From Eremomyces bilateralis CBS 781.70 (Eukaryota > Ascomycota > Dothideomycetes > Eremomycetales > Eremomycetaceae), in contig NW_022985085.1 in the NCBI RefSeq assembly GCF_010015585.1, positions 366,867 to 430,866 on the forward strand: a stretch of 64,000 nt of DNA. Reading direction: 5' to 3'. How positions within the stretch are numbered: position 1 is the first letter of the stretch; each line of letters starts with the position of its first letter. Made by a program: the position numbers and the translations under genes. The notes under the pieces are model-generated. The model saw nothing but the letters and a program-made list of their open reading frames with translations. It did no database searches and was not told where the DNA came from. Below, piece after piece: positions 1 to 64,000 of this stretch.

Positions 1-509
1 TCCTTGAGCATGGCCGAACCGCTGCACGTCGTGGTTTGTTACCGCCCCCTCAAAAAAATATCCCTTGTTTCGAGCGCAGCGAGCTACAGGTGATTGTGCT
101 TCCGGCTGGTAACGGCGAACCGTGCTACCTCGCCATTGACTGGCGAAACGACTCATCCCCCTCGAAAGATTCAAGCTATTTGATCTTGCAGCGTAGGTAG
201 CTTAGTTAATAATTTACGATTACCTTTGAAAATCGCGTGAGAGCTGCCCATGATTGATCGTATTGCAGACATGATGAGAACACGATGGACGTCTGCTGTT
301 CACCTACGCCACTTCATATTCCGAGCATAGATCGGGTATTATCAACTGTGTAATCCACAACTATAAAGCACATTACATGTACGCCTCCATCAACGAAGGC
401 AACTCCTTTTCGACTCGTACCACGTACCCTCAACGTGTAGCTAATATTCCACCACCACCCACCATAATCCCCCGACACAGCATGTCGACTGCCAAAACCT
501 TGTCCCCAC
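1..509. other. Left edge, no gene recognised
   Basis: I see no convincing coding region here. The open frames that cross it are low-complexity shadows of the minus-strand gene that ends at 510. The stretch probably holds the 3' flank of that gene. Anything belonging to a neighbour outside the window cannot be judged. Confidence 0.5.
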
Positions 510-2888
510 TCAGTAGAGTCGCCGACCCGAACTCACCCCAAACGATCCATCCGCTGGCATCCGGCGAGCGAAGTGAAACTCGCCCCCCGCTCTCGCGGAG
601 GTGCTGTAGCGTCGTGAATTGGACGCCGACGAGATCGAGGACATGCGTCCGGCCGACTTGAACGGCGTCATCGTCGCCTGCGGCATCGTCGAAGGAAGCG
701 GGGCAGCCCGAGTAAATGGAAGGGTGTTGCCACGAGTGACCACTGTGGAAGTTAGTATCTCTGATACAATGGCCATGATAAGCTATACCTGATCGTGAAG
801 GGATTTGACGTGTTTCTTGAATGTTGAGGCTGCCCAGGTAAGATCGTGGTGTGCTTTGGAAGGAGAAGTGGTCGGGGACTTGATCGACGTGGTTGTCTAG
901 TACGGGTTCTGAGATGAAGGATAAGGCATTCGCGGATGAGACGAGCTGGCTGGGTATATGTGGAGGCAGTTGCATGGAGCTTGGCCGACTTGGTCTCACA
1001 AGTGGTGGCTGAAATCTTGGAGCTGGCCTGGGTTGGTTGAAGAATTCCCTGCTTTGAGGGTATCTCGGTGTCCCAGATATTGATACTAAACCGTGAGGAC
1101 GCAGTCGTGATGGTGTCTGTGGAACTTTACTATAGCGTTGTATCTGGCTCGATTGCAACCGTGGGGTCACGATGCCGGAGTTTGCAAGCGGTCTTGAATC
1201 TTGATAGTGATGATTGAAACTCCTGACACCCCTGATACCCCAGTTAGAAGTTGCCAGTGAGACAGAGCTATAACGTCATACCTAGATGAAACGGAGATAC
1301 GAGTGCTTGGAGACAGCACATCTCGTAGCCCGTCACTTACCGATTCTCGAACATGTCGACCGCTGGAATAGCCCGAGTCTGCAGGCGATGGGCGACTGGA
1401 ATGACGACTATGAGGTAGGTGTAGCGTAGCGCTCCCGGAAAATGCCCCCGGGGAAACAATAGCTTGTTCTTTCGTGGCATAAGCGAATGAACTGAGGCGA
1501 CTGTTTGGCCTGCTAGACTGTGATAGATGCTCGGCTAGGGTCATCGTGCCCGGTCGAGGACGAGCTGTTTGAGGCGGGTAGGTTTCCCCGAGAGCGTTTT
1601 CCTCGTGGCCCTGGTACCCGGATTTCGGATGTGATGCTCTGATCTCGTTGGGTGGTTGATGTTGAGGCGGAACAGGAGGTGGAGGCATCATATCTCGACT
1701 GAATGTTCTCGAGTTTCTTGATAGAGGGTGCCTCATGGTCTCATCGAGTTCCTCATCCTCTAGTCGTCTCTTCTTATGAGATTGGTGTGTAATAGGATGA
1801 GCAAATCGACTGACAGGTCGCTTGAGTAGATGAACTGGATTGGTCGCTGGTAATGTTGCACTGGAGCTCGTTGCTGGATCCGTGAGCGTAGACATTCCAG
1901 TTTCTTCGGCAGATCCTTGCTTTATGGCGGTCGATAAGTTCTCCTCTTGCCTATATTTTGTATGCGGGAATTGGCCTCGAAGACAATTTTCATTGCTGTT
2001 GCTGGTCAATTCTGCTGGCATCACGCCAAGGCGGAGAAGCTGGGCCTTCAACATTCCATTTTGTCTACAATTGATACATTAGCTCAGAATCCAAACCTTC
2101 AGAGGACCAAACTTACTCGACGATGTCTGGGAACTGCGTGAGGTAGTTCTTAATCGTCGTTTCTTTCTCCTTCCAAGATCGGATCTCCTTCTCGCGTTGG
2201 TCCAGGTAGGCCATTCTGGACTTCAACTTTCCGTGTTCCGTTCTAAGTTTTAAGTGGGCGATTTCAAGAGCCGCATAATTACTCTTCGCAGAGACTAAGC
2301 TCGACTGCAGGTCCTTGAGACTCGTAAGAGCGGATGATCCGAACCGAATGAGTGCTCCATAGTGGAACTAACTACGGTCAACGACTGTTACTATCGCACC
2401 ATTTGTCGGAAGACTTACATTCAATGCGTGCATCTCAGTATCGTCATTAGGGAGTTTGACAGGAGGTAACTGGAAGAAGACTTTCGGGATCCGCTTGTCG
2501 TACTGGCCGTCTCGTGCCCCTTTCACCCCGAACAACTTCTTTCCCGTACTGTCGTTGCGATGGGCTGAGCAGAAAGGGCAAGGAGCGACAGGAGCTTCAC
2601 CATCACGATGAAAAGGCGCACCTGGATCGTCAGCAGTTGTGACGGATTGCAGACAGGATATGGCCCGAGACAAGACACACCTCCGCCCTCAAGATGCTCG
2701 CTACATGTGATATGCGCGCATTCCGTAAACCATAACTTCGTTGCAATATCGTAGGCTGGATTCACCGATCCATCCCGTTGCGCATCAATCGCCTCGTACA
2801 CTTCCGTGAGGGTTTTGTTGCAGATTGAGCAACTGAAGATCAATTCCAGCGGGTGCGCTGTCGTCGGGCTTTGATCTTCCCCTTCCAT
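510..2888 (-). CDS. RING-finger/coiled-coil protein, HEI10/Zip3-like in layout
   Basis: Six exons join in frame on the minus strand. The start is the ATG at 2888; the longer open frame to 2924 begins with GTG. The N-terminus has a RING-like cysteine/histidine pattern (CSIC, then CAHITCSEH, then CPFC). A helical, charged stretch of about 90 residues with coiled-coil character follows, split by an intron at about 2055-2112. The rest is a long Ser/Pro/Arg-rich disordered tail ending in GRRLY. Introns have clear signals, for example a TACTAAC branch and CACAG acceptor near 740-780. RING, coiled coil and disordered tail is the layout of meiotic SUMO/ubiquitin ligases of the HEI10/Zip3 group, but the same layout occurs elsewhere. 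The gene model is fairly secure; the meiotic role is inference. Confidence 0.7.
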
Positions 2889-3391
2889 ATCCGCGTATAG
2901 GCCCTGAAGGAGTGACAGTGCCACCGCAATTCAAACCTGAATCTTAAAATCTTAAAATATGCCTTGGATGAGAAGTTGAAAGTGTTCATGATCGCCTGTG
3001 TGGTTGCATCACGTGTTGTATAAGTTGAGAAGGAACGACACTGGAGGATACTGCAGTTTGCTGCGAGCATACCTACCGTACCTTAACTGTGTGGTCGAAA
3101 TGATAGAATTCAGAAATACATCAGTTGAACGATAATTTGAGGACTGGGACTAGGATGGCTGGAAGAACTACGAGGGACAATTGACACAATCAAAGGGGGA
3201 CCCGAAACATCGTACAGATGGAATGTTAATCTTCCGTACGTTACCATAACCACGAGATCACCTCAGTATTTACTGACTTCAAATGGAAAGGGATAGTTGA
3301 GGTGGCGGTAATCTCTTTGCAAGAAGCAGATATATACAGAAGTCGCTTCTTCCCGAACGAAGCCACCCGTACGCCGATCTAGACTGAATGG
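2889..3391. other. Intergenic, upstream of the RING gene
   Basis: This stretch holds the promoter side of the RING/coiled-coil gene and the 3' flank of the complex I gene at 3392-4107. I see no further coding sequence. Open frames on the minus strand near 2840-3070 lack coding character and probably lie in the 5' leader. Confidence 0.45.
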
Positions 3392-4107
3392 CTATGCAAA
3401 CGATCTGCAAGGATAGCTGCTGAAAGTCCAATGTTAGCGATGTTCCTGGAACCACCCCATTCGACTTTAGAGATTGCCACTATATCAACTCACCTAGTGT
3501 CATATCCTTGCTCTGCCTCCGCCAACAACCGGTAATCCTTTGCTCCCACATTCCCCGTTGTTGGATGCATGTTCGTTGGCATTGGCGGCAGTCCACCGGC
3601 TTCCAACACGTCCGCTACCGCTTTATCCTTCCCTTGGAAGAACGCCGCCAACCCCTTTTCCCCCGCCTTCAGTTCCACCAGCTGCTTCTGCCCCGCATCA
3701 CCGATGAGGAGGACATCCTCTTTGGGCGCCGCCTTGCTGCCAACCGTCAACAGCCCCACGACATCGGCGGGCTTCACAACACTGAGTCGCGCATATCCTC
3801 GGCGAACGTCTCGCTTCCAGTATGGATTGTCCGCCAGGTCCGCAGCAGGAACGGTAACCGGGTCGTCGTATGTATTCGGATCGTTGGCTCCCGGGGGCGG
3901 GTTGCGGAATTGAGGGTTCAGCGGAACACCGGTCGATCGGTCGGGGTCAATGGCGAGCCATTTGTTGATCCAGGCACCAATACCACGAGGTTGGACGGTG
4001 TATTTCTACGCATCGGGATGACGAAGATCAGCTTGATATCACGTTCGGGGGAAGGTGAGACGGGTGCATACGTAAAAAGTGGATGTCACTTTGCCTGAAG
4101 GCGGCAT
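3392..4107 (-). CDS. nuo21.3: NADH:ubiquinone oxidoreductase 21.3 kDa subunit (complex I)
   Basis: This is an accessory subunit of mitochondrial respiratory complex I. Three exons are read: 4107-4072, then from 4005 to a GTGAGT donor at about 3491, then a short last exon ending at the TAG at 3392-3394. The protein opens MPPSGKVTS and runs into KYTVQPRGIGAW. The blocks GVPLNPQFRNPPPGAND, DDPVTVPA and DNPYWKRD are the hallmarks of the Neurospora 21.3 kDa subunit and its orthologs, and the total length of about 190 residues fits. Without the last intron the frame would stop at once at 3490, so the C-terminal residues depend on that splice. Two nearby AG acceptors (CAG and CAGCAG) leave one residue uncertain. 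The gene is divergent from the Sok1-like gene. Confidence 0.88.
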
Positions 4108-4777
4108 CGTGAATACCAGATCAGCTGTTTGACGGTGAAACTGACCGGACTCGTGCAATTCAGATGCAATTGACCTTCAAGGTTGGTACGGATCGATGGA
4201 TTCGACGATACAGGTGTGAGTATGGGAGAGGATCGGATGGACGCACGTGACCATGACATCCCCGTGGGCGACTTGGCAACAAAACCGTTTTCAGCCTGAG
4301 GCAACTTTTGATTGTTTAAGCAACAATTCCTAAGCAACAATTCCCCACCAAATCATCAATCACGTGCAGCTGGCATGTCTCTCCTTCCTCCATCCATCGA
4401 GTTCCATGGCGATGATGCGACGCTCAGCGACAGCTGCTCTCCGCTGCTGCTTTGATTACGATTCCCTCATCTCGACATGCGACACTTCTAATTTCCCTGT
4501 TCACTCCTCCTCGTCCTCCTTGGATTTTCCTTCTATTGTCTTCTTTATTTACTTCTTCTACACTTGGGTGTCTTGCTATATTCATTTCCCTTTTCTTTAT
4601 CCTTCGCTTTCACTGTGAACGTCGCTGACCAGTCATACCGTCGTTTACCACCCGCTCATCCTCGTCCATTCGTCATCAATACTTAGGCTTCCGAGTCTCA
4701 CCGTCCAGCACCCGGTGGCATACATACGCTCTACAACACCTTACATCGCGGACAACGGCCACTGCCCGCTGCCCAAT
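4108..4777. promoter_or_regulatory. Divergent promoter region, pyrimidine-rich
   Basis: This 670-base gap lies between the complex I subunit (minus) and the Sok1/TCP11 gene (plus), so it must carry both promoters. The part from about 4450 to 4700 is strikingly C/T-rich on the plus strand, a common feature of fungal promoters just upstream of the transcription start. No specific operator is recognised. Confidence 0.4.
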
Positions 4778-7726
4778 ATGGCTATCAATCCTAAACTGCA
4801 AGAGCTGGACTTGCCAGGCCTCCAAACCGCTGCTGGTATACCTGAAGAAGACGATACCTTGGAACAATCAGTGGAGTCGCCCACGACGCTCAACCCTCCA
4901 GCTCGTCTTGCCTCACGCTTCTATCACTCGTCATCCGCTCGCCGAAAGTCCTCAGCCGCTTCTTCTCGCAGGAACTCCATATCGTCCACCCACTCCCATC
5001 AATCGAACCGTTCGTACCGAGGCACCAACTGTCAAAGCAATCATGTCGCTCAACATCTCCGTCGCGCTTCTATCATAGAGAGCCGCAAAGCTCGTCTTGC
5101 GGATCGAGCTGCACATGCCGAACAAGTCCGGCTACGTGCCGCATTGGCCAAGGCTGCGACTCGCGCTTCAAACAGCGAAGAACGAGCCCTCGCCGCCCAG
5201 CACGCGCGTGAGAAGCACCTCGCACAGGTCGCCGCTGCATGCGCCGAGGAGGTCAAACGCGCAAAGAAGGTAGCGGAGGAGATGAAAGAGCGAAAAGCAG
5301 CGGAAGAGCAGAGATATCGGTTGGAGATGGAGGAGAAGCATGCAGAGGCGGAAAGAAGGCGTGCGGAGTATAAGAAAAATATGAGGAGACCTCGTACCGC
5401 CAGTGTACCTGCCACTGATGCAAAGAAGGAGCTTGCATCTGGTACTCAGTCACCCAAGAGACTGAGTGACCTGACGGCCGCGGCCACGATTCAGGAAGCC
5501 TGGAGAAGGAACCGCCGGAGAAGAGCGCTGGAAGCTTTCGTCGGGCTCGGCCTTACGGTTGAAAAATCGCAAGAAGCGAGCTTCGATGACATATCGACAG
5601 TCCTTGCAGACGACAAAGTGGTGAATAACACTATCCGCGTCCTGGAGATCTTCAACTTGGATGCAGCGGATGACAAGACAACGGTCCCGACGCGGACATT
5701 CCTAAGCGCCTATCTAATACTCGGTCACCCGGCATCAGTTCTAAGCAGAGATGGTGCCCAAGAACAAGACCTTATCAACAAAGCAAAAGACCTTATGATC
5801 TGCTTTGAAGCGGCGGTTTTGAAAGCGATGGAATCGAGCCGCTACATGCCGACTCCGACCCAATTGGAACATTTGTCGTTCGCCTTCACGGCTTACCGGC
5901 AATCTTTTGGCGATTGGAAGGCTCGCGACTCCTCTGCACTCATCGAAGCGATGGTCGCTTCCTTTGTTAACCTCGACGCCATATGGCAATCCGTGAAAGA
6001 CTACACGGATGGCGAAGTGGCTGCCGATTACCGCGAAGGTATTCGAGAAAATCAAGTCATTCTTCTAAGCAAAATCCGAAAACTGGCTGGCCCTGATAAA
6101 ACTCATAATCTCATCAAGCGAGCGATCAGAGAAAGCCGAAGAGCTCGGCCACGACCGAAACCCCTTGGCGACACTCGCCCTAGGGTTGATGTGGACACCG
6201 AGGCGGAGAGTTCCAGGGAACAAGCTACGCCGTCGCATTCACCGGAAGCGACTCATTTGATATCGGCGAGCGGCGCGGAAACTCATGATGAACTCCAGCC
6301 GTCAAATTCATTCGGGAACTTGTTCTCGCTTCTTCCAACCAACCGTAAACTTGTCCACGAACTTGCCATCAACAAAGAATATCGGATTGAACCCTCACCT
6401 CAATCCGATTTCCGTCACGTTTTCAGCCGACAACTATGCGATGATATGAAACGCGGTTTCGAGCAAGGTGAAGGTAACCTATGGACGGTCTCGATGGCCG
6501 AAAACATTCGAGGCAAACTATTGCGACTCCTCCGAGAGGGCAACTCGATGTATAACCTGATCTCCGAGGCGCTCGATCCTTCCTGGGTTGAAAGCCAATG
6601 CAACGCGGGAAATTTCTCCTATGAGAAGTTCTTCAAGTTCATGGCGGACATCCTCCCTCGACTCTGTGCGCCGTTCCGAGACGGGGAAGTCAAGGAGTTG
6701 GTGAACGAGCTGCTGGCGCCTGGTGATTTAGGTGAAATGATCGAGAAGGTTTTCAAACTCCTCCGGACAATTGATCTCCTCTCGCTGGATCATGCGAACT
6801 TCATGCTGACAACTGCTGTCCCTTCGCTCATTGCGGAATCGGCAGGCTATGAACAACGCATGTTCCGACAAGATCTAGAATCCGGAAAGGTTACTCTCGC
6901 ACAGACTAAACGTTGGTGGCACAACGCCAGCGTTAACCTGTTTACGGAATTTGACCGCCGCGATCCGGATGCAGTCGGCGGGCCAAATAACCGGCCGACC
7001 ATGCAACGTATCTATGCGCGAGGTCTTGTCGATCTCTCCGTCGCCGTCCCCTCCCTCCGTGGCGACGAACTCCCCGAAACCCTTTCCTTTGACCAGGACC
7101 GCATTGTGCGCATCCGCGCGGACACTGTGCGTATTACTACCATCGGCGCGATGTTGCTCACCGCCAAAAACCTGCTCAAGCGCGACGTGCGCAGCCAATG
7201 GCGGCCCGAAGCCAACCGGATCTGGGATCTGCTGAAAAACTCGGGCCACACCTCGATGACGGTTTCATCTTCTCTCCCATCCCCCCCTCCCTCGCCATCT
7301 TCATCCGCCGCGCCATCGGCACTGGCGAACTCCATCCTGCAAATCCTCACCTCCGCTCATCCCATGCCCACGTCTTCTCAATCCACCCTCCTCGCGACGG
7401 TCACCCGTCACCTCACCCAAGCCGCTTCGGGCCGGCTTACTGACCCGGTGTTGAAAGTCCTCTTCTCGCGCCTCCGGGCCCACATATTCGCGCGCGTCGC
7501 CGCGAGCAGCTCGGGCGAGCGTGTACGGAGAGCCGCGACGGCTGGAGAGGGGCTCAGCAGCAGCGGTCTGGGCGAGTTTGTGGAGCGGGTGGAAGGACTG
7601 GTCGAGGAGCTTGGGCGGGTGACGAAGGTGGACTGGGCAGGGCATGCGGAGTGGTACGAGCAGCTAGTCCGGGAGGTGGAGGAGGGTGCAGAACGGGAGG
7701 CGAAGGGCGAGAGTCCGCTCAGTTAA
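4778..7726 (+). CDS. Sok1/TCP11-family protein with IQ motif
   Basis: This intron-less gene of about 980 residues belongs to the T-complex protein 11 family, whose yeast member Sok1 is a dosage suppressor of loss of cAMP-dependent kinase. The ATG at 4778 (MAINPKLQEL) is taken as the start because the longer open frame at 4715 begins with GTG. The N-terminal third is Ser/Arg-rich, then strongly Ala/Glu/Lys-rich and likely coiled coil (about residues 105-215). An IQ-like calmodulin-binding motif follows (AAATIQEAWRRNRRRR, about residue 240). The remaining two thirds are helical with TCP11-type blocks such as LVNELLAPGDLGEMI. A Ser/Pro-rich loop breaks the domain near 7260-7315. The family assignment is good; the molecular role in filamentous fungi is poorly defined. 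Confidence 0.85.
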   Translation: MAINPKLQELDLPGLQTAAGIPEEDDTLEQSVESPTTLNPPARLASRFYHSSSARRKSSAASSRRNSISSTHSHQSNRSYRGTNCQSNHVAQHLRRASIIESRKARLADRAAHAEQVRLRAALAKAATRASNSEERALAAQHAREKHLAQVAAACAEEVKRAKKVAEEMKERKAAEEQRYRLEMEEKHAEAERRRAEYKKNMRRPRTASVPATDAKKELASGTQSPKRLSDLTAAATIQEAWRRNRRRRALEAFVGLGLTVEKSQEASFDDISTVLADDKVVNNTIRVLEIFNLDAADDKTTVPTRTFLSAYLILGHPASVLSRDGAQEQDLINKAKDLMICFEAAVLKAMESSRYMPTPTQLEHLSFAFTAYRQSFGDWKARDSSALIEAMVASFVNLDAIWQSVKDYTDGEVAADYREGIRENQVILLSKIRKLAGPDKTHNLIKRAIRESRRARPRPKPLGDTRPRVDVDTEAESSREQATPSHSPEATHLISASGAETHDELQPSNSFGNLFSLLPTNRKLVHELAINKEYRIEPSPQSDFRHVFSRQLCDDMKRGFEQGEGNLWTVSMAENIRGKLLRLLREGNSMYNLISEALDPSWVESQCNAGNFSYEKFFKFMADILPRLCAPFRDGEVKELVNELLAPGDLGEMIEKVFKLLRTIDLLSLDHANFMLTTAVPSLIAESAGYEQRMFRQDLESGKVTLAQTKRWWHNASVNLFTEFDRRDPDAVGGPNNRPTMQRIYARGLVDLSVAVPSLRGDELPETLSFDQDRIVRIRADTVRITTIGAMLLTAKNLLKRDVRSQWRPEANRIWDLLKNSGHTSMTVSSSLPSPPPSPSSSAAPSALANSILQILTSAHPMPTSSQSTLLATVTRHLTQAASGRLTDPVLKVLFSRLRAHIFARVAASSSGERVRRAATAGEGLSSSGLGEFVERVEGLVEELGRVTKVDWAGHAEWYEQLVREVEEGAEREAKGESPLS

Positions 7727-10135
7727 GGAATGGAAGTGTAACGAACATGCATGGCGTTGAGGTATTTGGGTGGACGATCATGGGGGATGATGGGCGCTCT
7801 CTTAGAGGAGGCACGACGATGCTTCCACGCATTCTTTGCATACCCCCTCGGCGTTCTTGGATATCATGCTACGTGGATGGCTGTTCATATACGCGGATAT
7901 ATATGGGGTTGACGACCTGTACGTCGCCGTCGCTTGGTCCGGCAGTCAATACAGACTTGCAATCATTTCCACGATACACTGGGCCTGAGCGTCTGTCGGA
8001 GCGTCTGTGCATTGTTCGTCGGATTTCCCCGCATTCCCCAGATTTCGTGCGGGTCGGGAGCTGGAGATTGTGCTCGTCATGTTGTACAAACGTCGTTGGA
8101 GTCTCTCCAGCTGGGACAAGACGGTGGACGATTCTAGCCATCCCTTGTCTGAGAGTACCTGGTACCTTGCTTGAACATGATGCCATACCAATCCTTCGTG
8201 TCTGCGGTATTTAGTACTCGGGCAGGTTGCTAACCTGTCAAGTCCACGATGCCTCGTGACCATCTATCGAATGAGATCCACTAGGACGTTACAAACGAAT
8301 GACGCATATGCTGATCAATACTGTACCTTGTTGACTTTCCCGCGTGTCAAGTTCGGGGATGAGGTGAATAAGTACTTAACAACTTATCTTTATCTCTCCT
8401 GGATATATTCCTTGGGATAGTTGATCGGTTCTATTGCTGTAGATTCTATAGCACTAATGGCCTTGTGTTCCTCTATTAATCTGAAAGTGCAATAGATGAA
8501 CCTCATCCATGTTCTTTCCAAATCTCCTCAACCCCAAGCCTCGATAGTCGATGTCACGTTGTGGTTTCCTAGACTGGTACATTTCCCCGGGTATGATCCG
8601 TTGGGTGCATCCAGGGTTATCATTTCGCGCCAACCAGAATGCTGCCCACCAATGCCAATTAGGCACAGTACCTAGCTAGTTAGAAAGACGTCAAGACTCA
8701 AGACACTGGCGCTGAAGCTTAACTTGGCCTCTCTTGCAATCTTGCTATCGTAGGCATCTCTTCAGTTTAGGTGTCTTAGAAAATCTTAAGAGCAACGGGA
8801 AATTCCCTACGGACGGGTTTCTGGCTTGGGAATCGTTGCCCGTCCTCCGATACCGCGGCAGAAACTGATAAGAAAGCGGCGATTTCCAATGGGTTGACTG
8901 ACACGATCCGCATCGCGCCTATCTTCATCTCCCTCCCTTTGTAGAGCAATATCACAACCAAAGTCATGGCAGTCCTCCGTGTGGTCCCAGGGCATTCTCG
9001 GTCCCGCTTCCTTACCGTTGAGGCTTTGGAGAATCCTGTGGAGTAATTAGGGAGGCAAATGATACTGTGGGTAGAGATAGAACAGATTATGGAGTCTGCT
9101 TGAAACCGGGGGCTCTGTTAGTTACGGTATTTAATCGCAAGATGTTAGTGATGCATCTTGTGTAGGTAGTAGGCAATGCTTGTGGTCACTCGTGGCCGCA
9201 TTATTCGGACCTTCGGATGTCTTTCAGACCCACGGTATGCCTCAACATAGCAATTGTTGGTTCGCCGTCCCAGCCAAACCGTTGCCGTACTTCAAGCTCT
9301 AACGGTCACTACTCAAGGTCGATCGCCAAGCCGTTCCTGTCACATACTAGGGTTCCATTTCGCTGAGGCAGATAGAATTGGCAATGATTTTCTTCATGGC
9401 TCCTCGCGGTTCGGAACTAGCTGGCTTTCATCCATTGTCTTGGAATCGTGGTGGTCGAATGTGCACCGAAATCGGGTTCATCGACGTCATAACTTCGTTC
9501 CCAGATATCTGGATAGTCTCAATGATTCCCTGTCCTGAAGGTGGTGAGTTTCAAGATTTGGTGGTTCCGAAGCTCCCTATCGGTCGGATGAGGCGACGTT
9601 GATTGAGACTTGCCACCCGGTTTCGGTGCCTCCATATTCGGGGAAGGTTCGGATGGTATTGTTGAACAATTCCCCTCTTGACCAGCTTCTTCGGTTCCTT
9701 GGGACAAGCGGAACCGTATTTTGTTAAGCAGCCACGCACTATCCATTCCGACTCAGCCAACCATGCGATTTGCATCGCTTATCTATTCGTGCCATGGTTA
9801 ATCGGTCCCTGGTTGCGAATGCGTGCTAGGGGCAGTCAGATGATGCCGGCATTCTGGACAACGGATACGGCTGGTTGATAACTACCATATCGCAGTAGAA
9901 TTATGATCGCCTCAATACTAGTATATAGAATCGATGCTTCCCTTGCTCTTTTGCTCACTGCGCGCTACACCGTACGTGTATTGTACGCCTATCCTCTTCC
10001 TTGACAGATTCAAGGCGGCCTCGCCTCGTGGGTTTGAACCCACCACCTGAAGCTGCATCAACTATTATCAGTGCGGAAATCCGGAATTTTGTTCAAGCAC
10101 CCATAGGAATTCAGAAATCGAGCGTCTGAATCCCA
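7727..10135. other. 2.4-kb intergenic region
   Basis: No gene is supported. Open frames are short, lie in several overlapping frames and show no recognisable protein. The first few hundred bases are the 3' flank of the Sok1-like gene, and the end is the promoter of the amino-acid transporter. A short inverted repeat around GTGGGTTTGAACCCAC lies at about 10028-10043; it resembles a tRNA T-arm but has no matching acceptor stem. Confidence 0.45.
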
Positions 10136-11759
10136 ATGGCCGACGTCGCTACCTACATCGATGAGGAGAAAGACCTGGCGATGACCCCGCGCACTTTGTC
10201 CCCGGAAAATAACGACGGTGAGGTGGTCATCCCCGGGCAGAAATTGCCCGGGTTTTGGTGGCAGCGTTGGGGACAAGGATTGAATCTGAAGGATCAATTC
10301 GCTCATGAAGAGCATCAAGCGGTGAAGTACAAAGTCCTGGAATGGTGGTAAGTGAACAATGGGAAATTAGTATTTGGCAAAAGCTGACTCGAAGATTAGG
10401 CAGGTCGGAGCGTGTATGGCCTCTTCTCCGCTACAAGCATGAAATCGAAGGAAACTGACTGATATTCAGTGATGATCGCGGAAACGATTTCGTTAGGCAT
10501 TCTATCGCTGCCACAAGCCGTAGCCGCTCTTGGCATGATTCCGTAAGTGCTTCGCCATGCGGCCGTATTCCGATTGCTAACCTGTTCAGAGGCCTGGTCT
10601 TCATCTTCGTTATGGGAGGACTGGCCTGGATCACAGGCAATGAATACGGCAAACTGAAACTCAAGTACCCAGGCATCTGCGACGTGGCTGACTCTGGATA
10701 CATGCTATTTGGGCGATTCGGATGGTACCTTTTCTCGATCGCTCAACTGGTGGTCTTCGTGTTCATCATGGCGGCACATATCACATCCTTCTCGATCATG
10801 ATGAATGTTGTCACAGAGCACGGAGCTTGCTCGATTCTGTTTGCTCTGACGGGCTTCGGGGTCTCTTTTATCCTGGCTCTTCCACGGACGCTGAAGTCGC
10901 AATCGATCTTCTCCTTCGTGTCATGCGTATCCGTCACCGCCGCTGTGATTATCACCATGATCAGCGTCGGGGTGACCAAACCAAATCCGAACAATTTCCA
11001 GTGGGCCAACACGGCCAGCGACTTTCCGCATGCCATGGTTGCACTGCTGAACATCATCATGGCATATTCAGGACATGTTGCCTACTTTGGCTTTACCTCC
11101 GAATTGAGGGAGCCAAAGGATTTTTGGAAGTCCTTGACTATGTTACTGGGCAGTTCGTCGGTATTATATATCGTGACTGGCTGCGTAATATATTATTATG
11201 TCGGAACGGGAGTGCCATCCCCAGCTCTGGGGGCTGCGTCTCCGCTTGTCCGCAAGATTGCATATGGAATCGCCGTCCCGACCATTGTCGTTGCCGGCGT
11301 TATCAATGGGCATGTTGCATCGAAGCACGTTTACCTTCGAGTTTGGCGCGAAACCAGCGTCCCGCATGAGAGGACTTTCAAGTCATGGTCGAGCTGGGTC
11401 GGGATCGTCTTTGCTCTTTGGGTGCTGGCATGGATCATTGCAGAAGCAATCCCGAACTTCCATCACCTCCTAGCGCTCGTGAGCGCATTGTTCTGCGGAT
11501 GGTTCAGTTTCGGTATCACCGGGTTCTTCTACCTGTACCGTAACTGGGAAGACATCAGGCAAGGCAAAAGGAAGCTGGGGGTGGTGTTCAACATCGGAAT
11601 CGTCATTATGGGTTTCTTGATCGTGAGTCCATCAATCTTTGGGTCTGGCCCGCGCTAACAGTTGCCCAGTGCATTCTCGGTCTTTATGCATCCATAACAA
11701 CTCTGAGCCAAGGCGAGGGTGGATCGCCTTTCTCCTGTGCGGACAACGCTGATGAATAG
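10136..11759 (+). CDS. AAAP-family amino-acid transporter (MTR-like)
   Basis: This is a plasma-membrane amino-acid permease of the amino acid/auxin permease family, close in character to Neurospora MTR. Five exons join in frame: 10136-10347, a 14-base microexon at 10400-10413, 10470 to about 10541, about 10590-11620, and a last exon ending at the TAG at 11757-11759. The hydrophilic N-terminus leads through KYKVLEWW and the microexon into LMIAETISLGILSLPQAVA, the diagnostic first helix. About ten or eleven transmembrane helices follow. Without the final splice (GTGAGT donor near 11622) the frame would stop at 11658; splicing adds CILGLYASITTLSQGEGG and a short tail. Substrate range cannot be read from the sequence. 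Confidence 0.88.
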
Positions 11760-12938
11760 GGGGCCTAAGAGGGGTCCTCGTCGCCACGAGAGGCGTGGGA
11801 GCTGACTGCTCGATTCCGATTTGCTTTGATGCAGCGTTTAGCGATGATACCCTATGTGTCGATTAGGAATGGCTCGTCCTGTGATCCGGGTGGTCACACG
11901 GGAGAAGCTCATGTACATCCGGCGAAGTAGATCTTCAATTTAGCCGATATGAAAGGGAAAATAGACAATCGTCGAGAGTATGTCAACGTCCGTGATCAGG
12001 TTCCTGCCCAACGATATCATTTCCTGGCTCTTATCACAAACTCGTGTCTTCTCAATGGTCCTTGACGACCGCAGAAGATGGCCGTGGGTAGGGAATGACA
12101 ATCTGTTCGAGACTTAAGGATACATAATTACACGGGTCATGTCTCTAAAGGGATGGTAAGAATTCCCAAGATATTGAAGCCGAGGTCTGGTACCTGGAGC
12201 AATGCAAGGTTCGAGTAAAAGGTAGATACGGAAGATCTTGCTGCAGGGGAGATAGATCATTGGTGGGTTAAATATTGCGCGGTACAGGCCGGCGGCGGAC
12301 GAGCCAACAGCGGGGCCATCTCTCCGAATTCTGTGAGAATCCAAGCATTGTCGTCTTTGTTCATCATGTCAAAGCGAAGCAGAGTCCTTTGGCCTCGTCA
12401 TGATTGGAGCAAGCGGGTTTCAGTAGCCCTTTCATGCTCCAGGCGCGAAATCCTGAAGTTCTGCCGCCCAAAATGGCTCCCAGGCCCCCTTGGAAATGGC
12501 CGGCTGTATCATTGCCCATCCCACTGTTAGGGTAACATTGTCTGCAATCATTGCCTTTGAATGAGACAGGATGCGGATCAATTCTGCCATTTACACCCCT
12601 TGCTCTGCTTATTTGCTTTGCCATTGCTATCAATCACGCCGTTGAGCCCTTGGAAGCGGTGATTGGTGCCTTGCACACTCCATACCCGGGCCATCTCATC
12701 CCTCCTGCGGTACCTTTGCTCTGCGACAACTCTTCGAACACTACGATTTTGGCAAATTTCTCGACGGGAACTATAGACCTACCAGAAGAAAGCTTCGAAT
12801 TGGTACCGAAGAGAAGGACCGACGCTGCGTTGGCGATGCACCAACCCAGACCAGACTCGTACTTCATCAAGACCGTCTTATCACCTCCCTCGACCTATAG
12901 GCCTGTATAGTGCCGCCAAATCCGAAGTATTCGAAACC
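11760..12938. other. Intergenic, upstream of QutR-like gene
   Basis: No gene is supported. One plus-strand open frame (12551-12910) ends 29 bases before the QutR-like ATG. It has a hydrophobic start, but no splice makes it continuous with the next gene and no family is recognised. I looked here for a missing N-terminal P-loop segment of the QutR-like protein and did not find one in any frame. Confidence 0.45.
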
Positions 12939-15104
12939 ATGGTCACGATCGCCGAACCGCCTATGATGACCAGTATCGTACCTCCCGAACCCTCCGAACC
13001 CGTCGGACCCGATAGCATCACAAACCGCAAAACCAATGGGGTTATTGAGGTTCAGGAAATCGATGTTCCTGAGAAGCCGTCGCTGTTAGTCTTGATAGAG
13101 GACGGGCAAGACGAAATTCTCAGTATAGTGGCTGATGTGCTCGGGCAGCCATGTTGTCTGGTCTCATCGTGTGATACGGTCCAGCAGGAACCATATCATA
13201 CAGTCCTCGGTCTTCATAGCAAACTCGTCGCAGCGGATGTCCGAAGCTTAGCACCGAGCAGGACGGTCATCCATACTCATTGCGTGGATAATCCAGTCGA
13301 AAGTGACCCGGCTCTCTCACAGATATGTGATTATGAGTATTTGTACTCTATGACCCCGTATCTGAGGAGAGATGTAGCACGATTCCTCGGATTTATCCTC
13401 GGCCAGATAGGCCACCATCGAGATTTGACGAAGAAGAAACGAACCACTCTGATTTCAACCACATTTCCAGACGTCCATGCTGCTCTTCCCAACCTGGACA
13501 TCCTTTCTGTCGGAGCGGACGCTGTCGAACTAAGAGTGGATCTCCTCAAAGAACCACTTCCGGATGGGACCTTCCGAGATGTCCCAAGCCTCAAGTTCGT
13601 CGGGGAGCAGCTTATGACGCTACGGCAACGTACCGAACTGCCCATTATATATACGACTAGGTGTACGAAAGAAAACGGCCGTTTCCCTATGGATGAGCCG
13701 AACCTGTTCCTGACATATCTATACCGAGCGATACAGTGGGGTTGCGAATACATCGATGTCGAGTTGTGGCTACCAGAAGACATTCGACGCACTCTGTCCG
13801 AGAGGAAGGGAAACAGCAAGATCATCTCGGCATTCCACGACTTTTCGGGGACCTTTAGATGGACTGCACCCGAAGCAGAAGAACTATTTCGCCACGGAGC
13901 TGTGTATGGAGACGTGGTGAAAATGATCGCCCTCACCAACACGGTGCAGGAGAACTACGAGCTGGAGTACTTCCGGTCCACCATACAATCGAGATACCCG
14001 CATCCTCCTCTTTCAGCGCTCAACATGGGTTCCACCGGCCAGCTTTCTCGAACATTGAACAAAGTCTTCACTCCGATCACCCACCCCCTCCTTCCCATGA
14101 TTGCCGCACCCGGCCAGCTTTCGGCAGCGGAAATCAATGCGGCACTTCACACCATGGGACAACTGCCACGACGCGATATCTATGGTATCGTGTCAGCACG
14201 AGCTGCAACAAGAGCTGTCTTTTTTGAGAAGTGCTTCAATGAGCTCGGTCTTCCTCACGTTTTCACCTTTGTTGAACGCGGTCCGATAACTAGACATGCT
14301 GTCAATATCTCCTCGGTAGTTCACCGTCCCTTGTTTGGCGGGGCATACCTTAATCCACCGTTAGCTGTATCACATGCCTCATATCTGCCGCAACTCTCTC
14401 CGGCTGCCAGAGCAATCGGCCAGGTGGACACGGTCGTCCTATCAAAGACGCTTTTGGCCACAACTTCACTCGCAGTCGGACAACCTGGGATGGAAGGAAG
14501 CTCCTTTGTTGGCGACAACTGCACCTGGAAGGGGATTCGAGCGACTCTAACCCACGACTTTGTCCCCAGCGCATACCGCGGCCGCGCTGCTCTGCTCCTC
14601 GCTTCGGACGAGTCGTCCGCGACCCCCGCCATATTCGCCCTGAAGTCCTTGGCTATTGGCCCCATCTACACCGTCGGCTTCACCATCAAGGCCACACAGA
14701 CTCAGGGGCAGGAAGTCCTTGGCGTCGGACTAGGTGCTGGTTTGCAGCCTGTCCGCTCGGTCGAGGATGTCAAACGACTTGAGCGACCATTCGCTATCAT
14801 CAGTGCCTTGCCTGGAGATAAAGGTGCCTTGGTTGCACCATTGCTGCGGCATTACGGGCCTGTCAAGACGGATGAGAGCTCAAGAGGCACGGCAGGCAAA
14901 GTGTTTGTCGACTTGGTAGGTGGGACAGGGAGCCGCAGGGAGCGGGATAAGGACCCCGTGGCCGTGGCAGCAAGCCTTGGCTGGTCTGCATATGGGGTTG
15001 CGGATGTGGCTGCTTGGACAACGGTTGAGACGTTGCGGCTACTTGTGGGACAGAATGTGCCGTTTGATTTTGTGAGGTTCGCCAGTGGACGAGGGGTGTA
15101 CTGA
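12939..15104 (+). CDS. qutR-like: QutR/QA-1S-like repressor, shortened, AROM-derived domains
   Basis: This intron-less protein of 721 residues resembles the quinate pathway repressor, which evolved from the last three domains of the AROM polypeptide. The N-terminal shikimate-kinase-like part is badly eroded: no GxxGxGKS/T loop is visible and the protein is some 200 residues shorter than I recall for QutR. From about residue 165 there is a type I 3-dehydroquinase domain that keeps AVELRVD, the His of FHDFSGT (about residue 299) and the Lys of VVKM (about residue 328). The C-terminal shikimate-dehydrogenase-like domain has lost its catalytic Lys (GGAYLNPPLAV replaces the VTxPxK region, about residue 466) and catalytic Asp (GDNCTWKG instead of NTDxxG, about residue 524). 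A regulatory role fits; no quinate-use enzymes lie nearby. A residual 3-dehydroquinase is an alternative. Confidence 0.8.
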   Translation: MVTIAEPPMMTSIVPPEPSEPVGPDSITNRKTNGVIEVQEIDVPEKPSLLVLIEDGQDEILSIVADVLGQPCCLVSSCDTVQQEPYHTVLGLHSKLVAADVRSLAPSRTVIHTHCVDNPVESDPALSQICDYEYLYSMTPYLRRDVARFLGFILGQIGHHRDLTKKKRTTLISTTFPDVHAALPNLDILSVGADAVELRVDLLKEPLPDGTFRDVPSLKFVGEQLMTLRQRTELPIIYTTRCTKENGRFPMDEPNLFLTYLYRAIQWGCEYIDVELWLPEDIRRTLSERKGNSKIISAFHDFSGTFRWTAPEAEELFRHGAVYGDVVKMIALTNTVQENYELEYFRSTIQSRYPHPPLSALNMGSTGQLSRTLNKVFTPITHPLLPMIAAPGQLSAAEINAALHTMGQLPRRDIYGIVSARAATRAVFFEKCFNELGLPHVFTFVERGPITRHAVNISSVVHRPLFGGAYLNPPLAVSHASYLPQLSPAARAIGQVDTVVLSKTLLATTSLAVGQPGMEGSSFVGDNCTWKGIRATLTHDFVPSAYRGRAALLLASDESSATPAIFALKSLAIGPIYTVGFTIKATQTQGQEVLGVGLGAGLQPVRSVEDVKRLERPFAIISALPGDKGALVAPLLRHYGPVKTDESSRGTAGKVFVDLVGGTGSRRERDKDPVAVAASLGWSAYGVADVAAWTTVETLRLLVGQNVPFDFVRFASGRGVY

Positions 15105-17547
15105 TTGATTGACCCTTGTGGTACCTCTTATATGTATTTCCGGGTGCTTACATCTCGCGTGAACGGCATGCTACGGCTGGGTTTTGCTGGATTAGGAAGA
15201 TCGAGGTGTCGAGGGGGCTTACCACATAGATTCCCGGCTCATTCACAGGGAGTTGTTCGTATTCAAGTGTTGTACTCGTCCAGGAGGATGGAGTCATGGC
15301 GACGTAATGCTATATGAACCATGACATGAATGTGTACAACGACATGCAATTTGATAGCTTGTAAAGTCTCCGGTTAAGTTAGGAGCATCACCACTAGTTA
15401 ATTGAAACTGAAATCCGGCAAACGATATTCTGCTCACTGAAGTTCGGCCTCCAACATCAGTGTCCTGATCTCACCCGCACCCATTCCACCCTTCCTGTAG
15501 AAGCCGCAAGTCCAGGTATCCCGTCCGCAGTTTGAGTTCGTGTGACAATATCAGGCCCAGCTGACAGATGATGGTGCTTCTCAAGCTTCATATATAAATA
15601 TGTACCTTACCCTTTTACGGTTGTCTCATGATTCCACTTTCCAGGCATCGCTTGACACGTTCCCGCCGCGATTTGAATCGGATCGCCCGATCACTGCCGC
15701 TTATGATGGAAGCTTTCATTTGTCCACTGCACATTAGGCCTTGCCGGATACGCCACTGGATGGTTGAAACCAGGCTATTGTTTGGCAGAGACGTTGTGTA
15801 TCCACCAGGCAAGAAACGCCTTACGAGCACCCATCAACAATTCAACATTTATTCGCTCGGTTATGCAAGATTCCCTTCCTCGATCATATTGTTTGGATGA
15901 AATTATCGATATCTAAAATACCTTTTCATTCCTGTCTTGTGGATGTACGTACGTTGCAGGGAAGCTGGAGGAATGAGGCCTGATTGTCAATAAATAGTGT
16001 CTCTGCTATCATAGGCTTGACGCAGCGGTGACCCGTAGATCATCAGATACTAGCGACCATTGACCATTCGAAGGCTATTGAGCAAGTGCCCCATATCAAA
16101 GGTATTATATCTTGCCGTCAAGGATGCTAGGCTGTGTACTTCGCTGTATAATTAAGGACAAATGACTGACTAACTCGCAATCTAGTGAAGCGAATGAATG
16201 CACTCCTTGCATACGGTACGTAACTCTTCCTGCGAGATATAAACGAGTCTCTCAATTCAAGAAAGGTCCTGGGGGGAACCTGTTCACAGGTCAGCAGTTT
16301 CCCAGTTTCACCATCGACGGGCACCAAGTATCGACCTAACGGTTGAAAGCTGTTGCTCCCGTTCCCAGCATCGTCCCCATTGGACTGTCATCTGCCCGAT
16401 TGAACTAGTATTGCGGAGTGCAGACGGAGAGCCCCCAACCCGCTTGACATGGAGCCTCCAGCCTTCGGGTCTCCAGGACCCAGGTGCACCTTTACTCTGC
16501 ACGAAATCCTGTTCTACCAGCGCCACCAGAACGAGGAACGGTTCCTGGCAGGCATCACGCGTTTCGAACATCGTACCCAGGATACGAGCGCCGTGGTGCC
16601 TTTTTCGGGTAATCATCGTCTATTCATTTCAATATCGAATTGGTGGCATGAGACTTGACTAGGAACCCAGGTTAACCTGGCATCTCCTTGATGTCTGTGA
16701 CACCCGAGCACTTGTGGGAGAGTGAGGTTTGTATAAGATAGATGCAAAGAAATTACGGGAGGGTGCTGGGGCGTGCTACAAAAATGCGAGGCAGCATGTA
16801 GGTGAACGCCCAAGTTCCTGTTGGTTCTTTCAGGAGCCTTTTGTATGCAGGATACTCTACGATACCTGGCATTTCATCTCCACCTCCCGTCTGATGTTTA
16901 CTCGACAGGATGGGCATCTACGGTAGCGTGCCGCAGGCATGACCATGGACCAGAGAAATGGTTATTAAATTGAACGTCGACATTAGTCGACAGTGCATGG
17001 CTTGGTCAAGAAGCTTGATCGGAGAGGGGGTCCCTCGTCTCCTCGACCGATGACCGAAATCGTCATGGCGCCTGTGAACGTCCCGATGAAAGCCACTAGG
17101 GAACCGGGGAGTCCCTAGTTTCCGCATCTCTGCTTCGGCTTCATTCCTCTGCTCCAATGTCAACCCAGTCAACTGGTCGCCTGCTCTTTTCCTTGCACCT
17201 TGCCAGTACGCACGACAGGCCTGTCCAGCCCTCTCCGCATGGCTATGCCGAGTCTCCACTGCCTCCGGGAACCTGTCTTCAAACTTCAATTCTTAGATCT
17301 GTCTACGATAATCTAAACGTCCGCCGGCTCATTTTGGCTGGTTGACTCGTTCACCTTGGAACTAGAATCATGGCGATTAATGCCCGTATCACTTGAGGAG
17401 CTCGAATGCAGCACCCTGACCATGTAGTAGATCTACATTTCGAAGCAGTTGTCGTCAAATGACACCCTCGGCTTCAGACTATCATCACGAATTGTCGCAA
17501 GCTGTGTGCCAGAACCAGCGTTATCGATCCCCTAAAGCTCTTCAATC
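15105..17547. other. 2.4-kb intergenic region
   Basis: No gene is supported. Short open frames overlap on both strands without recognisable products. A minus-strand frame at 16918-17289 is Ala/Glu/Arg-rich at its start but begins with TTG, not ATG, and matches nothing I know. The right end is the promoter of the Zn2Cys6 gene. The region separates the QutR-like gene from the transcription factor. Confidence 0.4.
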
Positions 17548-20483
17548 ATGTCGCGACCCCAGGTTGGAATCGATCGCCTACCAGCGAGACGGATGAGCAA
17601 CGAACCGAGGGAGTCCATGAATTGCAAGAGTTGTCGGAAGAGAAAAGTAAGCATATTGTCCACAGAGACGATGCGACTGGCATCAGAGGGGGTCGAGTGG
17701 ATTGGGATTTATGTGCTGACTTTAAAACGGTGAAAGATAAAATGCAACCGAATGCGCCCGACTTGTGAAGCGTGCCAGATATTCGCATGCCAGTGTGTCT
17801 ATGGTGAGATCTACATTATCCATGGTAAGGTCCATTCGTACCAGAAGGTGCTGACTGTGGTCAAAGACGCTATCCCAAAGAAACGTGGGCCCAAAACCGA
17901 TGTTCTCGAGGCATTGCTCAAGCGTGTCGACGGCCTTGAAAAGAGACTACAAACCGAAGAATCCGAGAAACAAGAAGAAGAGCCGGTGTCGTCAAACGAA
18001 AGTGCAGTCGACAATGTCGTACAAGACTCAAGTCACGGTGCCGCGAACGATCAAGCCGGAGCGACTGCAAATCACAAATCTTCCGAACCAGAGCAACCCC
18101 ATTCGAACAACATACCACCGCTCATCCCCCCGGAAGGCAACTCGTACGTGGATCCAACACCCAGAATAATGGTACAGTACTGACAATACACAGCCAACCC
18201 CCTCCCAGTATATACCCGGAGGTGCTCGTCGATGCATACTTTGCTCAACTTCATGGCAAACCCTACTATATCCTTGATGAATTGTCCACTCGCCAGAAGA
18301 TACAACTTAAGCAACTTCCGAACCCGCTTGCTTATGCTATATATGCTGTTAGCGCAAGGTGAGAACGGATCCCCCTCGAAGCCTTATGACATCCACAGAC
18401 TAACTGGAATTCGAGATATGCTTCTCATGTCGGAGGCTATGCAAATGCTGTACGCGTGTCGATAGATTTCGCTAAGAAGGCTCGGCTTGAGCTCGACGTA
18501 GACGAGCCCTCTATCGAATCGTTACAGGCACTCCTGCTACTGTCGTTAGCAAGCTATCAAAATGGACGAGGAAAGAAGGCGTACATGCTTTTATGTGAGT
18601 TCACGTTCAAATTGATCCCGCCATGTCTGACACTAGGTATAGCCTCTGCTATTACCATGGCTCTAGCTCTAGGTCTCCATAGGGAACTCCCCTCAACAAT
18701 GAGGATCCCCGCCACTGAACGAGAAGGTCGAAGACGATTGTTCTGGGCGTGCTATCTCCTCGATCGATTTGGAGCTTGCGGTTCGAGACGGCCATCCCTG
18801 ATTGCCGACGAATCCATCGTCCTCCGGCTGCCCTCATGGCAGCTTCATCCAAGCGGCATGACCATCGAAGGCGATTACTTCTCGACCGGTTCGAATCTCC
18901 AATATCTAAGAAGTGGGAAGCAAAGTCATGGAGGGAGTGGCATGCTTATTGGTATCACTCGAATACTAGGAGTGACGAATCGATACCTAGCAAATGGAGG
19001 TGTGAAAGGGGACTCGCACTTCCCTTGGCACTCACTTTCTAATTTGTCCAAAATCCGACAAGACCTGGACATGTGGGCATCAGAGACGCAGGACGTCTTT
19101 GCATCCTTGGAGACGCTTTTCGGCCAACCAGACAGTACGATTCTCGTATTAAGCAAGCTGGTCTACCACCTTATTCATTGTCTAATCTACCGCCCATTCC
19201 TTCCCATCGACCTCACCGAGCTCTCCGGTAATAGTCAGCATCAATCCTGGCAAATCGAAGCGACGAACATGTGTTTTCTCCACGCCAACGCAATTTCTGA
19301 GCTCGTCGAGATCGGGAAGGCATCTACCCTTATTGAATGGCCGGAATTTATCGGCTACTGTGTCAGCACTGCTGGAATGATCCATGTTCATGGGACACAT
19401 TATCGAGGCGGCGAAGGAGGGGATCGAACCGTCTTCGCGGGAAGCCCAGAGTTCCTATCCCGAGAGATGCAGCAGCTCTCCGAACTGCGGTCCATATGGG
19501 CAGGAGTTCAACATCAGTGTGATATGCTGCAGGCAATTTACAATTGTCATATTGAACTCGTCAAATCGCTTGCTTCAAATCCTCTTCGTTTCTCATCTGT
19601 CTTTCACCTCGAAGGGTTCTTCGATCGGTACCCTGGTCGGATGTTCGACGGGTCGCATCTGTCGTTCGTCGAAATACAAGTCGACCCAATGGCATTTGAG
19701 AGCACCATGTCTCCATACGGACTCAATAATCAAGGGTTTGTGAATATGGCCCTCGGGTCAAATGGATCTATGATTCATCAGCAACAGCAATACTTCCCAC
19801 CGCAACGGCAGGTGTCCGCATCAGTGCCTCAAGGGGGGCGAAAGAGAAGACGCACGACGACATCGAATCCTACCAAACCCTCACCCCCTCTCAGTGCGGC
19901 TGCTATTCCCTCAAACAGCAAAAAGCAGCCTCAGGACACTTCTGGTACTCAACCCTTTATGTCCGAGCTTCCACCACCGAACCAAACACTCTCTTCTTCT
20001 GAGACCAAGCCTCCACCCTCTCAGCAGCCTAACCCTTCGGGTCCAATCTTCTCTCCCAACTTCTCTTTCTCTCCTCTCCAACCTACGAATTTCCCGAATC
20101 CCACAAACAACGCCACAAATCCCTCGCAGCCTTCCTCTACTAATAACTATAACAATAACGGCCCATCCTACCGTTTCCCTGACCAGCTGCTCTCCCTTCC
20201 CTTCGACGGATCAACAAGCACGGATCCATCCGGCCAACCGATTTTGGGATACGAAGCGTCCGGCACGAATACGATGTCCAATTCGGCGTTTGTGAGCATG
20301 CCCGGCCCATCCGACATGCAGACACCCGGATCAAGTTCGGCGGTGAGCGGAGGCGGGACGAGTGGAAGCGCGGAAGGGGAGAAGGATCCTTTCTTGAGCT
20401 TACTTGAACAGCTTGCGGAGAGCGAAGGACCGGATGGAGGAGGTCTCGATTTGGATTTCTTCCTGGCTGGTGGGAACGCCTAA
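17548..20483 (+). CDS. Zn(II)2Cys6 transcription factor with fungal_trans domain
   Basis: Six exons join in frame. The start is the ATG at 17548; one at 17593 is also possible. Exon 1 (to 17646) encodes CKSCRKRK and exon 2 (17737-17803) encodes [13 protein letters not shown] and the last cysteines, giving a binuclear zinc cluster at about residues 28-56 with one extra Cys (CQC). The linker [21 protein letters not shown] matches the linker and dimerisation coil of XlnR/Ctf1-type regulators. The middle region ([15 protein letters not shown] ... [10 protein letters not shown] ... [14 protein letters not shown]) is a fungal-specific transcription-factor domain. The C-terminal 200 residues are Gln/Asn/Pro/Ser-rich with an acidic, hydrophobic end ([11 protein letters not shown]), a likely activation domain. 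Target genes are unknown; the nearest downstream gene is the rhodopsin-permease fusion. Confidence 0.88.
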
Positions 20484-22056
20484 AACATCTGTATTTGTCT
20501 GGATGGTTGCGTGGGTCGGAGCTTTTGACAGGTTCATATGAATCTGGGTTATCTGGTCAAACAGGAAGGTCAGGGCCATGAATGTCTATATGATAGTTTT
20601 TATTATTGTAAATTTAACGTTTTGATGAATCGTGACGATATATGCTCGATTTCTGTTTAGTTGCCGTGGCTTGACATGTGAAAGAGAGAGAGAGTGAGAG
20701 ATTCATACGCCCGTCAGGCCTCTCTGCGAGGCCCATGTGGGGAACTAGCTAGGATGACTAATTACATTATGGTTGCCTTGTGTCCTTATGGCCTTGTCAA
20801 TATATCATATCAGTATTTCTTTCCTGCCGCTTTCCATTTTCCGCGTCGCTTGACATGTGCGGTCGTCTGTGGTCTTGCCATAATATCGTGAAGACTGAAT
20901 TATATCCACGTGATGATCGACAATCCGGCAATCTAGTCCAGATTTTCAACCTTCGTTCCTTTCCATCAACCAAATATTCCGTACACGTACCGTATCGCAT
21001 ATCAACCGCGGCGTATTGCCGCTCTCAAGAACGATATGTATCGTCATTTGGTCGCATAAAAGTTCCCTACCCCCGCATTCGCATTTTGCCCTCGAGGGAT
21101 GCTGTGTGCAGCATCCCATGGTAGCCCACTTTGTCGGCTCCAGGTTACAAGATGCAGTCTAGAACTCCAGAGGGTCCCAATCTCTCAGATAGGCCTCGTT
21201 GGATCATTAGGCGTCTGCCGTGTGCCCTTCACTGGAGTGTGCAAGACAAAAAGACTGTCTCGGTTTCACTCAATACCGGTAGCAAGCATTGAAAGGTGCT
21301 GAGAGGTCAATGGAGGGCTTGGATACCAATGACCGGAGCCAGAATGGTGCTATGATCCCGTCCTTCGTATTATACGACGACTGACGGCATTGTTGCTGCG
21401 GCTCATATCACGATCCTGCAGACGTCAATCCATAAGTACTTATTTTTCGCTATTCATTCTACTTCATTATATATTAATACAGAGCCACTAACGGGGCTCC
21501 GCCTTGAACATGTCAGATTGTACACATAATATTCGTCATTGGTCAGGTTCGCGGCAGCATCCGAACCAGACGTTGTCCCAGGAGCTGGATACTGTGGAGA
21601 TGTCTGTCCCAAGCTTTAGACGACCGAAGAGATGGTCATGCGGGAGTCTCGGTTTCCTTGTTATATCTCTGGTTTATCTTCTCCTTGAAAGTCGAGACTT
21701 AGCTTGTCGAACATACCGCAACTCATCTACTCCGATTGTTCCGTTTTGCACTGTTCCGATGTTGACAGCTGGGTATCGTACAACCGGACTTTATAAGCTA
21801 TCTTCGGCATAGACCCTTCCACGATCCATATGGTTCCTCGTTCAAATGATTCCACACTTCTGACGCCAGACGCAGTCTCACCACTCATCGCCTATAGAAT
21901 CATACCTATTAGCTAGCTATCTCGTATCTTGCTCTCGATATACAAACCTCATGTCGAACAACCTAGTCGCTCAAGTCGAGGTCTAGGGAATCCTTATACG
22001 ATGCATATTCGCATCACACGGTTCATGAAAGCCTGCTAGGTTCCATTCTATCCACC
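20484..22056. other. Intergenic with a GA microsatellite
   Basis: No gene is supported. A short GA-rich simple repeat lies at about 20682-20700. A plus-strand open frame from an ATG near 21510 to 21812 could encode a single hydrophobic helix, but it has no recognisable family and poor coding character. The right end is the promoter and leader of the fusion gene. Confidence 0.45.
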
Positions 22057-24952
22057 ATGGAGCCCATGGAGCCGTCGCTGCTGATACCAGCTCATGAGGA
22101 GTACGTAGGAGGGGTCTTCCCGGATCGCTCTCTATCAGTACTCGCAGTAACAGCGATTATGATAACGTTGGCGGCAGTGTTTGTCCTCTTCCGCATGGCT
22201 TCTAGAGTTGGCATAGTCAAAAAGTTGGGATGGGACGACTACTTCATGATACTAGCCTTGGTAAGCCTTTGCATCACTCCCTTCGGCTATGGATCGGCGG
22301 TGCTAACGGAAAACCACCATAATAGGTCATCGCATTTGGCATGTCCTTTTCAATATGCTATGCGACGAGATGGGGGCTCGGGCGGCACGACATCAATATT
22401 CCGTTCGAATGGTTTTCGCTGTTAAAAACCCTTGAGTATATCTTTACGGTGCTTTATGTGGGCCTACCTTGTATGAGTTCAAAAGCGCACATCGCTGACT
22501 TGCTTTACAGCAACCAGCGTTAATGGCCTCGAAGACGTCAATCCTGATATTCTACCTGCACCTATCGAAAGGCAACAGTCTCATCTGGTGGCTTACCATT
22601 GTGACAATGGTCGTAGTCAACACCGTCGGGTTTGCATTGACTATGCTCAGCGTCTTTCAATGCCGCCCATTGAAATCTATATTCGACCCGCGTATAACCG
22701 CATCGACGTGCATCGACATTTTATCACTTTATCTCTCATCATCACCACTAAACCTGATCACGGATCTCGCGATGCTCTTTCTTCCGATGCCGCTCCTGAC
22801 GGGCATGCGGCTACCAAGGAAACAGAAGATCATCCTGATCATCACCTTTGGTTTTGGCCTTTTTGTGACGGCCATAGATGTCGTGCGCGTGGCGTATCTC
22901 CAGCAGGCGTTGGAAACTCGACTCCAAGAAGCACACGACCACCCTGAAGATCAGAGTCCCAACAACTATCTCAACTTCCACTGGTATGCCGCACTCTCAT
23001 ACATGTGGAGTGCTGTTGAAGTGAATGTGGGAATAATGTGCGGATGCGTGCCAGCACTAAAGCCGCTTGCGTCGAGGTTTTTGCCGCGCGTCCTTCGTGA
23101 TGATCGCTCTCCATCCACTGAGGTTCCTGGTCTCACATTGCAGACTGCACGCAAGGCATCCGAGCAGAACGATTTGCAACCAATGGTGTCGGAGCCGGAG
23201 CAAGTACTCAATGCTGAGAGGGCAGTAGACGAGCCAATGGGGATGATGGACTTCATCGATACTCCTAATCTGAACCAACTCCCTTCGGGGGTGAGGCCGT
23301 CGATAGCATCAAACGCATATCATCGACCCGAGGCGGCGACGCCAAGGGCGAGCGTCGCTGATGATACATTTTACGGCTTCATCGACATACAGCAGAGACG
23401 AAAGCTTGTTAACTTGACGGCCCGCCAGTCGCTATTCCCAATAACCATGGTTACGATCTTGTTCTTTTTGTGGGGTTTCGAGTACGGACTCATAGATGTT
23501 CTTAACCGCCAGTTTCAACAGGCAGTAGACATGTCTGATGGGCAGCTCGTCGCCCTTCATTCTGCCTATTTCTCCGGCTATTTCGTCGCTCCCCTGACGT
23601 TCGGTCGAATAATTTTGAAGCGGTTGGGTTTCAAACCGTGCTTTCTGGCTGGACTTTTCATCTATGCCTGTGGGATCCTCGTGTTCTGGCCCTCTGCGGT
23701 GCTCACATCATTTCCAGCTCTAATTATCTCGAACATCATCGTCGGTATGGGGCTTGCGACATTGGAGGTTGGGGCAAACCCATTCATCGCACTTTGCGGG
23801 CCGTCTGCATATGCGGAGGTAAGACTCAGCATCTCGCAGGGAATTCAAGCAATCGGCAGCCTTGTCAGTCCTCTCCTCGCCGAGCGAGCTCTCTACAAAG
23901 TCGTGGCAGACAAGCCATCTCTTATCGACGCTCAATGGGCCTATCTCGGTATTGCACTGTTTACCGTCCTCCTTGCCGTCGTCTACTACTACCTCCCGCT
24001 TCCGGATGGCACCGACGAGGACTTCGAAACGGCTCCACCCTCTCGAAACGCCGCCTTTCCTGACCATACAGAAGTACGCATCCCATTCCTCGACCGATGG
24101 ACCTGTATTGGGCGCATACAAATCGTGACTCTAACCGCTATTCTCGGCGTCGGGTCCCTGTTCTTCTACTGCGGTGGCCAAGAAGCGGTCTCCACGTCCA
24201 TCGTCACATACATTAATCTGCTCCATCCCTTCCGAACCCTCACCATTTCAGGCTACCAATCCATATGCCATGGCATATTTGCGTTTGGTCGCTTCCTCGC
24301 CGCAGGCCTCATCTACTTCATCAAGCCGCGCCGCATCCTCCTCTCCTGCTTCCTAGGAGCATTGATTTTCTCCATCTGCGCTATGAACTTCCGTGACATC
24401 AATGACGGTGTCCCATCCGTAACTTTCATCGTCCTAATCAGCTTCTTTGAAGGCCCAATCTTCTCTATCATATACGCCATGGCAATCCGTGGAACCGGGA
24501 AACACGTCAAGATGACCAGTACGTTCCTCACGGCCGCTATCTCCGGGGGTGCTTGTTTGCGTCCGATCATGTTTGTCGCATTTCTTCGCCATGATGCGCT
24601 TTATAGCTACTGGGTTGTCGTCATGGCGTTCGCGTGTGGGACTGTGTTTCCCTTGTGGCTGTGGCTGGATCCTCGGCCGAAGAAGATCGTGGACCCTGGT
24701 CAGAGGCTGTGTGATTGCTCGGCGTTGAGGAAGCCGAAGGGACAGGACGAACGGAAGGGTAAGATGCGAGAGCAATGCGGAAGTGGGAACGTCAATGCCG
24801 CGAGGGGTCCCGAGCCGAGGGGACAGGAACCGAGTGAGAACATCTTTGAGAAGGACTGGGCTCTACCTTTCCGCCAGGGGCAGGAAGATGTAGAGCATAG
24901 TGGTGGATCGAGCAGGTCACGGGACCATGGCTCACATGAGCCATCGGAATGA
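22057..24952 (+). CDS. Fusion: fungal rhodopsin-like 7TM domain plus FucP-type MFS permease
   Basis: Three exons (22057-22260, 22326-22457, 22511-24952) give about 925 residues in one frame. Intron 1 is canonical. Intron 2 has a weak GTGGGC donor but a good CTGAC branch and TTTACAG acceptor, and both introns are in phase 0. Residues 25 to about 335 form the fungal rhodopsin-like domain of PTH11/SAT4-related membrane proteins: seven predicted helices, the WDDYFMILAL signature and QPALMASKTSILIFYL. A hydrophilic linker of roughly 100 residues follows. From about residue 450 there is a full twelve-helix major facilitator of the fucose permease (FHS) type, with ILFFLWGFEYGLIDVLNRQF and GANPFIALCGP. 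The last 90 residues are charged and cytosolic. Both halves look complete and no stop separates them. Function as a receptor-coupled transporter is inference. Confidence 0.87.
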
Positions 24953-25761
24953 TTCGTTTGCTTTGGTTGCTTTGGCTGTTTTGGCGTATGTTTACTTTTT
25001 GGTATAACACACAGCGTTGGATGGAAGCGTTTTGTCTGCACTGAATACCCCCTCCTTGAATTTACTGATCGTTTACACATCTTTGTTTTAATCTTCACAA
25101 CACCACACCAGTCTTCTTGTCTACTGTGCGTAGCTGTCTACCATTCTGGACACTACAATGAAAACAGTTCGCATTTAAGAGGCGCCCCTGGCTCCTTCGA
25201 AATTGAACAACCCCCAGTGAAAACTTCCTGGGAATCCATAATCCATATTGACCACGGTCAGAATGGCTGACTCAGCAAGCTATCCCTGTTAATCACTCGA
25301 CGGGCAATGCTGAATCCTCATTCAAAGCACTTGCACCCTCCTTTCGTCCTAAGCACCCTTCATATTCCGCAAACGATCGGCGTGTTGACTTCGGTTGCAT
25401 CAACTTCCGTCACCGGGGTTACCCTGACTGCGAGAATATCCTGTTCTGTTTACCGCAACTGGACAGTGCAACGGGCGGCATCCATCATGAGACTGTGAGG
25501 ATTTCATGCGCCATCGTGGCTGAATGTGCTTGGGACAGATACTTCACTGAAACGAGAGGTGAGCCGAGATCAGTTAGGATAGTTGCCTTAGAGCAAAGGG
25601 TTACTACTTCTATGTCCCATCAGACAGCATTTCGATTAAAGGTTAGTTCATACCCAACCAAGGATAGGTGGCAGTGTTGATTAAGGCAAAACAGGTGATA
25701 CCTACCGCGTTGTTCCGTTATTCGAACAATTTGAGTTCCCCCACAACGATCTCCCCCCAAG
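24953..25761. other. Intergenic, 3' of the fusion gene
   Basis: No gene is supported. Open frames are short. The right part, from about 25300, may be an extension of the decayed gene at 25762-26430, but I could not align it to any reading frame with confidence. Confidence 0.4.
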
Positions 25762-26430
25762 TTGGGAAATCCTGAAACGGCAACCCAGATCGCCAGTAAA
25801 CGCTCAGACAAAATTTCAAAGGCAATATGTGATATTAATGAACCGGACCTATGGGATTACTGCGGTTACCCTCATCCCGAAGTCTCGACAAACGTGGTAC
25901 TTGACGCACAACATGAACCAATACCACCGTTTGACAATGGCTGCACATTATTTCTCTGTGCAGATATCAATGAGCAATACCGTGAGAAGCGCATAGTGAT
26001 CGTGCCAAAGGCGGGGACATAGGTTGTTCATGTCTTCAAAACAGAATAGCAACTCGACATCATCCAGCAGTACCACAATGTCACCGCATATCCGCTTCAG
26101 TACATCAATATCGAGTACTTGTTCGCTCGGTCCGCTTTCACTGGGCTGGACTATTGCCGATTCATTCGACAAGGCAGCAATCGAGATCTACTATTCGGAC
26201 GGACACTGGATGTCGCACGCCATATACAACGAGTCCCTGGTAGTGGAAGTTTGGGGATTGCTATGAAGTTGATAAATGCAATGTCGGAACAAGAGCTATA
26301 ATTGGAACGCATCTACCTTGGTGAGCGGGTGCAAAGCCGCAAGAGGAAGAGGGAGCTGGAGGTGGTAGTGAAATCGGAGGAAGACAAAGAGAAAAACCGG
26401 AGGAAACTACCTGGGGAGAGGGATTTCTGA
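25762..26430 (+). pseudogene. Decayed fungal gene with in-frame stops
   Basis: A single frame reads as protein from 25762 to about 26430 but is broken by stops at 26020, 26044 and 26299, then at 26428. Around the stops the sequence remains protein-like: RIVIVPKAGT, then VVHVFKTE, then QLDIIQQYHNVTAYPLQYINIEYLFARSAF, then SRKRKRELEVVVKSEED. Two stops are TAG where CAG would read Gln and one is TAA where CAA would read Gln, so C-to-T change in CpA explains all three. I do not recognise the family with confidence; it may be a fungal accessory-genome protein. The N-terminus and original length are unknown. Confidence 0.5.
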
Positions 26431-27486
26431 TCCCTAGAGGCACTGATGGTTGGAAGGGAAGCATGGCACACAGTCGGATTCTCAGTTTTTGATCCAGAAA
26501 GAGTGGTTAGCACACGAATTGTGTTTATGTTCAGTCAACCCTGGCATATCAGTACCTGTAAAATACCCTTACTCAGACCAGTCTTGTTTGATGATGTAGG
26601 AATAAAACGAAACGGAAATCGATCACACCTAAGTTGTCCTCGCTCACTACTTACGGCATGGAAACATGATATCTGTACTTTAGTCAAACTGGCGCTTGGT
26701 GTTAACAACTTTAGTACCATACCCGAACGTCCGCCAAATCACGAGCTGGAGTCGCCATATTCATTCACTGAATCTCGATCTTGCTGCTCGGTGGTCCGGT
26801 AGTGTCTTGAAGCTAATAGACAGACAGTCCTAGCTGCATTATACTACTATAATAATTGATCTCTCTAGGCGAAGTGTGGGTTCTTGGAGCGCTGTGCTGA
26901 ACAGGTCATGCAAAGGTGTATCAAAAAGGAAGTCAGGTCGGGTTGAGTACTCAACTCCGTGGTTGCCTGTCATGCTCTGCCTCATCTTAGATGAATATGT
27001 GCTGGTCTAAACTATAAACGGTTTAGACACTGATACAAATCTGATGAATTCACTCAGCAGGCAACAGGAAGGCAATTATAAGTTCATTCAAGTCAATTTT
27101 AGTAACGAAGTGCATGCATGGCTATTGGAGCTCAGGGTGGGGACTGGATAGAGCTGGTCATAACCCCTCCTTAATTGTTCTCTTACTGTATATGCCACAC
27201 AATTTTTTCAGGTTCCGAGTGCGAATCCAGTTAACGACACTTTTTATTTTTACAAAAACTTAGGTTCTAAAGAAATCGAGGCAGTCAACTGACTAAAAGG
27301 GATCAAAAAGCTTAGTGCCGAGCGATGCGTAGAGTGCTTCAGAGGAAGATAACTAAGGTATCATTACGGTTTAGAAACGAAAAATAATAATCTATTGTCT
27401 AGCGGATTGGTCCCTCGAACGCTCAATGAAAAGATAGAAGCCGAAAAGATGTATGGCACACACAAGTCGTCAATGAAACTTGACGC
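26431..27486. other. AT-rich intergenic stretch
   Basis: No gene is supported. The sequence is poorer in G+C than its surroundings, notably from about 26820 to 27420, and holds no recognisable coding frame. It lies between the pseudogene and the 3' end of the tyrosinase gene and may be remnant repeat or mutated DNA. Confidence 0.4.
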
Positions 27487-28873
27487 TTAATCGTAACAGA
27501 AACAATAAGGGAAGCCAGACATGGTATCTAGAGCTGCTCGAATTGTCGTCGACTCGCCAACCAAGTCCGCGCCAATTACATCATCCAACATGGCGTTAGG
27601 ACTCGGTGGCTCATTTTTCCGGGTCCTCGTGCCGTGAACGACGTTCAACCGGTTTGCATTGTCCAATTCTTGATTCTGCCATGTCCAAAACACTCGATCC
27701 AGCATGGTGTGGTGAAACCAGAACGCCGGGTCGGCGGGAGAGGTATAAAAGTCCGAGCCGGGGTCGCCGCCGATGGTGAAGTGGCCGGCGCCGTGAATGC
27801 CGGGTATGTTTCGGCTTGCGATGCCGTTGAGAAACGCTTGGTAATCCTCGATTGTCTGGGGCTCGGAGATGGCGCGAGCAACGTCGCTGTCTTTCAGGGC
27901 AGCGGTGGAAACCGCGGGATTGAGGTCGCGACGGATGCAGCGAGGGTTGTAGGCGTAGCCGTCCTCGCGATCGTTCATCTTGATGTTGTCAAGTTTCGTG
28001 GAGACGGGCCCGAGGTTGACCTTCCAGCTGTTCACTGTGTTAGAGCAATTGGGCACAACTGGAGATCCGATATATGTTGCACGTACTCTTTGAATGGACC
28101 ATTGGTGATGCAACCGCCACCTCCCTGGTTCGAGACTGTTAGAAGTGGTGGATCGCCAATTTCGTAGGCAGTGTAGTTGTCATATAAGCCAGTCCCACCA
28201 AGGCTTAAGTCGCTTCCGTCAAAGACAGGAGACTTTCTTGGGTCGTCGCTGTGCCTAGCCCAATTCCAATACTGAGTCCGGATTAGAAGGTGTAGGATAA
28301 GCTGATTAAGGGAAGATTTACTGGTTGGTAGCCTTCATACCCGCATTCATTTCGAAGAGCTGACTCGAATAAGAAAATAAAATGCCGGTGCCATGTCAAG
28401 AAGTTGCCCTATTGCTCATCAGATTATGAGGGTCCAGTAATACATCTCAGTCTAGCCTACAGTATCATGAATGGTCTGTGACTGGTCCATATGCGCAAAG
28501 ACAAAGTCATCGTATCGAGTCCTGGCGCCTGGCACTTTGGCGGGATCTAAGGTAGTAGGAAGATTTCCCAAGCACTTGACCGCGTCGATGTAACTTTGCC
28601 TCTCCGTGGGCTCCAAGTATCCCCTATAGTCTTCGATCAGTCTGTGGCAACGGAGGAGGTTGAAGAAATATCTCACCATTCCCTTCGCCGAGCAGCGTTC
28701 TGAACTCCGCAACTATTATTGGTCCCAACCGGTGAGACATCCCTCGCGAACACGTTCCCACGTGCACGCATAGCGAGCCTATCAGTCTCTAAAAATGAAC
28801 TGGAAAAAACACCTTGAGCGAAAACAGTCTGGGCTGCAGAAAGCAGGGACAACGAAAGAAATAGTCGCACCAT
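27487..28873 (-). CDS. Secreted short tyrosinase / catechol oxidase
   Basis: Five exons on the minus strand join in frame to about 390 residues. The N-terminus MVRLFLSLSLLSAAQTVFAQ is a signal peptide. The copper A site is built across exons 2 and 3: His of FVFAHMDQ, His of TIHDTG and His of FLTWHRHF. Copper B is in the last exon: GIHGAGHF and the FWFHHTMLDRVFW helix. GPFKDWKVNLGP, made by splicing at a GTACGTGC donor, is the conserved loop before copper B. The protein ends soon after copper B and lacks the C-terminal lid of long fungal tyrosinases, so it belongs to the short secreted class that includes Aspergillus catechol oxidase. It would oxidise phenols outside the cell; hydroxylase or oxidase preference cannot be told. 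It is divergent from the SDR gene. Confidence 0.88.
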
Positions 28874-30179
28874 CGTACCGACTAAAAGGGAATGAACTAA
28901 AACGCGAGAATTGATACAAACCCGAGAACCGGCCCCGCGATAGAGAGAAAAAAAAGTCTACAGGAAAACTCTACATAATTGGGGATGAAAGCGCCATTAA
29001 ATCTACTTCAAGGACGCCGAGAACGAAGCAACACGCTAAGCGGATGGATGAAGTCTCCAAGACGGAATCTGTAGATGTTGAAACGTCCATATACCCAGAT
29101 TGGCTTGTCCCTTCACGATGCGGATCCTTGGCCTTGTCGATCATCGGTAGATTTGGCGAATGGACACCACATGTACCTGAATAACCTCTCTCTAGTCCTG
29201 CATCATCTAAGCCACAACAGCTGTCGCAATATAGGAACTCCCGTCTTTGTATCCGTACGCAGACGGTCGTTTATCGCCCACGTGGAAACAGAGAATCTAA
29301 TACGCTAGGGAGGCGAAAACCTCCATGATGACTGCTAAGGCAATTGCAATCTCACTCTAACATTCCGAGAGAATAAATAGGCATCGGTACTCCGTACGGA
29401 GGTACAGAAAGGAATCAAGTCCCTGCGTCTCCGACTTTACAATACCCCGACAGACGACAGAAAAGCCATTAGGTCAGCGACAAAGTTGCAGCATTGAACC
29501 ATCTTCCGTGCGCAAAATGATGACATGCTTCTTCAAGACAGGGAATACCATGCCAGGTAGTTTGACTCCGTCAAGCGGCGCAAACTGTTTTTAAAATCCA
29601 TAGGGACCGTTATTGGGCTCAAGTCTGTGTCTTGCTGGGGAGCGGAAGTTGTACTGAGCGTTGATCCACGCGTTCGAACTCCGAACAGGAGGCAAACCAC
29701 CACGCGCTGCGCTGGATCTGAAAGATAGAGACTATGTCCACCCTGTACTATAATAATTAAGCCTGTGTGAGATGAAATTGCGCGCCAATATCTGCGATGG
29801 ATTCTCAACCATTTGACAGAGTAAAAGTCGACGACGGCAAGGTGTGGCATCGTATTGATCATGATGCCGACGAGAGCTGCCACAGTGCCAAGACAACCTA
29901 CAAGCCACTGCGGTGGCTGGACAGTTTCCGAATTCAGGGGCTTCTGCTCGGCTGGGTGTCAGGGGTTCCCCAATTTCTCCACGCCCCAACTTTAATGGCA
30001 CCTCGGCTCCAGGTTTACATTCTCGCAACAACACGGCAAGCCGTGAACCCCGCCGAAAGATGCCGTCCTATTGTACTTATTGATCTAGACGAGATCTTAA
30101 CATTGTACTTTCTTCAGAGTTCAGTGGGTGTATTACGTGATAGCCATCGATCGACTAGACATTTCTTGAAATCCCCAAC
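28874..30179. promoter_or_regulatory. Divergent 1.3-kb region between tyrosinase and SDR genes
   Basis: This stretch separates two divergent genes and should contain both promoters. No further coding sequence is supported; the open frames around 29533-30183 overlap each other and show no family signature. No specific operator was recognised. Confidence 0.4.
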
Positions 30180-31299
30180 ATGACCTCCCAAGCCAACCTC
30201 GGGGTTCCGAACCTCTTCAACGTTCGCAACCATGTCTGTCTCGTTACTGGTGGAGCGAGCGGCTTGGGCGAGATGGCCGCTCAGGCCTTCGTCCAGAACG
30301 GCGCACGAGTGATCATCGCCAGCCGGAAAGAGGCTGAGTTGAAAAAGGTAAACATGTTCCATCGCGAAGCGGTCCGCCCTGCTGATTTCCATCGAAAGGT
30401 CACCGCTCGATTAAATGGTCTTGGGCCAGGACGATGCGAATACATCGTTGCAGACCTCAAAGACAAGGCGGGATGCCTCGCTTTTTGTAGCGAAGTTGAG
30501 AAGAGGACCGATAGAGTAACTCTTCTCCTGAACAACTCTGGCGCTACGTGGGGCGCACCTTATGAAGACTTCCCGGAGAGCGGCTGGGACAAAATCATGG
30601 CCTTGAACGTCAAGGCGATTTATTATAGTATGTTGTCCAACGGGATCTGTTCAAATAGAGTACTAACATAACCTCAGCTACTGTTGGGTACGCTAAGGCT
30701 TCCTATTTAGCTAAAGAAAAAATCTAACCCAGATTTAGCTTGGAGGCACTCCTTAAGAAGGGCGCAACTGCGCACAATCCGAGCGCGATCATCAACATTG
30801 CATCAATGGCTGGTGTCCAGACCACCGATGTCACCTCTACGGAAGAGGGCGGCCTCTCCGCTCCCGGTCACGGACCTTTCAGCTGTAAGTCTCTTTTAAC
30901 CCGTCGAGTCTCATCTGCTCATCAAGATATAAGACGGCCCATCCAAGGCTGCCTGTATCCATCTGTCCAAGCTCCAGGCTTCGAAACTCGCTACGAGGCA
31001 CATCAATGTGCATTGCGTCTGCCCGTAAGTCGCCCGTCCGCTTGATTCGTACCCTTAAGCTCACCATTCACAGCGGCGTTTTCCCATCGCGCATGTCCGC
31101 ATTCGGCCTGGAGAAGGCAGGGGATGCCCTGCTCTCACGACAGCCGACGGGACGTGTTGGAAAGCCGGAAGATTTTGCTGGACTGATCCTCTTTTTGAGC
31201 AGTGTTGCCTCCGCCCATATGACCGGTGGCGTGTATGAGATTGACGGCGGCAGCACGCTGTCCGGATGGCGTTCCAACAAGAAATCGACGAAGTTGTAA
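30180..31299 (+). CDS. Short-chain dehydrogenase/reductase (classical SDR)
   Basis: This NAD(P)-dependent oxidoreductase of about 290 residues is split into six exons. Exon 1 holds the cofactor loop VTGGASGLGE. Later come the NNSG motif (LLLNNSGATWG) and a catalytic Ser region (IINIASMAG). The catalytic Tyr and Lys in SYGPSKAA exist only when the intron between about 30886 and 30934 is removed at the ATATAAG acceptor. The third exon is a 10-base microexon (30678-30687) with a perfect TACTAAC branch before it. The exon after it has two in-frame acceptors six bases apart. The C-terminus MTGGVYEIDGGSTLSGW is the usual SDR end. The overall pattern resembles the group that includes RhlG-like ketoreductases; the substrate is unknown. 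Confidence 0.86.
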
Positions 31300-31537
31300 A
31301 TAATATTCTGCACCACGTTGCGACATAACGTGCAATTAAGTTGGTTGTACCATACAAACGCATCCCCTATTGCCAGTGAGACGTCAGTACTATGTTGCAA
31401 TTGGAAACCACGGTTTCAGGAACGAATTTTCAATTTGTTTGTACAATGAATTGAAATACGCAGACAGAGAGCTAATCCAGCAAGCCACAGCTGTCCTGGA
31501 TTTTCTTACGCGCTACCCACTGCTGCTGCCCTTACTC

Positions 31538-32521
31538 CTAGGCGCCAGAAGGGGGAGCAAGGCCACCGAGACCACTGCCGCCGGAGAGACCACCGAGGCC
31601 ACCAGAGAGGCCACCGAGTCCGCCGCTGAGGCCACCAAGTCCGCCGCTCAGGCCACCGAGTCCACTACCCCCGGAGAGACCTCCAAGGCCGCCGCTAAGT
31701 CCACTGAGTCCACCAAGTCCGCTGCCACCAGAGAGGCCACCGAGGCCACCACTGAGGCCACCGAGTCCACCGCTGAGGCCACCGAGTCCGCCGCTCAGGC
31801 CACCGAGTCCACTACCCCCGGAGAGACCTCCAAGGCCGCCGCTAAGTCCACTGAGTCCACCGAGTCCGCTGCCACCAGAGAGGCCACCGAGGCCACCACT
31901 GAGGCCACCGAGGCCACCGCTGAGGCCACCGAGACCGCCGGAGAGACCGCCGAGGCCTAAATCGGTGAGTAGATGTGATATGACGGTAGGTATGGAAGAA
32001 CAAACCACCCGAGAGACCACCCAGGCCACCTCCACTCAAGCCTCCGAGCAAGTCCCCGATGCCACCTCCTGAGCCTCCAAGGCCCCCAAGCAAATCCCCG
32101 ATGCCACCTCCTGACGATAAGCCTCCAAGGCCGCCGCTGAGGCCACCTGAGTTTTGGGTCAGCACTGTGCGCATCATTATCGACTGGATGCGCCAACGTA
32201 CCTAGACCGCCAGACGACCCGCCGAGTCCTCCGCTAAGGCCACCTGAAGTTCCATTAGCGCCCATGCACATCAACTGTCGACAGAACATCATTTACCAAG
32301 CCCACCGGACAGTCCACCTGGAATATTATCAGCAAATGGATATTAGTGAGCAAGAGATTGTTCAAATACCAAGGCCAGAAAGTCCATCTACTAGGAGGTC
32401 AGTACAAGCATCCCATGTATATTAAGGGTCAATGCATACCCAACTGCCTCTTCTCGTTCTCGATCGGCGCAGCGGAGCCAAGCGCCGCCAGCACGGTCAA
32501 CAGTGCTACGGAGATCTGCAT
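31538..32521 (-). CDS. Secreted Gly-Gly-Leu repeat protein with phase-1 exon modules
   Basis: Five exons (32521-32440, 32317-32297, 32243-32202, 32146-32009, 31956-31538) give 233 residues. The start MQISVALLTVLAALGSAAP is a signal peptide, followed by ENEKR, a possible Kex2 cleavage site. The rest is almost wholly repeats of GGLSGGLGGL, with two GGGIGDLLGGL units in exon 4, ending in GLAPPSGA. Every intron interrupts a Gly codon after its first base, so all internal exons are multiples of three. Exon 2 is only 21 bases. A structural, cell-surface or silk-like role is plausible, but no family is recognised. The opposite strand is also open (Glu/Ala/Thr repeats), which is a by-product of the repeat; the signal peptide and splice sites favour the minus strand. 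Confidence 0.72.
31560..31950. repeat. Tandem repeat, 147-base unit with shorter sub-repeats
   Basis: The last exon of the GGL-repeat gene contains a large tandem duplication. The segment beginning ACTACCCCCGGAGAGACC at 31664 recurs at 31811, an offset of 147 bases (49 codons), with very few differences. Within each unit there are shorter repeats of about 12-15 bases. The close match between copies points to recent expansion or homogenisation. Confidence 0.85.
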
Positions 32522-34421
32522 GGTTCACAAAGGTCGTTGGAAATAATATCGTCAAGACACGAAACGAAGTGCGTCAGGGTAAGGGAGAGACTTCTGCACC
32601 GGGCAATTATGGATGCAAATCAATCGGTGCAGGTATCAAAAGAGCGGGTCAACGTATGGCATTTATAACATGGCAGGTGAAGATCTGGGAAATTGCCGTC
32701 ATGAGCCCAGGCATGAGGGTTCCCGTTTTCTCCGCCATCCATATGATCGTTTTGTGCAATCCATAGGGTGATTAGATGAACGCTAGCCCTAAGAATCATG
32801 AATGTTACGGATGGAGGCGAGTTAACGCAAGTTGGCTGAGAGGATATAAATTGAAACAGGTACGATTTCCCCGCATCCACAATATATGGTAATACTGAAT
32901 AGCAAGGCCCGTGCCAAGATATATACAGTACCTGATGTCGCCTGACAGTAAATTAAGCAGGTCAAGCAATCCATAGGTCGTTGGTATTGCTCCCTAGGTA
33001 TGAATTATCCTATCACCACTCAATACGGCAAATGCTAGCCCGTGCTGGATCAGGAGGGTGGTTCCCAAGCTACTTTGAAATGCTTAACAGTTGCTTCGCC
33101 TTCTAGTTGCCTTGGCAGCGAGAGAGACAAGGCGACATAAATCGACTTAGGTATTGTATCCGGTTTGAAGAAAGCCTCCAACACGTAGTCTGAGACATTG
33201 CATCCGGGCTAAAGAAAGTATCTAACGCGTCTGGATAGGCCTGAGATCGTACCTAGTCCCAATTTGTCCGAATCATGATAGATCATAATAGGGCAACAGG
33301 ACGTGGACGAGGTTAACTGCGAACGGAAATTTGCCGGATGGTTCATAAATTGAGTGCGATTCAATCAGAACCGTGGGGAATTGCGCGAGCGACCACGAAA
33401 CACAATGAGGGTGCATAGGTCTAGAATTATGATGGCTAGGATGCGCTCACATGGAATACCTTGCTCTGGAGCAGGCACCTGGAGAGTGGAGAGGGTTTGA
33501 TGTTGAATCCGATGGAAAGAGTGATGAGAGTTGTGAATTTGAAACAACACAGGTCAAGAGACACCCTAATCGAAACCCTGGATCAGAACAATACTTGGTC
33601 AGGACAATTCTTGGTCACAGCAACGAAGTGTTTTACATCGAATTCTGGTATGCGTGATGAAAACGAAAGTCTCTACTACGTATTGACTGTTTAGAATAGA
33701 ATTAGACCAAAATCCGACGGCAACAACTCCATGGCCTCCACTGTACCGGTACTTCATCTCATCAAACCTGTTTTCCGTCCACTGAGCTGGCGTCACTCTA
33801 CCTCGGAACTAGCCATAGTTGGAACTTAATTCTCCAAGGAAAAGGAATGTACGACCGCATGTCATGGAGCCATAGCTACTCGCAATCACGTCAACAGAAT
33901 TGAAGTTCTTGGGTAAGAGCAAAGCTGGTTTTCTCATCGTAATGCCAACACGCCGTTGGCAGGAGGGAGGCCCTAAAGTAGATCAGGTCGGCAGATGGCT
34001 TCGGGATGAACCACGATGCCCCACACAAAGTCATAGGGCATATAGCCCTAACATACAGCGGGAAATTCGGAACATTCCATGGCATATCGCCTCCACACTC
34101 ATGGTAATCCAGGTTGCAGGTTGCGGAAATGTGGTTCCGTGAACGATGAGCACATGGTAACAAGAGCAAGGACCTCCCGAAGGATGATCCACGAATGGTC
34201 GATACCGAAATCCAGAAACTGGTAACGGTTTCCCATAGATGCTATGAAGCCGAGGCCGAGAGATGATACAATTGAGCAATATGATTTAAACATCCTGCGA
34301 AAGCCAAGCGACATTGGAAAATATTATGGAAAACATCTGCGTTCGCTCGCGCCGCCGACGGTGAAGATGTCCGCCTTCAGGTTTGACATGGCAATTGACA
34401 CAGACGCTGACTGTACAGAAA
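32522..34421. other. 1.9-kb intergenic region
   Basis: No gene is supported. Open frames on both strands are short and unrelated to known families. The left part is the promoter of the GGL-repeat gene and the right part the 3' flank of the enoyl-CoA isomerase gene. Confidence 0.45.
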
Positions 34422-35305
34422 TCACAACTTATGCTTCTTCTCCCCCGAGGCGATCTTCCGGAACTCCTCTTGGGGAACCCCGCTCAAGAAGCGCTGCAGA
34501 CCACCAAACACTTCATGGACGCCCTGCGCATCGTGCAGGTCGTTATACGGCCTCCGGATCAGCGCCTTCGTCTTCGTCATGCTGTCGGGGACCAGATGGG
34601 TCCCCATGCGGTCGTTGACCTCCTCGATGACCTTCGCCAAGAATTTGTCCGAGTCCTTGTTGGTGTCGAACACCTTGTTCACAAAGCCGACATGCACCAG
34701 CTCGTCGATGGTGAGGCGCTTGCTCATGATGAGCGCCTCATTGGCCTTGCTGATCCCGAGGCGTTGCACGAACGCGAGACTGGCGTTGCCTTCGGCGACC
34801 AGGCCCAAGCTGCTAAACGGGGTGAGGAGGAAGGCGTGAGGCGCAGCGTAGACGAAGTCGGCGTGCGCGACGATGGCGGCGGACAGGCCGACCGCAGGGC
34901 CGTTGAGGGCGAAGACCAGGATCTTCGGGTGGGAGTAGAAGGCGTGGGTGATGTGGAGGTTGTTGGAGACGAAGGACTTCAGCGAGGCGCGTCGGGGGTC
35001 CTCGTTGGGGTCATTGTCACGCGAGATGCCGACATCAGCACCGCTGTCGTTGTCGATTAGTCCATGTTCGATGGCATTGGACCTCGCGGCGGGTGGAGTT
35101 CGACTTACGCGCTGAAGTATCGTCCCTTGCCGGTGACGATGGTGATGAAGACCTCATCGTGGCTGGCAACCTCATGCATCAACTTGGCGAGCTGGAAATA
35201 TCGGTCGGCATCGAGAGCATTGAGCTTGTGCTGTCGGTCCAAGGTGATGATGGCGATCCGCCCGCGGTATTCGACCGAAACATCCTGTTCTGGGGTAGTA
35301 GACAT
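34422..35305 (-). CDS. Enoyl-CoA isomerase/hydratase, peroxisomal (Eci1-like)
   Basis: This crotonase-fold enzyme, probably a delta3,delta2-enoyl-CoA isomerase, acts in beta-oxidation of unsaturated fatty acids. Two exons join in frame: exon 1 from the ATG at 35305 ends RYFSA, and exon 2 continues GADVGISRDNDPNED. The oxyanion-hole blocks are KLNALDADRYF...YFSAGADV and LNGPAVGLSAAIVAHADFVYA, and the catalytic-side region is FSSLGLVAEGNASLAF. The C-terminus is HKL, a variant type 1 peroxisomal signal; yeast Eci1 ends in the similar HRL. The length of about 275 residues is normal. A hydratase rather than isomerase activity cannot be ruled out. Confidence 0.87.
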
Positions 35306-35871
35306 GATGATAAATGTGTCTTAAGAGATGATTAAGAGATGCTCTATTTGACTTAGACTGAAGATATTGATTATGGAAAGATAGAGATACCTTTTCTATT
35401 ATGGTTCTATATACCGAGTTTAGTATTCATCATGCTCAGCATGTTGATGTTACCGAGGTCCAGGTTACAAGGATGGTTTTCCTGTGAACTCTGGATATCC
35501 GTGAGATTCGGATGCGTTGGGGAGTCTTGCCGGTACGACTCTGACAGCGCAGCGAGTACGATGAGGCATCAAGGCAGTAAGGCAATTACACTGGTTCTGA
35601 CCCGGCCATACCGAACACTCCAGTCGCATGGGCTGACTTAAGACTTCGACATGATTCATGAAGTCCTTGATGTATGTCGTGATACTCTGCCAAACACTTC
35701 CAAGCTGTGCAACTGAGGTGCAAAGCCTAATGATATTTGGTTGAAGCAGGACAGCCAGGCATTGAACCGATCCTTCATAAACTAGACTCGCCAGGGGTTG
35801 CTGCGCGAAAAGAGCCTTGAATAGTTGTCTTCTGATATCTTCCTGCGAAGCCATTTACCATCGAAACGGAA
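35306..35871. promoter_or_regulatory. Divergent region between isomerase and PET100
   Basis: This gap carries the promoters of the isomerase (minus) and of PET100 (plus). A minus-strand open frame at 35465-35854 begins MASQEDIRRQLF and could be read as a small gene, but it has no recognisable domain and lies where the PET100 promoter must be, so I do not call it. Confidence 0.4.
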
Positions 35872-36190
35872 ATGGGGGGCCCGAACCTTGAAGTTTTCAA
35901 AGTAAGCGCTTCTCATGAATGTCGCATAGCATTTCTAACAGTTGACTCAGTTTGGGTTTTACATCATGTTCCCCATTGGCATCATGTACTACTTCGGCAC
36001 GAACCTCGACAGCAAGTTCTCCGTCGATGGCTTTTGGCCGTCGAAAGAGCAGAGCAACAAGATCCCAACCGAACCCGAGGACATCCGCGCCGAGCTAGAA
36101 CGATTAAGGCGACGACGGCTGGAAAGAAGGGCAACGCGACTGGCGGAGGAAACACGCTCTCAGCAAGACATGGCAGGGGATGGGGCATAA
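35872..36190 (+). CDS. PET100: Cytochrome c oxidase assembly chaperone Pet100
   Basis: Pet100 is a small inner-membrane mitochondrial protein needed for assembly of complex IV. Exon 1 encodes MGGPNLEVFK and ends at a GTAAGCG donor. Exon 2 begins after a TTGACTCAG acceptor at about 35949 with FGFYIMFPIGIMYYFGTNLDSKF, the single transmembrane helix and signature of the family. A charged, helical tail rich in Arg and Glu follows. The total is about 90 residues, typical for the family. It converges on the TACO1-like gene, with 200 bases between the two stops. Confidence 0.92.
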
Positions 36191-36390
36191 GATCGGCGAG
36201 GAACCGCTTCGACTGCATGTGAGGCGTTTAATGGGTATCTAAAACGGAATCATTTCAAAGGCGTTGCGTTTGGAAATACCCACTTCAGGATGTACACCAG
36301 GACTTTCGGCATTGGCCTCTCTATGAGCACTTCCAAGACTGTCACGCCCTAACTTGTAACGTTATATTGTACAGTATAAAACACCAATAT

Positions 36391-37440
36391 CTACATTTCC
36401 AGCGTCGACTGAAAGGTCTTCCATGTCTCATTCCCAAGAGAGCCTTGCGCGACATTCATGTACACCGCTTGCACCCCTTGTACCTCCTCCAAGGCCTCTA
36501 TAAAACTGCAGAGCTCTTCTGCCTTCCCATCGTCCAATGGAACCGTTGTATCTTCATTGGGATCCCAGATGATATTGGCGGCTTTGATTTCCAAACCCAA
36601 CTGGTTGCCCATGCCCCTGGACACCAAGTTCACATCGCTGGGACTCGTGAAGACCCGAACTGTGTCTTCGTCGCCATCCGTAACATCAAGCGCGCCAGCG
36701 TCGATCGCCGCCTCGAGAATCGTTTCCGCGGATACTCCATCCCTAGTGTCGAAGATGATTCGGCCCTTCTTCTCAAAAAGATATTGTGTCGGCGTCGCAT
36801 TCCCCTCAAACTTCTTCACCACCTGCCGCAGCTCTGTAAGCGTTCGAATTCGGCTGTCGGTCTGACACTCGATGACCACCCCGACGGATTGCGGGAGCAG
36901 AGCTTCCAGATGAACATTCTCGAGAGCTGCGCCGGTGGGCGATATGCCGCGACCACGAGCTATCGCGGCGGATATTGATGTTTTCGGGAAGCCTGCTTTC
37001 TTCGCAACGACAATTGCAGCAGCGAGTTGACCGTTCTCATCCGGATTGGGACCGTATACTGGGAGACAGTCAGACACTTGTCTCTTGTGACGATGAGGAC
37101 TCAACGAACATTTAGAAGCCAATTCTATTTCCTTTGCAAACACGTTTCGCTGCTTGTTCTTCGCAGCATCATTCTTCCCCTTGTCATGACGGATGGTGGC
37201 CCATCGGCTATGACCAGAGTTAAACTGCGGCGAATAGCAGAAATAACGCTTGGTTAGTAACCTTATTATATAATGATGCTCAAAGGCAAGCCTGTAAGGT
37301 CTCATTAGGTGCAATTGCAGAGCATGACCTTTACAAAAGTCGAAAGGAAGTATTTGAGCCTTAAGGTCAAGCTCCTGGTTAGTTATGGCACATTTCCTGG
37401 CAAGAATAGGCGAGTTCGTGACTCGGGAAAACTTGCCCAT
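36391..37440 (-). CDS. TACO1/YebC-family mitochondrial protein
   Basis: This member of the YebC/TACO1 family is likely mitochondrial; human TACO1 activates COX1 translation and the fungal homologs bind mitochondrial ribosomes. The signature SGHSRWATIRHDKGKNDAAK is present, followed by YGPNPDEN and the long C-terminal domain to NETWKTFQSTLEM. An intron of 51 bases (GTTCGT donor, CTGACTGTCTCCCAG acceptor, about 37060-37110) should be removed to give ASKLYGPNPDEN. It has no stop and is a multiple of three, so the unspliced reading also stays open. The N-terminus is uncertain: an ATG at 37440 is open, but a TACTAAC...CGCCGCAG acceptor sits just before the conserved block, so an upstream exon with the targeting signal is likely. 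Confidence 0.82.
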   Translation of the reverse strand: MGKFSRVTNSPILARKCAITNQELDLKAQILPFDFCKGHALQLHLMRPYRLAFEHHYIIRLLTKRYFCYSPQFNSGHSRWATIRHDKGKNDAAKNKQRNVFAKEIELASKCSLSPHRHKRQVSDCLPVYGPNPDENGQLAAAIVVAKKAGFPKTSISAAIARGRGISPTGAALENVHLEALLPQSVGVVIECQTDSRIRTLTELRQVVKKFEGNATPTQYLFEKKGRIIFDTRDGVSAETILEAAIDAGALDVTDGDEDTVRVFTSPSDVNLVSRGMGNQLGLEIKAANIIWDPNEDTTVPLDDGKAEELCSFIEALEEVQGVQAVYMNVAQGSLGNETWKTFQSTLEM

Positions 37441-37625
37441 AGAACGCCATCGTTCACTTCATCATTCATCCTTATGAACATTTGTTCACCCTGCTTCGAG
37501 TTGGACAGCGCTCTACCATGCCAATATCGCCAATATCCTTCTGTATATTTCACTCTGGCCCTAACATAATGATTTGAAATGTGGGATATGACTTGAAGGG
37601 AACTCCACAACAGTCACGAGCTCCA
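37441..37625. promoter_or_regulatory. Short divergent promoter, TACO1-like / LAA1
   Basis: Only about 185 bases separate the start of the TACO1-like open frame (minus) from the LAA1 start (plus), so the two genes must share a compact bidirectional promoter. An upstream first exon of the TACO1-like gene would lie in this area or just beside it. No specific site was recognised. Confidence 0.4.
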
Positions 37626-40600
37626 ATGGCGTCGGAAGCGCCGACGCCCTCTGCCACCACGAACGGAGCGCAACCCGAGTATACTCTCGATGTCGAGAAG
37701 CTTCATTCACTTCCTTCGGAGCAACAAGAGCTATATTTGCTGACATTTGCATCCGACCTTGCGAACTACACGACCAATCTAAACGCCGATCAGGCAACCG
37801 CCTACCAAGCGTCCATCAAAAAGGAGGTCTTCCAGATCATCACCCTCTCCTCGCCGACCCCGACTCGAGTCATTCGAGACAGCTTGGGAAGAACACTCTC
37901 GGCGGTATTTACAAAGGGCGACCGAAAACCACTGTTCGAAAGCATCAACGACTTAATAGCGACGCTGGGAACCACTGGTAAAAGCGAGAAGGAACTGGCA
38001 TCCAGACATGCGGCTGTTCATTGCCTGGGAGCCATATTCGAAGCTGCTGGAGATAGCGCGATTGGAACTTCTTCCTTGGCGTGTACTATTACACTGCGCC
38101 AATTGAAAGCTGCTCAGCATCATGTTGGATTCAAAGCATCCACCTTCAAAGCACTCGGGAAGATCGCTAAAGGGGTCGGCTACTCTTTGGATGAGCATGT
38201 GGCAAGAGACATTTGGAAACAAGCACGATCATCCGCTGCGGGGGACAAGTCATTCCAGGTCCAAATTGCTGCGTGCTGGTGTTTGGAGCACCTGATTCAA
38301 CATACCCCGTACTTCGACAACTCCAACGACTACGAGAAACTGCAAGCGGCATTGTTCAAGGCTCTCGATAGCCAGTCTCCTACCCTGCGGACGACAGCTG
38401 CGTCATGTCTCTCCGCATGCCTAGTGAAGAGCTACTCCGAGAACCCGCATCCCGACATCGTCCCTCGACCGAAGAAGCAAAAAAAGCCGACAAAGCGACA
38501 GCCAGGCGACTTGGAAGATGAGGAAGATACGATCGACAGGCCTGGGTCGCCTGCACCGGGCAAACCGGCTATGCAGCTGTCATATGGCTTTGCAGAGCTG
38601 TTGAGGCAGCTCTCGGCTCCATACTGTCGCCCTGCCACGAGCAATAGGACTAGAGCTGGTCTCGCGCTCTGCTACGTCTCTATTTGCCGAAGATTGCCTA
38701 TCGACACCATACAGAAGCATTACCCCATCCTAGCGCGGAACTTGTTTGAGGACATTTTGTCGAACCCTGCCATCTACAATAACCGCTACCGTCTATTAAT
38801 ATCGCGGAAATTCGTCCGGATCATCCTTGAGAAGGTGGTTGGACGGGAGCTTCTTGGAGAATCCGCGCAATTGGATGCTGCCAAGTTTCTGCTGAACGGC
38901 ATCATCAAAGACTATCCACAGAGCCTAAAAGAGCGTCCGGAGCCAAGCAAACAAGTTCTGACCGGAGCACTAAGCGCTTTGGCAGCTTTATTGGGGTGCG
39001 TTCGGTCGGCATCCAATGCAGTCGCGGAATCGTGCCGGGAAGGGCTTTTCCAAGTATTACAGCATCCGAGTTATACCGTTCAAGTCCATGCCTCCGCTTG
39101 TTTTCGGTCATTTGTCTCTGCATGCCCACAGCAGCTCCTGTCCGTAGTCACGATGTGCTCCAACAGTCTCAATCGGGAGCTTGGCCTATTAGGGGGCCAT
39201 CGACAGTCATCTCGGCGCTGCGTGGGTCTTGCCAACGGGCTTGCTGCGCTTTTGAGCACGTCGACGGAAAATCCGCTGTACGGCTCGCTAGATGTTTATG
39301 CACGGGTTCTTTCTCAAGCCACCACCCTTCTCAAATCAAGCAGCAGCTCGAATTTGAGAATCTCAAGCACGCAAATCCAGGTTGCCTGGATCCTCCTCGG
39401 CGGTTTGATGTCTCTCGGACCGAACTTTGTGAAGATCCACATTACCCAACTGCTTCTGCTCTGGAAGAACGCTCTCCCGAAGCCCTTGAATAGAGAGACG
39501 ATGCATGGTAGAGATATGCTGGAGCTGAGCTTCTTGACTCATGTTAGAGAGTGCGCTTTGGGTTCGATTCTAACCTTCCTAGAGTACAACAAGCGACTAC
39601 TTACCGCGGACGTTACGAAGAGGTTGGCGACCATGCTTCAGAACACATCTGTGTTCGTAACCAGCCTGCCGCGAAAGAAAGTGACAGATGATGCCGAGAG
39701 GAGGCTTTCCCCTTCCTTGGATCTCCATGATTTCGACCTGATGGTCCGACGGCGTGTATTTCAATGCTACACGAAACTTGTCATAGACAGCGCTCCCGCT
39801 GCCCGCGAAACTCTTCTGCAATCCAACCTTCTCCCATTGGCCGTCTCAGCTTTCGCTGATCCAGAGAATTACGCACCAAACTCATTGAGCGCTTCGATAG
39901 CGAGTTCGATCGGGAACTTTGAGTCCATTTGGGAAGTTGGCGACAACAGTGGATTTGGAATCACAGGTCTGCTGAAGGGGTACGATGTTAGGCCCCTTCC
40001 GGGTGAAACGCTTCATAATGGCAAACACCATTGGCTCACGCAGACGGAGCCGGATGGTCTCATCAACCAAACCGTACAGACACCCGTATGTGGAGCGCTG
40101 GAACATGATTCCGTTTTACTATACCTGAGAAGCGACTCCTCCGAGGAATCAAGCAACCCCGAACCCTCGTCGACACAAGTCGTGGATCATGCGATCAACT
40201 TATTTGCCATCTCTTTGGCATTGCAAGGACCTCGAGTTCAAGAAAGTATTCTCGAACAGATCACCGCCTTCCTCACTGCCAGTTTGCTACAGAGAGACCC
40301 AGCAAGACACGCAGCTATGACCGTAAATGTTGTGGTTGCTCTCCTAAATGCGTTAAAAGTTGCTGCAAAGGAGACAGTTCTCCCTCCAGGAAACATACGC
40401 AGGGATCCGGTTGAAAAGGCGCTTCAGGAGCTTTTACAATTGTTGATCGTCTACCACGATCCCTACGTTCGCAACGCCGCCGCACAAGCGTTTGGGCGGA
40501 TGTGCAGCGCGGCAGGGACACAATTTACCCAAAGTCAAGTCACTTGGTTAATTGATAAGATTGTGGCCAACCGGGAACCCAGTGCTCGAGCCGGGTGTGC

Positions 40601-43600
40601 CCTCGCTTTGGGTTGCATTCATTCCCAGCTTGGAGGCATGGCAGCAGGATTCCATTTGAAGAATATCGTAGGCATCCTGATGTCGCTGAGCAATGACCCT
40701 CATCCCACAGTTCATTTCTGGGCATTGGAAAGCTTGTCAAAGGTTGCGGATTCGGCTGGTTTATCGTACTCTAGCTATGTGTCTGGTACGCTTGGAATAT
40801 TGGCGCAACTGTATGCGTCAGATTCGCATAATGCCGAAACCAATTCCTTGGGCGGGTCAAACCTCGAAGTCGACCTTCCGACCCCTGCCGTTCTTGCTCG
40901 ATGTACAGACAGCATCATCAATGTGCTCGGCCCCGATCTTCAGGACATGACAAAGGCGCGAGAATTGATTCTGACGCTGGTACGAGCATTTGGCGTCGAG
41001 CAGCTGAATATAATCCGAATCGAAAGCGTTCGGTGCCTTGAACATCTATCCCTTTATGCTCCTGGACACCTTGACTTTGCTCTCTACGTTACGATGCTTC
41101 AAAAAGAGCTGAAGTCCGAATCAGCACGGCTTCGCTCGTTGGCGATTGATGGGCTGCATAATTTGATGAGGCGAGATGCTGATGATGTTATTAATGCCGC
41201 AGATCCAGGCTTGGGGGATCAATTATGGCACGCGCTAGACAACGATCCGATGAACAATGTCCTCCGAAGCATCATGCAGAACTGGCTACATCAATCCGCA
41301 TTGACCGACCCGGCGAGATGGATCGAACGATGCAACACTGCGCTCCTCAAAGCTGTCAAGGTTGAGAAGTCGTCGCCGAAACCCGCACAGAAGAAATCCG
41401 TGGCTATCGATCTGAAAGATGATGAGGTCGCGGGATTCGCAGCGGCGGCCGGGGCTGGAGATGAGGCAGCTGCAGTTGCACCTAGACAGGAGTTTCTGCG
41501 ATGGCAGGTTCGGGCCTTTGCAATGGATTGCCTCATCGAACTTCTCTCTATTGTTGCAAGAGATGTAGCGGCCAAGGAAGTGTCCCCCGCCGAGACAGCG
41601 CTTGTACAGGAGATTGGAGATATCATTAAGATTGCTTTTGCTGCCTCTACAGGAAGTGTCATCGAGCTTAGACTTCGCGGACTCCAAACGATCGACATGG
41701 TGTTGAAGATGTTCGGCAAGACACCCGATCCCGATTTTGCTGAAGCGTCTTTGTTAGAGCAGTACCAAGCTCAAATTGGATCTGCCGTAACGCCCTCCTT
41801 TGCTGCCGACTCGTCACCCGAGCTGGCTGCACAGGCGATCAGTGTCTGCGCTTCGTTCATCGCGACTGGCATCGTAACAGATGTCGATAAGATGGGAAGG
41901 ATATTGAAATTGCTCGTTTCCGCTCTCGAGAACCTATCCAAGGAAGATGAATTTGTCACGGTTGGCGATCTGAAGGGTCTGAGTTCGAATGCGTTGGTCA
42001 TGGTCAAAATGGCCGTCTTCTCCGCCTGGGCCGAGCTTCAGATTGCAAGCGCCGAGCAGAAATACCTCGTCGATGTGCTTAAACCTCATCTCGCCAAGCT
42101 GGCACCCTTGTGGCTTGCTAGTCTTCGAGAATATGCGCAGTTGAGGTTTGAGCCGGACGTGTCTGGTGCATCTGGACCTGCAAGCATGTCAGGCAGTCTA
42201 GACACAGTCTACGCCGCCTTGAATAGGGACACCTTGCTCCACGTGAGTCTTTTCTAGCGACCTTCTGTTATTGTTTCTGACGAATTTCACCAGTTCTACC
42301 AATCTGCGTGGCTCAACCTCGTCGATGCCATCGCTAGTTTGATCGACCAGGACAGTGAGTTTGTATTCGACGCACTTGACGAGAAACCGGAAGGAGAAAA
42401 CTCGAGCGCAGTCAATGGCCGACCTAGTAACATCAATTATCGCGATGAACCTGTTGCATTCTTCTTCGTTCTCTATGGACTCGCTTTCGAAGCGTTGATC
42501 GGACAGACAGGGGAAGACGTTGCCGCCAAAGAGCGAACAATCAGCATTCTGCAAGCCGTTCGAAAGATCCTGCGTCCATCAGTATCTGGACAAGCGATCT
42601 ATAGAGACGATGTGTTTTCGGAAACCATGGACATGCTTGGCCGGTTGGTCTTGACCGAGCCTCTCAATGTGCAGCATGTCGTCGTTCAAATCGCGCGAAA
42701 CTTGTGCCTGTCGCACCCCTCCGCACGGAAACCGACCGAGTACGTTCCCCAAACAAAGTGATTTTGATAGTGCTAACATCCTACAAGTAGAGCTGAGGAT
42801 GACCGACTTTCGGAAGACATTGATCAACTCTTTGAGTTGACGAGGCTGATTGTGCTCACACTCGCTGGACTTATCCCGAATGTCTCCGAAAATAAGCACC
42901 GTGCTCTTCATGCACTCAACGAAGAAGCCGTCGATGTCGTTACATTGGCTCTCTCCTCTCTTGTGGATGCGGCAGCTGTATTCCCGATCATCATCCGGAC
43001 CGACTTGCATGCCTGTATTCTCCACCTGTTCGTCACTATCCTCGGAACCGGTGCTTGTCAAGCCACCATCGTTCCCCAAGTCCTTCCAATATTCAAGCGT
43101 TTCATAACCAGTCTCGCGCTGGATCCATTATCAGATACGGCGACCCAACTGCGTGGAATGCTCGTTCGGTTCTTTCAAATCCTCAAATCCGCCCAATTGA
43201 GAGAATCCGAGGCTGCGTTACCGTGCGAAAGGAACACATTACTGGCTTTCACCATTTTCCTTAGCTCCGCAAGTAACTTACTCAATCCGGACGATCCGCT
43301 ACTAGCCCGTTTTGTATCAGAGCTGTCGGATGGCCTCGAAAACGGACTCACATGCAAGGTTGCGGCGAACTGTGCACGATCCATCCTGTCATTATCACGA
43401 AAAAATCCTGCTGAGGCCTCACTCGTTGTCCAACTTCTCCCCCGCGTACTCGGATTTATAACGATGCCTCCTGATCTGGAAGGGCTGGAAGAAGGGATCG
43501 CTATCCTCATCCAAGGCGTCATTGGGTTTGTCCAATCCCTAGCGCCTGACCAGGCGTTGTCTGCAATGTCTCTTGTTATCTCTGCACTGTTGGCTCGCGC

Positions 43601-43826
43601 GAACCAAGGCGGGCAAGAGTCTGAAAAGGAGGTTGGTACAAGGCTGCTTGAATTGGCTGCAACGAACCAAAGGTCGTTCAGATCCATCCTTGGTGCCATG
43701 GATCAGGATCAACGAGCTTTCCTTGAGCAGGTTATTAGGGCTTCTGGAATAAGCATGGGAAAGAAAGAAGAACGGAAAGTTGATACAGAGCCCACTATTG
43801 CACTGAAAATGGATTTCGGTGCTTGA
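37626..43826 (+). CDS. LAA1: Laa1/HEATR5-family HEAT-repeat protein
   Basis: This giant HEAT-repeat protein of roughly 2,030 residues acts with the clathrin adaptor AP-1 at the trans-Golgi and endosomes in yeast and animals. Three exons join in frame: 37626-42243, about 42293-42738, and about 42791-43826. The ATG at 37626 (MASEAPTPSATTNG) is preferred over one 15 codons upstream. The N-terminus LPSEQQELYLLTFASDLANY and the region GDRKPLFESINDLIATLG are typical of the family. Helical repeats fill the rest, with a basic, acidic loop near 38460-38530 (PRPKKQKKPTKR). The C-terminal exon runs from EDDRLSEDIDQLFELTRL to IALKMDFGA. Length and domain spread fit a complete gene. Confidence 0.88.
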
Positions 43827-44308
43827 GTAGGAATTGAAGCGTTTAGTACTAGGGATAGAAAGCTGCCAGGATGTACATTTTTGGCTTGTTTGCGGACCAG
43901 GCAGGGCCACCCTATAGCATTGTTATCAGCCGCCGTCCAATATTTTGAATAAATGCACTAGCCGTGACAGTGGCACAGCAGGCCTAGAATACTTATCGTC
44001 TTTTCGCTAGTTCACCCCCTTAGCTGAGCTGAGTGAGATGTATAGAGAGGGTATATACTATATACTATAGAAGTACACATCACGGATTCCACCGTCACAA
44101 TAGTTGCCTGGTTTACAGCCTGGCTCCCTCCTCCGGCCCTACCCCTAATGCATGATTTTTTCTTTACCAGACGCGGCCTTGTTGCTCGTATCACTACTAA
44201 GAGCGGTCTTTGCTCACTTATTATGAAATAAGAAGGTACCGGAACCAGTTGGTCACGGAAGCAATGCGTTAGTGAGAATCTTAGAGGGTGTAGAAAACAA
44301 GTAGAGTT
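43827..44308. other. Convergent 3' flanks of LAA1 and PhyH genes
   Basis: This 480-base stretch lies between two genes that point at each other and should hold both polyadenylation regions. It has AT-rich runs, including TATATACTATATACTATAG at about 44052. No coding sequence is supported. Confidence 0.5.
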
Positions 44309-45181
44309 TCATATTTTCCCTTTTCCGTATTGGTCAGCCAGGTAATGTAGGTTCGACACCTTTCCAGTGTTCGCTGTCACGTTCAACCCTAGCCACTCCC
44401 TCATCTGTGGACTGAGCGAAGACTGGACTTCCTGCGACAGGGCCGCAGTCCAATTGACCTGTTGCCGAAGGAACGGCGCCGTATAATATCCGAACAGTAA
44501 TGCTCGATCTGGAAATTCGTTAGCACGGGCGACCAATGCGTATATTCTTGACAGACCAGCATCAACTGTGATATTAGCCCCTGAAGTATGCCAAACTCTT
44601 CCCTCCATGACGATGATGGAACCAGCCTTTGCTTCAAATGGCCGAAGCAGCTGGTCCGCATTGTCAGGCACGTCGGATCGGTTCATCCACTTGTGGCTGC
44701 CGGGGATGAACAGGGTGGCGCCGTTCTCGAAGTAGACATCATTCAAACACCAGACGACGTTCAATGCCCACGGCTCCTTCCACGGATCCGGCACGACGAG
44801 ACTTTGGTCCGAGTGAAGCCCCATGCTCTTACTCCCAGGCCGCGCGATATTCGCCGTGAAGTTGCTGATCAAGTAGTTCTCCCCCAATACCGATTTTACC
44901 ATTTCCACAGCGGTGGGATGCGCGATCAATTCGCGGAACAAGGCGTCCCGTTCCAAGAGATAGAAGACTCGGACGTTGCTGGCATTCGGATCGAGTTTCG
45001 GCATGAAGGTGTCCACGCCTTGCCGCTCGCTTTCCTTTGCAGCTTTCCATAACTTATCTAATGCGTCTTTCGTCCTGTCAGGATCCAAAACGTTTGGGAT
45101 AGTACACCATCCCTCCTCTTTCAGTTTCGTCTTCGCGGCGTCGACCACTGATGAATTGATGGACTCAGAGGTAGCTGTCAT
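44309..45181 (-). CDS. Phytanoyl-CoA dioxygenase (PhyH) family protein
   Basis: This Fe(II)/2-oxoglutarate-dependent oxygenase of the PhyH family has 290 residues and no intron. The ATG at 45181 (MTATSES) is chosen; the open frame extends further upstream without added family sequence. The facial iron ligands are visible: His and Asp in GLHSDQS and the distal His in VWHTSGA. IPNVLDPDRTKDAL at the N-terminus and NGATLFIPGSHKW in the core are family blocks. No clear peroxisomal signal is present (it ends GKGKI). Fungal members range from fatty-acid alpha-oxidation to secondary-metabolite hydroxylation, so the substrate is open. It is on the same strand as the alpha/beta hydrolase, 256 bases away. 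Confidence 0.87.
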   Translation of the reverse strand: MTATSESINSSVVDAAKTKLKEEGWCTIPNVLDPDRTKDALDKLWKAAKESERQGVDTFMPKLDPNASNVRVFYLLERDALFRELIAHPTAVEMVKSVLGENYLISNFTANIARPGSKSMGLHSDQSLVVPDPWKEPWALNVVWCLNDVYFENGATLFIPGSHKWMNRSDVPDNADQLLRPFEAKAGSIIVMEGRVWHTSGANITVDAGLSRIYALVARANEFPDRALLFGYYTAPFLRQQVNWTAALSQEVQSSLSPQMREWLGLNVTANTGKVSNLHYLADQYGKGKI

Positions 45182-45437
45182 ATTCGGACACGATAGGATT
45201 AAACAAACATATCGCGTATATTTTGTCGCCAACGTGAGCCGCTGTACATACATATATTCGGATCCCCATGTACGATGATCGATCTAAAACCCCATGTGGG
45301 ACTGCGGGGCCCCGCGGGGTTGTTGCCGAGGGCCCACTGCAGCCGAATGGGTCCATCCTGAATCCTGATAATATTGACATGAATATGCAAGTCCAGGCAG
45401 TCTCAGTGATTGGATGCCTGTAGGAAGATACCTGTTG

Positions 45438-46702
45438 TTATATTTTCGAGATTTCCTTCATCCAATCGGGGTTAAGCTCAGAGCTCCAAAACGTGTCCGC
45501 GCCCCTTTCCGCTTCATATTCTTGCTTCCACAACGGAGTCTCGTGCTCTAGCCACTGTGAAATTGCCTTCCCCAGTTCCCTAGGCTTTTCAAGAGGAACA
45601 GTATGGCCGGCACCATCGATTACTTCTTGTGTAACCCTCCTGGGGGCTGAATGCGCGTAAACACCCTTGTCTGTGCCCAGAGTTTTGTGAGCAAATTCGG
45701 CATACTTCGGGATTTTGTAGATGTCGGAGTTCGCGGCCCAGATGACATGGATAGAAGGCACAAGCTCTTTCATCCGCTTTTGGAGCGCAGCTAGTTCATA
45801 GAGGTGGAATCCCGGAATGACCAATTCTGCTCCGAATGAGTTGCGGTCGGTTGAGACGCCCGCAAACTCTTTCACACTGTTCGCCGGCACGGGTCTGAAC
45901 ATAGATCCAACTTCTTGTGCCTTCGGAGTGACTAATGTCACATAGGTTTTGCCGTCCGGACTGGTGACTTCTCTTAGATCATGTTCCATGACCAGTTCGA
46001 AGACTTCAGGGTCAAAAGCAGCATAATAAGGGCTTTTAAGGAAGGCTTTCCGCGCCTCGTCCTTGCTGGCCCAACGGTCCCTTCTTCTCGCCATAAGGAT
46101 AGCTCGATGGTATTTAAGAGGCCGCGGCGAATAGCCGGTTGCGTAGACCGGATCCACACACACAATCCCGGAGAAGAGTCGAGGATGCATCAGACTCGCC
46201 ATCATAAGAACAGAGGAGCCAACAGAATGTGCCACACCAACAATGGGCGCCGGCATCTTCTCATGGAAGTAGTTGACGATCTGAAGGACATCCCTAGCAT
46301 CATCATTCCAATGAGGAATATCACCAATTACATCCTCATTCAGCAGATACGATTTTCCATGCCTGCCGACGTTAGATATGACCATTAGGCAACACAAGGC
46401 AGAAACTGCACTCACCAGGCAATATCATAGGACCATATTGCCCGGATATGGTTTGAATTCCTGAAGATAGAGGTAAACAATGGCTCGTAGGATTCCTTCG
46501 TGAATCCGACACCGTGATGGAATAAGATGGTAATCGGTTCGGTGGAGCCATCCGGTGCAATGTTCGGGGCGTATTCATTTACGGACAGTCGAAGAGAACG
46601 ACGATGTTTTCTCTCGTCTCGTACACCTCGCTCGAAGCCTCGTATGTGAGATGCTGGTATGACATGCTGGTGGCAGGTCCAGACGCCATTACTTTTGTCC
46701 AT
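45438..46702 (-). CDS. Alpha/beta hydrolase with SKI C-terminus, likely peroxisomal
   Basis: Two exons join in frame to about 400 residues. The ATG at 46702 (MDKSNGVW) is used because the longer open frame at 46738 begins with TTG. Exon 1 ends WSYDIA and exon 2 continues WHGKSYLLNEDVIGDIPHWNDD. The nucleophile elbow is VGVAHSVGSSV and the catalytic His is in DGAGHTVPLEKP. The C-terminus ISKI is a variant type 1 peroxisomal signal. HVIPASHIR and LSVNEYAPN near the N-terminus match a group of fungal hydrolases that includes the peroxisomal lipase Lpx1 and hydrolases of fungal secondary metabolism. An esterase or thioesterase acting on a peroxisomal lipid is the best guess; the substrate is unknown. 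Confidence 0.82.
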
Positions 46703-47524
46703 GGTCGACGGCTGGATGAGACGTACGCTGGGTCCCAACGTTTTCGCGTCCCTGATCGACGATGACCCGACCCGAGGGGGTCAGAACGGTTTCCAAAATC
46801 CCCGCAGCCTAGAAGCAACCCCACTCTGTCAACGACGCGGAATCGGTAAGTCGCAGTCGTATGGTATCATAAAGTATATCGTTCTCGTGCATCGTAACAA
46901 CGAATTCGGAAAGGTCGTGGCGCAGACCGGGCATCCGAGGCTGTCAAAGTCGGGTCAAACTCCTGCCGGTTCTTCGGGGTTAGGAGCAACATGTAGACGG
47001 AGATAACGCTAGCACAACCTAAAGGAGTACCGTAAGGAATGGCAAGTGAATCCAAATCCCACAAACCTCCAACCTCCGACCTCCGGCGTCTTTGTAGGTT
47101 AAGATGACCAATGGTAAGATGGATGGCCAGTGCTTTGGCTGCAGTTGATCGGTATATATCTGGATGGTGAACGGATTTAACGATGGATTTAAAGAACGAC
47201 TCGTTAAGGCGGTAAGTCTCGAGGAGTGATTTAATCTGACACAACCCGTGCAGTAGCGCATTCAAAGATAAGAAAGAAATTAAAAGACAGAAGATAAAGA
47301 CTTACATTTCAACGAAGTTTGTCATCTTGTCGAGAAACAATTTGTTCCAGAAACACGGTCCCCCACCATTAAGATCCTGGAGCTAATTATGAGACTGTGA
47401 GCTTGACTGCTTGAGTGACATCAAATATTAACTGAACAGCGCGGTCTTCCTTCCAATATCAGCTGCGATATCAACTTACTTTTTGCGTCGTCATCCCCTC
47501 CATTCCTGCTTCTCCCATCGCGCA
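46703..47524. other. Intergenic, divergent promoters
   Basis: This gap lies between the alpha/beta hydrolase (minus) and the dienelactone hydrolase (plus) and should hold both promoters. A minus-strand open frame at 46867-47265 begins with an ATG and has some helical character in its first 55 residues, but no family is recognised and no splice extends it, so it is not called. Confidence 0.4.
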
Positions 47525-48402
47525 ATGGCGTGTCCGGCTTGCGTGTCCGGCACATTGCATGAAGGGACTCCGTCCGGCAAGGAGGAAACGCTGTACGGCC
47601 TACCCACCTACGTCGCCACGCCTCCATCCGGCACCCCTCCCAAGGGCACCATCGTGATCATCCCCGACGCGTTCGGCTGGACGTTCAACAACAACCGCAT
47701 CCTTGCCGACAGCTACGCGCAGAAAGGCCACTTCCGTGTGCTGCTCCCGGACTTCATGAACGGCTACGTCCTAAGTCCCGGCCTCCTGAAGAACGCGGAC
47801 TACATCTTGGCGGAGCATAAGAGCTTTGGGACGCATACCTTTTGGAAGGTCGTGTACGCCGTGCAGGCCGTGGCCATCTTCTTGCCGTGGGCGTTCGCCA
47901 CGAAGCCGGCGAAGACGTATCCCGGCGTCGTGAAGTTCATGAAGGCGCTCCGGGCGGAAGACGAGGACCATTCGGTCGGCGTCGCGGGATTCTGCTGGGG
48001 CGGGAAGCACACTTTTCTCCTGGCGCGCGATACGGAGAAGACGGCCGGGGGGAAGAGCCTGCTCACGGCGGCATTCACCGCGCATCCGAGCTACATTGCG
48101 TTTCCGGCGGACGTGGAAGCGATCAAACTGCCGTTGAGCGTGGCATGTGCGGAGAAAGACAATCAGATATCGAAAGACAATATCCTGGTCCTCGAGGAGG
48201 CGTTGAGGCAAAACCCGGCGGGGGGTGAAGTAAAGGTATATGAGGGAGCTACTCATGGTACGGAACTCTCATTGCCATGAGGTACGAAATGCTGATATTC
48301 ATAGGTTTCGCTGTGCGAGCCAATCCCCACGTTCCTAAGGAGAACGAGCAAGGGATTGAAGCGGAGGACCAGGCTATTTCTTGGTTTACACGATGGTTGT
48401 GA
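47525..48402 (+). CDS. Dienelactone hydrolase family protein
   Basis: This alpha/beta hydrolase of the dienelactone hydrolase family has about 275 residues in two exons. The ATG at 47525 (MACPACVSGTLHEG) is the usual start for fungal members. The catalytic Cys is in GFCWGGKH, the Asp in AEKDNQIS, and the His in GATHGF, which is formed across the intron (donor at about 48259, acceptor ATTCATAG). The final exon ends AISWFTRWL. These proteins hydrolyse dienelactones or related esters in bacteria; the fungal substrates are mostly unknown. G+C content of exon 1 is noticeably higher than in neighbouring genes. Confidence 0.88.
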
Positions 48403-48713
48403 TGACGGCCGGTGCTGTTCGTATTGGAGGCGTTAGGTTCGGTTTCAAAACAGTGTGGGGTTTAGGATATCAAGGGATGCGCCACAGTCACGCAGGATTA
48501 TTTGCTAGCTCGTATCGAATTGAACCCCAGATTGCATTATTTTGGAATGGTATCTGAAAGGTGGGCTAGTCGCTAAGACTGTTGAGGGATCAAGCTACGA
48601 AATGGTCATGGAGATGCGCGCCTGAGGTGAGCCGCGATGCTCGCGAAGCAGGCAATTGAACCGCCAACCTACTGGTCTGCGTACAGGGCGGTGCGGCTAG
48701 GCATCATCGAACA
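48403..48713. other. Convergent 3' flanks
   Basis: This short gap between the dienelactone hydrolase and PCF11 genes, which point at each other, should hold both 3' ends. I see no gene in it. Confidence 0.45.
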
Positions 48714-50704
48714 TCATTCAGCACCAGCATGCCACTTTCGTTTCCCAAGGATAGGATCAGGCGTGCTTCTGGCAGTATTCGAGGCAGCTATATTACTTCC
48801 CCCGGCCCTCCCCCCGGCACCGCCAGCGCCCATTCCCGACGCTTTGCTCAACTCCGCGTAGCAGCTTGCGTGATAGATCCGCCCGCCAATGTGCATCGCG
48901 TCAAACCATACCGGTTGCTGCGTCTCTTCGTGCCATTGAGCATCGAACTTCTCTTGACAGATGGGACAGTGGGCGTTGGCCAGTGATGCATCTGTAGGGA
49001 CTGGGACGTATTGGTCTTTGGGGTCGGGCTTCTTGGCTTTGGAGGAGCCGCTTCCTTTGTCGGATGATGTATCGTCAGATTCTCGATAGTCGATCCATTC
49101 CTATTTGACGTCAGCATGTACTTCGGTTCAGCAAAGGGAGACGCGGACTCACCCTCTCGTCAATATACCAGCTTCGGCTAATGACGCTCTTAGAGGTGTC
49201 GGCGATGCGCATATTCGTCTTGAAGTGCCAGTCGAGATGCCTGGTCTTCCGCTTCTTGCCTTCTTCGGTGGCGGGAAACCGACGTGCGCATTCGCGGCAT
49301 TGATCCGGCCTGGCAGAGTAGAGCAACCGGATGAGATTCGGGCGTGATCTAGGCGGGTTAGATGAGTTCGGATGAAGTTGACGGTACACTCACATCTTCA
49401 ATGACACCGGGTCCAATTTGACATCATTAAGGGGTGCAGTTTGGAGCTGCGGTTGGGCGCTGGGCTCCGGAGTTGCGCGGCCGCCCCCAAGAAGACCAGC
49501 AGCTCGGAGTGAAGCGAGCAGGTCATTGGCTGGTTGTGGTGGAGGGCGCGCCTGGGAAGGGGCGGAGGCAGGAGTGGGATTGAATTGTCGCAATAGTTGA
49601 GAAAGATCCATGGTCGGAGGCTGTGAGGGCTGTGGTGTTGCTCGCTGGGAACTGGCTGCTGCCGGAGGTGGAAAGGGAAAAGGTAGAGCAACCGGCGGCG
49701 CAGACTGCGTTGGAGCAGGGGCAGGGGCAAAATGTGTTGGGACAGATGGTGTCGATGTCCGTGGGAGAAGGGCGCCCGATATCCGTTGAATCTCGCCTTC
49801 AACCTGCCGGATTTGATCAGGGGCGAGACTCCCCGACTCGAGGACTTTCTGGAGGCTCAGGAGAGTGGTGAGAAGTGATCTTGCGCGTTCATCGGCTGGT
49901 CTTTGGGACACTTCCATGGTGGCGGATAGAATGATCTGCTTCAGTGTATCTTTGATGCGGCCGATATCAGGCGGCGGCGCAGTCGACGGAGGCAGATACG
50001 GCTGCCGAGACGCTGATGGGATGCCCTGATGCGCAGGAGAGAGGTAACGTGGGACGGGCGATCTAGGCGGCTCGGTGGTTTTTTGTGGAGGTATGGGATA
50101 GCCATAAGGTCCTTGAGGGTTCGGAGTCGGAGACTCTCTGTATTGCGGCTGTTGGGGTGGTCTGGCAGGAAGCTGACCGTACGGCTGCCTCTGATTACGG
50201 GCTTGCTGCTGCTGATGTTGGATGGTGACGGTACGGAACTTGATCAACGCGTTCTCAATTTCGCGAGTGACCTCGGCGGAAAAGACCGGTCTGGTATCCA
50301 AGGACTCAGGAACCGGCAGCTTCCACGTCTTGAGTAATCCTTCCATGGCTTTTCTGGTTCCAGGATCAACGAGGGTATAGGCTTCCATAAATGTCCTGAA
50401 GAGGTTCCGGCCCAAGTATACGGTGTATGGGGTTCCGACATTCTTCACGATCGAGTCGAGGACATACAAAGCTGGTAATTTCCATTCGGGTCGAGTCTTG
50501 GACGGTTAGTTGTAGCACCATGAGCATCAGGAGGCCACTTACCAATCGGATATGGTTTTCCAGTTCTCTTGAGATAGCTTGCGCATGTTCGGTGTTCTCC
50601 TTGGCGATTACGGTCAAGTTGCTGATTTCTGGTCTGCTGTTGATCTTCAGATCTTGCAAGGCATCTCTAAAGTCAGCAGCGACCTCCGCTGAATGTGATG
50701 CCAT
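48714..50704 (-). CDS. PCF11: mRNA 3'-end processing factor Pcf11
   Basis: Pcf11 is a subunit of cleavage factor IA that binds the RNA polymerase II C-terminal domain and joins 3'-end cleavage to termination. Four exons join in frame. The N-terminus MASHSAEVAADFRDAL starts a CTD-interacting domain, which continues after the first intron as LPALYVLDSIVKNVGTPY. The middle is Pro/Gln-rich (QHQQQQARNQRQPYGQLP). Two zinc fingers close the protein: CRECARRF...HLDWHF and CPICQEKF with His/Cys ligands in GRIYHASCY. A short Gly/Ala-rich tail ends at 48714. Domain order matches yeast Pcf11; the length of about 600 residues is normal for filamentous fungi. Confidence 0.9.
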
Positions 50705-51744
50705 GAGGAATCAGGATTTATTTGGTTTGCTCAGGATTCAAGTTGTATCTAAGGAGTCACGGCCAGCGGAAGAGGTTCTTCTCGTTGAGATGTGGCAAGT
50801 GATTGTGCAACTGCAGCTGCGTATTGCGAAGGAAATGAGAATGCTGAGACCACCAGACAATCCCCCAAATGCCACAAGTGACAGCCTTCAATACAGCTCA
50901 ATCGTTCAGGTGCCGCTAACTAAGACCTCCGAAGGCTCTGATCACTGGATCGCCTCGAGCCGACGATGTCTGCTCAAAGCAACTCCTCAATAGCCCGTTG
51001 AATTCCTCCCACCAATTCTCAACCTTCCATACTCTATAGAAGGTTAGATATGACAGACCGTCATATGAGGGACTATCCCGTGCCGTGTGAAGGCGAGAAG
51101 CAGGCAGGTATAGCCAAAGCTCAATGGCACGGGGACGTGAATCCTGAAGTGTGCGTTGTCTGCTCCAAGTGACTGGGTATGTGCATCAACGTGAAGAAAC
51201 TTCCAGACCTGACTTATATGGGGCACGAAGTTCTGATCGAGTATGAAGGATGAAATGTATTTGGCGAAAGAGTGAATAGAATTAGATAGACAAGTTTGAA
51301 GTTGAATCACGATGAGGACTCTGAAGAGTTGTCGTCGGAGTTTGTGTGGAGACGCGGAATGGAAGGAGTGGCGCCGCCCGGCCGCCGGAGGTGATCTGTG
51401 CACAAACCATTCAAGGTGAGTGAAGGTGACTGGTGATTGGTGAACTGGTGAAATGGTGAATGGTGAAGGGTGAATTGGTGAATTGGTGATTAGGTGAGCC
51501 GTGAAGTCACATGCTATACCACATATCACGTGCAGTGCTTGTGACCTCCTTGGCTCCTTCCTTTGAGTCTTGAAGTCATGCCATCATATGCCATCACCTA
51601 TTCCTTAGTAGCTCCCTTTCCAGCAAACATCACAGGTATTTACCCTTATCTTTCCAATTTCCTCCTTTTACCGCCATCTAAATCGTCTTTCAGAATCGAT
51701 CAACGATTCCAGCTTTCAAATCGCCGTCGAAACAGCACACAACC
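50705..51744. other. Intergenic with minisatellite
   Basis: This gap between PCF11 (minus) and the I9 inhibitor gene (plus) should carry both promoters. Open frames at its left end read back through the PCF11 promoter and are not called. Its main feature is the GGTGA minisatellite at 51415-51505. A C/T-rich stretch just upstream of 51745 fits a transcription start region for the inhibitor gene. Confidence 0.45.
51415..51505 (+). repeat. GGTGA minisatellite
   Basis: Eleven copies of GGTGA occur within about 90 bases, spaced by two or three variable bases so that the repeat is roughly 7-8 bases long (forms such as TGGTGAAT and TTGGTGAA). It lies about 240 bases upstream of the proteinase inhibitor start. 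It could be neutral slippage or a promoter element; nothing in the sequence decides. Confidence 0.85.
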
Positions 51745-52091
51745 ATGAAGTTTCCCCTCTTTTCCTTGCTCCTTGTCCTCCTCGCGGCGTTCGCTTTAGC
51801 CACCGCCCCTCAGAAGTCTGTCGTTATCAGCTATCCTGAGAGCACGCCGGACCATGTATTGCAGCAAGCCAAGGATGCAATCCAGGCAGCGGTAAGTACA
51901 AATTCCGAGCCACACGGATATTTCTAACGATGGATCAGGGAGGTATCATCACACACGAGTACAACCTCATTAAAGGATTCGCCGCCAGAGTACCAGTGAA
52001 GGTCCTCGAGTCCATCCAAACATGGGGCGCCGAGTACAATGCGCTGATCGAAGAAGACCAAGTGGTCTACACCAACGAAGAGGTCAATTAG
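51745..52091 (+). CDS. Small proteinase inhibitor I9 with signal peptide
   Basis: This protein of about 97 residues is made of an inhibitor I9/subtilisin-propeptide domain alone. Two exons join at GCG|GTAAGT ... GATCAG|GGAGG. MKFPLFSLLLVLLAAFALATA is a signal peptide. The domain reads KSVVISYPESTPDHVLQQAKDAI, then GGIITHEYNLIKGFAARVP, and ends DQVVYTNEEVN, the pattern of the yeast proteinase B inhibitor Pbi2 and subtilisin propeptides. Yeast Pbi2 has no signal peptide, so this version probably enters the secretory path and acts on secreted or vacuolar serine proteases. No protease gene is nearby. Confidence 0.85.
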
Positions 52092-52899
52092 CTTCCGTTG
52101 TGCATGAACGACATAACCGGGAATTGCCGCACGACAGCGGGGTGCATCATGAGAACATGGCTAGGGGTTTTTATTGGTTATGAAGGGGATTGATTCGGGA
52201 AGACTCGTCTTTGACTTGTATCAGTCAAAGAGGTGTACATCAGGCGTTGGGTAACACGGGCCAGGGACGCTTGGTGTTGCTGGACTGGCGTATTTCCGGG
52301 ACAAATTAAACCATTCGTATACTGCGGAGGCGGGGATTTTACTACGCTTCAAGCATTCATCTACCAGACCGAGTTCCAAGCAGAGTTATCTTCATGATTC
52401 TTGACTTGAATCCAACAGTTCGGCCCTACGTCATCGCCGTGGGGTCCTTTACTCCCTTCTCGTATTCTCTCAGTGTAGGGAGCGCACGACAGTGACCAAG
52501 AACTGAATCTGAAAGAAATAAGAACAATGAGGTTCAAAGAATTCTTAAAATCGAAGACCGAGTATTGTTGAGATGAGAGAAACAATGGATCATTGTCAAA
52601 CAGTCTCATACAAATTAGCCAATCACGACAACACTAGTTCCAGGTTCAAGCACCATCGACGTGATAACCTCCAGATTCCAACAACACGACACACTATACG
52701 CAAGTCAAAGAGAGACCTATTGAACGATGGGTATTGATGCGACATTGTTCTCTTTGTTCCCCGACTCCAACATACTTAAATAAATGTCGTCCCGTTATCG
52801 TTTCGCGCTTGCGAGACAATTAACTAGAACCTAATCGCTCCATAATCTACCGAGGAGTTTCATGCCTGGTGCATACGCGACTCCAAGGACACATCCACC
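52092..52899. other. Intergenic, upstream of HookA
   Basis: No gene is supported in this 800-base gap. It holds the 3' flank of the inhibitor gene and the promoter of the HookA gene. A minus-strand open frame at 52361-52609 has no recognisable product. Confidence 0.45.
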
Positions 52900-55668
52900 A
52901 TGACGAGCGAACGGTCTGACCTGTTTGAGCTTGGGCAATCGCTACTCCAATGGGTAGGGAATCGCTTCCGAAGGATCTCAAAATCGCTAACCGACGCATC
53001 TCGCAGATCAAGACATTCGAAACCCCTGAACCCGTCCGGTCCTACGATGACCTTCAGACCGGACATCTCATATGGCACGTCCTGCGCGATGTCGACCCGA
53101 ACTACTTCCGAGGCGACCTTCCCGAGACCGATCTCACCGCTCGCGATAACTGGATTGCCCGATGGCAGAACCTCAAGCACGTCGACCGAGCGGTGACTAC
53201 ATATATCCGGGAGGAGTGCAAACAACTCCAGACCCTCAGCCACAAGATGACGCCCGACCTAAAGGCAATCGCTGCCGAGGCGTCACCGGGAGAGACTATC
53301 AAATTGCTCAAAGCCGTGTTCGTTGCGGCCCTCTTCTCGGAGATGTCGAACGAACGGATGGTTGGAATCATTGGCGAGCTCGGCCCTCGAGCGGGCAATC
53401 TGTTCATGAGCATGATCAATGACATGCAGGAGCTCGATCAGAGGCTGGCAGAATACGGGGTCGAGGCTGAGGAGATCGCGGATCCAACCGAGCCGAGTTC
53501 CGATCCGGTGGTCGCACGGGATCCCGAACTTGAGAAAGAAGAAAACCTGATCCAGGCTTATGCTGAGAACCGCAGCCTTCAAGAGCGCATTGATACACTT
53601 AACAAAGAGGTCGCCACGCTATATACGACGAAGGAGGACCTGCAACATGAGCTCGACACTGTCCAGGACCGCCTGGCGAACCAGAACAAGGCGTCGACTA
53701 GTGAAGCAATCGAGGTTCTTCGGATTCAGAACGAGAAAGACCGCGAATATATTGCCGACCTCGAGAATCAGCTATCCACAACCCAAGATCAACTTCAGCG
53801 CGATCAGCGCGAGCTGGAGCAACTCAAGGCCGACGCTGTCTCGAAGTACGATCTCCGGGATCAACTGCAGCTTATCCAAGCCGAACGCGACGAGCTGTCT
53901 CGGAGAGACAAAGCCAACGAGAACCTGAAGAAGAAAATACAGACCCTCAAAGAAGACGCGAGGGATGCCGAGTTCCTGCGCAACGACTTCCGGGAAGCAA
54001 CCGAAAAGATCAAGGAGCTGGAGAAGATCCGCGAGGCATGTGCACGACTGCAGAAGTCGAACGCCGAGCAGTTCGAGACAATTTCCAACGGCGAACGCGA
54101 GATCTTCGCGCAAAAGACCGCCCGCAAGCATCTGGAGCACGAACTCACCACCATCTCTCAGCGCTACGAGCAGATCCTGGAGTTCAAGAATCGTAACGAG
54201 GAGAGGATAAAAGAGCTTCAGGATCAAGTCCTCGACCTGGAGGCCCGCTCCGGTGGGACGGGCTTGGCCGACGAGCTCGACGACGCTGCCACAACGACCA
54301 CCGGAGACCCCGAGCCGACGCAATCCCACAAGCTTCAGGCTTCGGTGGCATCGTTCGGATCCCCCGAGTTGGAGGTCCTCCGCACACAACTTGAGACCCT
54401 CCGAAAGCGGAACGACGAGCTCGAGGAGCAGTATCTGACCCTGTTCCAGGAGAACCTGGGCCTCAAGAGCGTCCTCGACAACTCTACGGACGAGAAGAAC
54501 GAGGACACCTCGTACTATCTCCGACAGAAACATCTCCTTGACTCCACCACTGACGAGCTCAAGGAGATCAAAGCCAAGCTCGTCGAATCACTAACCGAAG
54601 TCGCCCAGCTGAAGGAGGGTGCGTCCAACGATGCCGAAGGCGCCGCCACCGAAGCCGCCGAAGCCCAGCAAACCCTCATCGGCAAATTACAAGCCGAGCT
54701 CGAGCAAGAGCGCAGCCTCCTCAAGCACGCCCTCAACCGCAAGGATGCCCTCGCCACCGAATCCGAATCCGAACACCTCCTCCACTCCATCCAGCTCGCC
54801 CGCACCCAACTCCTCGACCTCACCACCGGGCCCCCCACCGAGCTCGACCAGCGCATTGACCAGAAAGCCGACGAGCTCGGCCACCAGATACATTCCTACG
54901 CCATGAACTCCTGGCTGGACCGCGAGGTAAGACGCGACATTTTCTCTTCTATCAACGCCACCATCTACGGGAACCTCAACCACATCGCCGAGAAAGACGC
55001 CCGCCTTCTTCTCCCCCCCGCCGCCTGCGGAGCTCCGAGCGGCTGCGGGCGATGCGGAAGGAGTGCCAGTCGCCTGGCACGAAGCACAAGTCGGACTGGT
55101 CGTGGTTCTCGTGGACGAGCGGGCCCGCGACGGCGGACTGCATCACGCAGACGTAGCCGTCGTCGGTCTACCGTCTCGACTCGCCAAACAGCACGTTTTC
55201 TCTTATCTGCACGTTCCAGCGCTAACTGTTCTTTACAGAAACTCGCGACGCGCGACGCGGAAGTCGAAACGCTCCGGACGGAGCTCGTGGCCGCGCGGAA
55301 TAGCACACCGGCCGACGGTGACGTACGTATCTTTTCGTTTGTAATACTAAATTGTTCCATACTCACAAGATGTTTTTATAGCCTGTGACACGACAAGAGC
55401 TTGAATATCTACGACGTGAAAATACCCTCCTCACCACCGCGTGGTACGACCTGGCAAGCCGCATGCAGAGCAACACGTTGATGCTGCAGCGGCGGAGCGA
55501 GGCACCGAAGAGTTGGTTGGGGAGGCAGCGGGTGTCCGTTAGTGGTGCGAGTACGGTACGTTTGTCCCTTTTCATCTTCCTCGCTTTTCATAGAAAGCAA
55601 TTTCTGTTGCTTGCGTTCATTCCTATTCTGATTCTTGGGTGCTGACTGTTGATTTGAAGCGGAGGTGA
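52900..55668 (+). CDS. hookA: HookA-like dynein adaptor (Hook family)
   Basis: Hook proteins link cytoplasmic dynein to early endosomes in filamentous fungi. The start is the ATG at 52900: MTSERSDLFELGQSLLQW is spliced (GTAGGG donor, CTCGCAG acceptor) to IKTFETPEPVRSYDDLQTGHL, the Hook N-terminal domain. A long coiled coil follows from about residue 190 to 640. After SYAMNSWLDRE (about 54927) the reading frame becomes unclear until KLATRDAEVETL at 55239, although one frame stays open throughout. The C-terminus PVTRQELEYLRRENTLLTTAWYDL...EAPKSWLGRQR is the cargo-binding end. Splices at about 55323 and 55558 complete it, with a TGA at 55666. Function is confident; the exact sequence of the 100 residues near 55000-55230 is not. 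Confidence 0.84.
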
Positions 55669-56126
55669 TGTTTCGGAGGTGATGCTTGCAAGGTGAGTGG
55701 ACGTGGGAGGGAGTGATGTGACGAGATATATGCGCGTCGGGTTTTGATATTGGCTGCATTCATGGTCTACTTAGATACCCCAGCATTAGCATGGCGTTTT
55801 TCTGGGCTGTCGCCCAAGTGTATAGCATAGAGTCTGGAAGTGCATGATCGGTTGCTCGCTTTTGGAAATTGGAGCCTCAAAGTGTCGCGCCAATCTCAAC
55901 TGCTGTCCCACTCTCACATCTCATGGTGCGATAAATTGGAATTAATGTCGATCGTCCCTTGAACCCATGGACTTGCCCTTGCATTGTCTATGTAATCCGA
56001 TCCCAAGCTCTAACAACTAAAATTACAATTGCCTGTGATGATTTTCCCGTTTCCCACCCCCATGTGAACGCCGCGCTTTTCCAGTGAAGCTCCTTCCGCC
56101 GTGGATGAAAACAGTTGGGTCGACAT
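55669..56126. other. Convergent 3' flanks of HookA and RVB2
   Basis: No gene is supported in this 460-base gap between convergent genes. It should contain both polyadenylation regions. Minus-strand open frames that enter it are shadows of the last RVB2 exon. Confidence 0.5.
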
Positions 56127-57738
<1,612 letters not shown>

Positions 57739-60004
57739 GATGGCTGGCGAGGAAGGAAGGTTGGTAAACGGTAGATGGAGAGGAGGTCGCGATACGGGAT
57801 GTCAATGGTTCAAGATGGATTTGGTAGTGGTTGGAATTGTGGTTGTACCAGCATGTGGAAGGAAAACCTTGAAACGGAGATATGCAAGTTAAGTGGTGTC
57901 TGGTTGGTCACTTTGCACATCGACGAGGAAGAAGCTAAATCACTGCCTGATTGCCTGGTGATAGTGGCCCAAGCTTCAGCAGGGCGGAGGCCCCATAGCC
58001 GTTCCTTCCTTCAACAACGATCGAAACAGCAAGACCGTCTATGGCCAGTTAACCAACCGTTCAAAGACCGTTAGGAGACTGTTCAAGAAGAATCGGACCG
58101 TTAACCAAGTAATTGGCTGCTTAACCGTCAAAAAACCCCTATTTTGCGCTCTGCTGTTCGTTCTAACCTCAGTGCATGTGTCCACAGTCCGCTCAGGGCC
58201 TCAGGCACTTACCACTGTTCTGTGCAGCGGTTGGTGGTTTGCTGGGGGAGGCGATGCATCATGCATCCATCCCATTTTGAATTCCTAATGGTCCTGTAAT
58301 GACTCATAGGCTATGGAGGGCAGAGGGGGTTGATAAAGATATTTGACCACATCGACGACGATGGGACCCTGCATATTCCGTTTGTACGTGTGTATCAGAA
58401 AGACTGCAATGGATTACTACAAGATCGGATGCAATGAAGACCAGCAGAGTTTACTTGCAGCTTCAATACCTATTACTAGTCCTGGTTTTCATTCCTACTA
58501 CTTGATTGCTAATTCGCTCCGGTTATGACGACGTAATAGATACCCTCCTGCGAATAATAATATTATCCAGAATCCAGAAAGATTGCGGTCTGCCCAAGTG
58601 CTGATCCCCTTCCTCGATCCCCTTCCCCGACGAATCAATACGAGATAAGATGTCCCAACCCCCAAGCAGCCAATCAAAAGCAACTCCTGCACGATGACTC
58701 GCAGACGGCAGTTGTCCTCACTCCTCGAAGGCAGTATTCTTTATGCGAGCTATCACTTTTCCTCCCTTTTCAAGCTGATTTTATGGTTTCAAGCTTGCAT
58801 CATGGATGCAGCCGCCAGACTAGGGTTTAGGCGTTTCGTATCGTCGGCAGTAGGGCGAATAACTTGGCTTTGCAGTAAAAAAACAAACCATCGGCCCGTT
58901 GCTTGCTTACGGGTGGCGGCAGCCGCTGCGCCGGCATGAATTCTGATTTCCAACGGATCCCGCTGATACGAAAAATCGAGTAGGAGAGAGTTGGCGTCGG
59001 CTCTTGGTCTTCCTTGTAAGATGGAGATCAAGCTCCTCGACAGGTTCTTATCTTCTCCTCTCTAATCCCAACCTCTTCTTCTTCTTCTTCTTCCTCAAAT
59101 TCAATCCCGCGTTTGATTTGAATGCAGATCGGATCTGATTCATCATTGATTAATCATTGACCATCCCAAATCTGGATGCCCCCTGCCTCATCTCCACCAT
59201 TTGGCACCCTTCAACGCGTTACTCACCACTTCACGTGAGCACGCGTTTCCCTCTATTACCAACTACCGTCGTCCTCAACCCTGCGGTTGATTCGACTTCA
59301 CCATTCACGATTTCCCTGACACCTAAGTGAAACACTTCTGTTGTCATCTCTTGTTTCCGATAAAATCCATCTACTCTCATCAATCCAGTTCTTCCTGGTC
59401 CATCAGTTATGACCAAGCAAGGTCATCAAAAGTGAGTACAAGAATTCCCTAAGCGAGGGTATCCCTATCCCCTAAGACATGAACCGACCGTTGGGATCAA
59501 ATCACTGCGTCTCACAAGATCAATAATTCCTGCTCACATTACAATCTCCTAAAATCGCCGTCATTTGGTGTTATTTGACCGCATTACCCATCATTCATGA
59601 CTGCATATTTTATCTCGTGGATTCTGGTATACCTGAACAGTAATGATTTGGCGGTGTATGAATCTTCCCACGAATAGCGGAAGTGCTCGGCTGAGAGCAA
59701 CACCCCACTGCGGACAGCATGACCCCTCCCGCGCCTTTTTTTTTTACCCCTATCTTTATTAACTAGTATTTACCTTTTTTCTTACTCTTCTCTACCTTTT
59801 ATTTAAACCTTTCAAAAGACGCTTCTACCCTCAACCCCTATTTAGCTATGCTCCCTTCGTCATTCACCGTCGTATCACCGTCGTATTTGCCCGCACCAGG
59901 CAACCAATGTTTACTAACATCGTGGTATTCAGTCACTTAGCTGGACGCATCGTCTACTCAACCGGATTGTGATGTCCCAGCCCTGTGGCTAGAGAGTCGT
60001 TTTA
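57739..60004. other. 2.3-kb intergenic region, upstream of orphan gene
   Basis: No gene is supported. The left part is the RVB2 promoter. A CTT microsatellite lies at about 59077-59093 and pyrimidine-rich stretches run from there to 59930, including a T10 run near 59740. An ATG at about 59408 followed by a GTGAGTAC donor could be a first coding exon (MTKQGHQK) of the orphan gene, but this would need an intron of about 570 bases, unusually long here, so it is left out. Confidence 0.4.
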
Positions 60005-63000
60005 ATGAGCAACATGGTCGCAGCTGCGGGGACACCGCCGTCCAAAAAGCGGCCCCGGATGGAAGAGGAAGGCAAAAGGACGACGAAGAAGCCAAAGCCT
60101 GATTACAATGCCGGAGGCCTTGAGCACCGGCTGCCGTCCAATCCTCCGTCCATGCACAGAACCAATTCGGGCTTCAGTTTGACATCCGCGTCCAAAAAGC
60201 AGCCGCGAGTTGAAGCGGAAGTGAAAAAGGTGACAGAGAAGTCAAAGCTTGATGATGCTGGAGGTCTTGAGCCCCGAATACCCAAACCTCCGCCCCTGGA
60301 CAGAACCAACCCGGGCTTCAGTTTGACCAAATCCCCGTCCGAAGCCGTAAGTGATATCAAGGGCCGACACCTTCCTTATTACCACTATTATTCCGCTTTT
60401 ATCATCGCTCTTCCCCAGTGTTCCACCTTGATTCGCGCATCATTCAGGTGCAAGTTCATTCGTATGATTTAACTTCACTGTATCACATGTGATTCCTCGC
60501 GTTTGCACCACACACCTTGAAATTCAGTGGTCTAACCCATGGGCAGAGCATTTCTCGTTTCACTGCGGGAAGTGACCTGCATTCCGCAGGTCTGGGAACA
60601 AATTGTTCTTCCCCCGCATCTTTAACTCCGAGGCTGGCAGGGGAAGGCGCGACCAGGTCGACGCTGAATTCCGACGGCACCGATGCTACTAATTTTCATC
60701 CCGCCTTTGAACTAATCCTACGCTCGGTATGCCAGGTAGCAGCGGATAGGCTTGCACACAAAAACATCGCCGAGATGGTAAAACAGCAACAAAAACGCAC
60801 CTTGGGCGCCGAAGTATTGCCGTATAACGAGTACTTCCGAGTTGAAGATGCCGAACTCAAAAAACTGAGAAACGGGCAGAGACAGATTTCTGCTCAGTTT
60901 AAGGAACATAGCCATGAGCTTTTCGAACACGGGCAACAATTCGTGCCCATCTTGAAGGAGTTCGTCCAGGGGACGGTCTGCGACAAGGAGTCTATCCTCC
61001 TTATTGTCCTAGAGATAGTCCGCGATGAGGAGAGCATGCGCCACCTCGTCCAGGAGATCGTCCGCGACAAGGAGTCCATCCGTCCCATCATCCAGGAGAT
61101 TGTCCGCAAAACCCTCGAGAAAAGGCCGAATGAGCCCACCACCGCCGTCAAGGCCGAGAACGAGCGTCTCATCAACCTCGTGGGTTCCCTCCAAGCGGAT
61201 TTGGCTCAAATGAATGAGCAGCTAGGGGGGATTGTGACGGTGGTGGGCCGAAAGAAGGCCGAAACTGACATCTTGTCGAAGAGGGTCCAGGAAATGGACC
61301 GACTGACCAAAGACATGCAGGGAGAGCGCAGCGCTATGGGCAGGCAGCTCAGAGACTTGGAAGACAAGCTCGGCCATACCAAAGCCGAGTATTCAATCTT
61401 GTCTCAGAGAGCAAACGACATGGACGAAAAGCTTAACACGTCAAGAGCTGAGCAAATCTCATTGGCAGAGTCAGGAAGACAGATGAATGCCACGTTGACC
61501 AGGAGAGTCAACGATATGGAACAAGAGCTTGAGACGGCAAGAGCTGAGAATGCCAAATTGACGCAAGAGAATGCGACGCTGACCAAGAAGTTCGGCGATC
61601 TGGAAACGGATACTGCGGAACGATTCGAGGCGTTCATGCGCAAATGGGAGCTGCAGCAGGCTACTTTCGATACTGCGGCTCAAAGCCGATCCTCCCCTCT
61701 TACCAAGCACTATTTTGCCGTAGAAGAGTCTAGGCACGCCCATCCCGCTTTACAGGTGGCTGTGCAGAAGTTAGAAAATGACGTTGCTGCCCAAGCGCTG
61801 GAGTCGGAGGTTAAGGCTCTAACGGTTGCCTCCGAGAGCTTGAACAGCCGCGTCGAGGCTGTCGAGGAAGGATTACAAGAAGCGAAGCTTACTACAACCG
61901 CAATAAACCAGAAAGTGGATACGGTTACCACTAAAGTAGTGAGCAGCGACGCTGCTCTGTTACCGGCTGTGCCTGAGTCCTCGAAACAAGAATCGCCAGC
62001 GCCACCGCAAAGTGGCAATACAGGAGCTGTAGATCCGATTCAGCTGCTTATCCTAAAGGGCACGGTGAAAGACGAAATCGACAAGAGTTCCACGTTCACC
62101 GCGCGGCAGCTAGACAAGCTGGAGCGATTGATGGACGACCACGACAAGAATTCCAGGGCTACCGAGAAGCGGTTGGACAAGTTGGAGCGATCGGTGGAAG
62201 ATCTCGAGAAGCGCCCGGTCCAGATTTCACGGCACGGGTCACCTGCACAACAGATGCAGGTTCTCGGGTCGAATGCCCCGCCTCAAGGGCTCTTCGCGGC
62301 TAATGGAGTTCCTACTATGGCACGAAGCTCGCCGATGGCGACAGCTGAGCAAGGATATTTCCTGACCCAAGGGGGCATGCAGCAGCGACTTCAAAGCCAA
62401 CCAGGCATGGTGCCCCATCAGCCAGGACAACAACCGCAGATGCAACAACCGCAGATGCAACAACCGCAGATGCAACAACCGCAGATGCAACAACCGCCCC
62501 TTGTTGGCCACAGGGAATTCATTACCTTCGTCGACAAAGTCAACGCGAAGCTCGAGCAAAGCACCAAATGCATCAACGACCTCAACGAGTTTAGCCGCAC
62601 AATCGGGCCTCGCATGGAAGCCGTCGAGCATACCCAAGCCCAGACGAGCAACACCGGCAACGCGCTGGCGACCCGCGTGAAGTCCCTGGAAGATACCGTC
62701 GTCGTGCTCCATCACACTACCGATCAGCACGAGAAGCGCCTGCAACACACTAATACTGAGAATATTGTCAACGCCGTGACCGCCGGCGTCCATGACAACA
62801 TTGCGCAGAACTTCGAGGTGTGGTGGAAGAAGGGCATCGAGGCTCGAGCCCGGAGCCCCGACCGCCGTTCACAGGTCAGCCACAGCCCACAGGGGTCCTC
62901 CAGTCGCTTCGCGCCCGGTGGGCCGACGCTCAAAGTCAAGGGGCAAGCTAACGGGTTTAACGGTCGACATGACGGCACCAACGGACGACAGGATGACCGA

Positions 63001-63018
63001 CAGAGCTCGACAGATTGA
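60005..63018 (+). CDS. Unrecognised coiled-coil protein with N-terminal duplication
   Basis: No family is recognised. Three exons join in frame: 60005-60345, a 29-base microexon at 60419-60447, and from about 60528 to 63018. The protein has about 950 residues. The N-terminus has nuclear-signal-like KKRPR and KKPKP clusters and a tandem duplication of about 50 residues: SKKRPRME...RTNSGFSLT is repeated as SKKQPRVE...RTNPGFSLT. Residues of exon 3 include three to four copies of an amphipathic unit (KESILLIVLEIVRDEES, KESIRPIIQEIVRK). A long heptad-rich coiled coil follows, interrupted by a Gln/Met/Pro run. The C-terminus is Arg/Gly/Asn/Asp-rich and disordered. A scaffold or nuclear structural role is possible but not shown. 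Confidence 0.72.
62431..62499 (+). repeat. 15-base tandem repeat in the orphan coding region
   Basis: The unit CAACCGCAGATGCAA is repeated four times exactly, at 62431, 62446, 62461 and 62476, followed by a partial copy. It encodes QPQMQ repeats in frame. The perfect identity points to recent slippage, so copy number may vary between strains. Confidence 0.9.
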
Positions 63019-64000
63019 CGGCACCACGCGAATCCGCCGACTACAAATGTACAAGTTGTATGTTTAGCATAAAAGGCAGAAGAGAGGAAGGGCATGTTTA
63101 AAAATACCCTATTCGACTCCGCTCTTTCATGGAGCTCGACGGCGTCCTGCTAGAATTGGTTTTTTTTTGTATTTTGATACCCCCTGGCCGACAGATGCGA
63201 TCGCACGCTCTCCACGGGTACTTACCTGATGGGTGAGAATGCTTACTAGCGTGGGATTTTCCGGTATTATATTCCCTGCTCGAAACGAACAATCTTTTGA
63301 GATGGTCACCTATGTTGCGCAACGCGACGTGGGTCATACTCGATGAAGAGGGATCGTTCGGACACCATGAACAGGACGTATAACTACGATACCTTGGTGG
63401 GATCGATATGACTAGCTTCCATGCTGGTCGTAAAAAGGGCTTCGGGTATAACTAGAGTTCAGTGTTTAGGAGGGCTGAATATAGCTCACGTCTTATGACT
63501 ATTCCTGTCTACCAACTGCTGTGATTATAAGCGTTCCAACGGCCTTCTCTATACAGTGATCCCGGTTATTATCCCTTGCGGGGTGCCTAATGCGACTCGT
63601 CTCTATTATGACTTTTGTTGGTGGCTTTATTAAAAGACCATGCCCGCGAAGTCCAACTGCACGCGTCCACGTCGCCGCGGGTGGAAACATTGATAGAGAA
63701 GAGTTCTCTATTAATGGCTAAGTGCAGTGGCGATGAGAGAGATGCACGCGTCGCGCGTGCAGGTCGCAGGCGTTGAGCGTGGTATCGCCATACCACCAAC
63801 ACCAGCACGACTGTGTCTACTGCCTCCGCTTAGACACGGTGTCCTTTCATCAAGGGAGGCCTCTTGAGGGATACAAAGGGATACGAAAACCATCCGATAG
63901 GGGTCTATCTAGCTCGCAGCTGGATCCGGAAGCCTGACTTATTATTAGGTGGATGAGGACGCGTCCTAGGCCTCTAACAGGACACCCTCAGGCTCGCCTA
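63019..64000. other. Right edge, no gene recognised
   Basis: No gene is supported in the last 980 bases. Open frames are short, overlap on the minus strand and lack recognisable domains. The first part is the 3' flank of the orphan coiled-coil gene, with a T9 run near 63160. Confidence 0.45.

What the first reader, a model, noticed from the sequence alone, without database searches (positions are those of the whole stretch)
22057..24952. Fungal rhodopsin-like receptor domain fused to a FucP-type sugar permease
One continuous gene encodes a complete seven-helix fungal rhodopsin-like domain (WDDYFM signature) followed by a complete twelve-helix fucose-permease-like transporter (GANPFIALCGP) and a charged cytosolic tail: about 19 membrane helices in 925 residues. 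Each half is known as a separate fungal family. Joined, they suggest a one-piece sensor-transporter. The linker holds many Ser/Thr and acidic residues. I cannot tell without a search how widespread the fusion is, and similar fusions may already be in databases without functional description.
Basis: partly seen in the sequence, partly recalled or inferred. Interest (0 to 1): 0.78.

Follow-up and report, generated by a model that had tools for sequence, protein, structure and literature searches.

The report
Fungal receptor-like protein fused to sugar transporter
One fungal gene appears to join a seven-helix receptor-like membrane domain to a complete sugar-importer domain; whether the two halves work together as a sensor-importer, and how common the join is, remains unknown.

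Summary
A two-intron gene at 22057-24952 (+) encodes 925 residues: a PF20684 "Fung_rhodopsin" seven-helix domain (198.7 bits, cut-off 27), a linker of about 109 residues, a twelve-helix FucP/FHS-type major facilitator domain and a charged tail. The linker lies in the only stop-free frame of six and scores as coding like the halves. It does hold a possible intron (donor 23291), but the three canonical pairings of that donor keep the frame. The FucP half matches E. coli FucP (E 1.2e-31) and keeps the Asp and Glu that I recall as its proton-coupling residues; FucP is the top PDB fold match. Loop charges fit linker and tail inside. "Rhodopsin" is only a family name: no lysine lies in mid helix 7. 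A characterised fungal FHS protein, A. niger RhtA, imports L-rhamnose (passages). Sensor-transporter coupling is plausible but untested. No fungal genomes are held here, so the spread of the fusion is unknown; the listings of ten paper searches named no paper on it. Best reading: a proton-coupled sugar importer with a tethered receptor-like domain.

The parts
22057..22260 (+). Exon 1: start codon, short (about 21 aa) N-terminus, TM1, WDDYFM and start of TM2
22261..22325 (+). Intron 1, 65 nt, GTAAGC...TAATAG; GCTAAC branch-like site seen in the sequence
22326..22457 (+). Exon 2 (preferred model): TM2 to TM3
22458..22510 (+). Intron 2 (preferred model), 53 nt, GTGGGC...TTACAG; alternative 22471-22517 with GTATGA donor fits PF20684 less well
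22511..24952 (+). Exon 3: rest of the 7TM domain, linker, FucP domain, tail, stop
22189..23074 (+). Fung_rhodopsin domain PF20684 (residues 45-300, profile 1-236 of 237; interrupted by both introns)
   Evidence: 198.7 bits, E 1.4e-58
23108..23434 (+). Linker, residues 312-420: mostly predicted disordered, placed in the cytosol, open in one frame of six; holds a possible frame-keeping intron (23291 to 23392, 23395 or 23428)
23432..24667 (+). FucP/FHS-type MFS domain, 12 helices (residues 420-831)
23495..23497 (+). Asp441, aligned to E. coli FucP Asp46
   Evidence: nearly invariant (90% or more of 41 rows)
23765..23767 (+). Glu531, aligned to E. coli FucP Glu135
   Evidence: invariant in the 41 rows
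24680..24949 (+). Charged tail (90 aa; 17.8% acidic, 17.8% Lys+Arg), mostly predicted disordered

Best explanation
A fungal gene whose single message encodes a 19-helix membrane protein. The C-terminal half is a Fucose:H+ Symporter (FHS)-type importer that carries a sugar, most likely a deoxy-sugar or pentose such as L-rhamnose or a relative, inward with a proton. The N-terminal half is a seven-helix Fung_rhodopsin (SAT4/Pth11-type) domain with its N-terminus outside, tethered through a flexible cytosolic linker. The tether most likely lets the 7TM half bind a ligand or partner and regulate, stabilise or localise the importer. Shown by sequence: fused reading frame, both domains, topology compatibility, conserved Asp and Glu. 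Inferred: one message, transport activity, substrate, and functional coupling of the halves.
For: Both domains above Pfam cut-offs in one protein (927-aa model; PF20684 higher in the 925-aa model). Linker stop-free in one frame only, chance about 0.02, with codon scores like the flanking halves. No TATA[AT]A or AATAAA in the linker. The canonical donor inside the linker (23291) has three acceptor pairings, all frame-keeping. FucP homology to E. coli FucP (3o7q E 1.2e-31), to plasmid-borne bacterial proteins (115 of 72,556 records; 88 cover at least 80% of the query) and to 568 of 594 pattern-matched prokaryote stretches. D46 and E135 equivalents conserved, as is Q159. AlphaFold2 blocks of 70-98 pLDDT over the FucP half except the central loop (40-57); FucP is the top PDB match (TM-score 0.78 by target length, rmsd 6.0). 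Short inner loops 22 K/R in 158 residues, outer loops 14 in 187. A. niger RhtA is an FHS-class L-rhamnose importer (PMC5161314, passages).
Against: No transcript data. 29 of 50 possible GT..YAG pairs in 22950-23470 would break the frame; four of these have a canonical-type donor, at 22984 or 23038, in the helix-7 coding part. Two CCAAT boxes lie in the linker (23180, 23234) and in-frame ATGs exist there. TIGR00885 and NF007524 equivalog cut-offs are not reached (131.6 v 280.4 and 107.5 v 427 bits), so L-fucose itself is not predicted. The FucP N43 and N162 positions are Gly and Gln here, although Asn is nearly invariant at the N162 position in the 41-row alignment. The preferred second intron has a weak donor (GTGGGC). 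Two outer loops of the 7TM half carry 3 K/R each, nearly as many as some inner ones. No relative with the same fusion was available to show that selection maintains it. Pfam showed no third domain.
Confidence: 0.55

Rival explanations
1. The fusion is a transporter with a passive 7TM passenger: the Fung_rhodopsin half aids membrane insertion, trafficking or stability and senses nothing.
For: The 7TM half has only about 21 residues before helix 1 and no CFEM or other ligand domain among Pfam matches; no lysine in mid helix 7.
Against: The 7TM half matches its profile nearly end to end with a high score (profile 1-236 of 237), suggesting maintained constraint rather than decay.
Confidence: 0.28
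2. Two genes read as one: a Fung_rhodopsin gene and a separate FucP gene that starts at an internal ATG (for example 23183, 23237 or 23246).
For: In-frame ATGs exist in the linker; two CCAAT boxes (23180, 23234); some possible introns near the end of the 7TM half would break the frame; both families are known alone (recalled; RhtA).
Against: No stop in the frame across the linker, coding-like score through it, no TATA[AT]A or AATAAA, and only 327 nt between the halves.
Confidence: 0.07
3. The protein is a non-transporting sensor in which the FucP half binds sugar and the 7TM half or tail signals, as Snf3/Rgt2 do with a cytosolic tail (recalled).
For: Long charged C-terminal tail and loss of two asparagines found in E. 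coli FucP.
Against: The Asp and Glu recalled as proton-coupling are conserved, which a pure sensor would not need.
Confidence: 0.1

Closest known systems
Fucose:H+ Symporter (FHS) family, TC 2.A.1.7: E. coli FucP (3o7q), A. niger RhtA
   Same: 12-helix MFS fold, ANPF-type motif, D46 and E135 equivalents; RhtA shows that a fungus uses an FHS protein for L-rhamnose (PMC5161314 passages)
   Different: The word rhodopsin does not occur in the RhtA paper; identities to the 20 listed plasmid proteins are 28-30%; equivalog cut-offs missed. RhtA was not aligned here.
Fung_rhodopsin / SAT4 / Pth11-type 7TM family (PF20684)
   Same: Nearly whole domain, 198.7 bits
   Different: Here followed by a transporter; no CFEM match in front
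Rhodopsin-guanylyl cyclase (listed in PMC12941744 passages) and bestrhodopsins (listing and abstract starts; fusion with bestrophin recalled)
   Same: A seven-helix receptor joined to an effector (a channel in bestrhodopsin, recalled)
   Different: Those are retinal proteins of another superfamily (recalled); the effectors are a cyclase or channel, not an MFS symporter

Membership tests
Fung_rhodopsin PF20684 | Pfam gathering score 27 bits and near full-length profile match | tested here: met
   198.7 bits, profile 1-236/237
MFS_1 PF07690 | Pfam gathering score 33.4 bits | tested here: met
   77 bits, two stretches, best one profile 3-338/347 (927-aa model)
FHS/FucP-type MFS | Homology to FucP over the whole domain with conserved Asp46/Glu135 (roles recalled) | tested here: met
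   FucP top PDB fold match. In one search the second-half stretch alone is weak (0.025), and N162 is not conserved.
L-fucose permease equivalog TIGR00885 | Curated cut-off 280.4 bits | tested here: not met
   131.6 bits
FHS/FucP-type MFS | Proton-coupled sugar uptake | not testable with these tools
   needs an uptake assay
Retinal (microbial or animal) rhodopsin | Retinal Schiff-base lysine in mid helix 7, or match to a retinal rhodopsin profile | tested here: not met
   in residues 266-305 the only Lys is 296, at the inner end of helix 7; Pfam lists no family but PF20684 and MFS_1 with E up to 1
Pth11-type CFEM receptor | N-terminal CFEM domain | tested here: not met
   no CFEM match with E up to 1; about 21 residues before helix 1
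GPCR | Coupling to a heterotrimeric G protein | not testable with these tools
   needs an assay

The most novel reading that the evidence does not exclude
A one-piece sensor-importer: the 7TM half detects an extracellular cue and, through the cytosolic linker, gates or tunes a proton:sugar symporter in the same chain, or reports its flux to signalling. That would be a receptor-transporter fusion of two families that no paper listed in my searches was seen to describe as joined.
Probability: 0.2. Interest if true: 0.8.

Novelty: new variant of a known kind. Interest (0 to 1): 0.5.

Why it matters
Fungal PF20684 proteins form a large family with few known functions (recalled). A natural fusion to a sugar importer would link one of them to a nutrient and give an assay (sugar uptake, with and without the 7TM half) for what such domains do.

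Tried and rejected
Rejected: the second intron with the GTATGA donor (22471-22517), because it fits PF20684 less well; pairing that donor with the acceptor at 22510 breaks the frame. A retinal light sensor, for lack of a mid-helix-7 lysine.

Led nowhere: relatives of the exon-3 protein in viral contigs (no pattern match) and genome contigs (32 pattern matches, 0 relatives); rhodopsin-half search in viral contigs (35 pattern matches, 0 relatives); a WDDYFM DNA pattern in viral contigs (79 stretches; tblastn of the rhodopsin half at E 0.01 against all 163 loci then held and the window hit only the window). The prokaryote relatives were sought with the FucP half only. Ten paper searches listed no paper seen to describe this fusion; one search was aimed at bestrhodopsins, searches listed only 20 of 29, 20 of 1,901 and 15 of 20 papers, and the library lacks most subscription papers, so this absence is weak evidence. 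No whole genome is held for the window.

Full report
Gene. The reported coordinates are exact: ATG at 22057 and stop at 24950-24952 on the + strand. Exon 3 lies in a stop-to-stop frame of 817 codons. A competing second intron (22471-22517) has a more usual donor but lowers the PF20684 score from 198.7 to 190.7 bits; a third choice gives 189.5. Other frame-keeping pairs listed were not scored. The choice between the scored pairs changes only a few residues in TM3. Searches used the 927-aa model.

Is the fusion real? Pfam finds PF20684 and MFS_1 in one protein and no other family with E up to 1. The 327-nt linker (23108-23434) has no stop in its frame, while each of the other five frames has 2 to 6. 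Markov-resampled linker sequence, and same-length stretches of flanking DNA that I took as non-coding (20601-22000 and 24961-26200), are each stop-free in about 2% of draws. A codon log-odds score trained on 12 other long reading frames of the window is highest among the six frames in all three 150-base windows lying in or mostly over the linker (23085-23432: 0.12, 0.10, 0.02). That is similar to the FucP half and above the flanking DNA. The signal is weak in absolute terms: exon-1 windows and several 7TM windows score near or below zero, and the window just before the linker (22986-23135) is not highest in this frame.

Possible introns at the junction. A scan of 22950-23470 found 50 GT..YAG pairs of 45 nt or more; 21 keep the frame and 29 break it. 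Nine pairs have a canonical-type donor. The three from donor 23291, the only such donor inside the linker, keep the frame (102, 105 or 138 nt; the first two with a branch-like site at 23358), so use of them would shorten the linker without separating the halves. Two from donor 23027 also keep it. Four, from donors 22984 and 23038, break it; these donors lie in the helix-7 coding part, so their use would also cut the PF20684 domain. The linker has no TATA[AT]A or AATAAA but has two CCAAT boxes. Transcript data would settle it and are not available here.

Transporter half. phmmer matches E. coli FucP (3o7q, E 1.2e-31; the second-half stretch alone is weak, 0.025). TIGR00885 fucP matches with E 4.2e-38 but below its curated cut-off. 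Among 72,556 plasmid records, 115 hold a match, all under 60% identity; 88 cover at least 80% of the query; the 20 listed are 28-30% identical and 19 of them are annotated as fucP or fucose transporter, the other record having no annotation. I checked 42 of the 80 for open frames (all 42 open) and aligned 40 of these with the window protein, leaving out L007 and L013. The residue aligned to FucP E135 is invariant in the 41 rows, and that aligned to D46 is the same in at least 90%. Their role in proton coupling is recalled. FucP N43 and N162 are replaced by Gly and Gln, although Asn is nearly invariant at the N162 position. AlphaFold2 on the exon-3 protein (810 residues, lacking TM1-2) gave mean pLDDT 66.6. 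Ten-residue blocks over the FucP half are 70-98 except the central loop (40-57); linker and tail are mostly below 50, and the truncated 7TM half, which had no relatives in the alignment, is 41-78. Foldseek ranks the two FucP entries first and second.

Receptor half. The domain matches PF20684 over nearly the whole profile. Seven helices are supported by this match, not by the crude hydropathy, which shows eight peaks, nor by the low-confidence model. The only lysine in residues 266-305 is 296, at the inner end of helix 7, so the name "rhodopsin" does not imply light sensing. No CFEM match was found.

Topology. With helices hand-set in the 7TM half and taken from the model in the FucP half (some model helices merged), short inner loops hold 22 Lys/Arg and 11 acidic residues in 158 positions. 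Outer loops hold 14 and 21 in 187 (stretches are padded by five residues into helices, and the linker and tail are not counted). Single loops do not all follow the rule: two outer loops of the 7TM half carry three Lys/Arg each and one inner loop only one. The totals fit N-out for the 7TM half and N-in for the FucP half, joined by a cytosolic linker.

Literature. A. [quoted passage not shown] "L-fucose permease" genes are listed in N. crassa and P. chrysogenum expression tables (PMC4015282, PMC5848512, passages), and L-fucose permeases are named among families expanded in fungal pathogens (PMC2330156, passages). PF20684 is annotated on a satratoxin cluster protein 4-like gene; PF07690 in the same paper's table is seen on another gene (PMC13116585, passages). 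Some CFEM proteins carry the fungal rhodopsin domain (PMC12196386, passages), and a Trichoderma rhodopsin domain-containing protein is assigned to a GPCR family (PMC11384713, passage). No paper listed by the ten searches was seen to describe a PF20684-FucP fusion; I read passages of eight of the listed papers and no whole text.

Judgement. The fusion is very probably real (about 0.93). Proton-coupled sugar import by the second half is likely (about 0.65). Functional coupling between halves is a hypothesis (about 0.2-0.3). The fusion may well be present, undescribed, in protein databases; that could not be checked here.

Noticed in passing
17734-20483 +: Fungal transcription factor upstream of the fusion gene: Fungal_trans domain in 18390-20480, preceded by a reading frame with a cysteine pattern resembling a Zn2Cys6 cluster (read by eye). 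It could regulate the neighbouring transporter gene.
   Followed up: partly
12777-15104 +: Type I 3-dehydroquinase domain in a 775-codon frame, possibly a QutR/qa-1S-type quinate regulator (recalled).
   Followed up: partly
27487-28179 -: Tyrosinase domain.
   Followed up: no
31340-32292: Low-complexity repeat stretch open in several frames on both strands (Ala/Thr/Glu-rich, Pro/Arg-rich and Gly/Leu-rich readings).
   Followed up: no
44309-48280: PhyH dioxygenase, alpha/beta hydrolase and dienelactone hydrolase domains in three neighbouring frames.
   Followed up: no
10459-11658 +: Amino acid transporter domain (Aa_trans).
   Followed up: no
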